From NCBI RefSeq assembly GCF_900090295.1, contig NZ_LT607753.1:5766001-5830000 (forward strand): 64,000 nt of DNA, written 5' to 3'. Each line of letters opens with the position of its first letter. Position 1 is the stretch's first letter. The notes below the pieces were generated by a model. That model worked only from the letters and a program-made list of their open reading frames with translations. It had not been told where the DNA came from and did not search any database. This document shows positions 1 to 64,000 of the stretch, piece after piece. This DNA comes from Micromonospora coxensis (GTDB lineage Bacteria > Actinomycetota > Actinomycetes > Mycobacteriales > Micromonosporaceae). Position numbers and translations under genes: made by a program.

Positions 1-1454
1 AGTCCGTGGCGGCCGACCGGGCGGTGAACATGACCGCCGAGAGCGGCATCGCCACCAGCAACGACGTCATCGACAAGGTCGCCGGCATCACCGGCCGCGA
101 CCCGGAGGCGGTGGCCGACGCCCTGGAGGTCGAGACGCCGGTCGGCGGGCAGGTGATGCGCTTCAGCTACTCCGGGCGTGGTGAGCAGGAGGCCGTCGAC
201 GGCGCGAACGGCGCGGCCGAGGCGTACCTGGAACTGCGCAAGGGCATGTACGAGAACCAGCGCGCGGCGGTGCTCAAGTCGTACGACGACACGATCGCCG
301 TGGTCACCGCCCAGCGCACCACCACGCAGAAGTCGCTGCCGGCCAACCAGCCGTCGAGCAACCCGTCGCCGCGCACCAGCGCCCTGCTGGACCAGCTCCG
401 GGCGCTCAACGACCAGCTCGCCACGCTGGCCGAGCAGCGGTCCAAGGTCGCCTCCGCCGACCTGAGCCCCGGCTCGGTGACCAGCGCCGCGCGTACCCCC
501 GTGCCGTCCAGCCGGGACGCCGCGCCGCTGATCCTGGTCGCCGGCCTGCTCGGCGGTCTGCTCCTGGGCGGCCTGGTGGCCTTCGTCCGGGAGTCGCTGG
601 ACCGCCGGGTGCGTACCGCCGGCGAGGCCGCGAGCGCGATCGGCGCGCCGCTGCTCGGCACGGTCCGCCGGGACCGGTCCGGCCAGCCCGACGAGGCCGA
701 CCTGCGCTACCTGGTGCTCGCCCTCGGCCGGTGGGTGGACGGGCCGCAACGCACCCCGCTGGTGGTGCTCTCCTCGTCGGCCGACGAGGGGCGCGAGCAG
801 GTCACCGCCGGGCTGGCCGTCGTGCTCGCCGCCGCCGGCCACGAGGTGCGCCTCGGAGTCACCCCGGAGAGCCTGGACCGGATCCGGCCGCTGATGCTGG
901 ACGCGCAGCGCCGCAACCCGCCGGTGGAGCCGGCCCGCAGCAAGCTGCCCCGGCCCCGGCCGGCGCCCGCGTCCACCGCGGTGCCGGCGGCCACGCCGGC
1001 CCCGGCTCCCACGCCGGCTGCCGGCGGCGGTCCGGAGGACACCATGGTGATCCCCGCCGTCCGCAAGCCCCGGCCGTTCCCCACCCCGGAGGCGAAGAAC
1101 GGCGCGGTGTACCGGTCCACCACGACCGACGACAAGACCGAGGTCATTCCGACCACACCCCGGCCCGGCCCGGCCACCGGCACCGCGGCCGACGGGCAGG
1201 AGCTGCGCATCGGCTCCGGACGGGTGCGTCTGGTCGACCTCGACGCCGCGCCCGGCGACGGCCTCACCGTGCTCGACGCCCCGCCCGCGCTGCACGACGA
1301 GCGCGGGGTCCGGGCCGCCCGGGAGGGCCGGGCGGTGCTGGTCGCGGCCCGGGACCGCACCCGCACCAACCAGCTCCAGCAGCTCGTGGAGCGGCTGCGT
1401 TCGGTCGGGGTGGAGCCGTTCGGGTTCGTGGTGACGGGAGAGGGCCGTGACTGA
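1..1454 (+). CDS. Wzz-like polysaccharide co-polymerase with degenerate BY-kinase domain (5' partial)
   Basis: The frame is open from the window edge, so the true start lies upstream; about 483 codons are visible. The first part is a periplasmic, partly helical region. A single membrane segment follows at about residues 173-195 of the visible part (LILVAGLLGGLLLGGLVAFV), then a cytoplasmic domain shaped like the BY-kinase/CpsD fold found in Wzz-type chain-length regulators. The Walker A position reads SSADEGREQ instead of GEGKST-like, and the Walker A' aspartates are absent. A Pro-rich stretch (about 305-345) interrupts the domain, and a VLDAPP segment near the C-terminus matches the usual VDTPP strand. 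It is probably a non-catalytic scaffold that sets chain length or recruits the polymerase. It overlaps the next gene by 8 bp, which suggests translational coupling in an exopolysaccharide operon. Confidence 0.7.
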   Translation, partial: SVAADRAVNMTAESGIATSNDVIDKVAGITGRDPEAVADALEVETPVGGQVMRFSYSGRGEQEAVDGANGAAEAYLELRKGMYENQRAAVLKSYDDTIAVVTAQRTTTQKSLPANQPSSNPSPRTSALLDQLRALNDQLATLAEQRSKVASADLSPGSVTSAARTPVPSSRDAAPLILVAGLLGGLLLGGLVAFVRESLDRRVRTAGEAASAIGAPLLGTVRRDRSGQPDEADLRYLVLALGRWVDGPQRTPLVVLSSSADEGREQVTAGLAVVLAAAGHEVRLGVTPESLDRIRPLMLDAQRRNPPVEPARSKLPRPRPAPASTAVPAATPAPAPTPAAGGGPEDTMVIPAVRKPRPFPTPEAKNGAVYRSTTTDDKTEVIPTTPRPGPATGTAADGQELRIGSGRVRLVDLDAAPGDGLTVLDAPPALHDERGVRAAREGRAVLVAARDRTRTNQLQQLVERLRSVGVEPFGFVVTGEGRD

Positions 1455-2394
1455 CCGCGACCGGCCGGCGGGCGGAGCCCCGGGGGCGTACCCGCCGGTG
1501 ACCGTGGTGGTGGCCACCCGGGACCGTCCGGGGCTGCTGGAACGGGCCGTGCGGGCGGTGCTCGACCAGGACCATCCCGGCCCGGTCGAGTGCGTGGTCG
1601 TGTACGACCACACCGACATCCGCCCGCTCGACCTGCCCGTGCCGGACGGCCGCGCGCTGCGCTACGTCAACAACACCCACTCCCGGGGCCTGCCCGGTGG
1701 CCGCAACACCGGGGTGGACACCGCCTCGCACGACCTGATCGCCTTCTGCGACGACGACGACTTCTGGCTGCCGGGCAAGCTGCGCCGGCAGGTGGAGCTG
1801 CTCGCCGAGCGTCCCGACGCGGCCGCCGCGAGCTGCGGCATCCGGCTGGAGGGCCCGGGAATCGCCAAGGAGCGCCGGCTCGACGTCGCCGAGGTGAGGC
1901 TGGCGGACTTCGTCGAGGACCGGATCATGGAGGTGCACTCCAGCACCATCCTGATCCGCCGGTCCACCTGGGACGCCGTCGGCCCGGTCGACGAGGAGCT
2001 GCCCGGCGGCTACGGCGAGGACTACGAGTGGCTGCTGCGCATCGCCGCGCACGGCCCGGTGGTGATCGTGCCGGAGGTCCTGGTGGTGGTGGACTGGCAC
2101 GGCGGCTCCTTCTTCTTCGGCCGCTGGGCGATGATCGTCGAGGCCACCCGCTACCTGATCGACAAGCATCCCGAGCTGGCCGGCAGCCGTACCGGCCTGG
2201 CCCGGCTGCACGGGCAGATCGCCTTCGCGCTCGCCTCCGGCCGGCGGCGCCGGGAGGCGGTGCGGGAGCTGGGTCGGGTGCTGCGGCTGAACCCGCGCGA
2301 GAAGCGGGTGCTGGTGACCGTGCCCGTGGTGCTCGGGCTGCTCTCCGGGGAGCGGGTGCTGCGGCTGGCCCAGCGGACGGGGCGGGGTGTCTGA
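1447..2394 (+). CDS. Family 2 glycosyltransferase
   Basis: A 315-residue GT-A fold glycosyltransferase. The N-terminal nucleotide-binding strand is VTVVVATRDRP (residues 18-28). The acidic metal/sugar-nucleotide motif DDDD sits at about residue 102 in FCDDDDFW, and EDYEW at about 192 fits the ED motif that carries the catalytic base in GT2 enzymes. It should add one sugar to a lipid-linked repeat unit at the inner face of the membrane; the sugar cannot be told from sequence. The GTG start at 1447 lies inside the preceding gene, and the next gene again overlaps by 8 bp, so the genes are co-transcribed. No membrane helix is evident. Confidence 0.85.
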   Translation: MTDRDRPAGGAPGAYPPVTVVVATRDRPGLLERAVRAVLDQDHPGPVECVVVYDHTDIRPLDLPVPDGRALRYVNNTHSRGLPGGRNTGVDTASHDLIAFCDDDDFWLPGKLRRQVELLAERPDAAAASCGIRLEGPGIAKERRLDVAEVRLADFVEDRIMEVHSSTILIRRSTWDAVGPVDEELPGGYGEDYEWLLRIAAHGPVVIVPEVLVVVDWHGGSFFFGRWAMIVEATRYLIDKHPELAGSRTGLARLHGQIAFALASGRRRREAVRELGRVLRLNPREKRVLVTVPVVLGLLSGERVLRLAQRTGRGV

Positions 2395-3931
2395 CCGACG
2401 GCCCGGGACCGCCGCGCCGCCGACACCCGGGAGCCCCGCGCCGACCTCCGGCAGCCCGGCGCGGCCTACGCCCGGGCCGCCGCCGCTGCCGGTCTGGCCG
2501 CTGACGGTCATGTTCGCGCTGGTGCCGCTCTGGTGGGCGCTGGGCGCGTTCTACCTCGGCTGGTCGGTGTTCGGCGTCGTCCTGCTCGCCCTGCTGGTCA
2601 CCCGGGGCCGGGTGCCGCTGCCCGCCGGCGCCGCCTGCTGGCTGGTCTTCCTCGTCGTGGTGCTGCTCAGCGCCACCCGGCTGGACCGGGTCACCGCGTA
2701 CTTCACCTTCGGGCTGCGCTACGGCTTCCTGGTGACCGCCCTGGTGGTCTGCGTGTACGTCCACACCCTCGTCCGGGAGGGCACCTCCTGGGAGCGGGTG
2801 CTGCGCCCGCTCGGCTGGTACTGGCTGGGCATCGTGGCGCTGGGCTGGCTGGCCGTGCTGGCGCCGACCTTCGCGCTGACCACGCCGGTGGAGCTGGCGC
2901 TGCCGGGCGGCATCGCCGGTGAGCGGTACATCCAGGCGCTGACCCACGTGCGCGCCAACGAGTTCAACCCGGTGTCCCGTACGCCGATCTACCGCACCGC
3001 CGCGCCGTACCCGTACACCAACAACTGGGGCACCGCGTACGCGCTGCTGGTGCCGTGCGTGCTGGCGTACCTGACCTCGGTGCGCACCGGGCGGTTCCGG
3101 GTGGCGCTGTGGGTGTCGCTGCCGCTGTCGGTGGTGCCGGCGTTCATGACGCTCAACCGGGGCATGTTCCTCGGCCTCGGCGCCGGCCTGCTCTACCTCG
3201 GCCTGCGGGCGCTGGTGCGCGGCAACGCCCGGCTGATCGTCTCGATCGCCGGCCTGGTGGTGCTGGTCTGGATCGTCAGCCTGGTCGTCCCGGTACAGGA
3301 GATGATCAACGCGCGGGTCAGCACCACCGACACCAACGTCGACCGGATGGACCTGTACCTGCGCACCTGGCAGGCGGTGGAGCGCTCGCCGCTGCTCGGC
3401 TACGGCGCGCCGAAGAGCGTCGACACCACCCTGGCCGAGGAGCCGCTGGGCACCCAGGGGCTGATCTGGCAGATCCTCTACAGCCACGGCATCCCGGCGC
3501 TGGTGCTCTTCCTGTCCTGGCTGGTCCTGGTGGCCCGGCGGCTGGCCGCCGCGGTCTCGCCGGCCGGGCACTGGCTGAGCACCGTCCCGGTGATCGCGCT
3601 GGTGGTGATCCCCGTCTACGCCTACATCGACCCGAACCTGTCGGTGATCTTCTTCGCCGTCGGGGCCGGGCTCGCCGCGGTCAGCGGGCCGGTCAACCGG
3701 GCCTCGCTCGGCCCGTCCAGCATGTCCCGGCCGGCGCCGCTGACGCCGTGGCGTACCCGGGGCTTCGGCCGGGCCGCCGTGCCGCAGGGCCCGGACGCCC
3801 CGGCAGGGGCGACCGGGGTCGCGGCCGTGCCGCTGCGCACCGCCGACCCGGCCCCGGCGGACCGTCCGCCGACCGGGTCCGCGCCGCAGCCGCCGGTGGG
3901 TCAGCGGCCGGGAACGGGACGGCCGGCATGA
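2387..3931 (+). CDS. Wzy-like O-antigen ligase/polymerase membrane protein
   Basis: A 514-residue integral membrane protein with roughly ten or more hydrophobic segments and one long hydrophilic loop around residues 180-220 that contains a Tyr/Asn-rich stretch (YPYTNNWG). This is the layout of the Wzy/WaaL family, whose members join lipid-linked repeat units into a polymer or transfer them to an acceptor on the outer face of the membrane. Function is inferred from topology plus its place between a glycosyltransferase and a Wzx-like flippase; sequence conservation in this family is low. The first ~25 residues and the last ~75 are Pro/Ala-rich and likely disordered. GTG start at 2387 overlaps the upstream stop, and the stop overlaps the next ATG (ATGA). 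Confidence 0.75.
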   Translation: MSDRRPGTAAPPTPGSPAPTSGSPARPTPGPPPLPVWPLTVMFALVPLWWALGAFYLGWSVFGVVLLALLVTRGRVPLPAGAACWLVFLVVVLLSATRLDRVTAYFTFGLRYGFLVTALVVCVYVHTLVREGTSWERVLRPLGWYWLGIVALGWLAVLAPTFALTTPVELALPGGIAGERYIQALTHVRANEFNPVSRTPIYRTAAPYPYTNNWGTAYALLVPCVLAYLTSVRTGRFRVALWVSLPLSVVPAFMTLNRGMFLGLGAGLLYLGLRALVRGNARLIVSIAGLVVLVWIVSLVVPVQEMINARVSTTDTNVDRMDLYLRTWQAVERSPLLGYGAPKSVDTTLAEEPLGTQGLIWQILYSHGIPALVLFLSWLVLVARRLAAAVSPAGHWLSTVPVIALVVIPVYAYIDPNLSVIFFAVGAGLAAVSGPVNRASLGPSSMSRPAPLTPWRTRGFGRAAVPQGPDAPAGATGVAAVPLRTADPAPADRPPTGSAPQPPVGQRPGTGRPA

Positions 3932-5475
3932 CCGACCCGGGTACGCGGGCCACCGCCGTCACCGCCACGCCGGAGTCCGGCGAGCGGGAGGTACGGCGCG
4001 GCACGCGCAACGGCATGGTCGGGCTGGCCGGCGCGGCCGTCAACGGCCTGCTCGGCTTCGCCCTGACCGTGGTGATCGTCCGGGGTCTCGGCCCGGCGGG
4101 CTCCGGCGCGATGTTCACCGCCATCGGCGTGGTGGCCATCATGGGCGTGCTCTGCTGCGCGGGCGCGGACACCGCGCTGGTCTGGGCGCTGCCCCGGCGT
4201 ACCCCCGGCCGGCACGGGGACGCCGCCCGGCTGCTGCCGGTGGCGCTGGCGCCGACGCTGCTGCTCACCGTGGCGGTGGCCGGGGCCGGTGTGGCCGCCG
4301 CCGGGGCGCTCGCGCCGGTGCTGTTCGACCCGGGCGCCACCGAGGGTCCGGGCCTGCTCCGGCTGGCCTTCGCCGGCCTGCCGTTCGTGGTGGCGATGAC
4401 CGTGCTGCTCGCCGCCGTCCGGGCGGTCCGTCCGGTCGCCGCCCTGGTCGCCGTGCAGTACGTCCTGGTGCCGGCGGCCCGCCCCGCGCTGGTGCTGGCC
4501 GCGCTGGCCGCCGGGGCGGGGGTGACCGTCGCCTTCGCCGGCTGGCTCGCCCCGGTGGCGCTGGCCGTGCTGGTCTGCGCGGCGCTGCTGGTGCGTCCGC
4601 TCGCGCTGACCTCCGGGGCGACGCTGCGGCCGGTGCGCGAGGACTGGCGGACGCTGTGGGGCTTCGCCCTGCCCCGGGCCGCGTCGGCGACCATCGACGC
4701 CAGCAGCATGTGGCTGACCGTGCTGCTCACCGCCGCCCTGGCCGACCAGGCCGAGGCCGGCGTCATCGGCGCCGTCGGCCGGTACGCGCTGGCCGGGCTG
4801 CTGATCATGCAGGGCCTGCGGGTGGCCGTCGCGCCGCAGTTGTCCCGCCTGCTCGGGCAGGGGCGCACCGCCGAGGCGGCGGCGGTGTACCGGCGGATCA
4901 CCGCCTGGATCATCGCGCTGTCCTGGCCCGGGTACCTGCTGCTGGCCGTCTTCGCCCCGGGATTCCTGCGGCTGTTCGGCGCGGAGTTCACCACCGGCGC
5001 CACCGCGATGGTCGTGCTCGCCGGGGCCATGCTGGTCAACTCCGGCACCGGCATCGTGCAGACGCTGCTGCTGATGAGCGGCAGCAGCGGCCGGCACCTG
5101 GTCGCCGCCGCCACCGGGCTGCTGCTCAACGTCGGGCTCGCGGTGGTGCTGATCCCGCCGCACGGCGCGCTCGGCGCGGCCCTGGCCTGGACCGTCGGCA
5201 TCGTGGTGGAGAACGTGCTCGCCACCCTCGCCGCCCGCCGGGTGGTCGGCGAGCCGCTGCTCACCCGGGCGGTGCTGGCGGCCGCGCTGGCCGCCGCCAC
5301 GGCCACCGCCGTCCTGGCCGGCGCGGGCGCGGCGGTCGCCGGCCGCGGGGTGGCCGGGCTGTTCCTCACCCTCGGGGTGGCGGTGCTGCTCGCCGGCGCG
5401 CTGCTGCTGCACCCCGGGGTACGCCGACGGGTGCGGGCGACGGCGCCCACCCTGCTGGGCCGGGGGCCGCGATGA
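3928..5475 (+). CDS. Wzx-like lipid-linked oligosaccharide flippase (MOP superfamily)
   Basis: A 515-residue polytopic membrane protein of the MATE/MOP superfamily, with about 12-14 hydrophobic segments and short polar loops. It begins with a ~30-residue polar tail, then GMVGLAGAAVNGLLGF, a first helix typical of polysaccharide flippases. It should move the undecaprenyl-linked repeat unit across the membrane to the Wzy-like protein encoded just upstream. The ATG at 3928 overlaps the upstream stop as ATGA; a longer reading of the frame back to 3055 would run inside the upstream gene and is rejected. The stop is followed by a strong ribosome binding site for the sulfotransferase. Confidence 0.8.
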   Translation: MTDPGTRATAVTATPESGEREVRRGTRNGMVGLAGAAVNGLLGFALTVVIVRGLGPAGSGAMFTAIGVVAIMGVLCCAGADTALVWALPRRTPGRHGDAARLLPVALAPTLLLTVAVAGAGVAAAGALAPVLFDPGATEGPGLLRLAFAGLPFVVAMTVLLAAVRAVRPVAALVAVQYVLVPAARPALVLAALAAGAGVTVAFAGWLAPVALAVLVCAALLVRPLALTSGATLRPVREDWRTLWGFALPRAASATIDASSMWLTVLLTAALADQAEAGVIGAVGRYALAGLLIMQGLRVAVAPQLSRLLGQGRTAEAAAVYRRITAWIIALSWPGYLLLAVFAPGFLRLFGAEFTTGATAMVVLAGAMLVNSGTGIVQTLLLMSGSSGRHLVAAATGLLLNVGLAVVLIPPHGALGAALAWTVGIVVENVLATLAARRVVGEPLLTRAVLAAALAAATATAVLAGAGAAVAGRGVAGLFLTLGVAVLLAGALLLHPGVRRRVRATAPTLLGRGPR

Positions 5476-5488
5476 CGAGGAGGACGCG

Positions 5489-6382
5489 ATGACGACGATG
5501 CGGGACCGGGTCAAGCAGTTGGTGCCCACCCCGCTGGTGACCGGGGTGCGCAGCTCACTGGTCCGGTACGGGGAACGCACCAGCGACCGGCGTCCGCTGC
5601 CGGACTTCCTGATCATCGGCACCAAGCGCGGCGGCACCACCTCGCTCTGGCGCTACCTGCTGGAGCACCCGCTGGTGCCGCGCCTCTTCCCGGCCTGGAA
5701 CACCAAGACCTCGCACTACTTCGAGGACACCTACTCCCGGGGCGAGGCGTGGTACCGCTCGCACTTCCCGACCCGGCGGCAGCGGCAGGCGCTGGAGCGC
5801 CGGCACGGCGGGCCGACCCGGGTGGGGGAGGCCGCGCCGCTGTACATGTTCCACCCGCTCGCCGCGCAGCGGGTGGCCGGGCTGATCCCGTCGGTGAAGC
5901 TCATCGTGCTGCTGCGTGACCCGGTCCAGCGGGCGTACTCGCACTGGAAGGAGCGGCGCACCGAGGGGGTGGAGCCGCTGGACTTCGCCGAGGCCCTCGC
6001 GGCCGAGGAGGAGCGTACGGCGGGAGAGCGGGAGAAGCTGATCGCCGACCCGACGTACGTCAGCAACGCCTACGACTGGTACAGCTACCGGGCCCGGGGG
6101 CGCTACCTGGAGCACCTGGAGCCCTGGCTGGACCGCTTCGACCCGGCGCAGCTGCTGATCCTGCCCAGCGAGACGCTCTACCGCGAGCCGGCGGCCACCC
6201 ACGCCCGGGTGCTCGACTTCCTCGGCCTGCCGCCGTACCGGCTCGACCGGTACGAGGTCTTCAACGACCGGCGCAGCAACGCCATGGACCCGGCCGTGCG
6301 CGCCGAGCTGACCCGGTACTACGCGCCGTACGACGAGGCCCTCGCCAGCCGGCTGGGCATGACCTTCGACTGGGGGAGCTGA
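5489..6382 (+). CDS. PAPS-dependent sulfotransferase
   Basis: A 297-residue soluble sulfotransferase. The 5'-phosphosulfate binding loop is IGTKRGGTTSLW (about residues 43-54) and the 3'-phosphate binding segment is LLRDPVQRAYSHW (about 140-152); both are diagnostic for the P-loop-like sulfotransferase family, which moves sulfate from PAPS onto a hydroxyl or amine. Residues 165-195 are Glu-rich. Its place directly after Wzx suggests sulfation of the polysaccharide or its precursor, but the acceptor is not identifiable. GAGGAGG at 5477-5483 is well placed for the ATG at 5489. Confidence 0.85.
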   Translation: MTTMRDRVKQLVPTPLVTGVRSSLVRYGERTSDRRPLPDFLIIGTKRGGTTSLWRYLLEHPLVPRLFPAWNTKTSHYFEDTYSRGEAWYRSHFPTRRQRQALERRHGGPTRVGEAAPLYMFHPLAAQRVAGLIPSVKLIVLLRDPVQRAYSHWKERRTEGVEPLDFAEALAAEEERTAGEREKLIADPTYVSNAYDWYSYRARGRYLEHLEPWLDRFDPAQLLILPSETLYREPAATHARVLDFLGLPPYRLDRYEVFNDRRSNAMDPAVRAELTRYYAPYDEALASRLGMTFDWGS

Positions 6383-6384
6383 CC

Positions 6385-7092
6385 GTGGTGAGCGGGACCC
6401 GAACGAACGACGAGAGCCCGGCGGCGCCCCGCCGCAGCTCGCTCAACGCGCTGCGGTTCCGGTTGGTCGACTCGCCCGACTCGTACGGGGCGAAGCGCCG
6501 GGCGAAGCGGGCGCTCTGGCTGTCGGAGACCTTCCCGGACCTGGCGGAGATGTCCGTGCTGGACCTGGGCGGCCGGGTGGGCAGCTGGTCGACGGTGCCG
6601 GTGCGGCCGAGGCACGTGCACGTGGTCAACCTGGAGCCGCTGCCGGCGGAGCTGCCCGAGGGGATGGAGGCCGACCACGCGGACGCCTGCGAGCTGCCGC
6701 CGTCGATCATGAGCCGCCGTTACGACCTGGTGTTCAGCAACAGCGTGCTGGAGCACGTGGGCGGGCACGAGCGCCGCCGCCGGATGGCCGAGGCGATCCG
6801 TGAGCTGGCCCCCCGGCACTGGGTGCAGACGCCGTACCGGTACTTCCCGGTCGAGCCGCACTGGGTGGCGCCCGGCATGCAGTTCCTGCCGGTGCCGGCC
6901 CGGGTCGCGGTGGCCCGCAAGTGGCCGCTGGCCTACACCCCCGGCAAGTCCTGGGAGCAGGCGATGAAGCAGGTGCTCACCACCGAGCTGATCGGTCGGG
7001 CCGAGATGCGCTACCTCTTCCCCGACTCGACCATCCGGGCCGAGCGGCTGCTCGGCATGACCAAGTCGATCATCGCGGTCCGGACGGCCTGA
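6385..7092 (+). CDS. Class I SAM-dependent methyltransferase
   Basis: A 235-residue protein with a Rossmann-type SAM-binding motif I, VLDLGGRVGSW, at about residues 57-67, an acidic residue after strand 2 (VNLEPLP), and the post-II segment YDLVFSNSVLEHVGGH that resembles polysaccharide- and lipid-modifying methyltransferases. The start is GTG at 6385, two bases after the sulfotransferase stop; a GTG three bases later is also possible. It is the last gene of the exopolysaccharide run. Methylation of a sugar or a lipid carrier is the most economical guess from context; the substrate is unknown. Confidence 0.75.
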   Translation: MVSGTRTNDESPAAPRRSSLNALRFRLVDSPDSYGAKRRAKRALWLSETFPDLAEMSVLDLGGRVGSWSTVPVRPRHVHVVNLEPLPAELPEGMEADHADACELPPSIMSRRYDLVFSNSVLEHVGGHERRRRMAEAIRELAPRHWVQTPYRYFPVEPHWVAPGMQFLPVPARVAVARKWPLAYTPGKSWEQAMKQVLTTELIGRAEMRYLFPDSTIRAERLLGMTKSIIAVRTA

Positions 7093-7178
7093 CCGGCCCC
7101 GGTGACCTGCCCTGCGGACGCGCGTGTCCGTAGGGCGGGACGCCCCGGGCAGCGCGTCGGGCGGGTGCTCCGGCGTGA

Positions 7179-7184
7179 CAGACT
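7179..7184 (+). promoter_or_regulatory. Candidate -10 of aroC (leaderless)
   Basis: CAGACT ends 7 nt before the GTG start of aroC, the spacing expected when transcription begins at the start codon. No clear ribosome binding site precedes the GTG and no good -35 is visible. Confidence 0.35.
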
Positions 7185-7191
7185 GAGCGTC

Positions 7192-8370
7192 GTGTTGCGC
7201 TGGCTGACTGCAGGTGAATCCCATGGTCCCGCCCTCGTGGCCCTCCTGGAGGGTGTGCCCGCCGGGGTGGCGGTGACCTCCGGCGACATCGCCGGCGAGT
7301 TGGCCCGCCGCCGGCTCGGCTACGGCCGGGGCGCGCGGATGTCGTTCGAGCAGGACGAGGTCGAGATCATCGGCGGGCTGCGGCACGGCGTCACGCTGGG
7401 CAGCCCGGTGGCGATCCGGGTCGGCAACTCCGAGTGGCCGAAGTGGCGCACCGTCATGGCCGCCGACCCGGTCGACCCCGACGAGCTGGCCCGGCAGGCC
7501 CGCAACGCGCCGCTGACCCGGCCCCGGCCGGGCCACGCCGACCTCGCCGGCATGCAGAAGTACGGCCACACCGACGCCCGGCCGATCCTGGAGCGGGCCA
7601 GCGCGCGGGAGACCGCCGCCCGGGTGGCCGTGGGCACGGTGGCGAAGGCCCTGGTGAAGCAGGCCCTCGGCATCGAGATCGTCTCGCACGTGGTGGAGTT
7701 GGGGCCGGTCGCCGTCAAGCCGGGCCTGCGGCCCCGGCCGGAGGACGCCGAGCGGATCGACGCCGACCCGCTGCGCTGCCTCGACCCGGAGGCCAGCGCC
7801 CGGATGGTCGCCGAGGTCGACGCCGCGAAGAAGGCCGCCGACACCCTCGGCGGCGTGGTCGAGGTGCTGGCGTACGGGGTGCCGCCGGGCCTGGGCAGCC
7901 ACGTGCAGTGGGACCGCAAGCTCGACGCCCGGCTCGCCACCGCGCTGATGTCCATCCAGGCCATCAAGGGCGTGGAGATCGGCGACGGCTGGCAGCAGGC
8001 CCGCTCCCGCGGCTCCGAGGCGCACGACGAGATCATGCCCACCGCCACCGGCGTGCGGCGGGTCACCGACCGGGCCGGCGGCCTGGAGGGCGGCATCACC
8101 ACCGGCGAGCCGCTGCGGGTCAAGGCCGCGATGAAGCCGATCTCCTCGCTGAACCGGGCCCTCGCGACGGTGGACGTGACCACCGGCGAGCCGGCCACCG
8201 CGATCAACCAGCGGTCCGACGTCTGCGCGGTGCCCGCCGCGGCGGTGGTCGCCGAGGCGATGGTGGCGCTGGTCCTCGCCGAGGCGGCCACCGAGAAGTT
8301 CGGCGGCGACTCGGTGGCGGAGATCCGCCGCAACCTGGCCGGCTACCTCGACGCGCTGGTGATCCGGTGA
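7192..8370 (+). CDS. aroC: Chorismate synthase
   Basis: A 392-residue enzyme that converts 5-enolpyruvylshikimate-3-phosphate to chorismate with reduced FMN, the last step of the shikimate pathway. It opens with [14 protein letters not shown], the N-terminal signature, and has RPGHADLAG near residue 115, [13 protein letters not shown] near 135, and [15 protein letters not shown] near 340. Length and ends match the family. The start is taken at GTG 7192 because the family begins exactly at this [11 protein letters not shown] segment; the frame stays open further upstream, but that part has no family resemblance. aroK follows after 85 bp. Confidence 0.96.
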
Positions 8371-8455
8371 ACGCGGGAACTGCGGCGCGGCGGAGCCGCG
8401 CAGTCGCGAGCGACGGCGTGGCCCCGGTGGGCGCGGCGCGGCGGGGCGTGACGCG

Positions 8456-8962
8456 ATGACGAAGCCGGTCTGTGTGCTGGTCGGTGCGCCGGGCTCCGGC
8501 AAGACCACCGTCGGCGAGGAGTTGGCGGCTCGGCTCGGGGTGGACTTCCGCGACACCGACGCCGACATCGAGGCGCTGGCCGGCAAGCCGATCCCGGAGA
8601 TCTTCATCGACGAGGGGGAGGCGCACTTCCGTACCCTCGAACGGGCGGCGGTGGCGGCGGCGCTGGCCTCGCACGGCGGCGTGCTGGCCCTCGGCGGCGG
8701 CGCGGTCCTCGCCGAGGAGAACCGGGCCGCGCTGGTCGGGCACACCGTGGTGTACCTGTCGGTGGAGCTGCCGGACGCGGTGAAGCGGGTCGGGCTCAGC
8801 ACCGGCCGTCCGCTGCTCGCGGTCAACCCGCGAGCCACCCTCAAGCACCTGATGGACCAGCGCCGTCCGCTCTACGCCGAGGTCGCGACCGCGACCGTGG
8901 TCACCGACGGGCGTGCCCCGGAGGAGATCGCCACCGAGATCGTCGGCCTGCTCAAGCCCTGA
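8456..8962 (+). CDS. aroK: Shikimate kinase
   Basis: A 168-residue P-loop kinase that phosphorylates shikimate with ATP. Walker A is GAPGSGKTT (residues 10-18), the shikimate-binding DTD follows at about 38-40, and the GGGA segment of the shikimate site is near residue 80. The LID region contains RPLL. Length is standard. In many actinobacteria aroK is directly followed by aroB; here a four-gene block lies between them and the gene ends at a strong hairpin (9051-9084). Confidence 0.95.
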
Positions 8963-9050
8963 CGCCTCCGACCGACCGGCACCTGTCGGTAGCCGGCCCG
9001 GCCACCGCCACCGCTCGGTCGGCGGCCCGGCGGTGACTGCCGGCGATCGT

Positions 9051-9084
9051 GGGCGTCGCCGGCCCGGATGGACCGGCGACGCCC
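9051..9084. terminator. Bidirectional terminator between aroK and the hydrolase
   Basis: A perfect 12-bp inverted repeat (GGGCGTCGCCGG / CCGGCGACGCCC) with a 10-nt loop sits between the convergent aroK and alpha/beta hydrolase genes. There is no T-tract, as is common in actinobacteria. Confidence 0.65.
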
Positions 9085-9094
9085 GTGCGGTCCG

Positions 9095-9823
9095 TCAGCC
9101 GCGCGCGATGGTGTCCAGCACGTCGGCGAGCGCCTTCGGCTCGCTCAGCATCGGCCAGTGGCCGGTGGGCAGCCCGTGCAGCGCGGCGTCGGCGAGCCCG
9201 GCGAAGAACGGGTGCCCCTCGGCGATCATCGCCCGGGCCACCTCCACCGGAAACGTGCAGGCGACCAGCGCGGTCGGCACCGGCCGCCCGCCGGTGCGCC
9301 GGACCGGGTCGGTGGCCGCCCGCAGCGGCTGCCCGGTGGCGCGCCGGCGCAGCAGCGCCAGCGCCGTGTCGTCCAGGCCGGCCAGGTTCTCCGGGTCCTC
9401 GGCGGGATCCCAGGCCGGCGGCGGCAGCAGGTGGCCGTCGCCGATCAGCTCCCGCAGCCGCTGCTGCTCCTCGGGCGGGTTGGTGTCGAACTGCGACGTC
9501 CCGTCGGGCAGCGGGCCGCTGTCGACGTAGACCACGGTGGCGATCCGGTCCGGGATCCGGTCCGCCGCCTGGATGACCGGCATGCCGCCGCCGGAGTGCC
9601 CGACCAGCACCACGTCGCGCAGCTCCTCCGTCTCGATCAGCGCGGTGATGTCGGTGGTGTGCGTCTCCAGGCCGACCTGCGGCCCGGCCAGGTGGGCCCG
9701 CTCGGCCACCCCGGTCAGGGTCAGCGGGTACACCTCGTGACCACGTCGGCGCAGCTCACCGGTCACCTCCCGCCACGCCCAGCCGCCCAGCCAGAACCCC
9801 GGCACCAGCACGAACGTCGCCAT
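9095..9823 (-). CDS. Alpha/beta hydrolase
   Basis: A 242-residue alpha/beta-hydrolase fold enzyme. The nucleophile elbow is VGHSGGG (about residue 75), the N-terminal strand FVLVPGFWLGGWAW carries the oxyanion region, and a C-terminal TGHWPML supplies the catalytic His. This looks like the EstA/salicylate-esterase-like group, but the substrate is unknown. The ATG at 9823 was chosen because AGGGAG lies 6 nt upstream and conserved sequence starts at ATFVLVPG; an 11-residue extension is possible. It is divergent from a WYL-domain regulator with a shared 82-bp promoter region carrying a dyad. Confidence 0.85.
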   Translation of the reverse strand: MATFVLVPGFWLGGWAWREVTGELRRRGHEVYPLTLTGVAERAHLAGPQVGLETHTTDITALIETEELRDVVLVGHSGGGMPVIQAADRIPDRIATVVYVDSGPLPDGTSQFDTNPPEEQQRLRELIGDGHLLPPPAWDPAEDPENLAGLDDTALALLRRRATGQPLRAATDPVRRTGGRPVPTALVACTFPVEVARAMIAEGHPFFAGLADAALHGLPTGHWPMLSEPKALADVLDTIARG

Positions 9824-9866
9824 CTCGATCTCCCTCGTCTCGTCGTACACCAACACCGTAGGATCA

Positions 9867-9891
9867 ATACCGGACAGCTTCCGCCCGGTAT
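9867..9891. promoter_or_regulatory. Candidate operator between hydrolase and WYL regulator
   Basis: A perfect 7-bp inverted repeat, ATACCGG-N11-CCGGTAT, lies in the 82-bp divergent intergenic region. Its position suggests a binding site for the adjacent WYL regulator acting on one or both promoters. This is inference from symmetry and location. Confidence 0.5.
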
Positions 9892-9904
9892 AGAAGGGTG
9901 ACCC

Positions 9905-10870
9905 GTGTCACATCCCGCCGGCCGGGTGCTCGGCATGCTCGAACTGCTCCAGAGCCACCACCGGCTCACCGGGGCCGAACTCGCCGCGCGCCTGGGCGTC
10001 GACGAGCGCACCGTGCGCCGCTACGCCACCACCCTCGCCGACCTCGGCATCCCGGTCACCGCCGAGCGCGGCCGGTACGGCGGCTACCGGTTGCGCCCCG
10101 GCTACAAGCTGCCGCCGCTGATGCTCACCGACGACGAGGCGGTCGCGGTGCTGCTCGGCCTGCTCGCCGCGGACCGGCTCGGGCTGGGCACCGAGGAGCC
10201 GGCCACCGCCACCGCGCTCGCCAAGGTCCGCCGGGTGCTGCCCGCCCCGCTCGCGGAACGCCTCGCCGCCGTACGGGAACACCTCGGCTTCACCCTGCGC
10301 GAGACCGACCCGTCGACCCGGCCGGCCAGCGGCACGCTGCTCGCCCTCGGCGCGGCCACCCGGCGACGCCAGCGGGTCACCCTCGACTACCGGTCCCACT
10401 CCGGCGGCGCGTCCCGCCGGCAGCTCGACCCGTACGGGCTGGTGTTCCACGCCGGCCGTTGGTACGTCACCGGCCACGACCACCTCCGCGACGAGGTGCG
10501 CGTGTTCCGGCTGGACCGGATCGGCGGCGTCACCACCGGGACGCAGACCTTCACCCCGCCGGCGGACTTCGACCCGGTGGCCCAGGTGACCCGCTCACTG
10601 GCCGCCGTCCCGTACGCCCACACCGTCGAGGTGCTGCTGGAGACCGACCTGGCCACCGCCCGACGACGGGTGCCGCCCAGCGTGGCGGAGCTGACCGAGG
10701 CCCCCGGCGGCGTACTGCTGCGCGCCCGGGCCGAGCGGCTCGACGGGATGGCGCAGCTGCTCGCCGGGCTGGGCTGGCCGTTCACCGTCCACCATCCGGC
10801 CGCGCTGCGCGACGCCGTCCACGCCCACGCCACCCGCCTCGCCACCTGGGCCACCCGCCCCCCCACCTGA
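9905..10870 (+). CDS. WYL-domain HTH transcriptional regulator (YafY-like)
   Basis: A 321-residue regulator. Residues 1-60 form a DeoR/HTH_11-type winged helix ([20 protein letters not shown]). The RGRYGGYRLRPGYKLPPL segment (about 58-75) is the linker typical of YafY/PafC-like proteins, and residues 140-230 form the WYL domain with WYVTGHD at about 182. A C-terminal WCX-like extension follows. WYL domains sense ligands or nucleic acids; the ligand here is unknown. The GTG start at 9905 is 34 bp from the symmetric operator. The divergent alpha/beta hydrolase is the likely target. Confidence 0.88.
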   Translation: MSHPAGRVLGMLELLQSHHRLTGAELAARLGVDERTVRRYATTLADLGIPVTAERGRYGGYRLRPGYKLPPLMLTDDEAVAVLLGLLAADRLGLGTEEPATATALAKVRRVLPAPLAERLAAVREHLGFTLRETDPSTRPASGTLLALGAATRRRQRVTLDYRSHSGGASRRQLDPYGLVFHAGRWYVTGHDHLRDEVRVFRLDRIGGVTTGTQTFTPPADFDPVAQVTRSLAAVPYAHTVEVLLETDLATARRRVPPSVAELTEAPGGVLLRARAERLDGMAQLLAGLGWPFTVHHPAALRDAVHAHATRLATWATRPPT

Positions 10871-10908
10871 CCCCGCCCACCCGCCCCACCCACCCACCCC
10901 AAGATCCG

Positions 10909-10970
10909 CGCACTTTCACGGAAAGAGTGGCTGTCGGCGGCCGGATAGCCACTCTTTCCGTGAAAGTGCG
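10909..10970. terminator. Perfect 24-bp inverted repeat; terminator or REP-like element
   Basis: Arms of 24 bp are exactly complementary around a 14-nt loop (left arm 10909-10932, right arm 10947-10970; core CACTTTCACGGAAAGAGTGG). It lies between the convergent WYL regulator and CtaG-like genes and could terminate both. The arms are less GC-rich than their surroundings, unlike the other terminators here, so a dispersed repeat element is also possible. No second copy exists in this window. Confidence 0.7.
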
Positions 10971-11046
10971 TGCGGGGAGGGACTGCGGCGTGCGGGGGAG
11001 GGCGTGTGGGGAGGGACTGCGGCGGGCGGGGAGGGCGTGTGGGCGG

Positions 11047-11805
11047 TCAGGCCGGGGCGGGGTGTGGGCGGGTGGGTCTGGCGGGGCTCGGGCGCCAGGT
11101 CACCAGCAGGGCCAGGGCGAGCAGGATCTCGGCGAGGTCGCCGACGTAGTACATCAGGGTGGCCGCCGCCCGCACCTGCGCCGCCGGCGCGGCGGCGTCG
11201 ACCAGGCCGGCGTACATCAGTTGGGCCAGGGTGGCGTGGGCGGCCACCGACAGCCCCAGCACGACGAGGCGGAGCGGCACCCCGGGCCGGTGCGGCCCCG
11301 GGTCCGGACCGGCGATCGCCCAGGTGAAGAGGTACCCGCTGAGCAGGAAGTGCGCCAGCACCAGCGTGTGCAGCGCCGGGCTGGCCAGGGTGGTCCGGTA
11401 CAACGGGGTCAGGTGCAGCAGGTACAGCCCACCGGCGGTGAGCAGCAGCCCGGTGACCGGGTGGGCGAGCACGCCGAGGGCCGGGCGCCGCAGCAGCCGG
11501 ACCAGCGCCCGCCCTCGCCGCCGACTCACCACGCGCAGCACGAGGGTGCCGGGCGCGCCGAGCACCAGCCCGAGCGGGGCCAGCATGCCGATCAGCAGGT
11601 GCCGCCACATGTGCCCGACCAGGTCGTGGCCGGGGACCACCACGGCCACCGCGAGCAGCGCCGCGCCCGCGCCGAAGCTCGCGGTACGCCAGTGGCTCCA
11701 CCCGCCGCGGTCCCGCTCCCGCAGCGCGGCGGCCAGGTAGACCCAGAACAGCAGCGCCGGTACGAGCAGCAGCGGCCCGACGCCGCTCGCATGGTGGCCG
11801 GTCAT
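11047..11805 (-). CDS. CtaG-like cytochrome c oxidase assembly membrane protein
   Basis: A 252-residue membrane protein with about seven hydrophobic segments, resembling the caa3-type CtaG family implicated in cytochrome oxidase/copper handling in Gram-positives. Characteristic segments are HDLVGHMWRHLLIGMLAPL (about residues 58-76), a membrane histidine cluster, and the central LAHFLLSGYLFTW. The ATG at 11805 overlaps the stop of the upstream DUF2243 gene (ATGA), so the two are translated together. Both lie inside the block that separates aroK from aroB. Precise function is not established. Confidence 0.75.
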   Translation of the reverse strand: MTGHHASGVGPLLLVPALLFWVYLAAALRERDRGGWSHWRTASFGAGAALLAVAVVVPGHDLVGHMWRHLLIGMLAPLGLVLGAPGTLVLRVVSRRRGRALVRLLRRPALGVLAHPVTGLLLTAGGLYLLHLTPLYRTTLASPALHTLVLAHFLLSGYLFTWAIAGPDPGPHRPGVPLRLVVLGLSVAAHATLAQLMYAGLVDAAAPAAQVRAAATLMYYVGDLAEILLALALLVTWRPSPARPTRPHPAPA

Positions 11806-12323
11806 CGCCGGTCGGCGCAGGTGTCGACCGTGCCGGCCCGGCGCTGCACCGCCCAGCCCAGCGCGATCAGCGCCACGCCGAGCAGCAGGAAACCGACGTC
11901 CCAGGCGGTCTGGTGCGGGCCGGTGCGGACGTGGTGGATGCCGAGCAGGTGGTGGTCGACGATCCCCTCGACCAGGTTGAACAGCCCCCAGCCGATCAGC
12001 GCCCAGCCCCACAGGGCTCCGGAGCGCCACAGCCGGCCCCGCGAGCGGGTGACCCGGGCGTACAGCAGGGCCAGGCCGGTGAGCACCGCGACCCAGGTGA
12101 CCACGTGGAACAGCCCGTCCCACAGGGTGTTCATCTGCAACCCGGCGACGGTGTCCACCGGGTACTCCCGCACCCCGATGTTGTCGCTGCCGGTGCTGCT
12201 GAGCAGGTGGTGCCACTGGAGCACCTGGTGCAGGACGATGCCGTCGACGAAGCCGCCGAGACCGACGCCGAGGATGGTCGCGGGCAGCCGGATGTCGGCG
12301 CCGTCGATGGTCGTGGTGGTCAT
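11802..12323 (-). CDS. DUF2243 family membrane protein
   Basis: A 173-residue protein with four hydrophobic segments and conserved polar residues inside them: GFVDGIVLHQVLQWHH (about 22-37), DGLFHV, and FNLVEGIVDHHLLGIHHV. The many membrane-embedded His and Asp residues suggest metal or heme handling, which fits its CtaG-like partner, but the family has no assigned function that I know. The start at 12323 is supported by GGAGG about 7 nt upstream; an upstream extension lacks family character. It forms a two-gene unit with the CtaG-like gene. Confidence 0.78.
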   Translation of the reverse strand: MTTTTIDGADIRLPATILGVGLGGFVDGIVLHQVLQWHHLLSSTGSDNIGVREYPVDTVAGLQMNTLWDGLFHVVTWVAVLTGLALLYARVTRSRGRLWRSGALWGWALIGWGLFNLVEGIVDHHLLGIHHVRTGPHQTAWDVGFLLLGVALIALGWAVQRRAGTVDTCADRR

Positions 12324-12482
12324 CGGGTACCTCCGCTGCCGGTGAGCTGTCGGTGAGCTGTCCCGTTCGCCCTGCCCGCGCCCCGCAGGGCCAAACGTCC
12401 GGATCGTCGTCGGCGTCACGGGCCCGGGCGCGCCGACGCGCCACCAGGTGGACAACCGGCCGTTCCGGCGTCCGCGCTGGAC

Positions 12483-12488
12483 TAGGCT
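12483..12488 (+). promoter_or_regulatory. Candidate -10 of aroB (leaderless)
   Basis: TAGGCT ends 8 nt before the aroB ATG and no ribosome binding site intervenes, which fits a leaderless transcript. Confidence 0.4.
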
Positions 12489-12496
12489 CCCGGGCG

Positions 12497-13573
12497 ATGG
12501 ACGAGGTGACCCGGATCCCGGTCGGCGGCGAGCGACCGTACGACGTGCTGGTGGGACGCGATCTGCTGGATCCGCCGCCGCGGCTGCTGCCCGGCGCCGA
12601 GCGGGTGGCGGTGCTGTTCGCGCCGCCGCTCAAGGACCTGGCCGACAGATTGGCCGAACGGCTCCGCGCGCTCGGCGTGGCCCCGCTGCCGATCGAGGTG
12701 CCCGACGCCGAGGCGGGCAAGCGGATCGAGGTGGCCGCCGAGTGCTGGGACCGGCTCGGCGCGGCGGGCTTCACCCGTACCGATGCCGTCGTCGGGATCG
12801 GCGGCGGCGCGGTCACCGACCTGGCCGGCTACGTGGCGGCCTGCTGGCTGCGCGGGGTGCGCTGGGTGCCGGTGGCGACCTCCCTGCTCGGTATGGTCGA
12901 CGCCGCGGTGGGCGGCAAGACCGGCGTGAACACCGCCGCCGGCAAGAACCTGGTCGGCGCGTTCCACCCGCCGGCCGGCGTGATCTGCGACCTGTCGACG
13001 TTGGACAGTCTGCCCCCGGCCGACCTGGCCGCCGGGCTGGCCGAGGTGGTCAAGTGCGGCTTCATCGCCGACCCGGTCATCCTCGACCTGGTGGAGGCCG
13101 ACCCGTCCGCCGCCACCGACCCGCGCGGGCCGGTGGTGCGCGAGCTGATCGAGCGGGCGATCCGGGTCAAGGCCGACGTGGTCTCCGGGGACCTGCGCGA
13201 GTCCGGGGTACGGGAGGTGCTCAACTACGGGCACACCCTGGCGCACGCGATCGAGAAGGTGGAGGACTACCGCTGGCGGCACGGGCACGCCGTCGCGGTC
13301 GGCACCGTATACGCCGGCGCCCTGGCCCGGCTGGCGGGGCGGCTCGACGCGGCCACCGCCGAGCGGCACCGTACCGTGCTGGCCGCGCTCGGCCTGCCCA
13401 CCAGCTACCGGGCCGACGCCTGGCCGCAGCTGCTGGCCGCGATGCGGGTGGACAAGAAGACCCGGGGCAGCCGGCTGCGCTTCGTGGTGCTCGACGGCCT
13501 GGCCCGGCCGGCGATGCTGGAGGGCCCGGACGACGAGCTGCTGCACGCCGCGTACCGGGAGATCAGCCGGTGA
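12497..13573 (+). CDS. aroB: 3-dehydroquinate synthase
   Basis: A 358-residue NAD- and metal-dependent enzyme converting DAHP to 3-dehydroquinate. Visible signatures are [20 protein letters not shown] (about residues 103-122), [12 protein letters not shown] (about 135-146), AEVVKCGFI (about 183-191) and the metal-binding GHTLAHAIE (about 244-252). Full length. The ATG at 12497 is preceded by a -10 element rather than a Shine-Dalgarno. The stop overlaps the GTG of aroQ. Confidence 0.96.
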
Positions 13574-14010
13574 GCGCGCCGCGGGTGTACGTGCTCAACG
13601 GGCCCAACCTGGGCCGGCTGGGCACCCGCCAGGTCGACGTGTACGGCGTGACCAGCTACGCCGATCTGGTGACCCTCTGCGTGGACACCGGCCGGGAACT
13701 GGGGCTGGACGTGACGGTGCGGCAGACCGACGCCGAGCACGAGCTGATCGGCTGGCTGCACGAGGCCGCCGACGAGGGCGCCGCGGTGGTGCTCAACCCG
13801 GCCGCCTGGTCGCACTACTCGATCGCGGTGCGCGACGCCTGCGCCCTGCTGCGCGGCCCCCTGGTCGAGGTGCACATCTCCAACATCCACGCCCGGGAGG
13901 AGTTCCGGCACCACTCGGTGGTCTCGGCCGTGGCGACCGGGGTGATCTGCGGCCTCGGCGTGGACGGCTACCGGCTGGCCCTGCGGCACCTGGCGACCCG
14001 CTCCGGGTGA
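13570..14010 (+). CDS. aroQ: 3-dehydroquinate dehydratase, type II
   Basis: A 146-residue type II dehydroquinase, normally a dodecamer, that dehydrates 3-dehydroquinate to 3-dehydroshikimate. [11 protein letters not shown] (residues 10-20) carries the catalytic Arg region, the active-site Tyr follows in DVYGVTSY, and [15 protein letters not shown] (about 104-118) is the substrate-binding signature. The GTG start overlaps the aroB stop (GTGA), so translation is coupled. A 160-bp gap with no gene separates it from efp. Confidence 0.95.
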
Positions 14011-14126
14011 CCCGCGCCCGGGTGCCACGTCACCGGCTGTGACGCTCGTCGCCCGTTCGGGGTGACCGGAACGTGGGACGGTGGTCCGCCTCCGACACGT
14101 GGGGGTCGCCGATTGGACGCAGCGAG

Positions 14127-14132
14127 TAGACT
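14127..14132 (+). promoter_or_regulatory. Candidate -10 of efp
   Basis: TAGACT lies 38 nt upstream of the efp ATG, allowing a short leader that contains the AAGGCAGGAA ribosome binding region. No convincing -35 is visible. Confidence 0.4.
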
Positions 14133-14170
14133 TCCTGGGTCTGTCCGCCACTTGATGATCAAGGCAGGAA

Positions 14171-14728
14171 ATGGCCTCCACCAACGACCTGAAGAACGGC
14201 CTGGTGCTCAACCTCGACGGGGAGCTCTGGTCCGTCGTCGAGTTCCAGCACGTCAAGCCCGGTAAGGGTGGCGCCTTCGTGCGTACCACGCTGAAGAACG
14301 TGCTGTCCGGCAAGGTGGTCGACAAGACCTTCAACGCGGGCACCAAGGTCGAGACCGCCACCGTCGACAAGCGCACCATGCAGTACCTCTACGCCGACGG
14401 CGAGGACTACGTCTTCATGGACCTGGAGACGTTCGACCAGATCACCGTTCCCGGCGGCACCGTCGGCGAGGCGGCGAACTACCTCCTCCCCGAGGCCGAG
14501 GCGACCGTCGCCACGCACGAGGGCGTGCCGCTCTACATCGAGCTGCCCACCTCCGTCGTGCTGGAGGTCACCTACACCGAGCCGGGCCTGCAGGGCGACC
14601 GCTCGACCGGCGGCAACAAGCCGGCCACCGTGGAGACCGGCGCGACCGTGCAGGTGCCGCTCTTCATCACCACCGGCGAGAAGATCAAGGTCGACACCCG
14701 CGACGGCCGTTACCTCGGCCGAGCCTGA
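14171..14728 (+). CDS. efp: Translation elongation factor P
   Basis: A 185-residue EF-P with the three beta-barrel domains: N-terminal KOW-like (residues 1-65), a central OB domain, and a C-terminal OB domain ending in [17 protein letters not shown]. The exposed loop is [11 protein letters not shown], with Lys at the tip as in most bacteria whose EF-P modification is absent or unknown. It relieves ribosome stalling at polyproline stretches. The stop overlaps the nusB ATG (TGATG). Confidence 0.96.
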
Positions 14729-15162
14729 TGGCCGAGGGTCCCAAGCAGCAGATGCCGTCGCGCCGCAAGGCGCGTAAGCGGGCGCTGGACGTGCTCTTCG
14801 AGGCCGACCTGCGGGACCGGCCCCCGGTCGAGGTGCTCGCCGGCTACGTCGAGCGGATCGAGAAGCCACGGCCGGAGCACCTGGGGTACGCGGTCAGCCT
14901 GGTCGAGGGGGTGGCCGCGCACCTCGACCGGATCGACGAGGTGATCGCCAGCTACGCCGAGGGCTGGACGCTGGACCGGATGCCGGTGGTCGACCGCAAC
15001 CTCGCCCGGATCGCCGTCTACGAGCTGCTCTACGTCGACGAGATCGACGACGCGGTGGCGATCAGCGAGGCGGTCGAGCTGGCCCGGCAGATGTCGACCG
15101 ACGACTCGCCGCGCTTCCTCAACGGCGTGCTGGGCCGGATCGCCGAGTACACCACCCGCTGA
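14728..15162 (+). CDS. nusB: Transcription antitermination factor NusB
   Basis: A 144-residue all-helical RNA-binding protein that, with NusE/S10, binds boxA in rRNA leaders. It shows the family N-terminus SRRKARKRALDVLFEADL, the central DRMPVVDRNLARIAVYEL, and the C-terminal FLNGVLGRIA. It follows efp with a one-base overlap and ends before a strong terminator shared with the convergent bldD. Confidence 0.95.
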   Translation: MAEGPKQQMPSRRKARKRALDVLFEADLRDRPPVEVLAGYVERIEKPRPEHLGYAVSLVEGVAAHLDRIDEVIASYAEGWTLDRMPVVDRNLARIAVYELLYVDEIDDAVAISEAVELARQMSTDDSPRFLNGVLGRIAEYTTR

Positions 15163-15225
15163 CCGGCGGCGCCGGGCAGCCCCGGCCGGCCCGGCACGTC
15201 GAGGACGGCGTGGCGGCACCGACGA

Positions 15226-15263
15226 CGAGAAGGGCCCGTGCCGACCGGCACGGGCCCTTCTCG
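15226..15263. terminator. Bidirectional terminator between nusB and bldD
   Basis: A perfect 17-bp inverted repeat with a 4-nt loop (core GAAGGGCCCGTGCC) lies between convergent genes, 63 bp after nusB and 10 bp after the bldD stop. Confidence 0.8.
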
Positions 15264-15272
15264 GTGCACAGC

Positions 15273-15761
15273 TCAGGACGCGAAGAACGCCCGCGGGTCG
15301 GCGACCAGCACACCGTGCTCGGTGAGCCGCTCGATCAGGCCGGACGGCGAGGCGTCGTAGACGATCGCCAGGGCGCGCAGGTCGTCGGCGCGGATGGAGA
15401 GCACCCGGCCGTTGTAGTCACCACGCTGCTGCTGGATGGCGCGGGCGTACCGGGCGACGTAGGCGAGGTCCTCGGACGCCTCGTCGTAGAGCCGCTCCAG
15501 GTCCAGCACGATCTTGCTGGTGGGCTCGTGGCGTACCCCGCTGCCGTCGGGCAGCAGCTCCGAGACGGGAACGCGGTAGAAGTCGGCCAGCTCCGCCAGG
15601 CGGGACACGGTGACGGCCCGGTCGCCGCGCTCGTACGAGCCGACCACCACGGCCTTCCACCGCCCGTTCGACTTCTCCTCCACCCCCTGCAGGGACAGGC
15701 CCTGCTGCTGACGGATGGAGCGCAGGCGGGCGCCCAGCGACTTGGCGTATTCAGAGGGCAT
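15273..15761 (-). CDS. bldD: Developmental master regulator BldD (c-di-GMP effector)
   Basis: A 162-residue protein. Residues 1-75 form an XRE-type HTH almost identical to Streptomyces BldD (RWKAVVVGSYERGDRAVTV), and the C-terminal domain carries the bipartite c-di-GMP motif RGD (in QQRGDYNG) and RADD (in SIRADDLR), which fit the known RxD-X8-RxxD signature. In Streptomyces, c-di-GMP-bound BldD dimers repress sporulation genes and bldD itself. The ATG at 15761 has GGGAG about 8 nt upstream. It is divergent from pyrR. A BldD-box-like sequence lies 44-58 nt upstream of the start. Confidence 0.95.
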   Translation of the reverse strand: MPSEYAKSLGARLRSIRQQQGLSLQGVEEKSNGRWKAVVVGSYERGDRAVTVSRLAELADFYRVPVSELLPDGSGVRHEPTSKIVLDLERLYDEASEDLAYVARYARAIQQQRGDYNGRVLSIRADDLRALAIVYDASPSGLIERLTEHGVLVADPRAFFAS

Positions 15762-15804
15762 TCGGACACTCCCAGTGCTGTGCTTTGGGGTTCTCCCAGC
15801 GATC

Positions 15805-15819
15805 GCTACGGAGCGTGAC
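15805..15819. promoter_or_regulatory. Possible BldD box upstream of bldD
   Basis: The 15-bp quasi-palindrome (minus strand GTCACGCTCCGTAGC) matches seven of nine fixed positions of the Streptomyces BldD consensus NTNACNCWGNGTNAN. Its place 44-58 nt before the bldD start fits autoregulation. Confidence 0.35.
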
Positions 15820-15950
15820 GGTACGGGGATTGCGACACGTGGTCAAGTGCTCGTGACCTGACCGTTGGCGAGCCCGGACGGAGTTGTCCGTATTTGGTCG
15901 CCCTGATCCGGGGATCAGTGGGTGCCGGCGGCCGGTCCGGTGACCGCTGG

Positions 15951-15956
15951 TAACGT
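15951..15956 (+). promoter_or_regulatory. Candidate -10 of the pyr operon
   Basis: TAACGT lies about 54 nt upstream of the PyrR-binding element, which would place that element inside a roughly 90-nt leader. Confidence 0.35.
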
Positions 15957-16009
15957 GGCGTGAAGCCCCGGCGCGGCTCGCCCGCGATCCGCCCCGGTGG
16001 TGCCAGACG

Positions 16010-16046
16010 TCCTTTAACGACCCGTCCCGTGAGGCGGGGAAGGAGG
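16010..16046 (+). promoter_or_regulatory. PyrR-binding RNA element overlapping the pyrR Shine-Dalgarno
   Basis: The segment TCCCGTGAGGC (16025-16035) matches the PyrR-loop consensus UCCNGNGAGGY and is capped onto a CCCG/CGGG stem (16021-16024 with 16035-16038). The outer strand TCCTT (16010-16014) can pair with AAGGA (16040-16044), which is part of the AAGGAGG ribosome binding site of pyrR. UMP/UTP-bound PyrR stabilising this fold would block translation, as reported for mycobacterial PyrR. Confidence 0.75.
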
Positions 16047-16052
16047 TCCGCC

Positions 16053-16634
16053 GTGGCCTGCCCACCGGCTGCCCCACTGTCGCCGCAGCGACAACCCTCG
16101 GTGAAGGTGATCCTCGCCAGCGCCGACGTCCAGCGCGTCGTCGACCGGATCGCCCACCAGATCCTGGAGAAGACCCAGGGCGCCGCCGACACCGTGCTGC
16201 TCGGCATACCGACCCGGGGTGCCCCGCTGGCGAAGCGGCTCGCCGCCCGGATCAGCACCTTCGAGGACGTCGACGTCCCGGTCGGGGTGCTCGACATCAC
16301 CCTCTACCGCGACGATCTGCGCCGGCACGCCACCCGCGCGATCGGCCCCACCCAGCTGCCGCCGGGCGGCATCGACGGCAAGCGGGTCGTCCTCGTCGAC
16401 GACGTGCTCTTCTCCGGGCGGACCGTGCGCGCCGCCCTCGACGCCCTCAACGACGTGGGCCGCCCCGCCTCGGTGCAGCTCGCCGTCCTGGTCGACCGGG
16501 GCCACCGCCAGTTGCCGATCCGCGCCGACTACGTCGGCAAGAACATCCCCACCTCGCTGGCCGAGAGCGTGAAGGTCACCCTCGCCGAGACCGACGGCAC
16601 GGACGAGGTCAAGCTGTACGGGGGGCCCGCATGA
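16053..16634 (+). CDS. pyrR: Bifunctional pyr operon regulator / uracil phosphoribosyltransferase
   Basis: A 193-residue type I phosphoribosyltransferase-fold RNA-binding regulator. The PRPP loop is [18 protein letters not shown] (about residues 111-128), the substrate hood is near [14 protein letters not shown] (about 51-64), and YRDDLRRHA matches the RNA-binding flexible region. The GTG at 16053 is preferred because AAGGAGG lies 6 nt upstream; an ATG-less frame extends to 15960. The start leaves a ~25-residue N-terminal extension before [13 protein letters not shown]. The stop overlaps pyrB (ATGA). Confidence 0.92.
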
Positions 16635-17557
16635 TCCGCCACCTGCTCTCCGGGGCCGACCCGGACCTGACCACCGCCACCCAGATCCTCGACACCGCCG
16701 CCGAGATGGCCACCGTCGCCGGCCGGGAGGTCAAGAAGCTGCCCGCGTTGCGCGGCCGGACCGTGGTCAACCTCTTCTACGAGGACTCCACCCGGACCCG
16801 GATCTCCTTCGAGGCCGCCGCCAAGCGGCTCTCCGCCGACGTGATCAACTTCTCGGCCAAGGGCTCCAGCGTGGCCAAGGGCGAGAGCCTGAAGGACACC
16901 GCGCTCACCCTCCAGGCGATGGGGGCCGACGCGGTGGTCGTCCGGCACCCCGCCTCCGGGGCCCCGCACCGGCTGGCGAACTGGGTGGACGGCTCGGTGG
17001 TCAACGCCGGCGACGGCACCCACGAGCACCCCACCCAGGCGCTGCTCGACGCGTACACCATGCGCTCCCGGCTGGGCCGGCTGGCCGGCCTGCACGTGGC
17101 GATCGTCGGCGACGTGCTGCACTCCCGGGTGGCCCGCTCCAACGTGCTGCTGCTGTCCACCCTCGGCGCGAAGGTCACCCTGGTCGGCCCGCCCACCCTC
17201 ATCCCGGTGGACATCTCGGCCGCGCTCGCCCCCGGCACCGACGTCTCCTACGACCTCGACGCCGTTCTCCCGAACGTGGACGTGGTGATGATGCTGCGGG
17301 TGCAGCGGGAGCGGATGAACGACTCCTACTTCCCCTCCGCCCGCGAGTACTCGCGCCGCTTCGGGCTGGACGGCCCGCGCATGCGCCGGCTGCCCGAGCA
17401 CGCCATCGTCATGCACCCCGGCCCGATGAACCGGGGCATGGAGATCACGCCCGAGGTGGCCGACTCACCCCGCTCCACCATCGTCGAACAGGTCGCCAAC
17501 GGGGTCTCCGTGCGGATGGCCGTCCTCTACCTGCTGCTCGGAGGGAACAACCTGTGA
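16631..17557 (+). CDS. pyrB: Aspartate carbamoyltransferase catalytic subunit
   Basis: A 308-residue enzyme forming N-carbamoyl-L-aspartate. The carbamoyl-phosphate site [13 protein letters not shown] is at about residues 50-62, the second-subunit loop around [12 protein letters not shown] at about 75-86, and the aspartate-binding [20 protein letters not shown] near 255. No regulatory subunit (pyrI) is present, as is usual outside enteric bacteria. It may associate with the dihydroorotase encoded next. Coupled by ATGA overlap to pyrR and GTGA to pyrC. Confidence 0.96.
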
Positions 17558-18831
17558 CCCCGTACCTGATCAGGAACGTGAGCGTCGTCGGCGCCGCGCC
17601 GACCGACCTGCTGATCCGCGACGGCGTCGTCGCCGCCACCGGCGCCGGGCTCACCGCGCCGGACGCCGCCGTGATCGACGGCACCGGGCTGGTCGCCCTG
17701 CCCGGCCTGGTCGACCTGCACACCCACCTGCGCGAGCCCGGCCGGGAGGACGCCGAGACCGTCGAGTCCGGCTCCCGGGCGGCGGCGCTCGGCGGCTACA
17801 CCGCCGTCTGCGCGATGGCGAACACCTCCCCGGTCGCCGACACCGCCGGCGTGGTCGAGCAGGTCTGGCGCCTCGGCCGGGAGGCCGGGCTGGTCGACGT
17901 GCAGCCGATCGGCGCGGTCACCGTCGGCCTGGCCGGCGAGCGGCTGGCCGAGCTGGGCGCGATGGCCGACTCCGCGGCCCGGGTGCGGATCTTCTCCGAC
18001 GACGGGCACTGCGTCGCCGACCCGAAGCTGATGCGCCGGGCGCTGGAGTACGTCAAGGCGTTCGACGGGATCATCGCCCAGCACGCCGAGGAGCCCCGGC
18101 TCACCGAGGGCGCGCAGATGCACGAGGGTGAGGTCTCCACCCGGCTCGGGCTGACCGGCTGGCCGGCGGTCGCCGAGGAGGCGATCATCGCCCGGGACGT
18201 GCTGCTGGCCGAGCACGTCGGCAGCCGGCTGCACGTCTGCCACGTCTCCACCGCCGGCAGCGTCGAGGTGCTGCGCCAGGCCAAGGCGCGCGGGGTCCGG
18301 GTCACCGCCGAGGTCACCCCGCACCACCTGCTGCTCACCGACGCCAAGGCCGAGACGTACGACCCGGTCTACAAGGTCAACCCCCCGCTGCGCACCGACA
18401 CCGACATCGCCGCGCTGCGCGCCGCGCTGGCCGAGGGCGTCATCGACATCGTCGCCACCGACCACGCGCCGCACGCGGTGGAGGACAAGGAGTGCGAGTG
18501 GGCGTACGCCCGGCCGGGCATGCTCGGCCTGGAGACGGCGCTCTCCATCGCCCTCGACGTGCTCGGCCCCGAGTGGGACCTGATCGCCGAGCGGATGTCC
18601 CGCGCCCCGGCCCGGATCGCCGGGCTGGAGGGCCACGGCGTGGACCCGGCACCCGGCGTGCCGGCCAACCTCACCCTGGTCGACCCGGCCGCCCGCCGCA
18701 CCATCGAACCGGCGGAGCTGGCCAGCCGCAGTCGCAACACCCCGTACGCCCGCATGACGCTGCCGGGTCGCATCGTGGCGACCTTCCTGCGCGGCGAGCC
18801 GACGGTCCTGGACGGAAAGGCTGTCAAGTGA
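17554..18831 (+). CDS. pyrC: Dihydroorotase
   Basis: A 425-residue type I dihydroorotase of the amidohydrolase superfamily. Zinc ligands lie in [10 protein letters not shown] (about 54-63), and the catalytic Asp lies in ATDHAPHA (about 302-309); CHVSTAG supplies another His. It cyclises carbamoyl-aspartate to dihydroorotate. GTG start at 17554 overlaps the pyrB stop. A 58-bp gap follows before carA. Confidence 0.95.
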
Positions 18832-18889
18832 TCCGAGCGAGGAATGTAGCGGAGCGGAGTCCCGCAGTCCGGATCGAAGGAGGGACGGC

Positions 18890-20027
18890 ATGGTGAAGCG
18901 CAGGCCTGCGATCCTCGTGCTCGAGGACGGGCGCACGTTCCCCGGCGAGGCGTACGGCAGCGTCGGGGAGACCTTCGGCGAGGCGGTCTTCAACACCGGC
19001 ATGACCGGCTACCAGGAGACCCTGACCGACCCCTCCTACCACCGGCAGGTGGTGGTGCAGACCGCGCCGCACATCGGCAACACCGGCGTCAACGGCGAGG
19101 ACGACGAGTCCGGCCGGATCTGGGTCGCCGGCTACGTGGTGCGCGACCCGGCCCGCATCGGCTCCAACTGGCGCGCCACCGGCGGTCTGGAGGACCGGCT
19201 CGCCGCCGAGGGCGTGGTCGGCATCAGCGGGGTTGACACCCGGGCGCTGACCCGGCACCTGCGTGAGCGCGGCGCGATGCGGGTCGGCATCTCCAGCGTC
19301 GACGACGACCCGCGCGCCCTGCTGGCCCGGGTCCGCCAGTCCCCGCAGATGGTGGGCGCGGACCTCTCGGCCGAGGTGACCACCGCCAAGCCGTACGTGG
19401 TCGAGGCGGAGGGTGAGCACCGGTTCACCGTCGCCGCGCTGGACCTGGGCATCAAGCGCAACGTCCCGCGCCGGCTCGCCGCGCGCGGGGTCACCACCCA
19501 CGTGCTGCCCGCCGGCTCGACCATCGACGACCTGCTCGCCACCGGCGCGGACGCGGTCTTCTTCTCGCCCGGCCCGGGTGACCCGGCCACCGCCGACGGC
19601 CCGGTGGCGCTGGCCCGTGAGGTGCTCGGCCGGCGGATCCCGCTGTTCGGCATCTGCTTCGGCAGCCAGATCCTCGGCCGGGCGCTCGGCTTCGGCACCT
19701 ACAAGCTGGGCTACGGCCACCGCGGCATCAACCAGCCGGTGCTCGACCGGGCCACCGGCAAGGTCGAGGTGACCAGCCACAACCACGGCTTCGCCGTCCA
19801 GGTGCCGGGCGCGCGGGCCGGGGCGGTCGTCCCCGACCAGGTGATCGAGACCGAGTTCGGCGGCGTCCAGGTGTCACACGTCTGCCTCAATGACAACGTG
19901 GTCGAGGGGCTGCGGGCCAAGGACGTGCCCGCCTTCACCGTCCAGTACCACCCGGAGGCGGCGGCCGGCCCGCACGACGCGGACTACCTCTTCGACCGCT
20001 TCGCCGAGCTCATCGAAGGCGGAAAGA

Positions 20028-20035
<8 letters not shown>
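18890..20035 (+). CDS. carA: Carbamoyl-phosphate synthase small subunit
   Basis: A 381-residue glutamine amidotransferase subunit. The N-terminal half is the CarA-specific domain ([14 protein letters not shown] near 38-51). The C-terminal class I GATase has the nucleophile in GICFGSQ (about 250-256) and the catalytic His/Glu in YHPEA near 352. It supplies ammonia from glutamine to CarB. GAAGGAGG precedes the ATG at 18890. The next gene starts 8 bp before this stop. Confidence 0.96.
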
Positions 20036-23399
<3,364 letters not shown>

Positions 23400-23431
23400 C
23401 CGGCGCGCCCGCCCGGCCCGCTGCCTCCTCC

Positions 23432-23502
23432 GCCGCGTCGATCGAGACGTTGCGGTCCGCCCCGGGCCCGTCTCCGGACGCGAACGTCGTGATCGACGCG
23501 GC
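23432..23502. repeat. Large imperfect inverted repeat between carB and pyrD
   Basis: The outer arms GCCGCGTCGATC and GATCGACGCGGC are perfectly complementary. Pairing continues inward imperfectly (ACGTT with AACGT, GTCCG with CGGAC) to a 15-nt loop, giving a roughly 71-nt hairpin. It lies inside an operon, so it may attenuate or process the transcript, or be a dispersed palindromic element. Confidence 0.6.
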
Positions 23503-23523
23503 AGGCGCGCGGGGGAGCGCGCG

Positions 23524-24555
23524 GTGATCTTCGAGAAGGTGGTGCGGCCGCAGCTGTTCCGCATCGGGGGTGGGGACGCCGAGGCGGCGCACGAGTGGAC
23601 GCTGCGGCGGCTGGCCGTGCTCTCCCGGCGGCCCGGGGCGCTCGCGGCGCTGCGGGCGCGGTACCTGGTGCGCGCGCCGCGGACGGTGTTCGGGGTGGAG
23701 TTCCCCAACCCGGTCGGGCTCGCGGCGGGGATGGACAAGAACGGGGTCGCGCTGCCCGCCTGGCCGGCGCTCGGCTTCGGCTTCGTCGAGGTCGGCACGG
23801 TCACCGCGCACGCCCAGCCGGGCAACCCCCGACCCCGGCTGTTCCGGCTGCGCGACAGCGACGCCGTGATCAACCGGATGGGCTTCAACAACGCCGGCGC
23901 CGAGGCGCTGGCGGCCCGGCTGGCGGCGCTGCCCCGCCCGCTCGGGGTGCCGCTGGGCATCTCGCTGGGCAAGTCCAAGGTGACCCCGCTGGACGAGGCG
24001 GTCGAGGACTACCTCGCCTCGTACCGGGCGCTGCGCGAGCACGGCGACTACTTCGCGGTCAACGTCTCCTCGCCGAACACCCCCGGCCTGCGCAGCCTGC
24101 AGGACAAGAGCCACCTGGACGCCCTGCTGGCGGCGCTGGTGGGGGAGAAGCCGGTGCTGGTGAAGATCGCCCCGGACCTCACCGAGCCGGCCATCGCCGA
24201 GCTGCTGGAGGTCTGCCTGGCCCGGGGCGCGGCCGGTGTGATCGCCACCAACACCACGCTGGCCCGCGACGGCCTCGCCCCGGCCGACCGGGCACGCGGC
24301 GGTGAGACCGGCGGCCTCTCCGGCCGGCCGCTGCGCGGGCGGGCCCGGGAGGTGGTCGCCTTCGTGCACGCCGAGACCGGCGGCCGGCTGCCGGTGATCG
24401 GGGTCGGCGGCATCCTCGACCCGGACGACGCCGCCCGGATGTTCGACGCCGGGGCCAGCCTGGTGCAGCTCTACACCGGCTTCATCTACCGCGGCCCGGG
24501 CCTGGTCCGGGCCGCCGCCCGGGTCGCGGCCGCCGCGCCGACGCCGGCGGGGTGA
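23524..24555 (+). CDS. pyrD: Dihydroorotate dehydrogenase, class 2 (quinone)
   Basis: A 343-residue membrane-associated flavoenzyme oxidising dihydroorotate with quinone. It has the class 2 N-terminal helical extension, then [13 protein letters not shown] (about 60-72), [19 protein letters not shown], the FMN phosphate site GVGGI near 295, and the catalytic base Ser in [11 protein letters not shown] near 180. GTG start at 23524, preceded by GGGGGAG. It lies in the pyr operon downstream of a large inverted repeat. Confidence 0.95.
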
Positions 24556-24604
24556 GGCGGCCGGTGGCCGGGGCGGCGACCGACGAGGGTACGGAGGAGA
24601 GCGC

Positions 24605-25879
24605 GTGACGCCCGAGGAGATCCTGGCCGCCGACCGGGCCCACGTCTGGCACCCGTACGCGGCGCTGCCACCGGCCGTCGCGCCGTACGTGGTGCACAGC
24701 GCCGAGGGCGTACGGCTGCGGCTGGCCGACGGCCGGGAGCTGGTCGACGGGATGTCGTCCTGGTGGGCGGCGATCCACGGCTACCGGCACCCGGTGCTCG
24801 ACGCGGCCGTCACCGACCAGCTCGGCCGGATGAGCCACGTGATGTTCGGCGGGCTCACCCACGAGCCGGCCGTCCGGCTGGCGCGCACGCTGGTGGAGCT
24901 GACCCCCGACGGCCTGGAGCACGTCTTCCTGGCCGACTCCGGCTCGGTCTCCGTCGAGGTGGCCGTGAAGATGTGCCTGCAGTACCAGCGGGCCACCGGC
25001 CGGCCGGAGCGGCGGCGGCTGGGCACCTGGCGGGGTGGTTACCACGGCGACACGTTCCACCCGATGAGCGTCTGCGACCCGGAGGGGGGCATGCACCACC
25101 TGTGGGGCGACGTGTTGCCCCGGCAGGTCTTCGCCCCCGCCCCGCCGGGTGGCTTCGACGACGGGCCCGACCCGGCGTACGCGGCGGCGCTGACCGACGC
25201 GGTGCAGCGGCACGCCCACGAGCTGGCCGCGGTGATCGTGGAGCCGGTGGTGCAGGGCGCGGGTGGGATGCGCTTCCACCACCCCGGCTACCTGCGGGTG
25301 CTGCGCGAGGTGACCCGGGCCCACGGGGTGCTGCTGATCTTCGACGAGATCGCCACCGGCTTCGGCCGCACCGGGACCATGTTCGCCGCCGAGCACGCCG
25401 GGGTGGTTCCGGACGTGCTCTGCGTCGGCAAGGCGCTCACCGGCGGCTACCTGACCCTGGCCGCCGCGCTCTGCACCCCGGAGGTGGCCCGGGGCATCTC
25501 GGCGGGCGGGGTGCTGGCGCACGGGCCGACCTTCATGGGCAACCCGCTCGCCTGCGCGGTCGCCAACGCCTCCCTGGGGCTGCTGCGGGCCGGTGACTGG
25601 GCCGGGCAGGTGTCCAGGGTGGGCGCCGGGCTGCGGGCCGGTCTGGAGCCGCTGCGCGGCGCCGCCGGGGTGCGCGACGTGCGGGTGCTGGGGGCCATCG
25701 GGGTGGTGCAGTTGGACCACGAGGTGGACCTCGCGGCGGCGACGGCCGCGGCGGCGGCGCAGGGGGTCTGGCTGCGCCCGTTCCGCGACCTGGTCTACAC
25801 CATGCCGCCGTACGTCACCGACGACGCCGACGTGGCCCGGATCGCGGCCGGGATCGCCGCGGCGGTGAAGGCGGGCTGA
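24605..25879 (+). CDS. bioA: Adenosylmethionine-8-amino-7-oxononanoate aminotransferase
   Basis: A 424-residue fold type I, class III aminotransferase of biotin synthesis. WHPYAALPP near residue 16 is the BioA-specific N-terminus, [13 protein letters not shown] (about 47-59) the substrate region, [11 protein letters not shown] (about 249-259) the PLP-binding segment, and the Schiff-base Lys lies in [11 protein letters not shown] (about 279). No other biotin gene is in the window. Its position between pyrD and pyrF is unusual. A GGAGGAGA ribosome binding site precedes GTG 24605. Confidence 0.93.
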
Positions 25880-25977
25880 CCCGCCGGCGGCACGGCGGTC
25901 GGCGAACCGAGGGACCGGTCGGCCTCGACCGGCCCGTGCGGCGGGCCTGCCGGCCGGTGGGGGACGCCGGGGAGAGC

Positions 25978-26160
25978 GGGGCCGGCCCGGGACGCCGGCC
26001 GGAGGACGGGCCGGTGCGGGTACGCCGGCCCGGAGTACGGGGCCGGGGACGCCGGCCCGGAGTACGGGGCCGGGGCCGGGGGGACGCCGGTCCGAGGACG
26101 GGGCCGGAGCGGGGCCGGTGCGGGGACGCCGGCCCGATGAGGGGACGGGCCGGCGGACGC
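25978..26160. repeat. Degenerate GC-rich tandem repeats upstream of pyrF
   Basis: The 314-bp gap between bioA and pyrF holds about five imperfect copies of a ~28-30 bp unit containing GACGCCGGCCCGGAGTACGG. Spacing and sequence are irregular, and there are no conserved spacers, so this is not a CRISPR. Unequal slippage is the likely origin. Several units can form GC-rich stems. Confidence 0.6.
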
Positions 26161-26193
26161 CGGCGCGCACGAGCGTGTGGAGGAGAGGGACGG

Positions 26194-27027
26194 ATGGAGA
26201 CCTTCGGTGTCCGGCTGCACCGGGCCGTGACCGAGCGGGGACCGCTCTGCGTGGGCATCGACCCGCATCCCGGGCTGCTGGCCCGCTGGGGGCTGCCCGA
26301 CGACGTCGACGGGTTGGACCGGTTCGCCCGGACGGTCGTCGAGGCGATCGGTGACCAGGTCGCGGTCGTCAAGCCCCAGTCGGCCTTTTTCGAGCGTTTC
26401 GGTGCCCGGGGTGTCGGGATTCTAGAGTCAACTATCCGACAGTTGCGAGAATCGGGCGCGCTCGTTCTGCTTGACGTCAAGCGCGGCGACATCGGCTCCA
26501 CCGTCGCGGCGTACGCCTCGGCGTACCTCGATCCGGCCGCTCCGCTGTATGTCGACGCGGTGACCGCCAGTCCTTACCTGGGCGTCGGATCGTTGGCGCC
26601 GATGTTCGAGCTGGCGGCCACGCACGGTGGCGGCGTCTTCGTGCTGGCGCTCACCTCGAACCCCGAGGGGGCGCAGGTGCAGCGGGCGCACGGCGCCGAC
26701 GGACGCACCGTCGCGCAGACCGTCATCGACGAGATTTCCCAGCTCAACGCGGGTGCGCAGCCGCTCGGCAGCTTCGGGCTGGTGGTCGGGGCGACGATCG
26801 GCGACACCGGCCACGACCTCTCCCGGGTCAACGGTCCGCTGCTCGCCCCGGGCCTCGGCGCGCAGGGCGCGACGGCCGCCGACCTGCGTACCGTGTTCGG
26901 GTCGAGCCTGCCGTCGGTGCTCCCGTCGTACTCGCGCGAGGTGCTGGGCGCCGGCCCGGATCCGGCCGCCCTGCGGGCCGCCGCGGAGCGTGTCCTGGCC
27001 GACTGCCGGGGCGTTCTGGCTGACTGA
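26194..27027 (+). CDS. pyrF: Orotidine 5'-phosphate decarboxylase (type 2)
   Basis: A 277-residue TIM-barrel enzyme producing UMP, of the longer mycobacterial/type 2 subfamily. The catalytic Lys-Asp motif is in LLDVKRGDIGSTV (about 90-102), with CVGIDPHPGLL near 24 and KPQSAFFERFG near 61. The ATG at 26194 has a GGAGGAGAGG ribosome site; the open frame upstream runs through the repeats and is not coding-like. Codons around 26405-26450 (CTA, TCA, ACT, CGA) are rare for this genome, a local dip in GC inside a core gene. Confidence 0.94.
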   Translation: METFGVRLHRAVTERGPLCVGIDPHPGLLARWGLPDDVDGLDRFARTVVEAIGDQVAVVKPQSAFFERFGARGVGILESTIRQLRESGALVLLDVKRGDIGSTVAAYASAYLDPAAPLYVDAVTASPYLGVGSLAPMFELAATHGGGVFVLALTSNPEGAQVQRAHGADGRTVAQTVIDEISQLNAGAQPLGSFGLVVGATIGDTGHDLSRVNGPLLAPGLGAQGATAADLRTVFGSSLPSVLPSYSREVLGAGPDPAALRAAAERVLADCRGVLAD

Positions 27028-27065
27028 CGGCTCGGTCACTTTACGTTGATCTTCGCGTGCCCACG

Positions 27066-27094
27066 TTGCCGAAAGCGCCGTCGACCGCTAGTTT
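27066..27094 (+). promoter_or_regulatory. Sigma-70-type promoter for mihF
   Basis: TTGCCG (27066-27071), a 17-nt spacer and TAGTTT (27089-27094) form a good housekeeping promoter about 100 bp before mihF. Confidence 0.5.
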
Positions 27095-27102
27095 TCCCCG
27101 CG

Positions 27103-27132
27103 CTGGTAACCACGGACCCCTTTGGTTGCCAG
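27103..27132 (+). promoter_or_regulatory. Hairpin in the mihF leader
   Basis: CTGGTAACCA and TGGTTGCCAG pair over 10 bp with one G-U pair around a 10-nt loop, right at the predicted transcription start region. It may stabilise the 5' end of the message or be an operator. Confidence 0.45.
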
Positions 27133-27197
27133 CGACACCACGTTTCACAGAGCGGCGGCGCGTTCCGCCCGTCGCGATAGGGACCTGAGGAGAACTG

Positions 27198-27515
27198 GTG
27201 CCGCTCCCGTCACTGACCCCCGAGCAGCGCGCTGCCGCGCTGGAGAAGGCTGCGGAGATCCGCAAGGCCCGTGCTGAGCTGAAGGAGCAGCTCAAGCAGG
27301 GCAAGACCACCCTCGCCGCCGTCCTTGAGCGGGCCGAGTCCGACGACGTCGTCGGCAAGCTGAAGGTCTCGGCCGTCCTGCAGGCGATGCCGGGCATCGG
27401 CAAGATCCGGGCCACCCAGATCATGGAGAAGCTCAAGATCGCCGACAGCCGTCGCCTGCGTGGCCTGGGCGAGCAGCAGCGCAAGGCGCTGCTTGGAGAG
27501 TTCGCCGCGAACTGA
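27198..27515 (+). CDS. mihF: Integration host factor, actinobacterial type (mIHF/sIHF)
   Basis: A 105-residue nucleoid-associated protein of the actinobacterial IHF family, unrelated to HU/IHF. A long N-terminal helix (residues 8-40, Lys/Glu-rich) precedes a helix-two-turns-helix DNA-binding domain whose signature is MPGIGKIRATQIM (about 66-78). It bends DNA, affects topoisomerase activity and influences development in Streptomyces. GTG start at 27198 with GAGGAG upstream; the family length matches. Adjacent to gmk and rpoZ, the standard actinobacterial order. Confidence 0.95.
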   Translation: MPLPSLTPEQRAAALEKAAEIRKARAELKEQLKQGKTTLAAVLERAESDDVVGKLKVSAVLQAMPGIGKIRATQIMEKLKIADSRRLRGLGEQQRKALLGEFAAN

Positions 27516-27529
27516 TCGCCGCCACCGTG

Positions 27530-27535
27530 TAGAAA
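27530..27535 (+). promoter_or_regulatory. Candidate -10 of gmk-like gene (leaderless)
   Basis: TAGAAA ends 6 nt before the GTG at 27542, and no Shine-Dalgarno is present, consistent with a leaderless transcript. Confidence 0.35.
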
Positions 27536-27541
27536 CAAGCG

Positions 27542-28075
27542 GTGAGCACGGATGACGAGACGCGCCCGGCGGCTCGGCTCACCGTCCTGACCGGACCTTC
27601 GGGTGCCGGCCGGGACGGTGTCGTCGAGTTGGTCCGGGCGCGTTCTCCGTCCGTGTGGGTGCCGGTGCCGGTCACCACCAGGCCGTGCCGCCCCGGCGAG
27701 GCCGACGGCGTGGACCGGCTCTTCGTCACGCCCGCCGAGTTCGACCGGATGGTCGCCGCCGGCGAGCTGCTGGAGTGGTTCCGGCTGGGACCGCACCTGC
27801 GCGGCACGCCCCGCGAGCCGCTGCGGGCCCGGCTGGCGCAGGGGTGGCCGGTGCTGCTCCCGCTCGACCTGCCCGGCGCGCTCGCCGTCCGGGAGGCCCT
27901 GCCGGACGTCCGACTGGTGCTGCTGACGCCGCCGGGACGCGGTCCGGACCCGGCGCTCGCCGCAGCCGTCGGACACACCGTCGTGCACGACCGCACCGAG
28001 CGGGCCGTGGGTGAGCTGGTAGGCTTGCTCGGTTCTTCCTGTCCGGCTCCCGCCCGGCCGCGACTGCGCGGTTGA
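27542..28075 (+). CDS. Degenerate guanylate kinase homologue
   Basis: A 177-residue protein in the usual gmk position between mihF and rpoZ, recognisably guanylate-kinase-like: [10 protein letters not shown] at about 16-25, [10 protein letters not shown] at about 43-52, and [14 protein letters not shown] at about 63-76. The P-loop Lys is Arg and the following Ser/Thr is replaced (GAGRDG in place of G-x-GK-S/T-type). The two GMP-contacting Tyr positions read Arg and Leu (DRLF, LRGTP), and the LID with its RL..RG arginines is missing, which explains the short length. The core could still fold. It is likely inactive or strongly altered as a kinase. If no other gmk exists in the genome, activity would have to be re-examined. 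Confidence 0.8.
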
Positions 28076-28125
28076 GCGACCCGCCGCGCTCGCGCGGACA
28101 CAACAGACGCAGAGGGTTAATTTTC

Positions 28126-28389
28126 GTGGGATCCATCGCCAACCCCGAGGGCATCACCAACCCGCCGATCGACGAGCTGCTCGAGAAGACCACCTCGAAG
28201 TACGCGCTGGTGATCTTCGCCGCCAAGCGGGCCCGCCAGGTCAACGCCTACTACAGCCAGCTCGGCGAGGGTCTGCTGGAGTACGTCGGCCCGCTCGTGG
28301 AGACCACCCCGCAGGAGAAGGCGCTCTCCATCGCCATGCGCGAGATCAACGCGGGCCTGCTCACCGCCGAGCCGACCGACCAGCCGTAA
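28126..28389 (+). CDS. rpoZ: RNA polymerase omega subunit
   Basis: An 87-residue omega subunit that helps assemble and stabilise RNA polymerase. [15 protein letters not shown] (residues 5-19), [19 protein letters not shown], and [13 protein letters not shown] match actinobacterial RpoZ closely. The GTG at 28126 was chosen because AGAGGG precedes it and family proteins begin here; a longer frame starts at 28072. Confidence 0.95.
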
Positions 28390-28404
28390 CACCCCCGCGC
28401 GCCG

Positions 28405-29613
28405 ATGTCCGCCGAGATCGTCCTGGGGGTCGGTGGCGGCATCGCCGCCTACAAGGCGTGTGAGCTGCTGCGGCTGTTCACCGAGTCGGGTCACCGGGTC
28501 CGCGTCGTGCCGACCGCGTCGGCGCTCCGGTTCGTCGGGGCGCCGACCTGGGCGGCGCTCTCCGGCCGTCCGGTGGCCGACGACGTCTGGTCCGACGTGC
28601 ACGAGGTGCCGCACGTCCGGCTCGGCCAGCGGGCGGACCTGGTGGTGGTCGCGCCGGCCACGGCGGACCTGCTCGCCAAGGCGGCCCACGGCCTCGCCGA
28701 CGACCTGCTCACCAACACGCTGCTCACCGCCCGGTGCCCGGTGGTGCTCGCCCCGGCGATGCACACCGAGATGTGGGAGCACCCGGCCACCGTCGCCAAC
28801 GTCGCCACGCTGCGGTCCCGGGGCGTACGGGTGATCGAGCCCGCCGTCGGCCGGCTCACCGGCGCCGACACCGGCAAGGGGCGGCTGCCCGACCCGGCGG
28901 AGATCTTCGCGGTGGCCCGCCGCGCCCTCGCCCGCGGCGTCGACGCCCCGGCCGACCTCGCCGGCCGGCACGTGGTGGTGACCGCCGGGGGCACCCGCGA
29001 GCCGCTGGACCCGGTCCGGTTCCTCGGCAACCGCTCCTCCGGCAAACAGGGGTACGCCTTCGCCCGCGCGGCGGTCGCCCGGGGCGCCCGGGTCACCCTG
29101 GTCTCGGCGAACGTCGCCCTGCCCGACCCGGCCGGCGTCGATCTGGTCCGCGTCGGCACCACCGAGGAGTTGCGCAAGGCCACCCTGGAGGCCGCCGCCG
29201 ACGCCGACGTGGTGGTGATGGCCGCCGCCCCGGCGGACTTCCGGCCGGCGACGTACGCCCCCGGCAAGATCAAGAAGTCGGACGACGGCAGCGCGCCCAC
29301 CATCGAACTGGTCACCAACCCCGACATCGCCGCCGAGCTGGGCCGACGCCGCCGCCCCGAGCAGGTGCTGGTGGTCTTCGCCGCCGAGACCGGCGACGCC
29401 GAGGCCAACGGCCGGGCCAAGCTCGTCCGCAAACGTGCGGACCTCGTCGTGGTCAACGAGGTCGGCGTCGACAAGGTCTTCGGCGCCGAGACCAACGCGG
29501 CCACCGTCATCGGCGCGGACGGTTCCCTGCACACGCTGCCGGAGCAGGCGAAGGAGGAGCTGGCCGACAGCGTCTGGGACCTCGTGGTCGCGCGGCTGGC
29601 CGACCGATCCTGA
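28405..29613 (+). CDS. coaBC: Bifunctional phosphopantothenoylcysteine decarboxylase / phosphopantothenate-cysteine ligase
   Basis: A 402-residue CoA biosynthesis enzyme. The N-terminal CoaC flavoprotein domain has GVGGGIAAYKACELLR (residues 8-23), the active-site His in EVPHVRLG, and PAMHTEMW near 117. The CoaB domain starts near residue 192 (RHVVVTAGGTREPLDPVRF) and includes the NRSSGKQGYA loop and NEVGVDKVFG. It makes 4'-phosphopantetheine via the cysteine adduct. It follows rpoZ by 15 bp, so it is co-transcribed. Confidence 0.95.
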   Translation: MSAEIVLGVGGGIAAYKACELLRLFTESGHRVRVVPTASALRFVGAPTWAALSGRPVADDVWSDVHEVPHVRLGQRADLVVVAPATADLLAKAAHGLADDLLTNTLLTARCPVVLAPAMHTEMWEHPATVANVATLRSRGVRVIEPAVGRLTGADTGKGRLPDPAEIFAVARRALARGVDAPADLAGRHVVVTAGGTREPLDPVRFLGNRSSGKQGYAFARAAVARGARVTLVSANVALPDPAGVDLVRVGTTEELRKATLEAAADADVVVMAAAPADFRPATYAPGKIKKSDDGSAPTIELVTNPDIAAELGRRRRPEQVLVVFAAETGDAEANGRAKLVRKRADLVVVNEVGVDKVFGAETNAATVIGADGSLHTLPEQAKEELADSVWDLVVARLADRS

Positions 29614-29711
29614 ACACTGGTCACATCCGTGTTCCCAAGTCACCCTGGAACCGGGATGGCTAAACTGCCGCGAGCGAACTGTTCCACCGAGATCAAGTGA
29701 TTAGGAGTACC

Positions 29712-30902
29712 GTGACACGTCTCTTCACGTCCGAATCGGTCACGGAAGGCCACCCGGACAAGATCGCCGACCAGATCAGCGACGGCATCCTCGACGCCCT
29801 GCTCGCCAAGGATCCGCACAGCCGTGTCGCGGTGGAGACCCTGATCACGACGGGTCAGGTGCACGTCGCCGGCGAGGTGACCACCAAGGCGTACGCGGAC
29901 ATCCCGACCATCGTCCGGGAGACCATCCTGGAGATCGGGTACGACTCGTCGAAGAAGGGCTTCGACGGCGCGTCCTGCGGCGTCAGCGTCTCCATCGGCC
30001 AGCAGTCCGCCGACATCGCCCAGGGCGTCGACAACGCCTTCGAGCTGCGTACCGGCGCGTCGGAGAGCGCGCTGGACGCGCAGGGCGCCGGTGACCAGGG
30101 CATGATGTTCGGTTTCGCCTGCTCGGAGACGCCCGAGTTGATGCCGCTGCCGATCGCGTTGGCGCACCGGTTGGCGCGTCGGCTGGCGGCGGTGCGCAAG
30201 GACGGCACGGTGCCGTACCTGCGTCCGGACGGCAAGACCCAGGTCACCATCGAGTACGACGGTCTGCGTCCGGTTCGGCTGGACACGGTGGTCGTCTCCA
30301 GCCAGCACGCCGCGGACATCTCCCTGGAGTCGTTGCTGACCCCGGACGTGCGCGAGCACGTCATCGCGCCGGAACTGGAGAGCCTCGGTCTGGACACCGA
30401 GGGCTACCGGCTGCTGGTGAACCCGACCGGCCGGTTCGAGATCGGTGGCCCGATGGGTGACGCGGGTCTGACCGGGCGGAAGATCATCGTCGACACCTAC
30501 GGCGGGTACGCGCGGCACGGTGGTGGCGCGTTCTCCGGCAAGGACCCGTCGAAGGTGGACCGGTCGGCGGCGTACGCGATGCGCTGGGTGGCCAAGAACG
30601 TGGTGGCCGCCGGGCTGGCCGAGCGCTGCGAGGCGCAGGTCGCGTACGCGATCGGCAAGGCGCACCCGGTGAGCCTGTTCATCGAGACGTTCGGCACCGA
30701 GAACGTGCCGGTCGCCGCGATCGAGAAGGCCGTCGCCGAGGTGTTCGACCTGCGTCCGGCCGCGATCATCCGGGACCTGCACCTGCTGCGCCCGATCTAC
30801 CAGCAGACCGCCGCGTACGGCCACTTCGGCCGTGAGCTGCCGGACCTGACCTGGGAGAACACCGACCGGGCCGCCGACCTCAAGTCGGCCGCGGGAGCCT
30901 GA
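29712..30902 (+). CDS. metK: S-adenosylmethionine synthetase
   Basis: A 396-residue enzyme making SAM from methionine and ATP. Signatures are [19 protein letters not shown] (near 8-26), [12 protein letters not shown] (about 128-139), and [19 protein letters not shown] (about 271-289). GTG at 29712 has TTAGGAG 6 nt upstream; an ATT/ATG-like extension to 29697 is less likely. The 98-bp leader shows no SAM riboswitch signature. A hairpin terminator follows immediately. SAM is also the substrate of the BioA encoded upstream. Confidence 0.96.
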
Positions 30903-30916
30903 CCGGCACCAGGCGC

Positions 30917-30952
30917 AGCGACCGGCGACCCGCTGACGGGTCGCCGGTCGCT
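30917..30952 (+). terminator. Terminator after metK
   Basis: A perfect 16-bp stem (AGCGACCGGCGACCCG and its complement) with a CTGA loop ends 9 nt before the priA start codon. Confidence 0.75.
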
Positions 30953-30961
30953 CGCGTCTGC

Positions 30962-33097
30962 GTGGACGTGCCGCTGCCGCACCTGGACCGCCCCTTCGAC
31001 TACCTGGTCCCCGCCGAGCTGGACGCCGAGGCGCGCCCCGGGGTCCGGGTGAAAGTCCGCTTCGCCGGTCAGCTCGTGGACGGCTGGCTGCTGGACCGGG
31101 TCGCGGAGTCCGCCCACCCCCGGCTGGCGTACCTGGAGAAGGTCGTCTCCCCGGAGCCGGTGCTCGCGCCGGAGGTCGCCCGGCTGGCCCGGGCGGTCGC
31201 CGACCGGTACGCCGGCAGCCTCGCCGACGTGCTCCGCCTCGCCGTCCCGCCCCGGCACGCCCGGGTCGAGAAGGAGCCCCGCGACACCCCGGACACCCAC
31301 GACGCCGCCCCGGGCGTGGCCCCGACCGCCGGCGGCACCGCCCGAGGTGTGGCCCTGACCGGCGACGACACCGCCCGGAGCGTGGCCCTGACCGGCGACG
31401 GCACCGCCCGGAGCATGGCCCCGACCGGCGGCGGCACCGTCCCGGCCGGCGGCGGGACCCGAGCGGCCGGCGCGTCCGCCGCCACCGGTCCCGGCACACC
31501 GTCCGCCGGTCACCCGACACCCGACCCCGGCGCCGCCCCGGCCGTCGATCCGCGCGGGTGGCGGGACTACCCGGCCGGCCCGGCGTACCTGCGGGCGCTC
31601 GCCGAGGGACGGGCCCCCCGCGCGGTCTGGTCGGCCCTGGCCGGTGAGGACTGGGCGGCGCGGTACGCCGACGCGGTCGCCGCCACCGTCGCCGGTGGCC
31701 GGGGCGCGGTCGTGGTGGTGGCCGACGCCCGGGACCTCGACCGCCTGGACACCGCGCTCACCGCGACGCTCGGGCCCGGCCGGCACGCCTGCCTCTCCGC
31801 CGCCCTCGGCCCGGCCCGCCGGTACCGCGCCTTCCTCGCCGCGCGGCGCGGCGACGTGCCCGTGGTGATCGGCACCCGGGCGGCCATGTTCGCCCCGGTC
31901 GACCGGCTCGGCCTGGTGGCGATCTGGGACGACGGCGACGACCTGCACGCCGAGCCCCGGGCCCCGTACCCGCACGCCCGGGACGTGCTGCTGACCCGCG
32001 CCCGGCTCGCCGAGGCCGCCACCCTGGTCGGCGGGTTCACCCGTACCGCCGAGGCGCAGTTGCTGGTGGAGACCGGCTGGGCCCGCGAGGTGGTCGCCGA
32101 CCGGGCGACCGTGCGGGCGCGTACCCCGGCCATCGCCCCCACCGGCGACGACCCGCAACTGGCCCGCGACCCCGGCGCGGCCACCGCCCGGCTGCCCAGC
32201 CTGGCCTGGACCACCGCCCGCGACGCCCTGCGTGCGGACGCCCCGGTGCTGGTCCAGGTGCCCCGCCGCGGTTACCTCCCGGCGGTCGCCTGCGCGCACT
32301 GCCGTACCCCGGCCCGCTGCCCGCACTGCGCCGGTCCGCTGGCGCTGCCCTCGGCCGACGGCACGCCCGCCTGCCGCTGGTGCGGCCGGGTCGCCGCCGC
32401 GTACGCCTGCCCGGAGTGCGGTGGGCGGCGGCTGCGCGCCTCGGTCACCGGGGCCCGGCGCACCGCCGAGGAGCTGGGCCGGGCCTTCCCCGGCGTGCCG
32501 GTGCGCACCTCGGGCCGGGAGGAGGTGCTGGGCGCGGTGCCCGGCGGCGCGGGCCTGGTGATCGCCACCCCGGGCGCGGAGCCGCCCGCCGAGGGCGGCT
32601 ACGGGGCGGTGCTGCTGCTCGACTCGTGGGCCCTGCTCACCCGGGCCGACCTGCGCGCCGGTGAGGAGGCGCTGCGTCGCTGGCTGAGCGCCGCCGCGCT
32701 GGCCCGGCCCGGCCCGGCCGGCGGTCGGGTGGTCGTGGTCGCCGACGGGGCGCTCGCCCCGGTGCAGGCGCTGCTGCGCTGGGACCCGGCCTGGTTCGCC
32801 GCCCGGGAACTGGCCGAGCGGCGGGAGCTGGGCTTCCCGCCGGCGATGAAGATGGCCAGCGTCACCGGCACGGCGGAGGCGGTGGCCGGCCTGCTCGCCG
32901 AGGCCCGGCTGCCCGACGACGCCGAGGTGCTCGGCCCGGTGCCGGCCGACGAGGGCCGCGAGCGGATGCTGGTCCGGGTGCCCCGGGCCCGGGCCGCCGC
33001 CCTGGCCGAGGCGCTGCACATCGCGGCCGGGGTGCGCAGCGCCCGCAAGGCCGCCGAACCGGTCCGGCTCCAGGTCGACCCGTTGAGCCTGTTCTGA
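30962..33097 (+). CDS. priA: Primosomal protein N' (probable, helicase motifs degenerate)
   Basis: A 711-residue PriA-family protein. The N-terminal DNA-binding domain starts at DVPLPHLDRPFDYLVP. A zinc-binding region carries four CxxC-type pairs (CAHC, CPHC, CRWC, CPEC) near residues 440-485. The Walker A and DEAH motifs are not recognisable (WDDGDD stands in the DEAH place), as is usual for actinobacterial PriA, so it probably acts as a loader without helicase activity. Residues 118-161 are four 11-residue tandem repeats. GTG 30962 is the only canonical start after metK, yet in-frame codons just before it (PVARVC) resemble the normal N-terminus. Confidence 0.88.
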   Translation: MDVPLPHLDRPFDYLVPAELDAEARPGVRVKVRFAGQLVDGWLLDRVAESAHPRLAYLEKVVSPEPVLAPEVARLARAVADRYAGSLADVLRLAVPPRHARVEKEPRDTPDTHDAAPGVAPTAGGTARGVALTGDDTARSVALTGDGTARSMAPTGGGTVPAGGGTRAAGASAATGPGTPSAGHPTPDPGAAPAVDPRGWRDYPAGPAYLRALAEGRAPRAVWSALAGEDWAARYADAVAATVAGGRGAVVVVADARDLDRLDTALTATLGPGRHACLSAALGPARRYRAFLAARRGDVPVVIGTRAAMFAPVDRLGLVAIWDDGDDLHAEPRAPYPHARDVLLTRARLAEAATLVGGFTRTAEAQLLVETGWAREVVADRATVRARTPAIAPTGDDPQLARDPGAATARLPSLAWTTARDALRADAPVLVQVPRRGYLPAVACAHCRTPARCPHCAGPLALPSADGTPACRWCGRVAAAYACPECGGRRLRASVTGARRTAEELGRAFPGVPVRTSGREEVLGAVPGGAGLVIATPGAEPPAEGGYGAVLLLDSWALLTRADLRAGEEALRRWLSAAALARPGPAGGRVVVVADGALAPVQALLRWDPAWFAARELAERRELGFPPAMKMASVTGTAEAVAGLLAEARLPDDAEVLGPVPADEGRERMLVRVPRARAAALAEALHIAAGVRSARKAAEPVRLQVDPLSLF
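31313..31444 (+). repeat. Four 33-bp tandem repeats within priA
   Basis: Four in-frame 33-bp units encode GVAPTAGGTAR, GVALTGDDTAR, SVALTGDGTAR and SMAPTGGGTVP, between the DNA-binding domain and the degenerate helicase region of PriA. The multiple of three keeps the frame, so copy number could vary without breaking the gene. Confidence 0.85.
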
Positions 33098-33208
33098 GGG
33101 CCGCCCGCCGCCGTCCCGGCGGGTGACCCCGGGCACTCCGACGGGTCGGCCGGCCGTTGCGGAGCGTCACCGTCGCACACCGCGTCCGGCAAATGGCTGG
33201 CAGGTGCG

Positions 33209-33217
33209 TGATAGCAT
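33209..33217 (+). promoter_or_regulatory. Extended -10 promoter for the kinase/ParB-like gene
   Basis: TGATAGCAT fits the TGN-TANNNT extended -10 form. It lies about 105 bp upstream of GTG 33323; no clear -35 is visible. Confidence 0.4.
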
Positions 33218-33322
33218 CGCCCGTCATGCCCGGGCGCACGAATGGCGCGACGATGGCGGAAGGCGCCGGTCCGGTGCCGAATCGATGATGTCAATCAGCC
33301 GGTGATCAGGGGTGGACCAGTC

Positions 33323-34306
33323 GTGACCGTCCGTAAATCGATCGTCTTCAACGGTGACCTCGGCAGCGGCAAGAGCACCGTCTCCGTCGAGATCGCCGAG
33401 CGGCTCGGGATGCGCCGGGTCAGCGTCGGCGACCTCTACCGCCAGATGGCCCAGGAGCGGCAGATGACCGCGCTCCAGCTCAACCTGCACGCCGAGCTGG
33501 ACCAGGCCGTCGACGGCTACGTCGACCAGTTGCAGCGCGACATCGCCGCCTCCGGCGAGTCGCTGGTGATGGACTCCCGGCTGGCCTGGCACTTCTTCAC
33601 CGACGCGCTCAAGGTGCACATGATCACCGAACCGGGCGAGGCGGCCCGCCGGGTGCTGCTGCGCCCCTCCGGCCCGGCCGAGAGCTACACCTCGCTGGAG
33701 GAGGCGAAGGCCAAGCTCCGGGAGCGCAGCGAGAGCGAGCGCAGCCGGTTCATCGTCCGCTACGGCGTCGACAAGGCCCGGCTGCGCAACTACGACCTGA
33801 TCTGCGACAGCACCCGGGCCACCGCGGCCGAGGTGATCGCGCACATCATCGACGTGTACGAGGGACGGCTCGGCGCCGACGTGCTCGACCAGGCCCCGCC
33901 GCTGCTGCTGCTCGACCCGGCCCGGGTCTTCCCCACCGAGGACATCGCCACCCTGCGCGGGCTCTGGGACTCGGAGTTCGTCGGGGAGGTGGCCGAGGCC
34001 GGCGACGAGGCCCTGGAGCCGCTGCGGATCGGCTACACCGGCGAGTACTACTTCGTCGTCGACGGCCACCGTCGGCTCAGCGCCGCCCTGCAGAACGGCT
34101 TCCACCTGGTGCCGGCCCAGCTCGTGGCGGAGGTCGACGAGCCGGTCGTCGGCGGCATGAGCGCGATCGACTACTTCGCCGCCCACGCCCGCCCGTCGAC
34201 GATCCACGACTGGGAGGCCGCGCACGGCATCACCCTGCCGCTGCCCGAGCACGCCCTGCTCGGCGGCGACGCTGTCCTGGCGGGGGAGCCGGGCGCCGGC
34301 GCCTGA
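33323..34306 (+). CDS. P-loop nucleotide kinase-like protein fused to ParB-like domain
   Basis: A 327-residue two-domain protein. Residues 1-175 are cytidylate-kinase-like: Walker A FNGDLGSGKSTVS (7-19), RRVSVGDLYRQMAQ, a MDSRLAW segment near 89, and an arginine-rich lid (RERSESERSRF). Residues 190-270 carry a ParB/sulfiredoxin-like motif, VVDGHRRLSAALQNG, with LLLLDPARVFPTEDI before it. ParB-like folds can bind CTP or act as kinases, so the pairing suggests nucleotide-linked signalling, but the substrate is unknown. The GTG at 33323 has AGGGGTGG upstream; ATG 33242 is an alternative. Monocistronic in appearance. Confidence 0.72.
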   Translation: MTVRKSIVFNGDLGSGKSTVSVEIAERLGMRRVSVGDLYRQMAQERQMTALQLNLHAELDQAVDGYVDQLQRDIAASGESLVMDSRLAWHFFTDALKVHMITEPGEAARRVLLRPSGPAESYTSLEEAKAKLRERSESERSRFIVRYGVDKARLRNYDLICDSTRATAAEVIAHIIDVYEGRLGADVLDQAPPLLLLDPARVFPTEDIATLRGLWDSEFVGEVAEAGDEALEPLRIGYTGEYYFVVDGHRRLSAALQNGFHLVPAQLVAEVDEPVVGGMSAIDYFAAHARPSTIHDWEAAHGITLPLPEHALLGGDAVLAGEPGAGA

Positions 34307-34382
34307 CCGGTCCGGGGTCGCCCCGGCGGCGCCCGGGCGCGCATGATGGAGCCTTCCGACGCATCGACGCGGGAGGCCGGTC

Positions 34383-35654
34383 ATGGACCCAGCCGAGGCG
34401 CTCGCCCTGCTCATGTCGCCGCCGGGGCGCATCGACCCGTACCCCACCTACGAGCTGCTGCGCGCCCACGGGCCGGTGGCCCGGGCCGGGCCGGTCTTCT
34501 TCGCGGTCACCGGCTACGCCGAGGCCGACGAGATCCTGCGTGACCCCCGCTTCGGGGTGATGGACGACGCGCTGCGCGACCAGTTCCTGCCCGGCTGGCG
34601 CGACAGCCCCGCCGTCGCCGCCATCTCCCGCTCCATGCTGCGCACCAACCCGCCCGACCACAGCCGGATGCGGCGGCTCGCGGCCGGGGCGTTCACCCCG
34701 CGCCGGATCGCCGCCATGCGGGACGTGGTGGCCGCCCAGGCCGACGAGCTGGTCGACACGATGCTGGGGCGGGCCCGCGCCGGGGAGCCGGTCGACTTCC
34801 TGGCCGACTTCGCGTACCCGCTGCCGGTCGGGGTGATCTGCGCGCTGCTCGGCGTTCCGGCGGCCGACCGGCCGCTGTTCCGTCGCTGGGCGGCCGACCT
34901 GACCGGGGTGCTGGAGCCGGAGATCACCCTCGACGAGCTGGCCGTCGCCGACCGGGGCGCCGCCGAGCTGACCGGCTACTTCGCCGCGCTGGTCGAGGAC
35001 CGCCGCCGCGCGCCCGCCGACGACCTGACCACCGCCCTGGTGCAGGTGCACGACGCCGACGGCGGCCGGCTCTCCGGCGACGAGCTGCTGGCGAACCTGG
35101 TGGTGCTGCTGGTCGCCGGCTTCGAGACCACCACCAACCTGCTCGGCAACGGCCTGGTCGTGCTGCTCGACCACCCCCGCGCCGCGCAGGCGCTGCGCGC
35201 GCACCCCGACCTCGCCGCCGACCACGTGGAGGAGCTGCTGCGCTACGACTCGCCGGTGCAGCTCACCACCCGGGTCAACACCGCCCCGGCGACCGTGGGC
35301 GGGATCGACCTGCCCGCCAGCAGCTGGACGCTGCTGCTGCTCGGCGCGGCCAACCGGGACCCGCGGCGCTACCCGCGACCGGCGCGGTTCGACCCGTGGC
35401 GGCCCCCGTCGCACCCGCTGTCGTTCGGGGCCGGGCCGCACTACTGCCTCGGCGCCGGGCTGGCCCGGCTGGAGGCGCAGGTCGCCTTCCCGCTGCTGCT
35501 GCGCCGGCTGCCCGGCCTCGCGCTCGCCGGCCGGCCCCGGCACCGGACCCGGCTCACCCTGCGCGGCTACGAGACCCTGCCGGTGACCATCGACACGGCG
35601 TCGGCGGCGGCGCATCGCGGTACGCCGGCCGGGACCGCCCCCGGCACTCCGTAG
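34383..35654 (+). CDS. Cytochrome P450 (class I bacterial)
   Basis: A 423-residue soluble P450. The heme-binding loop is LSFGAGPHYCLGAGLAR (about 344-360) with Cys as axial ligand. The I-helix oxygen-activation motif is VAGFETTTNL (about 243-252), and the helix K motif lies in EELLRYDSPVQ. It resembles the CYP105/107-like actinobacterial group; substrate not predictable. No ferredoxin or reductase gene is adjacent. GGGAGG lies 6 nt before the ATG at 34383. The promoter of def overlaps its stop codon. Confidence 0.9.
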   Translation: MDPAEALALLMSPPGRIDPYPTYELLRAHGPVARAGPVFFAVTGYAEADEILRDPRFGVMDDALRDQFLPGWRDSPAVAAISRSMLRTNPPDHSRMRRLAAGAFTPRRIAAMRDVVAAQADELVDTMLGRARAGEPVDFLADFAYPLPVGVICALLGVPAADRPLFRRWAADLTGVLEPEITLDELAVADRGAAELTGYFAALVEDRRRAPADDLTTALVQVHDADGGRLSGDELLANLVVLLVAGFETTTNLLGNGLVVLLDHPRAAQALRAHPDLAADHVEELLRYDSPVQLTTRVNTAPATVGGIDLPASSWTLLLLGAANRDPRRYPRPARFDPWRPPSHPLSFGAGPHYCLGAGLARLEAQVAFPLLLRRLPGLALAGRPRHRTRLTLRGYETLPVTIDTASAAAHRGTPAGTAPGTP

Positions 35655-35657
35655 ACT
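35652..35657 (+). promoter_or_regulatory. Candidate -10 of def-fmt-rsmB
   Basis: TAGACT overlaps the P450 stop codon and lies about 40 nt upstream of def, whose GAAGGAG site is in the short leader. Confidence 0.35.
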
Positions 35658-35697
35658 GGTACGGCATCCGTCCGTCCCGCCGAAGGAGCCACACCGA

Positions 35698-36258
35698 GTG
35701 ACCGTCCAGCCCATCCGTCTGTTCGGGGATCCGGTGCTGCGCACGCCGGCCGATCCGGTCGTCGACTTCGACGTCGAGCTGCGTAGGCTCATCGCCGACC
35801 TCACCGACACGATGCGCGAGCAGGGCGGGGCCGGCCTGGCCGCACCGCAGCTCGGGGTGGGCCTGCGGGTGTTCACCTTCGACGTCGACGACGTCCTCGG
35901 CCACCTGGTCAACCCGGTGCTGGAGTTCCCCGACGAGGAGGAACAGGACGGCCCCGAGGGCTGCCTCTCCATCCCCGGGCTCTACTTCGACACCAGGCGC
36001 CGGCAGAACGTCGTCGCCAAGGGCTTCAACGGCTACGGCGACCCGTTGCAGATCGTCGGCACCGGGCTGATGGCGCGCTGTGTGCAGCACGAGACCGACC
36101 ACCTCGACGGGGTGCTCTTCGTCGACCGGCTGGACCCGGCCGGGCGCAAGCAGGCGATGAAGGCCATCCGCCAGGCCGACTGGTACGACCCGGGCGCCCC
36201 GCCCACGGTCAAGCTGAGCCCGCACGCCGCCGGCAACCCCTTCGGCCTGGGGCGGTGA
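35698..36258 (+). CDS. def: Peptide deformylase
   Basis: A 186-residue metalloenzyme removing the formyl group from nascent proteins. All three family motifs are present: [11 protein letters not shown] (motif 1, about 43-53), EGCLSIPG (motif 2, Cys ligand, about 86-93) and QHETDHLDG (motif 3, two His ligands, about 127-135). GTG start with a good ribosome site. It overlaps fmt (GTGA), the enzyme that adds the formyl group, forming the classic def-fmt-rsmB unit. Confidence 0.95.
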
Positions 36259-37190
36259 CCCGGATGCGCCTGGTCTTCGCCGGTACGCCGGCCGTCGCCG
36301 TGCCCGCCCTGGCCGCCGTGCACGCCTCCGGGCACGAGCTGCTGGCCGTGGTCACCCGGCCCGACGCCCCCGCCGGCCGTGGTCGTAACCTGGTCCGCTC
36401 GCCCGTCGGCGCCTGGGCCGACGAGCACGGCGTCGAGGTGCTCACCCCGGCCCGGCCCCGGGAGCCGGAGTTCCTCGACCGGCTGCGCGAGCTGGCCCCG
36501 GACTGCGTCCCCGTGGTCGCCTACGGCGCGCTGGTGCCGCCGGTCGCCCTGGAGATCCCCCGGCACGGCTGGATCAACCTGCACTTCTCGCTGCTGCCCG
36601 CCTGGCGGGGCGCGGCCCCGGTGCAGCACGCCGTGCTGCACGGCGACGAGCTGACCGGCGCCAGCGTCTTCCAGCTGGAGCAGGGGCTGGACACCGGCCC
36701 GGTGTACGGCACCCTCACCGACGAGATCCGCCCCACCGACACCTCCGGCGACCTGCTGGAGCGGCTGGCCCACTCCGGGGCCGGTCTGCTGGTGGCCGTC
36801 CTCGACGCGATCGAGGCGGGCACGGCCCGCGCCGAGCCGCAGCCGGCCGACGGGGTGTCGCTGGCGCCGAAGCTGACGGTGGAGGACGCCCGGGTGCGCT
36901 GGAGCGACCCGGCGTTCGCGGTGGACCGGCGCATCCGCGCCTGCACCCCCGCCCCCGGCCCGTGGACGACCTTCCGCGACGAGCGGGTCAAGCTCGGCCC
37001 GGTCACCCCGGTGTCGGACGGCCCCGAGCTGAAGCCGGGCGAGCTGCTCACGGAGAAGTCCCGGGTGCTGGTCGGCACCGCGACGGCGCCGGTGCGGCTC
37101 GGCGAGGTCCGGGCGGCCGGCAAGAAGGCCATGTCGGCGAGCGACTGGGCACGTGGCGCCCGGGTCGCCGCCGGCGAGGTGTTCGCGTGA
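36255..37190 (+). CDS. fmt: Methionyl-tRNA formyltransferase
   Basis: A 311-residue enzyme that formylates initiator Met-tRNA with 10-formyl-THF. It begins [15 protein letters not shown], and the catalytic region is [18 protein letters not shown] (about 107-124) with the Asn/His/Asp set (D in LDTGPVY). The C-terminal tRNA-binding domain starts near residue 205. Starts with GTG 36255 overlapping def; an ATG three codons later is possible. Overlaps rsmB (GTGA). Confidence 0.95.
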
Positions 37191-38761
37191 GCGCCCCCTC
37201 GGACCGTCCCGACAGCTTCCGCTCCGACAACCCCCGCGGGGACCGGTCCGCCGGTCGCGGCGCCGCCCCCCGTGGTGACCGGTACGACCGGTCCGCGCCC
37301 CGCCGTGCCGACGCGCCGCGCGGCGACCGTCCGGGCGGCTTCCGTGGCGACCGGTCCGGTGGCGGCCGGGCCGGCGCCGACCGGCGTGGTGGCCGTCCAG
37401 GCCCGGCCGTCGACCTGCCCCGGTACGCCGCCTACCAGGCGGTCGCCGCGGTGCACCGGGACGACGCGTACGCCAACCTGGTGCTGCCGTCGATCCTGCG
37501 CGAGGAGGGGCTGACCGGTCGGGACGCCGCCTTCGCCACCGAGCTGACCTACGGCACGCTGCGCCACCTCGGCACCCTGGACGCGATCCTCACCGACGCG
37601 GCCGGCCGCGACGTCGAGCGGATCGACCCGCCGGTACGCGACGCGCTGCGGCTCGGGGCGTACCAGCTCCTGCACACCCGGGTGCCGGCGCACGCGGCGG
37701 TGTCGTCCACCGTCGACCTGGTCCGCGCCGTCGGGCCCGGCGCCACCGGTTTCGCCAACGCGGTGCTGCGCGAGGTGTCCGGCCGCGACGCCGACGCCTG
37801 GGTGGCGAAGCTCGCCCCGCCGATGGAGACCGACCCGATCGGGCACCTCGCCCTGGCGTACAGCCATCCGCAGTGGATCGTGCGGGCCTTCAACGAGGCG
37901 CTCGGCGGTGACCTGGGCGAGACCACCCGGCTGCTGATCGAGGACAACGAGCGGCCCCCGGTGCACCTGTGCGCCCGACCCGGCCTGGCCGACCCGGTGG
38001 AGCTGGCCGACGAGGTGGGCGGCGCGCCCGGCGCGTTCTCGCCGTACGCGGTCTACCTCTCCGGCGGCGCGCCGGGCGACCTGCCGGCGCTGGCCCAGGG
38101 GCGGGTGCACGTGCAGGACGAGGGCTCCCAACTCGTGGCCCACGCCCTGGCCCACGCCCCGCTGGACGGCCCGGACGGGCGGTGGCTCGACCTGTGCGCC
38201 GGTCCCGGCGGCAAGTCCGGCCTGCTCGGCGCGCTCGCCGCGCAGCGCGGCGCGCGGCTGACCGCCGTCGAGGTCTCCGAGCACCGGGCCCGGCTGGTCG
38301 AGCAGGCCACCCGGGGCCTGCCGGTGAACGTGCTGCACACCGACGGGCGGACCGTCGGCGCCGACCCGAAGCTGCCGGAGGGGCACTTCGACCGGGTGCT
38401 GGTGGACGCGCCCTGCACCGGGCTGGGGTCGCTGCGCCGTCGGCCGGAGTCCCGGTGGCGGCGTCAGCCGTCCGACCTGCCGCCGCTGACCCGGTTGCAG
38501 CGGGAGCTGCTCACCGCCGCGCTGCGCGCCACGCGCCCCGGTGGCCTGGTCGCGTACGTGACCTGCTCGCCGCACACGGTGGAGACGCACGTGACGGTGA
38601 CCGAGGCGGCCCGCCGCGCCGCGGTGCCGGCCGACTTCGTCGATGCCCGTACCCTGCTGCCGGCCGGCATGCCGGGGCTGGGCGACGGCCCGACGGTGCA
38701 GCTCTGGCCGCACCGGCACGGCACCGACGCGATGTTCCTGGCGGTGCTGCGCCGGGGCTGA
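37187..38761 (+). CDS. rsmB: 16S rRNA (cytosine-967-C5)-methyltransferase
   Basis: A 524-residue RNA m5C methyltransferase. The first ~75 residues are Arg/Gly/Asp-rich and disordered, an RNA-binding-type extension. A NusB-like domain follows ([19 protein letters not shown], about 78-96), then a Rossmann-fold methyltransferase with [11 protein letters not shown] (about 334-344). Two conserved Cys lie in [20 protein letters not shown] and [10 protein letters not shown], the release and nucleophile cysteines. Last gene of def-fmt-rsmB. Confidence 0.93.
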
Positions 38762-38786
38762 GCCCGAGCGGGCCTCCACAGCCCCA

Positions 38787-38814
38787 TTGACCTGCCCCGA
38801 TCGGCTGCTATAGT
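38787..38814 (+). promoter_or_regulatory. Near-consensus sigma-70 promoter for the HTH regulator
   Basis: TTGACC, a 16-nt spacer and TATAGT (38809-38814) form the closest match to consensus in this window, about 50 bp upstream of the ATG at 38865. Confidence 0.7.
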
Positions 38815-38864
38815 CCACCACCACTCGACCCGGACCGGTCGGACCCGGGCGATCGGGAGGGGCG

Positions 38865-40259
38865 ATGGAGGGCCGTGGGGCCGAACGGTGGGTGGAGTTC
38901 GGTCGGGAGCTGCGCTCGTGGCGGCGCCGGGCCGGGCTGACCCAGGGTCAGCTCGGCCTGCGGGTCGGCTACCACCACAGCGTGATCAGCAAGGTGGAGG
39001 GCGGCCTGCGGGAGCCACCGATGGGGCTGCCCGCGCGCCTGGACGAGCTGCTGCGCACGGGCGGCGCGTTGACCGCGCTGGCCGGGCCGACCACCGGACG
39101 GCGCGGCGCCCACCTGGCGGCGAGCGACCCGACCCTGTTCGCGGTGCTGCCGGGCGCGGACACCGCCGACCGGGTCACGCCTCCCGGTGTGCCGGGGTGG
39201 CCGCTGCGGCTGCCGGACCGGGGTTTCTCCTGCCCGTTGCACGGCGACGACGGCTGCCCGGTGCCGCCGGCCGGGGACGTGCTGGCGGCGCTGGCCCGGC
39301 TCGACCGGCGCGACCCGGCGACGCTGCCGACCGAGCCGGTGCCCGACCTGGTGCACGGATTGACCGCGCTGCTGCCGGGTTACACGCGGGCGACCGTCGA
39401 GAGTGTCTCGACCGAGGTCGTCGGCGCCATCGAGCACGTGCTGCACCTGCTGGTGCGCTGGGCCGAGGTGGTCGACACCGCCGGGCGGTCCCCGCACAGC
39501 CTGCTGCGCCTCGCCGCCCACTACGCCCAGCTCGCCGGCCGGCTGCGGATGCAGCGGGGGCAGAGCGCGGTCGGGATGGCCTGGGTCGGGCACGGCCTGC
39601 GGTGGGCCGGCGTCTGCGCCGACCGGGTCGCCCAGGCCATGCTCTTCACCGACTACTGCACGTTGACCCGGCTGGACCGCGACGGCGCGTCGTCGCTGGC
39701 GTACGCCCGGGCGCTCGGGGCGGTGGACCCGAACCGGGGCTGGATGTCGACGCTGTCGCACCTGTACCAGGCCCGGGCGTACGCCGTCGACGGTGGGGTG
39801 GCCGAGTGTCGGCGGCAGGTCGGGCTGGCCCGTCGGGGACTGTCCCGGCTCGACGAACGGGACCGCACGGAGGTGCCGTGGCTGACCGGCGACGAGGGCG
39901 AGGTGCGGGTCGAGTCGTCCGTCGGCGGGGCGTTGCGTGACCTGGCCGCCCACACCGGGGACCGGCCCACGGCCCGGCGGGCGGTGCACGCCACCCAACG
40001 GTCGCTGGCCCACCTGCCGGCGCGGATGCGCCCGACGTACCTGCTGCTCACCCTGCGGCTGGCGGACAGCTACGCCTGCGCGGGGATGCCGGACGCGGCG
40101 GTGGAGGTGGCGACGCCCGTCGCGCAGGAGGCGCTGCGGACCGGGCGGACCACCATCGTGCACGAGCTGCGCGGCCTGCACACCCGGCTGTGTGCCGGCT
40201 GGGGCGACCTGCCGGAGGTCCGTGAGCTGACGGAACGGCTGCGCGTCGCGCACCGGTGA
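38865..40259 (+). CDS. XRE-family HTH regulator with C-terminal helical repeat region
   Basis: A 464-residue regulator. Residues 8-62 form an XRE-type HTH (LTQGQLGLRVGYHHSVISKVEGG). A linker contains a Cys-bearing FSCPLHGDDGCPVPPAG segment (about 122-138). The C-terminal ~300 residues are helical and TPR-like (YAQLAGRLRMQRGQ and YLLLTLRLADSYACAG). This is the common large actinobacterial type, often acting in development or peptide-type sensing; its target is unknown. It has its own near-consensus promoter and no clear functional neighbour; the convergent lipoprotein genes follow. Confidence 0.8.
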   Translation: MEGRGAERWVEFGRELRSWRRRAGLTQGQLGLRVGYHHSVISKVEGGLREPPMGLPARLDELLRTGGALTALAGPTTGRRGAHLAASDPTLFAVLPGADTADRVTPPGVPGWPLRLPDRGFSCPLHGDDGCPVPPAGDVLAALARLDRRDPATLPTEPVPDLVHGLTALLPGYTRATVESVSTEVVGAIEHVLHLLVRWAEVVDTAGRSPHSLLRLAAHYAQLAGRLRMQRGQSAVGMAWVGHGLRWAGVCADRVAQAMLFTDYCTLTRLDRDGASSLAYARALGAVDPNRGWMSTLSHLYQARAYAVDGGVAECRRQVGLARRGLSRLDERDRTEVPWLTGDEGEVRVESSVGGALRDLAAHTGDRPTARRAVHATQRSLAHLPARMRPTYLLLTLRLADSYACAGMPDAAVEVATPVAQEALRTGRTTIVHELRGLHTRLCAGWGDLPEVRELTERLRVAHR

Positions 40260-40452
40260 GCCGCGCCGGGCCGCCTGATGTGCCGGATTGTGACAGTCCG
40301 GCCGTGCCCGGCCGGGGTCTGGTTGACCGCCCGGCCGGTGAATGTGAGGGTCTCCTGGTCCGGGTGCGGACGGGGCGTTCCGCCACGAGTCCCAGCTCGC
40401 CCCAGCCGCGGGCCGCCGTCCGTGCCCGGGCGTTCCCGACCCGTCCGGCGCC

Positions 40453-41343
40453 TCAGCGCAGCGGCAGCCCACGGGTGCCGGCGCCCTTGAGGGAGCGGGT
40501 CGGCGCGCGGTCGTCGAGCCACAGGAAGCACTGCACGCCGCGATTGCCGTCGCGCCACTGGCGTTCCCGGGGGTGGTAGAAGATCGAGCCGGCGCGGAAG
40601 CGCACCGCGTCGTCGTCCGGCACCCCGGTGTACCTCGCGATCAGCCGGAGGCATCCCCGGTGCACCCGCTCGTCGCCCCGGCCGAGCTGGGCGTGGCTGA
40701 CGCCCTCGGCCTGCCAGACGCCGACGAACTCGGCGTGGTGCCGGGCGGTGCAGGCGACCGGGACCATCGCCTCGACGGCGCCGTCGGCCACCCTCGGGTC
40801 GAAGCAGCGCAGCCGCAGGTCGCCGTCGCCCTTCAACGCGCCGCGCAGGCTGCCGGTGCGGGGGACCGCCCCCGGCTCGTCGAGGCCACGGATCTCGCTG
40901 ACGTCGCAACGGAACCAGCGGGCCCCGCCGGTCCAGGCCTCGGGGGAGGGCAGCACGACCACCAGATCGAGTCGGCCGGCGCGCCAGTCGCCGCCGAGGG
41001 CCCGGTGGACCTCCCGGTCGCACTCGGCGTGGGCCGCGCGCCGTGCCGCGCTGCCGCTCGCCGGCGGGGCCGCCGGGCTCGCGTGGGCCCCGGTGAGGGT
41101 GCCGACGTGCAGGGTCTCGCCGTGGTGCGGCAGCGCGCAGTCGACCGGCTGGTAGCCGCCGAGGTAACCGATGTGCTGCGTGCCCCGCTGGCAGACCCCG
41201 GCGGCCGGGACGAAGCGCTGCGGGGCGGCGAGCGCCGGCCAGTCGTCGACGAGGTCCGCGTCCAGCCCGGCCGGGGTGCGGCAGCCGGTGGACGCGAGGA
41301 GCGCGAGCAGGCCCACGAGGAGTGCCGTGCCGTACCGCCGCAT
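40453..41343 (-). CDS. Septum-formation-family lipoprotein (paralogue 2)
   Basis: A 296-residue secreted protein. A signal peptide (RRYGTALLVGLLALLASTGC) ends at a lipobox-like Cys at about 20. Then come two copies of a module with conserved Cys and His: VDCALPHHGETLHVGTLTG (about 66-84) and ACTARHHAEFVGVWQAEG (about 205-222). This matches the septum-formation domain family of actinobacteria, whose role is not well defined. It is roughly 40% like the gene immediately upstream on the same strand, with near-identical C-terminal pattern (FRAGSIFYHP, QCFLW), so the pair arose by tandem duplication. ATG 41343 chosen for the signal peptide. Confidence 0.75.
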   Translation of the reverse strand: MRRYGTALLVGLLALLASTGCRTPAGLDADLVDDWPALAAPQRFVPAAGVCQRGTQHIGYLGGYQPVDCALPHHGETLHVGTLTGAHASPAAPPASGSAARRAAHAECDREVHRALGGDWRAGRLDLVVVLPSPEAWTGGARWFRCDVSEIRGLDEPGAVPRTGSLRGALKGDGDLRLRCFDPRVADGAVEAMVPVACTARHHAEFVGVWQAEGVSHAQLGRGDERVHRGCLRLIARYTGVPDDDAVRFRAGSIFYHPRERQWRDGNRGVQCFLWLDDRAPTRSLKGAGTRGLPLR

Positions 41344-41411
41344 CGCATCCGTTCCCTCGGCGCCGTCCGTCCTCGCGGCGGTGCCGCCACGGAGCGGCAG
41401 CATACCCGGCC

Positions 41412-42296
41412 TCAGATGGCGGGCAGCCCCTGCGGGCCGACGCCGCGCATCGACCGGGTCAGCTTCCGGTCGTCGCTCCACAGGAAGCAGCGGATGCCCC
41501 GGTCGCCCTCCTGCCACTCCCGCTGCGACGGCGGGTAGAAGATCGACCCGGCCCGGTACGGCAGGTCGGCGTTGTTGGGCACCTCGGCGAAGCTGGCGAT
41601 CAGCGCCATGCAGCGCCGGTGCACCTGCTGGTTGGCCTTGATGAACTGCTCCCAGGTCAGGTCGCGTTCGAGGTACACGCCGACGAACTCGGCCCGGTGC
41701 GGCTCGGAGCAGAGCACCGGGGCCATGTAGTTCAGGTTGTTGCCGATGAGCTTCGGGTCGAAGCAGCGGTGGGAGAGCGGGTTGTCGCCGATCATCGCGC
41801 CGCGCAGGCTCCCGGTCCGGTTCACCGGGCGGGTGTTGTCGATGCTGTCGGTCTCGCTCAGGTCGCAGCGGAACCAGCGGGCGCCGCCGTTCCAGGCCGA
41901 GACGGTGGGCAGCGCGATGTTCAACGTCAGCCGCGCGGAGTGCCAGTCACCGCCGAGCACCTCGCGGGCGCGCTGGTCGCACTCGGCGCGCGCCGGGCGC
42001 AGCGCCGGCGACCCCGGCTCGGGCCGGGGGCCACGCTCGGCGGCGCCGGTGAACGCGCCCACGTGGATCGCCTCGGCCAGGTGGCTGCGGGCGCAGTCCA
42101 CCGTGTCGTAGGTGCTGGCCTGCACCACCGCCGTGATCCGCGGCAGGCAGGCGTCCGTGGCGGGCACGAACAACTGGGGCACGGGCAGCGCCGGCCAGTC
42201 GTCGGTCAGGTCGCCGTCGCCCCGGTGCTGCTGGACGCAGCCGCTCATCGCCACCGTCGCGCCGGCCAGCGCCAGCGCCACGAGCCACCGTCGCAT
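41412..42296 (-). CDS. Septum-formation-family lipoprotein (paralogue 1)
   Basis: A 294-residue lipoprotein. The signal peptide RRWLVALALAGATVAMSGC ends in a good lipobox Cys at residue 20. Paired modules are VDCARSHLAEAIHVGAFTG (about 68-86) and LCSEPHRAEFVGVYLERD (about 201-218), with eight or so Cys that could form disulfides outside the membrane. A C-terminal FYPPSQREWQEGDRGIRCFLW closes the domain. It is transcribed first, 68 bp before its paralogue. Divergent from rpe across 259 bp. Exact function unknown; cell envelope location is inferred from the signal peptide. Confidence 0.78.
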   Translation of the reverse strand: MRRWLVALALAGATVAMSGCVQQHRGDGDLTDDWPALPVPQLFVPATDACLPRITAVVQASTYDTVDCARSHLAEAIHVGAFTGAAERGPRPEPGSPALRPARAECDQRAREVLGGDWHSARLTLNIALPTVSAWNGGARWFRCDLSETDSIDNTRPVNRTGSLRGAMIGDNPLSHRCFDPKLIGNNLNYMAPVLCSEPHRAEFVGVYLERDLTWEQFIKANQQVHRRCMALIASFAEVPNNADLPYRAGSIFYPPSQREWQEGDRGIRCFLWSDDRKLTRSMRGVGPQGLPAI

Positions 42297-42543
42297 CGTC
42301 CGCCCTTTCCGGGAGATGACGGCCGATCATCGCGGCCCGCACGGCAGTGCCCCGCCGTCGGCCGTGCAGCATATGTGACCGTCCCCGATGGAGTGTTCCC
42401 GCGTTTCCGTCGATCGGCCAGTCACGGATGGCCTTTCGTTCGCCTTCCGGTCCTGCGGGGTCCAATCTTGCACCACCGGTCACCCCTGGGTCACAGGGTG
42501 TTCCCGATGGAGGCGCGCCGACCGCGGGGGGTGGCCGCGTTCG

Positions 42544-42549
42544 TACACT
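42544..42549 (+). promoter_or_regulatory. Candidate -10 of rpe (leaderless)
   Basis: TACACT ends 6 nt before the GTG start, so transcription should begin at or next to the start codon. The rest of the 259-bp gap upstream shows no gene. Confidence 0.45.
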
Positions 42550-42555
42550 GGCCCG

Positions 42556-43236
42556 GTGACCGTACCGCCGCCGATCGTCGCGCCCAGCATCCTCGCCGCC
42601 GATTTCGCCCGCCTCGCCGAAGAGGTCCGCGCCGTGGAGGGCGCCGCGGACTGGTTGCACGTCGATGTGATGGACAACCACTTCGTGCCCAACCTGACGA
42701 TCGGACTGCCGGTGGTGCAGAGCCTGCGGGCAGCCACCCAGATCCCGTTCGACGTGCACCTCATGATCACCGACCCCCGTCGCTGGGCCCCGGGTTACGC
42801 CGACGCCGGCGCCTACAACGTCACCTTCCACGCCGAGGCCTGTGACGACCCGGTGGCGCTGGCCAAGGACCTGCGCTCCGCCGGGGCGAAGGCCGGGCTG
42901 GCCATCGACCGGGACACCCCGATCGAGCCGTACCTGGAGCTGCTGCCGAGCTTCGACACCCTGCTGATCATGACGATCAAGGCGGGCTTCGGCGGCCAGC
43001 GGTTCATCCCGCAGCTGCTGGAGAAGGTGCGCGCCGCCCGCCGGCACGTCGACAGCGGCCACCTGGAGCTGCGGATCGAGGTCGACGGCGGGATCGCCGC
43101 CGACACCATCGAGCAGGCCGCCGCGGCGGGCGCCGACGCGTTCGTCGCCGGCACCGCGGTGTACGGGGCGGCCGACCCCGCCGAGGCGGTCCGCCGCCTG
43201 CGGGGGCTCGCGGAGCGCGCGGTCGCCGGGGCCTGA
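42556..43236 (+). CDS. rpe: Ribulose-phosphate 3-epimerase
   Basis: A 226-residue TIM-barrel enzyme of the pentose phosphate pathway interconverting ribulose- and xylulose-5-phosphate. [12 protein letters not shown] (residues 7-18), [16 protein letters not shown] (about 34-49), HLMI, and the C-terminal EVDGGI / GTAVYGA phosphate loops are present. The flexible loop reads [11 protein letters not shown] where most have VNPGFGGQ. Ribulose-5-phosphate is also a riboflavin precursor used by RibBA encoded downstream. GTG 42556 is chosen from the leaderless promoter. Confidence 0.93.
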
Positions 43237-43237
43237 C

Positions 43238-44197
43238 GTGGAGCCGGCCGGCGACCGACCCGACGTCATCCTCGTCGTCGACGACGACGAGGACATCGCC
43301 CGGTTCGTCGAGTTCAACCTGCGGCTGCACGGCTTCGAGGTGCTGCACGCCTCGGACGGGCAGGAGGCGCTGGAGGTCATCGAGCGGCAACGCCCCGACC
43401 TGGCCGTGGTGGACCTGATGATGCCGCGCATCGACGGCCTGGAGCTGACCCGCCGGCTGCGCGCCGACCCGATGACCTCCGCCCTCCCGGTGATCATGCT
43501 GACCGCCAAGGGGATGACCCAGGACAAGGTCAACGGCCTCAGCGTCGGCGCGGACGACTACCTGGTCAAGCCCTTCGACACGCTGGAGCTGGTGGCCCGG
43601 GTCAACTCCACGCTGCGCCGCAACAAGGAGTTCCGGGAGGTCTCCCCGCTGACCGGGCTGCCCGGCAACAGCCGGATCCGCCGGGAGATCAGCGACCGGG
43701 TGCGCAGCGGCGTCGACTACGCGGTCGGCTACATCGACATCGACCGGTTCAAGAGCGTCAACGACCGGTACGGCTTCGTGCGTGGCGACGAGTTCATCTC
43801 CGCGCTCGCCCGCAGCCTGCACCGGGCGGTGGTGTCGATCGGGCTGCCGCCGGCCTTCCTCGGCCACGTCGGCGGGGACGACTTCGTCATCGTCTGCACC
43901 CCGGAGCAGGTCCGGCCGCTCACCTCCCGGGCCGTGGTGGACTTCGAACGGGCCGCCGACAAGCTCTACGACCCCACCGACGCCGAGCGCGGCTACGTCG
44001 AGCTCAAGGACCGTCGGGGCAACGTGCGCCGGGCGCACCTGGTGACCCTCTCCATCGGCGTCTCGCTGTCGGACTCCCGCAAGCGCTTCACCGACCCGCT
44101 CGCCGCGATCGCGGTCGCCTCCGAGATGAAGACGGTCGCCAAGAGCCAACCGGGGTCGTACGTCGCGGTGGACCGCCGTCGCGCGGACGGTGTGTGA
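43238..44197 (+). CDS. Response regulator with GGDEF-type domain (GGDDF variant)
   Basis: A 319-residue protein starting one base after the rpe stop. Residues 8-125 form a receiver: acidic cluster VVDDDED, phospho-acceptor Asp in VVDLMMPR (about 59) and switch Lys in YLVKPFD (about 111). Residues 135-315 form a GGDEF domain (SPLTGLPGNSR, YIDIDRFKSVNDRYG). The signature loop is GGDDF instead of GGDEF, and no RxxD I-site precedes it. It may be a weak cyclase or a GTP/c-di-GMP-sensing output. No histidine kinase is adjacent. BldD, a c-di-GMP effector, is encoded elsewhere in this window. Confidence 0.85.
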   Translation: MEPAGDRPDVILVVDDDEDIARFVEFNLRLHGFEVLHASDGQEALEVIERQRPDLAVVDLMMPRIDGLELTRRLRADPMTSALPVIMLTAKGMTQDKVNGLSVGADDYLVKPFDTLELVARVNSTLRRNKEFREVSPLTGLPGNSRIRREISDRVRSGVDYAVGYIDIDRFKSVNDRYGFVRGDEFISALARSLHRAVVSIGLPPAFLGHVGGDDFVIVCTPEQVRPLTSRAVVDFERAADKLYDPTDAERGYVELKDRRGNVRRAHLVTLSIGVSLSDSRKRFTDPLAAIAVASEMKTVAKSQPGSYVAVDRRRADGV

Positions 44198-44260
44198 GGT
44201 AGCACGCCGGGAGTGGCGTACCCCCCGGCCCGACGTGTAAGACTTTCCGTGTACCCACCA

Positions 44261-44432
44261 CGCGCTGGCGGGGCTCGGTGAAATTCCGAACCGGCGGTGA
44301 TCCACGGTCCGACCGTGGTAAGCCCGCGACCCGGACGGCTCAGGCCGCCCGGTGGACCTGGTGAGAATCCGGGGCCGACGGTTGGCGGCGGGATCGTTCC
44401 GCTGCCAGACAGTCCGGATGGGAGACAGCGCG
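44261..44432 (+). ncRNA. FMN riboswitch (RFN element)
   Basis: P1 pairs CGCGCTG (44261-44267) with CAGCGCG (44426-44432). Between them are the conserved blocks GGTGAAATTCCGAACCGGCG, AGCCCGCGAC, GGTGAGAATCCGGGGCCGAC and AGTCCGGATGGGAGA in the right order. It controls the ribD-ribE-ribM-ribBA-ribH operon. The following ~150 nt (44433-44583) is the expression platform; I did not resolve terminator versus SD-sequestering mode. A TAAGAC at 44238-44243 is a possible -10. Confidence 0.95.
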
Positions 44433-44583
44433 CGGGACGGGGCGGGCCTGCGTGGGCTGTCATCCAGCCGCCGCGTGGGCTCCCCGGGGCCGGCTGTGCC
44501 GTTCCCGGATCCGCCGCCGCCTGCCCGCGGCACCTCCCGTCGACCGCCCAGCGCGCGGACCGGCGAGTGAGAGGGCATGGGCC

Positions 44584-45645
44584 ATGGCCGGCGTCTCCGT
44601 CGACGAGGCGATGCGTCGTGCCGTCGCGCTCGCCGCCCGTGGCCTCGGCACCACCAGCCCCAACCCGGTCGTCGGCTGCGTCCTGCTCGATCCGGACGGC
44701 ACGGTCGTCGGCGAGGGATTCCACGCGTACGCGGGCGGACCGCACGCCGAGATCGTCGCGCTCGCCCAGGCCGGTGAGCGCGCCCGGGGCGGCACCGCCG
44801 TGGTCACCCTGGAACCCTGCGACCACACCGGCCGCACCGGCCCCTGCAGCCTCGCGCTGATCCGGGCCGGCGTCGCCCGGGTGGTCATCGCCGTGCCCGA
44901 CCCCAACCCGGTCGCCTCCGGCGGCGCCGCCACGTTGCGCGCCGCGGGCGTCCAGGTGCAGTTCGGGGTACGCGCCGCCGAGGCCGAGGCCGGCAACGTC
45001 GCCTGGCTCACCTCGATGCGCCGCGGCTGGCCGTACGTGATCTGGAAGTACGCCGCCACCCTCGACGGCCGGTCCGCGGCGGCCGACGGCACCAGCATGT
45101 GGATCACCTCCGAGGCGGCCCGGATCGACGTGCACGCGCTGCGCGGCACGGTCGACGCGGTGATCGCCGGGGTGGGCACCGTGCTCGCCGACGACCCCCG
45201 GCTGACCGCCCGTAACCTGCGCGACGGCACCCTGGCCATCCGGCAGCCGCTGCGGGTGGTGGTGGACAGCGCGGGGCGTACCCCCGTCGGGGCCCGGGTG
45301 CGCGACGGCGCCGCGCGGACCTGGATCGCCACCGCCGCGGAGGTCGGCGCCGACCCGGACGGCCGGGTCGACCTGCCCGCGCTGCTGGCCGAGCTGCACC
45401 ACCGCGGCGTGCGGGCCGCGCTGCTGGAGGGCGGCCCGCGACTGGCCGGCGCGTTCCTCGCCGCCGGCCTGGTCGACCGGATCGTCGGGTACGTCGCGCC
45501 GAAGCTGCTCGGCGCCGGCCCGACCGCGCTGCTCGACGCCGGCGTGACGACCATCGCCGACGCCATCGACCTGGAGATCACCGACGTTACGCAGGTCGGC
45601 CCCGACCTGCGGATCACCGCGCTGCCCCGGAAGAGGGAGGCCTGA
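44584..45645 (+). CDS. ribD: Bifunctional riboflavin deaminase/reductase RibD
   Basis: A 353-residue enzyme acting on the GTP cyclohydrolase II product. The N-terminal deaminase has the zinc motifs HAEIVAL (about 54-60) and EPCDHTGRTGPC (about 79-90); the C-terminal reductase begins near 155 (WKYAATLDGRSAAADGTS) and ends with NADPH-binding LLEGGPRLAG. ATG 44584 lies 9 nt after GAGAGGG; the frame is open upstream through the riboswitch region, which is not coding. First gene of the riboflavin operon. Confidence 0.95.
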   Translation: MAGVSVDEAMRRAVALAARGLGTTSPNPVVGCVLLDPDGTVVGEGFHAYAGGPHAEIVALAQAGERARGGTAVVTLEPCDHTGRTGPCSLALIRAGVARVVIAVPDPNPVASGGAATLRAAGVQVQFGVRAAEAEAGNVAWLTSMRRGWPYVIWKYAATLDGRSAAADGTSMWITSEAARIDVHALRGTVDAVIAGVGTVLADDPRLTARNLRDGTLAIRQPLRVVVDSAGRTPVGARVRDGAARTWIATAAEVGADPDGRVDLPALLAELHHRGVRAALLEGGPRLAGAFLAAGLVDRIVGYVAPKLLGAGPTALLDAGVTTIADAIDLEITDVTQVGPDLRITALPRKREA

Positions 45646-45646
45646 C

Positions 45647-46258
45647 ATGTTCACCGGCATCGTCGAGGAGCTGGGCGAGGTCGTTCGGATCGCCGACACC
45701 GGAGGTGACTCCGCCCTGGTCGCCGTCCGGGGCCCGCTGGTCACCTCGGACGCCCGGCACGGCGACTCCATCGCGGTCAACGGCGTCTGTCTCACCGTCG
45801 TCGACGTCGACGGCGGAGTCTTCACCGCCGACGTGATGGGGGAGACCCTGCGCCGCACCGCGCTGGGCGGGCTGCGCCCCGGCGACCCGGTCAACCTGGA
45901 GCGGGCCGCGGCGCTCAACAGCCGCCTCGGCGGGCACATCGTGCAGGGCCACGTCGACGGCGTCGGCGAGCTGCTGCACCGGGAGCCGGCCGAGCAGTGG
46001 GAGACGCTGCGCTTCCGGCTCCCCGCCGCCCTGGCCCGGTACGTGGTGGAGAAGGGCTCGATCACCGTCGACGGGGTGTCGCTCACCGTGGCCGGGGTCG
46101 GCGACGACTGGTTCGCCGTCGGGCTCATCCCGACCACCCTCAAGCTGACCACCCTCGGCGTTCGGCGCGTCGGCGACCCGGTCAACCTGGAGGTCGACGT
46201 GCTCGCCAAGTACGTCGAGCGGCTGCTCGGCGACCGCGTGCCGGGGGGTGCGGCCTGA
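45647..46258 (+). CDS. ribE: Riboflavin synthase alpha subunit
   Basis: A 203-residue trimeric enzyme dismutating lumazine to riboflavin. It starts with the invariant MFTGIVEELGEV and has two lumazine-binding repeats: SIAVNGVCLTVVDVDGGVFT (about 41-60) and SITVDGVSLTVAGVGDDWFA (about 138-157). Often called ribC in other naming systems. One base separates it from ribD, and its stop overlaps the next gene. Confidence 0.95.
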   Translation: MFTGIVEELGEVVRIADTGGDSALVAVRGPLVTSDARHGDSIAVNGVCLTVVDVDGGVFTADVMGETLRRTALGGLRPGDPVNLERAAALNSRLGGHIVQGHVDGVGELLHREPAEQWETLRFRLPAALARYVVEKGSITVDGVSLTVAGVGDDWFAVGLIPTTLKLTTLGVRRVGDPVNLEVDVLAKYVERLLGDRVPGGAA

Positions 46259-46953
46259 TGGGCCCGCTCGGCTGGCTGCTCGACGCCCAGGTCCAGATCG
46301 CCGGTTCGCCGGTGCTGGTCCGGGAGATCGTCGGCAACGTCTTCGGTCTCGCCTCGGCCCTGCTCGGGCTGCGCCGGCTGGTCTGGGCCTGGCCGGTCGG
46401 CATCGTCGGCAACGCGCTGCTGTTCACCGTCTTCCTCGGCGGGGTCTTCGCCACCCCGCAGGAGCACGACCTCTACGGCCAGGCCGGCCGGCAGGTCTTC
46501 TTCTTCGCGGTCAGCCTCTACGGCTGGTGGCGCTGGTCGCGCAACCGGCGCGTCGGGGCCGGTGACGCGCCGGCCGTCACGCCGCGCTGGGCCACCGGCC
46601 GGGAACGTCTCGGCCTGCTCGCCGCCGCGGCGCTCGGCACCGCCGTGGCGTACCCGGTGCTCGCCGCGCTGGGCTCCTGGGGCCCGCTGCCGGACGCCTG
46701 GATCCTCACCGGCAGCCTGCTGGCCACGTACGGCATGGCGCGCGGCTGGGTGGACTTCTGGCTGATCTGGATCGCCGTCGACGCGGTCGGCGTGCCCCTG
46801 CTGCTGCGCGGCGGCTTCTACCCGTCGGCCGCCATGTACCTGGTCTACGGCGCGCTCTGCGTCTGGGGCCTCGCCGCCTGGTGGCGCAGCTCGCGGGCCA
46901 CCCGGGCCGCGGCGCGACCGATCCCGTCCACCTACTCGGAGGCCGTCGCATGA
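46258..46953 (+). CDS. ribM: PnuC-family riboflavin transporter (RibM/PnuX type)
   Basis: A 231-residue integral membrane protein of the PnuC family with about seven hydrophobic segments: [20 protein letters not shown] near the N-terminus, [12 protein letters not shown] (about 83-94) and [20 protein letters not shown] (about 163-182). PnuC proteins carry B-vitamins by facilitated diffusion. Members inside FMN-riboswitch operons of actinobacteria (RibM/PnuX) transport riboflavin, and the context here fits. TGATG start overlap with ribE and ATGA with ribBA. Confidence 0.88.
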
Positions 46954-48218
46954 CCACCCTCTTCGCCAGCATCGAGCAGGCGGTGGCGGACATCGCCGCC
47001 GGCCGACCCGTCGTCGTGGTCGACGACGAGAACCGGGAGAACGAGGGCGACCTGATCTTCGCCGCCGAACTGGCGACGCCGGAGCTGGTCGCGTTCATGG
47101 TCCGGTACACCTCCGGCTACATCTGCGTGCCGCTGACCGAGTCGGAGTGCGACCGCCTCGACCTGCCGCCGATGCACCACACCAACCAGGACCGGCGCGG
47201 CACCGCGTACACGGTGACCGTGGACGCCCGGGAGGGGGTCAGCACCGGCATCTCCGCCGCCGACCGGGCGCACACCATCCGGCTGCTGGCCGACCCGGCG
47301 ACCGACCCGACCGACCTGGCCCGCCCGGGGCACGTGGTGCCGCTGCGGGCCCGCGAGGGTGGCGTGCTGCGCCGCGCCGGGCACACCGAGGCGGCCGTCG
47401 ACCTGACCCGGCTGGCCGGGCTGCGCCCGGCCGGCGTGCTCTGCGAGCTGGTCAACGACGACGGCACCATGATGCGGCTGCCGGACCTGGAGAAGTTCTG
47501 CGCCGAGCACTCGCTGACCCTGGTCACCATCGCCGACCTGGTGGCGTACCGGCGGCGGCACGAGAGGCAGGTCGAGCAGGTCGCCGACGCGCGGATGCCC
47601 ACCCCGTACGGGGTGTTCCGGGCGCTGGGCTACCGGGCCGAGCACGACCCGGCCGAGCACGTCGCGATGGTCTACGGCGACCTCGGCGACGGGCAGGACG
47701 TGCTGGTCCGGGTGCACTCGGAGTGCCTGACCGGGGACGTGTTCGGCTCGCTGCGCTGCGACTGCGGGCCGCAGCTGCAGGCGGCGCTGGCCCGGGTCGC
47801 CCGGGAGGGGCGTGGCGTGGTGCTCTACGTGCGCGGGCACGAGGGGCGGGGTATCGGCCTGCTGCACAAGCTGCAGGCGTACCAGTTGCAGGACCAGGGC
47901 CGCGACACCGTGGACGCCAACCTCGACCTGGGCCTGCCGGCCGACGCCCGGGACTACGGCACCGGCGCGCAGATCCTCTACGACCTGGGCGTGCGGTCGA
48001 TGCGGCTGCTCACCAACAACCCGGCCAAGCGGGCCGGGCTGGAGGGGTACGGCCTGACCGTCACCGGCCGCGAGGGGTTGCCGATCCGGCCGCACCCGGA
48101 GAACGTGCGCTACCTGCGGACCAAGCGGGACCGGATGGGTCACCTGCTGGACGAGCTGGACGAGGTGACCGAGGCCCCGATGGGCCGCCCGGTCCCCGGC
48201 GACGAGATCGGAGCGTAG
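46950..48218 (+). CDS. ribBA: Bifunctional 3,4-dihydroxy-2-butanone-4-phosphate synthase / GTP cyclohydrolase II
   Basis: A 422-residue fusion. The RibB half (1-205) has [19 protein letters not shown] (about 22-40) and [20 protein letters not shown], converting ribulose-5-phosphate to the four-carbon unit. The RibA half (from about 210) has the zinc Cys in [20 protein letters not shown] and the GTP site [13 protein letters not shown], opening the GTP imidazole ring. It supplies both branches of the pathway. Coupled to ribM by overlap. Confidence 0.95.
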
Positions 48219-48220
48219 AG

Positions 48221-48718
48221 ATGGCGGGATTCGGCGAGCCCGGGGTGAGCACGGTGGACGCGGCCGGGATGACCGTGGGCGTGGTCGCGGCGCGGTGGCA
48301 CGGCGACCTGACCGACCACATGCTCGACCGGGCGGTCGCGGCGGCCGAGGCGTGCGGCGCGCGCGCCGTGGTCGCCCGGGTCGCCGGCTCGGTGGAGCTG
48401 CCGGTGGTGGCGCAGGCCCTGGCCCGCCGCTGCGACGTGGTGGTCGCCCTCGGCGTGGTGGTGCGCGGCGCGACCGCCCACTTCGACTACGTGTGCCGGT
48501 CGGTGACCGACGGGCTCACCCGGGTGGCCCTGGACGAGGGGAAGCCGGTGGCGCACGGGGTGCTCACCGTCGACACCATCGAGCAGGCCCGGGACCGGGC
48601 CGGGCTGCCCGGCTCGGCGGAGGACAAGGGTTGGGCGGCGACCGTGGCGGCCCTCGACGCCGCCCTGGCCGTGCGCGGCCTGGCCGCCAACGCCCACCGG
48701 GTCGGCTTCGGCGGCTGA
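48221..48718 (+). CDS. ribH: 6,7-dimethyl-8-ribityllumazine synthase
   Basis: A 165-residue subunit of the icosahedral/pentameric lumazine synthase. VGVVAARWHGDLTDHMLDRA (about 19-38), VARVAGSVELPVVAQALA, and the active-site GVVVRGATAHFDYVCR (about 78-93, catalytic His) are present. The more common GETxHF reads GATAHF, a modest change at a phosphate-binding loop. Last gene of the operon; followed by GC-rich repeats. Confidence 0.93.
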   Translation: MAGFGEPGVSTVDAAGMTVGVVAARWHGDLTDHMLDRAVAAAEACGARAVVARVAGSVELPVVAQALARRCDVVVALGVVVRGATAHFDYVCRSVTDGLTRVALDEGKPVAHGVLTVDTIEQARDRAGLPGSAEDKGWAATVAALDAALAVRGLAANAHRVGFGG

Positions 48719-48725
48719 CCACCGG

Positions 48726-48850
48726 CGGGGCCGGCCGGGTCACCGTCGGCCCGACCTGCGGGGCGGGCCGGTTCACCGTCGGCCGGACCGGTGGACGGGC
48801 CGGGTCACCGCCGGCCCCATCCGCGAGGCCGGCCGGGTCACAGCCGGCCG
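48726..48850. repeat. About four ~32-bp degenerate tandem repeats after ribH
   Basis: Imperfect copies share GGCCGGGTCACCGTCGGCC-like cores. They lie between convergent ribH and the ABC ATPase gene, and the last copy overlaps the 3' end of the latter. They can fold into several GC stems and may act as terminators. Confidence 0.6.
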
Positions 48851-49581
48851 GCCTCGATGATCCGCCGGAGGAACTGCCGGGTCCGCGGCTGTGTCGGCTC
48901 GCCCAGCACCTGCCCCGGCGGCCCGGCCTCGACCACCCGGCCGGAGTCGAGGAAGCAGACCTGGTCGGCGACCTCGCGGGCGAACCCCATCTCGTGGGTG
49001 GCCAGCACCATCGTCATCCCGTCGGCCTTCAGGTCGCGGATCATGGCCAGCACCTCCCCGACCAGCTCCGGGTCGAGCGCGGAGGTGACCTCGTCCAGCA
49101 GCATCAGCCGGGGCTGGTTGGCCAACGCCCGGACGATCGCCACCCGCTGCTGCTGCCCGCCGGAGAGCCGGTCCGGGTAGGCGTCGGCCTTCGCGCCCAA
49201 CCCGACCCGGTCGAGCAGGTCCCGCGCCTGGGCCTCGGCGTCGGCCCGGGACCGCCGGTGCACCCGGCGCGGGGCCAGCGTGACGTTCTCAAGCACGGTC
49301 AGGTGCGGGAAGAGGTTGTACGACTGGAAGACCATCCCGATCCGGCGGCGGACGAGGTCCGGGTCGACCCGGGGGTCGGAGATCTCCTCCCCGTCCAGCT
49401 CGATGGTCCCGTCGTCCAGCTCCTCCAGCAGGTTGACGCAGCGCAGCAGGGTCGACTTGCCCGACCCGGACGCCCCGATCAGCGCCACCACCTGATGCTC
49501 GTCGACGCTCAGGTCGAGACCGTCGAGCACCGGTTGGCCGCCGAACTCCTTGCGCAACCCGCGACAGGTCAGCACCGCCAC
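48838..49581 (-). CDS. Polar amino acid ABC transporter, ATP-binding protein
   Basis: A 247-residue ATPase of the GlnQ/HisP type. Walker A GASGSGKST (about 36-44), Q-loop VFQSYNLFPHLTV, signature LSGGQQQRVAI (about 138-148), Walker B MLLDEVTSALD (about 159-169) and H-loop ATHEMGF are intact. It powers uptake of an amino acid with the permease and binding protein encoded just upstream on the same strand. GTG start at 49581, two bases from the permease stop. Its end runs into tandem repeats. Confidence 0.93.
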   Translation of the reverse strand: MAVLTCRGLRKEFGGQPVLDGLDLSVDEHQVVALIGASGSGKSTLLRCVNLLEELDDGTIELDGEEISDPRVDPDLVRRRIGMVFQSYNLFPHLTVLENVTLAPRRVHRRSRADAEAQARDLLDRVGLGAKADAYPDRLSGGQQQRVAIVRALANQPRLMLLDEVTSALDPELVGEVLAMIRDLKADGMTMVLATHEMGFAREVADQVCFLDSGRVVEAGPPGQVLGEPTQPRTRQFLRRIIEAGRL

Positions 49582-49582
49582 C

Positions 49583-50428
49583 TCAGCCTCCCGACTGGCG
49601 TCGGGCCGCGCGCAGCGTCACCCAGTCGGTGACGGCGATCAGCGGGATCGCCAGCAGCACGAACAGCACCCCGGCCAGGATGTACGGGGTGTAGTTGAAG
49701 GTCTGCGCGGTGGCGATCTGCGCGGCGCGCACCGCGTCGATCGGCCCGGCGAGGGAGACCAGCCCGACGTCCTTCTGCAAGGCCACCACGTCGTTGAGCA
49801 GTGGCGGGGCGACCCGCCGTACGGCCTGCGGCAGGACGACGTGCCGCATCGTCTGCCGGTAGGTCAGGCCCAGCGACCGGGCCGCGGCGAGCTGGCTGGG
49901 GTGGATCGACTCGATGCCGGCCCGGAACACCTCCGCCAGGTAGCCGCCGTAGGTGAGCACCAGCGCGAGCCCGCCGAGCACCAGCACCGGCGGCATGCCC
50001 TGCAGCCGCAGCCCGGGCACGCCCAGGGTCAGCACGTAGAGCACGATGATCAGCGGCAGCCCGCGGAAGGTGTACGTGTAGCCGGCGGCCAGCGCCCGGA
50101 CCGGGAAGAAGACCGGGCCGCGCAGCGTACGCAGGAGCGCGACCAGCAGCCCCAGCAGCAGCGCGCCGGCCGCGCAGCAGACCAGCAGGCGGACGTTCAG
50201 CCACAGCCCGGAGAGCACCGCCGGCAGGGCGTCGCGGGCGATCGCCGGGTCCAGGAACGACGCGCGTACCCGGTCCCAGCCGGGCGCGCCGGTGACGGCG
50301 AGCACCAGCAGCGTGCCGAGCGCCGCCGTGGAGGCGGCGGCGACCAGCACGCTGCGCACCGTCTGCCGGCGCCGGTACGCGGCCCGCCGCCGTTGTGCCG
50401 CCGAGGGGGTGTACGCGAGCAGGCTCAC
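49583..50428 (-). CDS. Polar amino acid ABC transporter permease
   Basis: A 281-residue membrane protein with a ~30-residue Arg-rich N-terminus and five or six hydrophobic segments. The EAA loop that docks the ATPase reads QLAAARSLGLTYRQTMRHVV (about 178-197), followed by LPQAVRRVAPPLLND, typical of HisM/GlnP-family permeases. YTYTFRGLPLIIVLY marks the family's helix-2 region. The GTG at 50428 overlaps the binding-protein stop (GTGA), so the three genes form one operon. Confidence 0.9.
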   Translation of the reverse strand: MSLLAYTPSAAQRRRAAYRRRQTVRSVLVAAASTAALGTLLVLAVTGAPGWDRVRASFLDPAIARDALPAVLSGLWLNVRLLVCCAAGALLLGLLVALLRTLRGPVFFPVRALAAGYTYTFRGLPLIIVLYVLTLGVPGLRLQGMPPVLVLGGLALVLTYGGYLAEVFRAGIESIHPSQLAAARSLGLTYRQTMRHVVLPQAVRRVAPPLLNDVVALQKDVGLVSLAGPIDAVRAAQIATAQTFNYTPYILAGVLFVLLAIPLIAVTDWVTLRAARRQSGG

Positions 50429-51300
50429 GTCAACTCGGCCGCTCCCGCCACCTGGGCGAGCCACTTCTGCTCCAGCTGCCGCAGCGTGCCGGCCGCGCCG
50501 AGCTGGCTGATCGCCGCGTTGACGCACGGGGTGAGCGGGGATCCCTTGTCGAGCAGCAACCCGAACGTCTCCGGCGCGCCCACCTGCGGCACCTGCCCGA
50601 CGATGGTGGCGTCGGTGATCTCGGCGGAGGTGATGTAGAAGGCGGTCGGCAGGTCCACCACGAGGCCGTCGAGCTGGCCGTTCTGCAGCGCCTTCTTGGC
50701 GTCGTCGTTGCTGTTGTAGACCTGCGGCTGCACGGTCGGCCGGATCAGGTCGGTGATCGCCTGGTAGCTGGTGGTCCCGACCTGGGCGCCGAGCTTGGCG
50801 TCGCGCAGCTCGGCCAGGCTCCGCTTCCCGGCGATCTTCGAGGACTTGAGCGCGATCACGGTCTGCCGCACCAGGTAGTAGGGCGCGGAGAAGTCGACCG
50901 CCCGCTTGCGTTCCTCGGTGACGGAGAACTGGTTGATGTCGAAGTCGAAGTTCTTCGGGCCGGGGGCGATGGCCGCGTCGAACTTCACCCGGGTCCAGGT
51001 GACGTCCGCGCGGGCGTACCCGAGCTTCTCGGCCACCGCGTACGCGACGGCGGCCTCGAAGCCCTCGCCGTTCTCCGGCGCGTCGCCCCTGAACCACGGC
51101 TCGTACGCCGGCTGGTCGGTGGCGATGGTGAGTCTGCCCGGGGTGCGGGTGCGCAGGCTCTCCTTCGCGCAGGAGGCGCTGGCGGCGCCGGTGGGGGTGG
51201 CGGTGGTCGTCCTGTCGTCCTGCGGGGCGCACCCGGTCACCGCGACGACGGCGGCGGTGGCGGCGGTGAGCGCGAGGACGCGGATGCGGGTGCGGGCCAT
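50425..51300 (-). CDS. Amino acid ABC transporter substrate-binding lipoprotein
   Basis: A 291-residue extracytoplasmic binding protein. A signal peptide ends at VAVTGC (lipid-modified Cys about 23), then a type II periplasmic-binding fold: LTIATDQPAYEPWF (about 58-71), DFDINQFSVTEERKRAVDFS (about 119-138), KLGAQVGTTSYQA. The SBP_bac_3 family binds polar or sulfur amino acids; the exact ligand is not clear. ATG 51300 sits 7 nt from a -10, so a leaderless transcript is likely. It is the first gene of the transporter operon. Confidence 0.9.
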   Translation of the reverse strand: MARTRIRVLALTAATAAVVAVTGCAPQDDRTTTATPTGAASASCAKESLRTRTPGRLTIATDQPAYEPWFRGDAPENGEGFEAAVAYAVAEKLGYARADVTWTRVKFDAAIAPGPKNFDFDINQFSVTEERKRAVDFSAPYYLVRQTVIALKSSKIAGKRSLAELRDAKLGAQVGTTSYQAITDLIRPTVQPQVYNSNDDAKKALQNGQLDGLVVDLPTAFYITSAEITDATIVGQVPQVGAPETFGLLLDKGSPLTPCVNAAISQLGAAGTLRQLEQKWLAQVAGAAELT

Positions 51301-51307
51301 GGCGGAC

Positions 51308-51336
51308 AGCGTAGGGCCGGCCGCGACGACCTTGAA
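51308..51336 (-). promoter_or_regulatory. Promoter of the amino acid transporter operon
   Basis: On the minus strand, TTCAAG (51331-51336), a 17-nt spacer and TACGCT (51308-51313) precede the ATG by 7 nt, predicting a leaderless message. Confidence 0.4.
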
Positions 51337-51341
51337 GGCTG

Positions 51342-51360
51342 TCCCACCACTCAGATAGGA
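51342..51360. promoter_or_regulatory. Dyad operator candidate upstream of the transporter operon
   Basis: TCCCACC-N5-GATAGGA is a 7-bp dyad with two transition mismatches, positioned 5 bp upstream of the -35. It is a plausible activator or repressor site for nutrient control. Confidence 0.4.
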
Positions 51361-51514
51361 AATCGATGCCTGATCGTGCCCGACGGTGCCCCGTCGCGCC
51401 CGCCGCACCGGCCGACCGGCCGCGCCGTCCCGAGGTACGGGAGGCGTGGGCAAGATGACCCGGCCGGACCCCGGAGCGCGCGTCGGCGTCGGGTGACTGG
51501 AAGAATCGCCTCCC

Positions 51515-51778
51515 GTGAAGACGTTCGAGGAGTTGTTCGCCGAGCTGCAGGCCAAGGCCGCCGCCGGCACCCCGGGCTCGGGCACGGTCGCCGCCCTGGA
51601 GAAGGGGGTGCACTTCGTCGGCAAGAAGGTCGTCGAGGAGGCGGCCGAGTCGTGGATGGCCGCCGAGCACGAGGGGCCGGAGCGCACCGCCGAGGAGATC
51701 TCGCAGCTGCTCTACCAGGTCCAGGTGCTGATGCTCGCCAGCGGTCTCGAGCTCGAGGACGTCTACCGACATCTGTGA
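51515..51778 (+). CDS. hisE: Phosphoribosyl-ATP pyrophosphatase
   Basis: An 87-residue MazG-like all-helical enzyme for the second step of histidine synthesis. [20 protein letters not shown] (about 26-45) and [14 protein letters not shown] (about 46-59) carry the metal-binding Glu residues, and [13 protein letters not shown] closes the helical bundle. Standard length. Start GTG 51515 has no strong Shine-Dalgarno. hisG follows after 45 bp. Confidence 0.93.
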
Positions 51779-51823
51779 GTGCGCCCCGTCGTTGATCTCA
51801 TCCGATCGAAGGAGCACTCCGCC

Positions 51824-52669
51824 ATGCTGCGTGTCGCCGTACCCAACAAGGGCGCCCTGGCCGAGAAGGCCGCCCAGATGCTGCGCGAGGCGGGCTACCG
51901 CCAGCGCACCGACGCCAAGGACCTCGTCTGCCGCGACGAGCCCAACGACATCGAGTTCTTCTACCTGCGCCCGAAGGACATCGCCACCTACGTCGGCTCC
52001 GGCGACCTGGACGTCGGGATCACCGGCCGGGACCTGCTGATCGACTCGGGCGCGCCCGCCGAGGAGGTGGTGGACCTCGACTTCGGCCGGGCCACCTTCC
52101 GCTTCGCGGCCCGCCCGGAGGACGTCGACGACGTCCGGGAGCTGGGCGGTCACCGGATCGCCACCGCGTACCCGGGGCTGGTCGAGCGGCACCTCGCCGT
52201 GCTGGGCGTCAAGGCCGACGTGATCCGCCTCGACGGCGCGGTGGAGAACGCCATCCGGCTCGGGGTGGCCGACGTGGTCGCCGACGTGGTGGAGACCGGC
52301 ACCACGCTGCGCCAGGCCGGCCTGGTGGTCTTCGGCGAGCCGCTGCTGCGCTCCTCGGCGGTGCTGGTCCGGCGTACCGATGCGCCGGCGCACCCGCAGT
52401 CGGAGCAGCTGCTGCGCCGGCTGCACGGGGTGCTGGTGGCCCGCCGCTACGTCATGCTCGCCTACGACGTGCCGGCCGGGCTGCTGGACCGGGCCAGCTC
52501 GCTCACCCCGGGCATCGAGTCGCCGACGGTCTCCCCGCTGCACCGGGAGGGCTGGGTCGCGGTGCAGGCGATGGTGCTCAGCGACGACGTGCACCGGATC
52601 ATGGACGAGCTGTACGACCTGGGCGCCCGCGCCATCCTGGTCACCAACATCCACGCCTGCCGGCTCTGA
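51824..52669 (+). CDS. hisG: ATP phosphoribosyltransferase, long form
   Basis: A 281-residue first enzyme of histidine synthesis, long hexameric type with a C-terminal ACT-like regulatory domain (from about 205) that normally binds histidine. LRVAVPNKGALAEKAAQML (residues 2-20), GDLDVGITGRDLL (about 59-71) and the PRPP loop DVVADVVETGTTLRQAGL (about 150-167) are visible. GAAGGAG precedes ATG 51824, so the 15-residue upstream extension is rejected. Followed by a good terminator. Confidence 0.95.
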   Translation: MLRVAVPNKGALAEKAAQMLREAGYRQRTDAKDLVCRDEPNDIEFFYLRPKDIATYVGSGDLDVGITGRDLLIDSGAPAEEVVDLDFGRATFRFAARPEDVDDVRELGGHRIATAYPGLVERHLAVLGVKADVIRLDGAVENAIRLGVADVVADVVETGTTLRQAGLVVFGEPLLRSSAVLVRRTDAPAHPQSEQLLRRLHGVLVARRYVMLAYDVPAGLLDRASSLTPGIESPTVSPLHREGWVAVQAMVLSDDVHRIMDELYDLGARAILVTNIHACRL

Positions 52670-52738
52670 GGCCACCGGCCGCCGCCGTGGCGGGCGTGCG
52701 GGATCCGTCGGGGCGGCGTGATCGACCCCCAGGTCGCC

Positions 52739-52776
52739 GAGCTGGCGGTGTCCGGTGCGTCGGACACCGCCACCTC
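52739..52776 (+). terminator. Terminator after hisG
   Basis: A 16-bp stem with one mismatch (core TGGCGGTGTCCG) and 6-nt loop lies 70 bp after hisG. A shorter stem, CCTCGGTG/CACCGAGG, overlaps its 3' arm. Confidence 0.6.
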
Positions 52777-52883
52777 GGTGTCACCGAGGGCGCCCGTCCG
52801 GCCGCGACCGGACGGAGGGTGATCCGGCCGGCGGCCGTCGTGGCTGCCGGCCGGCGCCGCGGGGCGGATGGCAGACTGGTGGG

Positions 52884-53357
52884 GTGAGCGATTCCGCGCA
52901 GATCCACCTGAAGCCCCGCCGTATCCGGGTGGTGTGCTGGGCCTCGGCCATCGCGCTGGTGGTGGTCTTCGGGCTGGTGGCCACCTCGCTGACCGGCCCC
53001 ACCGGCAACGGCTACGGCACCTTCCAGCGCGGCGACCAGTTCGCCATGGTCGGGCTGGGCGTCTTCGGCGCGCTGGCCGTCCTGCTCTTCACCCGCCCCC
53101 GGGTCGAGGCGGACGCCCGGGGCGTGCGGGTCCGCAACGTGATCGGCTCGTACGAGCTGCCCTGGGAGGTCGTCCGGGGCGTCCGCTTCGACCGGGGCGC
53201 GCCCTGGGCCAGCCTGGAGCTGCACGACGACGACCTGCTGCCGATGGTCGCCCTGCAGGCCGCCGACAAGGAGTTCGCGGTCGAGGGGGTCCGGGCGCTG
53301 CGCCGGCTGCACCAGGAACACCTGGCCGCCCTGGCCGGCGGCGCCGGCCCCCGCTGA
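52884..53357 (+). CDS. PH domain-containing membrane protein
   Basis: A 157-residue protein with two hydrophobic segments (about 19-37 and 55-72) and a cytoplasmic bacterial PH-like domain (about 75-150): VEADARGVRVRNVIGSYELP and WEVVRGVRFDRGAPWASLEL. Proteins of this kind are commonly encoded next to hisG in actinobacteria; their function is not known. A CAGACT -10 (52872-52877) ends 6 nt before GTG 52884, indicating a leaderless transcript. Confidence 0.75.
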   Translation: MSDSAQIHLKPRRIRVVCWASAIALVVVFGLVATSLTGPTGNGYGTFQRGDQFAMVGLGVFGALAVLLFTRPRVEADARGVRVRNVIGSYELPWEVVRGVRFDRGAPWASLELHDDDLLPMVALQAADKEFAVEGVRALRRLHQEHLAALAGGAGPR

Positions 53358-53493
53358 CCCGGGCGGTCCGCGCCCGAGGCGCTGGCCAAGGCCCGCGCCC
53401 GACCCACCCGACCCGCCCGACCCGTCCGTGGCGGGGCCGGCTGCACCCGCGCTGACCTGCGGGCCCGGTTTGGGGGTGGCTGGGGTGAGGGTG

Positions 53494-53499
53494 TAGTGT
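53494..53499 (+). promoter_or_regulatory. Candidate -10 of the infC operon
   Basis: TAGTGT would start a leader of about 257 nt before the infC start. The 405-bp gap upstream of infC holds this leader and no gene that I can support. Confidence 0.4.
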
Positions 53500-53664
53500 T
53501 GCGGAGTCGACCAGGCTGCCCCCGTTGCGACGTGCGGGCGGTCTTGAAGCGGAGCGCCTGCTCCCACCCGAGTCGCCCCAGTAGGTGGCCGGGTCCGGTC
53601 CCCGGTTCCGGGCACGTCCCGGCTCCGGATGCGCGATCATGTGATCGTGCCGACCGGTCGAGCG

Positions 53665-53695
53665 GGCCCTGGCATGCGCCAGGGCCTTCTGCTTT
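53665..53695 (+). terminator. Attenuator-like hairpin in the infC leader
   Basis: A perfect 9-bp stem (GGCCCTGGC / GCCAGGGCC) with a 4-nt loop is followed by TTCTGCTTT, the most T-rich run after any hairpin in this window. It sits about 70 nt before infC and may regulate read-through. Confidence 0.6.
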
Positions 53696-53762
53696 CCGGG
53701 CGGCCCCCACCCGGGGGCCCGCGGGGTCGCCACACGCAGGAAACTCGACTCGAGGAGGCCCC

Positions 53763-54431
53763 ATCAGCGTCGAACCACGCGTGAACGAGCAGATCCGGGC
53801 ACGTGAGGTCCGACTGGTCGGCCCTGAGGGTGAGCAGGTGGGCATCGTCCCGCTGGAGCGCGCCCTGCAGCTGGCCGCGGACGTCGACCTGGACCTGGTC
53901 GAGGTTGCGCCGATGGCGCGCCCGCCGGTGTGCAAGCTCATGGACTTCGGCAAGTTCAAGTACGAGAGCGCACTGAAGGCGCGCGAAGCGCGGCGTAACC
54001 AGCAGCAGACCGTCATCAAGGAGATGAAGCTCCGGCCGAAGATCGACCCGCACGACTACGAGACCAAGAAGGGTCACGTGGTGCGGTTCCTCAAGGCCGG
54101 CGACAAGGTCAAGGTCACGATCATGTTCCGCGGTCGCGAGCAGAGCCGCCCGGAGCTGGGTTACCGGCTCCTGCGTCGACTCGAGTCCGAGATCACGGAC
54201 CTGGGTTACGTCGAGGCCGCTCCGAAGCAGGACGGTCGAAACATGATCATGGTTCTCGCTCCGCACCGGGCCGTGAAGGCCTCCGCGGTCGCCGCCACGG
54301 CGTCGCGCGGCGCACCCCGGGACCGGGCCGCGGAGGAGTCCGCCGCCCCGGCAGGTGGCGAGACCCCGGCGGCCGGCGAGACCGCAGCAGCCGGCGAGAC
54401 CGGCACGACCGCTGAGACCAGCGGCCAGTAA
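53763..54431 (+). CDS. infC: Translation initiation factor IF-3, with ATC start codon
   Basis: A 222-residue IF-3. The N-domain begins [19 protein letters not shown] and holds [20 protein letters not shown] (about 45-64). The C-domain from about 82 includes [20 protein letters not shown], and a ~45-residue Ala/Glu tail follows. No ATG or GTG fits: GAGGAGG (53750-53756) is correctly spaced only for ATC at 53763, and family homology starts right there. AUC/AUU starts in infC are known to let IF-3 repress its own synthesis. GTG 53781 is the alternative but lies 24 nt from the ribosome site. Confidence 0.92.
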
Positions 54432-54450
54432 CAGGGGAGAGACGTTCCAC

Positions 54451-54645
54451 ATGCCGAAGATGAAGAGCCACACGGGTATGGGCAAGCGGGTCAAGGTGAC
54501 CGGCAAGGGCAAGATCGTCGCCCAGCAGGCCGGGCTGCGCCACAACCTGGAGAAGAAGCCCTCCACCCAGACCCGCCGGCTGACCGGCACGGTCGAGCTG
54601 GCCAAGGCTGACGTCAAGCGAATCAAGAAGCTGCTCGGCCGCTGA
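54451..54645 (+). CDS. rpmI: 50S ribosomal protein L35
   Basis: A 64-residue basic protein with the family N-terminus PKMKSHTGMGKRVKVTGKGK and C-terminal DVKRIKKLLGR. It starts 19 bp after infC in the conserved infC-rpmI-rplT operon, preceded by GGGGAGA. Confidence 0.97.
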   Translation: MPKMKSHTGMGKRVKVTGKGKIVAQQAGLRHNLEKKPSTQTRRLTGTVELAKADVKRIKKLLGR

Positions 54646-54677
54646 CGCGCGCCACCTGAACCGAAAGAGGAGTTGAG

Positions 54678-55070
54678 ATGGCACGCGTCAAGCGGGCTGT
54701 GAACGCCCAGAAGAAGCGTCGTACCCTGCTGGAGACCGCGAGCGGCTACCGCGGTCAGCGCTCCCGGCTGTACCGCAAGGCCAAGGAGCAGGTGCTGCAC
54801 TCGATGCAGTACGCCTACCGGGACCGTCGCGACCGCAAGGGCGACTTCCGGCAGCTCTGGATCCAGCGGATCAACGCCGGCGCCCGCGCCAACGGCATGA
54901 CCTACAACCGGCTGATCCAGGGCCTGCGCCTGGCCGGCATCGAGGTCGACCGCAAGATCCTGGCCGACCTGGCCGTCAACGACGCCGCGGCGTTCGCCGC
55001 GATCGTCGAGCTGGCCCGGGCCGCCGTGGCGGCCGAGGGCACCGGTGGCGCCGCGGCCCAGGCCGCCTGA
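54678..55070 (+). CDS. rplT: 50S ribosomal protein L20
   Basis: A 130-residue rRNA-binding protein essential for early 50S assembly. The basic N-terminal extension is [20 protein letters not shown] and the globular part contains [20 protein letters not shown]. In other bacteria L20 represses this operon through leader RNA; I see no clear L20-binding mimic here. AAAGAGGAG precedes the ATG. Confidence 0.97.
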
Positions 55071-55086
55071 TCCACCCGCAGCAGAT

Positions 55087-55130
55087 CGAGGCGTCTCCCA
55101 TGCAGTCACCATCGCGCGGGAGGCGCCTCG
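55087..55130 (+). other. Hairpin spanning the start of the SpoU methyltransferase gene
   Basis: CGAGGCGTCTCCC and GGGAGGCGCCTCG form a 13-bp stem with one G-U pair. The 18-nt loop begins exactly with the ATG at 55100. It may terminate rplT transcription or limit translation of the next gene. Confidence 0.55.
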
Positions 55131-55939
55131 ACGCTGTCCCCGGCCCGTTCACCCCGCGTACCCCCCGGGTGGTCGCCGCCCGCCGGCTCCAGCGCCGCCG
55201 GGACCGCGAGGCGACCGGCCGGTTCCTGGCCGAGGGGCCGCAGGCGGTCCGCGAGGCCCTGGCCCGCGCCGGGACGGTCACCGAACTCTTCGGCACCCCG
55301 GCCGCCCTGGACCGGTACGCCGACCTCGCGGCCGCCGCCGCCCGCGCCGACGTGCCCGTCTCCGAGGTCACCGACGAGGCCCTGGCCGCGCTCGCCGAGA
55401 CCGTCGCCCCGCAGGGCCTGGTCGCCGTCTGCCGCCACCTCGACGTGCCGCTCGACGCGGCCCTCGCCGCCCGGCCGAAGCTGGTCGCGGTGCTCGCCGG
55501 GATCCGTGACCCGGGCAACGCCGGCACCGTGCTGCGCACCGCCGACGCCGCCGGCGCGGGCGCGGTCGTCTTCGCCGGTGACGCCGTCGACCCGTACAAC
55601 GGCAAGTGCGTGCGGGCGTCCGCCGGCAGCCTGTTCCACGTCGACGTGGTCCGCGCCGCCGACCCGCGCGCGGCGGTAGACGCGCTACGTACCGCCGGGC
55701 TCTCGATCTTCGCGACCACCGGGTACGGCGACAGCGACCTCGACGACCTCGCCGACGCCGGCCGGCTGGCCGCCCCCACCGCCTGGCTCTTCGGCTCGGA
55801 GGCGCACGGCCTGCCCGAGGAGCTGACCGCCGCCGCCGACGCCCGGGTCCGGGTGCCGCTGCACGGGCGCGCCGAGAGCCTCAACCTGGCTGCGGCCGCG
55901 GCCGTCTGCCTGTACTCTTCAGCCAGAGCACTGCGCTGA
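55100..55939 (+). CDS. SpoU/TrmH-family RNA 2'-O-methyltransferase
   Basis: A 279-residue SPOUT methyltransferase. The N-terminal substrate-binding domain begins VVAARRLQRRRDREATGRFL (about 24-43). SPOUT motifs are GIRDPGNAGTVLRTADAAG (about 134-152, motif 1 with catalytic Arg/Asn), WLFGSEAHGLPEE (about 231-243) and VPLHGRAESLNLAAAAAVCL (about 252-271). It methylates rRNA or tRNA 2'-OH; the target nucleotide is not determined. Position between rplT and pheS is common in actinobacteria. The start codon sits in a hairpin loop. Confidence 0.9.
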   Translation: MQSPSRGRRLDAVPGPFTPRTPRVVAARRLQRRRDREATGRFLAEGPQAVREALARAGTVTELFGTPAALDRYADLAAAAARADVPVSEVTDEALAALAETVAPQGLVAVCRHLDVPLDAALAARPKLVAVLAGIRDPGNAGTVLRTADAAGAGAVVFAGDAVDPYNGKCVRASAGSLFHVDVVRAADPRAAVDALRTAGLSIFATTGYGDSDLDDLADAGRLAAPTAWLFGSEAHGLPEELTAAADARVRVPLHGRAESLNLAAAAAVCLYSSARALR

Positions 55940-55978
55940 CCGTGTCACGCAGTCAGACAGCACAGGGGAGTCGTCCGC

Positions 55979-56041
55979 ATGACGATCGCGCCACGGCGTT
56001 CGTTTAGCCAGCCCGCCGGTGTCGGCGGGCGGCGGGCCTGA
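55979..56041 (+). CDS. Possible 20-residue leader peptide upstream of pheS
   Basis: A short frame, MTIAPRRSFSQPAGVGGRRA, has AGGGGAG about 8 nt upstream of ATG 55979. Its second half overlaps a GC hairpin (GCCCGCC/GGCGGGC). A -10-like TACTCT at about 55912 could drive it. It holds only one Phe codon, so classic Phe attenuation is weakly supported. It could be a chance frame. Confidence 0.25.
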   Translation: MTIAPRRSFSQPAGVGGRRA

Positions 56042-56096
56042 CCCCTCCTCCTGCGCGTATCTCCCACCGGCGGGCTGCGGCACAGCCGCGCGTCCG

Positions 56097-56102
56097 TAGA
56101 CT
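56097..56102 (+). promoter_or_regulatory. Candidate -10 of pheS
   Basis: TAGACT lies 52 nt upstream of the pheS ATG, giving a leader of about 45 nt. Confidence 0.4.
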
Positions 56103-56109
56103 CGCCTAG

Positions 56110-57255
<1,146 letters not shown>

Positions 57256-57296
57256 GGCGATGCGGGTACGAGTCACGGGAACGGTGGTCTGAAGTC

Positions 57297-59843
57297 ATGC
57301 GAGTTTCTGTCAGTTGGCTGCGGGAGTACGTCGACCTCCCCGCCGACCTGCCCACCGGCGACCTGGAGCAGGCCCTGGTCGACCTCGGCATCGAGGTCGA
57401 CTCCGTCGTGGACCTGCGCACCACCGTCACCGGCGCGCTGGTGGTCGGTGAGGTGCTCGAGATCGAGGAGTTGACCGGCTTCAAGAAGCCGATCCGGTTC
57501 TGCCGGGTGGACGTCGGCGCCGCGAACGGCACCGGCGAGCCGCAGGAGATCGTCTGCGGGGCGCGCAACTTCGCCCCGGGCGACAAGGTCGTGGTGATCC
57601 TCCCCGGCGGGGTGCTGCCCGGCGACTTCACCATCGGCGCGCGCAAGACCTACGGGCGCAACTCCGCCGGCATGATCTGCTCCGCCAAGGAGCTGGGTCT
57701 GGGCGACGACCACTCCGGCATCATCGTGCTGCCCGCCGACACTCCGGCCAAGCCGGGCGACGACGCGCGGCCCGTGGTGGGGCTCGACGACGTCGTGCTC
57801 GAGCTGGAGATCACCCCGGACCGGGGGTACGCGCTGAGCGTGCGCGGCCTGGCCCGCGAGCTGGCGCACGCGCTCGGCGTGCCGTTCCGTGACCCGGGCC
57901 TGGCGCCCGCGCCGGGCGGCACCGCCGAGCCGGCGTACCCGGTCGAGGTGCGCGACCCGGTCGGCTGCGACCGGTTCGCCGCCCGGATGGTGCGCGGCGT
58001 CGACCCGACCGCGGAGACGCCCGGCTGGATGCGCCAGCGGCTCACCGTCGCCGGCATCCGCAGCATCTCGCTGCCGGTGGACATCACCAACTACGTGATG
58101 CTGGAACTGGGCCAGCCGATGCACGCCTTCGACGCCGCGCGGATCAGCGGCCCGTTGGTGGTCCGCCGCGCCGAGGCGGGGGAGAAGCTGACCACCCTGG
58201 ACGGTGTCGCCCGGACCCTCACCGCCGAGGACATGGTCATCTGCGACGACACCGGCCCGATCTCGCTCGCCGCGGTGATGGGCGGGGAGACCAGCGAGGT
58301 CGTCGCCGGCACCACCGACGTGCTCTTCGAGGCCGCCCACTGGGACCCGGTGATGGTCGGGCGCACCGCCCGCCGGCACAAGCTGTTCAGCGAGGCGGCG
58401 AAGCGCTGGGAGCGGGGCGTCGACCCGGCGCTGCCGCTGGTCGCCCTGGAACGGGCGGTGCGGCTGCTCACCGCGCACGCCGGTGGCACCGTCGGCGCGG
58501 CGATCCTCGACATCGACCACGTCCGGCCGATGCCGCCGGTCACCCTCCCGGCCGATCTGCCGAGCCGGCGGGTCGGGGTGGCGTACTCCGCCGAGCGGGT
58601 GGTCGCCCTGCTGGAGCAGGTCGGCTGCACCGTGGTGCGGGGCACCGACCGGCTGGCCGAGGACCCGGGTGAGGTGGGTGTCGCGGCGGGCGGCGCCGAG
58701 GTGCTCAGCGTGACCCCGCCGACCTGGCGGCCCGACCTCACCGACCCGGCCGACCTGGTCGAGGAGGTGGTCCGCCTCGACGGGTACGACCGGGTGCCGT
58801 CGGTGCTGCCGACCGCGCCGCCCGGGCGCGGCCTGACCTGGCAGCAGCGCCGCCGCCGGGCGGTGGCCCGCTCGCTCGCCGAGCGCGGTCTGGTCGAGGT
58901 GGTCGCCCACCCGTTCACCTCGCCGGAGCTGCCCGACCAGCTCGGGCTGCCCGCCGACGACCCGCGTCGCCCGGCGGTGCGCCTGGCCAACCCGCTGTCG
59001 GAGGAGGAGCCGCTGCTGCGTACCACGCTGCTCGGCCCGCTGCTCGGCATCCTCAAGCGCAACCTCGGACGCGGTCACCGCGACCTGGCGCTGTACGAGA
59101 TCGGCACGGTCTTCCACCCGCGTCCCGACGCCGGCCGCCCGCCCGCCATGGGCGTCGACCGGCGACCGACCGACGCCGAGTTCGCCGCCGCCGACGCGGT
59201 GGTGCCGCACCAGCCCCGGCACGTCGCGGCCGTCCTCACCGGCGACCTCGACCCGGCCGGCTGGTGGGGCGCGGGCCGGGCCGCCGGCTGGGCGGACGCG
59301 ATCGAGGCCGGCCGGGCGGTGCTCGCCGCCGCCGACATCCCCGCCGACCGGGTCGAGGTGCGCGCCGCCGAGCACGCCCCCTGGCACCCCGGCCGGTGCG
59401 CCGCGCTGCTGGTCGACGGCGAGGTCGTCGGGTACGCCGGTGAGCTGCACCCGGCGGTCCTGGCGACCCTGGAGCTGCCGAAGCGGGCCAGCGCGATGGA
59501 GCTGGACCTGGACGCGCTGCCGGCGGCCCCGCTGGCGCCCGCGCCCACCGTGTCGACCTTCCCGCCCGCGCTGATCGACGTGGCGCTGGTGCTGGACGCC
59601 TCGGTGCCCGCCGCCGAGGTGCGCAGGGCCCTCGTCGAGGGGGCCGGTGAGCTGCTGGAGAGCGTCCGCCTCTTCGACGTGTACGCCTCCGAGCAGCTCG
59701 GTGCGGGCCGGCGGTCGCTGGCGTACAAGCTCACCTTCCGGGCCCCGGACCGGACGCTGACCGTCGAGGAGGCGGTGGCGGCCCGGGACGCGGCGGTGGC
59801 CGTGGCGGCGGAGCGCTTCGGCGCGACCCTGCGCGGCGCCTGA
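57297..59843 (+). CDS. pheT: Phenylalanyl-tRNA synthetase beta subunit
   Basis: An 848-residue subunit. It begins RVSVSWLREYVDLP, has a tRNA-binding EMAP-like domain (about 40-155), the B3/B4 editing domain (about 210-390; LGQPMHAFDAARI), B5, the catalytic-like core, and a C-terminal ferredoxin-fold anticodon-binding domain (from about 745; PPALIDVALVLDASVPAAEV). It edits Tyr-tRNA(Phe) and binds tRNA in the alpha2-beta2 enzyme. ATG 57297 is 41 bp after pheS. Only 3 bp separate it from the next gene. Confidence 0.95.
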   Translation: MRVSVSWLREYVDLPADLPTGDLEQALVDLGIEVDSVVDLRTTVTGALVVGEVLEIEELTGFKKPIRFCRVDVGAANGTGEPQEIVCGARNFAPGDKVVVILPGGVLPGDFTIGARKTYGRNSAGMICSAKELGLGDDHSGIIVLPADTPAKPGDDARPVVGLDDVVLELEITPDRGYALSVRGLARELAHALGVPFRDPGLAPAPGGTAEPAYPVEVRDPVGCDRFAARMVRGVDPTAETPGWMRQRLTVAGIRSISLPVDITNYVMLELGQPMHAFDAARISGPLVVRRAEAGEKLTTLDGVARTLTAEDMVICDDTGPISLAAVMGGETSEVVAGTTDVLFEAAHWDPVMVGRTARRHKLFSEAAKRWERGVDPALPLVALERAVRLLTAHAGGTVGAAILDIDHVRPMPPVTLPADLPSRRVGVAYSAERVVALLEQVGCTVVRGTDRLAEDPGEVGVAAGGAEVLSVTPPTWRPDLTDPADLVEEVVRLDGYDRVPSVLPTAPPGRGLTWQQRRRRAVARSLAERGLVEVVAHPFTSPELPDQLGLPADDPRRPAVRLANPLSEEEPLLRTTLLGPLLGILKRNLGRGHRDLALYEIGTVFHPRPDAGRPPAMGVDRRPTDAEFAAADAVVPHQPRHVAAVLTGDLDPAGWWGAGRAAGWADAIEAGRAVLAAADIPADRVEVRAAEHAPWHPGRCAALLVDGEVVGYAGELHPAVLATLELPKRASAMELDLDALPAAPLAPAPTVSTFPPALIDVALVLDASVPAAEVRRALVEGAGELLESVRLFDVYASEQLGAGRRSLAYKLTFRAPDRTLTVEEAVAARDAAVAVAAERFGATLRGA

Positions 59844-59846
59844 GCG

Positions 59847-60314
59847 GTGCCGCTCCTCGGCTGGCTGGCGGTGGCCGGCGCGCTCGCGTCGGTCGCCGTC
59901 GGGCTGTTCTGGGCGCGTCGGCGCCTGCTGCTGGTCGCGGTGGTGGGCCGGAGCATGGAGCCGACGCTGCGCGCCGGCGACCGGGTGCTGGCCCGCCGGG
60001 TGCCGTTGGCCCGGGTACGCCCCGGCGATCTGGTCGTGGTCCGCGCCCCGGCGGCGATGACGGCCGGCCGGCCGGTCCTGCCGGGCGAGGGCCCGGGGCT
60101 GCTCATCAAACGGGCGCACGCGGTGCCGGGCGACCCGGTGCCGGTGCAGCGGGTGCCGTTGCTGCGCCGCCACGGCGAGGCGGTCGTCCCGGCGGACCGG
60201 CTGGTCGTGCTGGGCGACAACCCGCCGTTCAGCTACGACTCCCGCGAGTGCGGCTACATCCCGGGCGGGGACCTGCTCGGCGTGGTGGTCCGGCCCCGCC
60301 GGGTCGCGCGCTGA
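59847..60314 (+). CDS. S26-family signal peptidase
   Basis: A 155-residue type I signal peptidase-like protein with one N-terminal membrane helix (residues 4-22) and a short extracytoplasmic catalytic domain. The nucleophile Ser lies in GRSMEPTLRAGDRV (about 34-47), the general-base Lys in LLIKRAHAVPGDPV (about 85-98), and the box E segment is VLGDNPPFSYDSRECGYIP (about 124-142). It starts 3 bp after pheT with no Shine-Dalgarno, yet is not a normal pheT partner. Neighbouring genes for a Cys-rich peptide, redox proteins and an exporter suggest it removes that peptide's leader. Confidence 0.88.
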   Translation: MPLLGWLAVAGALASVAVGLFWARRRLLLVAVVGRSMEPTLRAGDRVLARRVPLARVRPGDLVVVRAPAAMTAGRPVLPGEGPGLLIKRAHAVPGDPVPVQRVPLLRRHGEAVVPADRLVVLGDNPPFSYDSRECGYIPGGDLLGVVVRPRRVAR

Positions 60315-60319
60315 CCGAG

Positions 60320-60353
60320 GGCGTGCCGCGCGGACGCAGCCGCGCGGCACGCC
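60320..60353. terminator. Bidirectional terminator between signal peptidase and peptide gene
   Basis: A perfect 14-bp inverted repeat (GGCGTGCCGCGCGG and complement) with a 6-nt loop lies between the convergent signal peptidase and Cys-rich peptide genes. Confidence 0.75.
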
Positions 60354-60363
60354 GGAGCCGGCC

Positions 60364-60579
60364 TCAGCAGAGGCTGGTCATCGTGGTCGCGCCCGCGCTG
60401 CAGTAGTACCCGCAGGACCCGCAGCTCGTCTTGCACGTCGGCGTGATGTAGCACCGCTTGAAGTAGCAGGTGCCGCACAACGCGCACCACGGGTCCGGCG
60501 GACAGCCGGCCGCGGCCGTCACCTTCGGCACGAACACGCCGAGCATCCGCTCGCCCAGGCTCTCGAGTCGACGAAACAT
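60364..60579 (-). CDS. Small Cys-rich precursor peptide (71 aa, 10 Cys)
   Basis: The ATG at 60579 has a near-perfect GGAGGAGGTG ribosome site (60585-60594), so this is a translated gene, although the frame stays open further upstream. Residues 1-25 form a Cys-free leader (FRRLESLGERMLGVFVPKVTAAAG), amphipathic and ending in a small-residue run suited to S26 cleavage. Residues 26-71 hold all ten Cys at 26, 32, 35, 38, 43, 49, 53, 56, 60 and 71, mixed with Pro, Gly, Tyr and Thr. An even count suggests five disulfides; CxxC pairs (CALCGTC, CGSC) also permit metal binding. Divergent from mauE-tlpA-ABC. A -10-like TAGCGT lies at 60612-60617 on this strand. I recognise no named family. Confidence 0.8.
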   Translation of the reverse strand: MFRRLESLGERMLGVFVPKVTAAAGCPPDPWCALCGTCYFKRCYITPTCKTSCGSCGYYCSAGATTMTSLC

Positions 60580-60657
60580 TCGTTCACCTCCTCCCGTCAT
60601 TCGGTGCCCGGACGCTACGGCCGGCGCGCACACCGGCCCGTACAGTCGGCCGCCGCG

Positions 60658-60675
60658 CGATGTACGTCCGATGTA
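60658..60675 (+). promoter_or_regulatory. SARP-type direct heptamer repeat at the mauE promoter
   Basis: CGATGTA occurs at 60658-60664 and again at 60669-60675, an 11-bp period with a 4-bp spacer. It overlaps the expected -35 position of the -10 at 60687-60692. SARP regulators bind heptamer direct repeats with this spacing just upstream of -10 elements. Confidence 0.6.
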
Positions 60676-60686
60676 TCCGCCACCCC

Positions 60687-60692
60687 TAGCGT
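60687..60692 (+). promoter_or_regulatory. Candidate -10 of the mauE-tlpA-ABC operon
   Basis: TAGCGT lies about 31 nt upstream of the mauE start, with GAGGAGG (60709-60715) in the predicted leader. The -35 position (about 60664-60669) has no TTGACA-like sequence, consistent with activator dependence. Confidence 0.5.
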
Positions 60693-60723
60693 GGGCCTCC
60701 CGATCCGCGAGGAGGCGTACCGG

Positions 60724-61278
60724 ATGCGACACCTGGAGCTGACCGCCCGCCTGCTGCTGGCGCTGGTCTTCCTCGCGGCGGTCGTCGGCAAGCTGCGCAC
60801 CCGGTCCGACTTCGCCGACTTCGTCGCCACGGTGGGCCGCTTCGGCGTGCCGGCGCGGTGGACCCGCCCGGTCGGCGCGACGGCGGTGGCCGCGGAGGCG
60901 GCGGTGGTCGTCCTGCTCGTCACGCCGGGCGCCGCACCGGCCGGGCTGGTGCTCGCCGTCGTCCTGCTCGCGGCGCTCACCGCCGCGCTGGTGGCCACGC
61001 TGCGCCGCGGCGAGCGGCCGGCCTGCCGCTGCTTCGGCGCCGGTGACACCCCGATCGGCCGGCGGCACGTGCTGCGCAACCTGGCGCTCGGCGCGGTCGC
61101 GCTGCTCGGGCTGGCCGCCGCCCTCACCGCCGACGGCGGGCCACCCCCGGCGGCGGCGGTCCTGCTCGCCGCCGGAGTGGCGCTGCCACTGGCCGCCGTG
61201 GTGATCCGCCTCGACGACCTCGTCGCCCTCTTCGCCTCCGCGCCGACCCGGCCGACCCGCCCGGCCGGCCGCCCCTGA
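60724..61278 (+). CDS. MauE/DoxX-type redox-associated membrane protein
   Basis: A 184-residue protein with about four to five hydrophobic segments: LTARLLLALVFLAAVVGKLR (6-25), then about 50-66, 68-90, 116-135 and 140-160. The conserved MauE signature RPACRCFGAGD (about 97-107) places a Cys-x-Cys next to the membrane. In methylamine dehydrogenase systems MauE works with MauD for disulfide formation in the small subunit. The ATG at 60724 follows GAGGAGG by 8 nt. First gene of a three-gene operon, divergent from the Cys-rich peptide gene, which is the natural candidate substrate. Confidence 0.85.
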   Translation: MRHLELTARLLLALVFLAAVVGKLRTRSDFADFVATVGRFGVPARWTRPVGATAVAAEAAVVVLLVTPGAAPAGLVLAVVLLAALTAALVATLRRGERPACRCFGAGDTPIGRRHVLRNLALGAVALLGLAAALTADGGPPPAAAVLLAAGVALPLAAVVIRLDDLVALFASAPTRPTRPAGRP

Positions 61279-61305
61279 CCTGCACCCCTACCGAAGGAGC
61301 CGTCC

Positions 61306-61845
61306 ATGGCGCTGCTGACCGCCGCCGTCGTCCTCGTCGCCGCTCTCGGCCTGCTCAACCTGGTGCTGCTGCTCGGCGTGATCCGCCGGTTGCGGGAGCA
61401 CACCGAGCTGCTCAGCGAGCGGCAGTCCGCGCCTCCCGAGGTGATGCTGGAGGTCGGGTCGATCCCCGGCGACTTCGTCTCCACCACGGTGGACGGCCGG
61501 GTCCGCGCCCGCGCCGACATCCCGCCGATGACCCTGGTGGCGTTCCTCTCCCCGGGCTGCGACCACTGCGAGGAGCAGTTGCCGGAGCTGGAGCAGCGGG
61601 CCGCGGAGATGCCCGGCGGCCCGGAGCACGTCTGGGTCGTCGTGGTCGGCAAGGGCCCCGAGACCCAGGAGTACGCCGACCGGTTCGCCGCACTGGCCAC
61701 GGTCTTCGTCGAACCGGGCACCGGCCCGCTGCCGAAGGCGTTCGCGATCAAGGGCTTCCCCGCCTTCGGCCTGCTGGACCAGCACGGGGTCGTGGCCTCC
61801 ACCGCGTTCGGCCTGGCCCGCCTCGACCTGCCGGTGGCGCGGTGA
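61306..61845 (+). CDS. Membrane-anchored thioredoxin-fold protein (TlpA/MauD-like)
   Basis: A 179-residue protein with an N-terminal membrane anchor (LTAAVVLVAALGLLNLVLLL, 3-22) and an extracytoplasmic thioredoxin domain (about 48-175). The active site is SPGCDHCEEQ, a CDHC pair at about 85-88; the cis-Pro loop is IKGFPAFGLLD (about 146-156). It is the expected partner of the MauE protein encoded 27 bp upstream, passing electrons from, or oxidising, cysteines in secreted substrates. GAAGGAG precedes ATG 61306. The stop overlaps the ABC transporter start (GTGA). Confidence 0.87.
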   Translation: MALLTAAVVLVAALGLLNLVLLLGVIRRLREHTELLSERQSAPPEVMLEVGSIPGDFVSTTVDGRVRARADIPPMTLVAFLSPGCDHCEEQLPELEQRAAEMPGGPEHVWVVVVGKGPETQEYADRFAALATVFVEPGTGPLPKAFAIKGFPAFGLLDQHGVVASTAFGLARLDLPVAR

Positions 61846-63686
61846 CCGCACCGCGCCTCACCGCCCGTCGGGCCGCCCGGCACGCCCGGGTGGCCCTCGG
61901 GCTCACCTGGCGGGCCGCGCCCGTGGGCACCGGCGTCGACCTGCTGCTCGCCGTCCTGGCCGGGGCCACGCCGGTGGCGGTGGCCGGGTTGACCAAGCTC
62001 GTCCTGGACCGGCTCACCGGCCGGGGTGGCCCGGCCGTGCCGGTGGCGGCGCTCGGGGTGGGGCTGGCCGTCGCCGCCGCCGTCGCGGCGGTCCTGCCGC
62101 ACCTGCGCCGCTACGTCGAGGACGAACGCCGCCGGGCCGTCACCCGCCTGGTCCGCCGACGCCTGCACGAGGCGGTGTCCCGCCTGGTGGGGCTGGTCCG
62201 GTTGGAGGACCCGCTCTTCCAGGACCGGTTGCAGGCCGCGCAACAGACCGGGCACCTCGGGCCGACCCAGCTCACCGGCAACACGCTCGGCGCGGTGCAG
62301 AGCGTCATCGCGATCGCCGGCTTCCTCGGCGTGCTGCTGGCCCTGAGCCCGGTCATCGGGCTGCTCGTGCTGGTGGCGGCGCTGCCGACGCTCGGGATGC
62401 AGCTGCGCCTCAACCGGGCCCGGATGGCGATGGTGCTGCGCCTGGAGCACTTCCAGCGGCGCGACCTGTTCTTCGCCCACCTGCTGACCGGGGTGCCGGC
62501 CGCCAAGGAGGTGCGCCTGTTCGGCCTCGGCCGGTTCTTCGGCGACCGGATGCTCGACGAGCTGCACGGCATGCACCGGGTGGAGCGCGGGCTGGACCGC
62601 CGGGAGATGCGGGCGCAGGCGCTGCTGGGCCTGCTCGGCGCGGGGGTGGCGGGCGTCGGCGTGGTGTGGACCGTCAACGCGGCCGCCAGCGGACGGCTCA
62701 GCCTGGGCGACGTCGCCGTCTACCTGGCGGCCGTGCCGGGCGTGCAGGGCGCGCTGGGCGCCCTGGTCGGCCAGGTCGGCGCCATCCACCAGGCGCTGCT
62801 GCTCTTCGACCACTACGACCAGGTGGTCCGCGCCGAGCCCGACCTGCCGGTGCCGGCTGCGCCCCGCCCGGTGCCACCACTGCGGCGCGGGATCGAGCTG
62901 CGGGACGTCTGGTTCCGGTACTCGCCGGAGCACCCCTGGGTGCTGCGCGGGGTCGACCTGTGGCTGCCGCACGGCGCCACCACGGCGCTGGTCGGCCTCA
63001 ACGGCGCCGGAAAGAGCACCCTGGTCAAGCTGCTGTGCCGGTTCTACGACCCGGAGCGCGGTGCGATCCTCTGGGACGGTGTGGACCTGCGCGAGTTCGA
63101 CCCACAGGCGTTGCGGGAGCGGCTCGGCGCGGTGTTCCAGGACTTCGTGCCGTACGACCTCACCGCCGGCGAGAACATCGCCGTCGGTGACCTGTCGGCG
63201 CTCGGGGACGCCGACCGGCTGCGGCAGGCCGCCCGGCACGCCGGCGTCGACGACACCCTGACCGCCCTGCCGCGCGGCTACGACACCCTGCTGACCCGGG
63301 TCTTCTTCGACGGACCGGACCGTGACGACCCGCAGGCCGGGGTGGTCCTCTCCGGCGGCCAGTGGCAGCGGGTCGCGCTGGCCCGGGGGTTCCTGCGGGC
63401 CGAGGTGGACCTGCTCGTCCTGGACGAACCGAGTTCGGGCCTCGACGCCGAGGCCGAGCACGACCTGCACACCCGGCTGCGCCGGCTGCGGCGGGGCCGG
63501 ACCAGCCTGCTCATCTCGCACCGGCTCAACGCCGTGCGCGAGGCGGACCTCATCGTGGTGCTCGCCGACGGCCGGGTGACCGAGCGCGGCGACCACCAGC
63601 AGCTGCTCGCCGCCGCCGGTGACTACGCCCGGTTGTTCACCCTCCAGGCGCACGGCTACCGGGAGGACACCCCGGCGCCGGTGTGA
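61842..63686 (+). CDS. ABC exporter (fused membrane and ATP-binding domains)
   Basis: A 614-residue half-size exporter. Residues 1-330 form the membrane domain, with about five to six hydrophobic segments. The ATPase domain (about 345-595) has Walker A GLNGAGKST (about 386-394), Q-loop AVFQDFVPYDLTAGEN, signature LSGGQWQRVALARG (about 503-516), Walker B LLVLDEPSSGLD (about 524-535) and H-loop SHR. There is no N-terminal C39 peptidase, so a leader would need a separate protease such as the nearby S26 enzyme. Similar exporters occur in RiPP clusters. GTG start overlaps the thioredoxin-like gene. Confidence 0.88.
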   Translation: MTAPRLTARRAARHARVALGLTWRAAPVGTGVDLLLAVLAGATPVAVAGLTKLVLDRLTGRGGPAVPVAALGVGLAVAAAVAAVLPHLRRYVEDERRRAVTRLVRRRLHEAVSRLVGLVRLEDPLFQDRLQAAQQTGHLGPTQLTGNTLGAVQSVIAIAGFLGVLLALSPVIGLLVLVAALPTLGMQLRLNRARMAMVLRLEHFQRRDLFFAHLLTGVPAAKEVRLFGLGRFFGDRMLDELHGMHRVERGLDRREMRAQALLGLLGAGVAGVGVVWTVNAAASGRLSLGDVAVYLAAVPGVQGALGALVGQVGAIHQALLLFDHYDQVVRAEPDLPVPAAPRPVPPLRRGIELRDVWFRYSPEHPWVLRGVDLWLPHGATTALVGLNGAGKSTLVKLLCRFYDPERGAILWDGVDLREFDPQALRERLGAVFQDFVPYDLTAGENIAVGDLSALGDADRLRQAARHAGVDDTLTALPRGYDTLLTRVFFDGPDRDDPQAGVVLSGGQWQRVALARGFLRAEVDLLVLDEPSSGLDAEAEHDLHTRLRRLRRGRTSLLISHRLNAVREADLIVVLADGRVTERGDHQQLLAAAGDYARLFTLQAHGYREDTPAPV

Positions 63687-63729
63687 CCGCGCGTCGCCGG
63701 GTCGCGGTCGCTGTCGTGCCGGTCACCGG

Positions 63730-64000
63730 TCAGCTCGCGGTCGCCTCGGCGCCGGCCCCGGTGGCGGCTCCGGCGCTCGCCTCGGTGGCGGCCAGCTCGG
63801 CGGCGTAGAGCCGGACCAGCTCGCCGAGGCGGAAGTGGCCCCGCCCGACGGGCTCGGCGAGTTGCGCCGCCACCAGCCGGTCCAGCGCCCAAGCCGCCTC
63901 CTCGCGCGGCACACCGGTCAGCGCGGCCACCTGGTCGGCGGTGACCGGTCCCGGGCGGGCCCGGCCGAGCAGCCGGAAGACCACGGCCGCCGAGCCGAGC
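63730..64000 (-). CDS. AfsR/SARP-like regulator, C-terminal part (5' beyond window)
   Basis: The last 89 codons of a gene that enters from beyond the window on the minus strand. The segment VFRLLGRARPGPVTADQVAA is followed by a winged-helix end, AWALDRLVAAQLAEPVGRGH and FRLGELVRLYAAELAATE, the pattern found after the NB-ARC ATPase in AfsR-type regulators, then an Ala/Gly tail. Whether a SARP/BTAD DNA-binding domain exists upstream cannot be seen. It is convergent with the ABC exporter (43 bp apart). The direct repeats at the mauE promoter are of the type such regulators bind. Confidence 0.7.
   Translation of the reverse strand, partial: LGSAAVVFRLLGRARPGPVTADQVAALTGVPREEAAWALDRLVAAQLAEPVGRGHFRLGELVRLYAAELAATEASAGAATGAGAEATAS

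Follow-up and report, generated by a model that had tools for sequence, protein, structure and literature searches.

We propose, with a probability of about one in two, that a gene cassette of Micromonospora coxensis directs the production of a leader-dependent, disulfide-rich secreted peptide that matures on the cytoplasmic side of the membrane and is then exported. The cassette lies at the end of the window, that is, the whole stretch of 64,000 nucleotides analysed (assembly GCF_900090295.1, contig NZ_LT607753.1, positions 5,766,001 to 5,830,000), and has the following features:

59847..60314, plus strand: S26 leader peptidase (Pfam Peptidase_S26, E 4.7e-18; TIGR02227)
60364..60579, minus strand: precursor peptide gene, 71 aa with 10 Cys, all within residues 26-71
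60508..60579, minus strand: precursor leader, residues 1-24, MFRRLESLGERMLGVFVPKVTAAA, with A-x-A at its end (leader profile)
60364..60507, minus strand: variable core of the precursor, residues 25-71 (10 Cys), and stop codon (from the sequence)
60612..60617, minus strand: -10-like element TAGCGT of the peptide gene (alignment of orthologous loci)
60661..60675, plus strand: TGTA-N7-TGTA direct repeat with 11-bp period, candidate SARP-binding site
60687..60692, plus strand: -10-like element TAGCGT of the MauE-TRX-ABC operon, 8 bp past the second heptamer
60724..61278, plus strand: MauE-family membrane protein (PF07291, E 5e-24; motif PACRCFG)
61306..61845, plus strand: TRX, a single-span anchored thioredoxin-fold protein, CDHC at 61558-61569
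61842..63686, plus strand: ABC exporter, membrane domain and ATPase in one chain (Pfam ABC_tran)
63730..64000, minus strand: C-terminal part of a SARP/AfsR-like regulator (BTAD and NB-ARC in the whole protein)

All the parts listed in the initial annotation (an S26 peptidase, a 10-Cys peptide, MauE, a CDHC protein, an ABC protein without C39 and the end of an AfsR-like gene) were recovered. It had given the size of the peptide and the placement of its Cys correctly; the minus strand, on which it was silent, is added here.

High-G+C DNA yields many spurious Cys-rich frames, and these were seen as a background when the positions of small ORFs with at least six Cys were counted in 80 related loci: 7-11 in each of nine bins further upstream of TRX and 3-25 per bin downstream, many of the latter being other frames of the exporter gene. 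Immediately 5' of TRX such ORFs clustered, with 70 in the bin -1500..-500. To regard the peptide as a spurious frame that happens to neighbour unrelated housekeeping genes is hardly credible, since its gene follows a strong ribosome-binding site (GGAGGAGG), dN/dS is about 0.29 among nine orthologues (leader 0.11, core 0.33), 81 of the 89 loci examined with the leader profile gave a match and presence at pheT is all-or-none; on these four grounds the reading was excluded. Third-position changes predominate among the same nine orthologues, and a protein database search returned 13 relatives of the window peptide at E<=0.01.

The precursors share a leader and differ in their cores. In 24 hand-picked diverse precursors, identity was 0.44 in the leader vs 0.11 at non-Cys core positions, and A22 and A24 were kept in all 24. 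A-x-A lay within the expected region in 90 of 92 precursors, being absent from those of loci L029 and L081. Cutting after A24 would give a mature product of 47 residues, with a predicted monoisotopic mass of 4973.0 reduced and 4962.9 with five disulfides. Cys number was even in 51 of 58 nonredundant cores (p 1.2e-9, a value that, like the p value given below for co-occurrence, overstates independence because the sequences tested share kinship), and this predominance fits the formation of disulfides. The seven cores with an odd number include both precursors of a second cassette (9 and 11 Cys); that this genome carries a second cassette, with two precursors, is a side observation. Leader hydropathy was modest (median 1.04 for the maximum 15-residue mean, a figure that stands without a Sec control) and the structure model of the peptide was poor (pLDDT 55). 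Searched against Pfam and NCBIfam, the window peptide had no match at E<=1, and no model matched more than one of the 24 diverse precursors, the best E values being 0.0096 and 0.021, both to lantibiotic models. The genes have the make-up of a RiPP locus, namely a conserved leader, a variable core and clustered modifying, protease and export genes, where the modifying role is putatively that of TRX and MauE.

The gene set is widespread among actinomycetes. From a search with TRX we retained 80 actinomycete loci, spread over 19 named genera; 69 of these loci were full, with at least 5 kb on either side. Among these 69, a precursor with related leader and hypervariable Cys-rich core was found in 64, the ABC exporter in 68, S26 in 62 and MauE in 55. 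S26 and precursor occurred together in 61, S26 alone in one (L074), precursor alone in three and neither in four (L054, L060 and L070, of Pseudonocardia, and L061; Fisher p 1.9e-4, to be read with the caution given above). At pheT, S26, peptide and MauE were all present in 6 of 30 loci and all missing from the other 24, so that the three are gained or lost as a unit there. Seven divergent copies, with peptides 35-49% identical over the matched part, retained S26, MauE, TRX and ABC in differing orders. Co-occurrence across actinobacteria, which had been suggested as a check, was thus positive, and together with the pheT loci it bears out a single cassette built round a Cys-rich precursor. The case named beforehand as refuting, partner genes without the peptide, was encountered in a minority (5/69), and MauE belongs to the set without being obligatory, as it was undetected in 14 of the 69. 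Within 8 kb, only ABC, TRX, S26, MauE and SARP recurred in more than nine loci, by incomplete gene calling; a synthetase of the lanthipeptide, YcaO or radical-SAM RiPP classes was not among the genes that recurred this often.

The window S26 scored 68.1 bits against TIGR02227 (cut-off 47) and has the catalytic Ser in SMEPT and Lys in IKRAHAVPGD; of the 69 cassette S26, all have the K-R motif and 68 have SMxP. No match to Peptidase_C39 in Pfam was obtained at E<=10 for the window ABC protein. The window MauE scored 85.5 bits against the PF07291 gathering cut-off of 27, and its CRCFG, at 61024-61038, lies in a positively charged loop ahead of the fourth long helix pair. TRX gave only sub-threshold thioredoxin matches in Pfam, while its profile matched structures of the ResA/StoA/TlpA type; NCBIfam matches at E<=10 included no MauD model, from a library that may not contain one. 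In alignment, RLREHTELL is conserved directly past the TRX membrane segment. The active-site motifs of TRX are diverse (CGPC, CRPC, CAPC, CDHC and others), so that an oxidase and a reductase role are not separable on this basis. In a natural MauE-TRX fusion, P0015, the thioredoxin domain appears to lie on the same face as the CxC loop.

Between the peptide and MauE genes we predict a promoter of the SARP type. SARP promoters have direct repeats spaced by 11 bp, the 3' repeat lying 8 bp from the -10 element (PMC10936776), and the peptide-MauE intergenic region follows this rule. TGTA-N7-TGTA occurs once in the 64 kb of the window. Among 11 orthologous intergenic regions, 10 carry the repeat in the MauE direction, and in nine of these a -10-like hexamer lies 26 nt from where the repeat begins; eight carry it in the peptide direction, all eight with the hexamer at the 26-nt offset; the peptide-direction repeat is missing from the window's own copy. 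The complete SARP, of 623 aa with BTAD and NB-ARC domains, lies largely beyond the window, and may activate the MauE-TRX-ABC operon as well as the gene for the peptide.

Charge patterns were used to predict on which side of the membrane maturation occurs. By charge rules that are heuristic, and with flank windows that are not alike between the protein sets, the pattern was inverted in all three cassette proteins: the CxC loop had a net charge of +4.63 in cassette MauE (n=27) vs -1.94 in generic MauE beside DsbA-like genes (n=31), with 0.04 vs +2.19 at the N-terminus; the TRX membrane flanks averaged -0.01 then +1.52 (C>N in 76/79), the opposite trend to DsbA-like proteins (+4.00 then +1.00, n=31); and the segment from membrane to Ser was +2.60 in cassette S26 (at least +1 in 59/60) vs -0.13 in LepB (at least +1 in 2/30), with N>C flanks in 24 of 30 LepB and N<C in 24 of 30 cassette S26 with a short, unambiguous N-terminus (45/68 overall). 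The N-terminal flank is a weaker sign of S26 topology than the membrane-to-Ser segment; in the window S26, basic residues are absent before the hydrophobic segment and ARRR follows directly after it. From this inversion S26, the TRX domain and the CxC of MauE are predicted to face the cytoplasm, and trimming and Cys chemistry would probably come before export. The earlier proposal that the set makes, oxidises, exports and trims a peptide is thus supported in part: the co-occurrence of the genes agrees with it, and its order of export then trimming becomes doubtful.

The chemical steps and the membrane side we infer as follows. By way of the conserved leader, the maturation proteins would be presented with the Cys-rich core; TRX would oxidise or shuffle the core thiols and be re-oxidised by the CxC of MauE; S26 would cut the leader off after A-x-A; and the ABC exporter would release the mature peptide as the last step, all maturation at the cytoplasmic face preceding export, somewhat as for lasso peptides. 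The fuller version, a large actinomycete family in which a flipped MauE-TRX pair installs disulfides inside, perhaps passing electrons to the quinone pool, while an inward or soluble S26 trims and the ABC protein exports the finished peptide, is tentative and falls somewhat short of even odds. Counting against maturation inside, the cytoplasm is normally reducing. The product may be RiPP-like or bacteriocin-like, with antagonism its most likely role; no immunity gene recurred among the neighbours of cassette loci, by incomplete gene calling, which weakens the bacteriocin role.

Disulfides usually form in the oxidising exterior, and MauE/MauD are periplasmic in methylamine dehydrogenase maturation. 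It may be, then, that the reduced precursor is exported by the ABC protein, oxidised outside by MauE and TRX and trimmed there by S26, in the manner of LepB and Dsb, and the outward-type charge of housekeeping LepB and of the DsbA-like partner of generic MauE is in keeping with this order. We consider it rather unlikely, as the charge pattern is opposite in all three cassette proteins and no hydrophobic anchor was detected, by the measure used, in 9 of 69 cassette S26. The predicted cytoplasmic face of TRX and MauE would also suit a reducing pair that keeps the many precursor thiols reduced, and the precursor unfolded, for the exporter, disulfides forming spontaneously outside. CGPC, the commonest single TRX motif (9/80), and the lack of MauE from some clusters agree with such a role, but CEHC (6/80), CDHC (2/80) and many further motifs do not, MauE is paired with DsbA-like proteins in its generic relatives, and a dedicated reductase is hardly needed in a reduced cytoplasm; we regard this as improbable. 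The density of Cys in the cores also recalls a metal binder, metallothionein-like or a copper RiPP, whose thiols the redox proteins merely protect, and MauE has a match to the copper-RiPP maturation family HvfX. That match is sub-threshold, at 16 bits far under the cut-off of 80, and the strong bias to even Cys numbers and the dedication of both export and leader removal make a metal binder very unlikely.

A candidate group that had been flagged but left undescribed thereby becomes a defined family with its own leader, core rule, gene set and, in one branch, promoter, and actinomycete genomes can be mined for it; the cassette would represent a natural modular route to peptides with three to five disulfides. 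Should the inward topology hold, it would break the usual rule that places the action of S26 peptidases and dedicated disulfide machinery outside the cytoplasm, and offer a simple system for testing that rule. If the inward arrangement of MauE, TRX and S26 is real, the Dsb and signal peptidase systems would have an inside-out counterpart in it.

Among known systems, MauE and MauD mature the small subunit of methylamine dehydrogenase, a multi-disulfide substrate, and the cassette likewise joins a MauE member to an anchored thioredoxin-fold protein; its substrate, in contrast, is a small leader-bearing peptide and its predicted topology is inverted. The large-subunit family PF06433 had no match in this genome or in any control genome, so that the negative does not establish its absence here. 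Generic actinobacterial MauE belongs to the same Pfam family and also has a thiol-redox partner gene near, a DsbA-like gene within the same 3-kb stretch in 31/31 control loci, but differs in carrying CGCFG (25/31, none found in six) rather than CRCFG (22/27 cassette MauE) and in its opposite charge pattern. Sublancin-type glycocin clusters encode a C39-bearing exporter, a glycosyltransferase and their own thiol-disulfide oxidoreductases; they resemble the cassette as we read it in a small exported peptide with disulfides and in the clustered oxidoreductases, whereas the cassette has S26 in place of C39 and no glycosyltransferase recurring among its neighbours, as far as the incomplete gene calling extends. 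Lasso peptides are completed inside the cell and exported afterwards by transporters of the McjD type, which, like the cassette exporter in the proposed model, are C39-less ABC proteins for a peptide finished in the cytoplasm; the cassette peptides would differ in having disulfides instead of a lasso, and lasso enzymes did not recur among the neighbours called (again incompletely).

The closest precedent is decRiPPter (Kloosterman et al. 2020, PMC7794033), which names three candidate RiPP families of Streptomyces that contain mauE, one of them also mauD, and whose precursors have at least 8 Cys, and suggests a role in precursor modification; its strict filter additionally required transporter, peptidase and regulator genes. 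The general idea, on whose novelty the initial annotation had left judgement open, is thus published, while a characterised product of such mauE and Cys-rich families was not found in our literature search. In the parts of PMC7794033 consulted, we found no common leader, Cys parity, promoter, topology or characterised product for its mauE families, and 'S26' and 'thioredoxin' each occur 0 times in the main text. One related locus (L113) is from S. viridosporus NRRL 2414, a species also named there (T7A). Compared by main-text description, the decRiPPter families and the cassette loci are alike in the mauE homologue and in precursors with at least 8 Cys, and the decRiPPter mauE families are likely the cassette family. 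New relative to decRiPPter is the inverted charge of S26, TRX and MauE, from which maturation at the cytoplasmic face is predicted.

The stretch carries the following cassette genes:

59847-60314, + strand, S26 peptidase, after pheT
60364-60579, - strand, precursor peptide of 71 residues, on the strand opposite to S26
60724-61278, + strand, MauE
61306-61845, + strand, anchored thioredoxin-fold protein (TRX)
61842-63686, + strand, ABC exporter without C39
63730-64000, - strand, SARP regulator, end portion only inside the window

Most of the SARP falls beyond the window, and the complete protein has BTAD and NB-ARC domains. All 10 Cys of the precursor lie within its final 46 residues. Its dN/dS of ~0.29 across nine orthologues indicates that the precursor is a real gene, with the leader under stronger constraint than the core (0.11 vs 0.33).

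In a sample of 101 genomes, made up of 100 relatives plus the window's, the peptide had a match in 16; in nine the match is a close orthologue, at 76-100% identity. The order pheT, S26, peptide, MauE, TRX, ABC, SARP was conserved in all eight orthologue genomes read at larger scale, the ninth, G016, being left out for its short contig; the named relatives sharing this arrangement are Micromonospora. Seven stretches with divergent peptides (L027-L033) have S26, MauE, TRX and ABC in differing order and location, while all four are missing around two weak peptide matches. At 30 pheT loci (29 from relatives plus the window's), S26, peptide and MauE occur together in six and are all missing in 24. 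At L148 and L164 the site is cleanly empty: pheT directly adjoins the genes that, in the window's genome, come after the cassette. The cassette is a unit that comes and goes. A cassette on L080 (AP026074.1, titled plasmid SNP1, Streptomyces nigrescens) agrees with this patchy, unit-like distribution.

A TRX alignment was searched against a collection of 84,980 species, each represented by a single genome. Of the 131 stretches confirmed in this way, the 80 best were kept for analysis; they span 19 named genera and one bin placed to family level, all titled actinomycetes. In a class sample of 394 genomes, 31 had a TRX match at E<=1e-10, counting the window's, and the weakest matches covered the thioredoxin domain alone. 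A leader profile, derived from the very loci on which it was then run, located a precursor in 81 of 89 loci (72 of the 80 best TRX loci and nine of nine others); a small-ORF scan added one at L043, and L038 and L089, where it is missing, end at a contig edge. The 69 full loci, with at least 5 kb either side of TRX, contain precursor (64), ABC (68), S26 (62), MauE (55) and SARP (31). S26 and precursor are associated (both 61, S26 alone 1, precursor alone 3, neither 4; Fisher p 1.9e-4): of the five full loci where no precursor was found (L054, L060, L070, L061, L074), the first four also lack S26. With incomplete gene calling, the recurrent neighbour families were ABC (74 loci), TRX (42), S26 (36), MauE (34) and SARP (33); as every other family reached at most nine loci, no immunity gene is evident.

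No Pfam or NCBIfam model had more than one match among 24 diverse precursors, and the 48 database relatives found by profile search (E<=0.001) are, where labelled by source, hypothetical or uncharacterised proteins. Mean identity among the 24, which were picked by hand, is 0.44 in the leader vs 0.11 at non-Cys core positions. All 24 have Ala at residues 22 and 24 with a free residue between; A-x-A is the motif favoured by S26 enzymes. It lies within the expected region in 90 of 92 precursors, Val replacing the first Ala in L029 and L081. Leader hydropathy may be too low for Sec. Among 2,200 leader residues there is a single Cys, from a start placed too far upstream, compared with 764 among 3,871 core residues. 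Cys pairing in the cores would predict even counts, and 51 of 58 nonredundant cores are even (p 1.2e-9, optimistic owing to relatedness). The odd cores are four with 7 Cys (L031 has two, L059 and L062 one apiece), L045, and a pair in L146. In L031 the two 7-Cys genes form a tandem pair, as would suit disulfides between chains.

L146 (G000:C1:2655000-2671000) is a second cassette in the window's genome, with two precursors of 11 and 9 Cys that might pair mutually or each keep one free thiol:

~3559-3777, + strand, L146 precursor frame
~3863-4075, - strand, L146 precursor frame

In three Pseudonocardia loci (L054, L060, L070), TRX, MauE and ABC are present, S26 is absent and no precursor is recognisable; these loci may be a side branch serving another substrate. 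At L061:9473-10492, MauE and TRX are naturally fused in one frame (P0015) adjoining an ABC exporter, and neither S26 nor precursor was found at this locus. L066 has precursor, MauE, TRX and S26, with no ABC exporter match nearby. Paired nearby TRX-like genes at G117:C1:5624614-5626579, where they flank MauE, and G456:C1:3325763-3327699 are possibly a related redox relay. The third MauE of the window's genome (L194, G000:C1 ~4812642) is of the generic type, and beside it lies an anchored, DsbA-like protein whose N-terminus is basic. Other loci with a generic MauE likewise have a DsbA-like gene, in 30 of 30 further cases.

A candidate SARP promoter lies between peptide and MauE, where TGTA-N7-TGTA, the sole such repeat within the 64-kb window, is followed by TAGCGT 26 nt from the repeat start. 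PMC10936776 describes SARP sites as direct repeats 11 bp apart, with 8 bp from the 3' repeat to the -10 element. Across 11 orthologous regions, the MauE-direction repeat occurs in 10 (-10-like hexamer at 26 nt in nine of them) and a peptide-direction repeat in eight (hexamer at 26 nt in all eight), the window's own copy having none on the peptide side. Beyond pheT-type loci, an upstream repeat was seen at three precursors only (L046, L058, L111), so this promoter form is local.

Judging from these patterns, the most likely route is that SARP would first activate the cassette, TRX and MauE would then carry out leader-guided Cys chemistry at the inner membrane face, S26 would remove the leader after A-x-A, and ABC would export the peptide last. 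Only the genetics and sequence patterns are established, and from them we infer the chemical steps, membrane side and role. Because TRX motifs vary among loci and MauE is missing from 14 of the 69 full loci, both an oxidase and a reductase role are allowed.

We found no characterised product of this cassette family in the literature searched. The decRiPPter work (PMC7794033) reports three Streptomyces families of candidate RiPPs with mauE, whose precursors have at least 8 Cys, and L113, from S. viridosporus, links our family to one species named there. Relative to that work, what appears to be added is the definition of the family, the parity of its Cys counts, the promoter and the predicted inverted topology.
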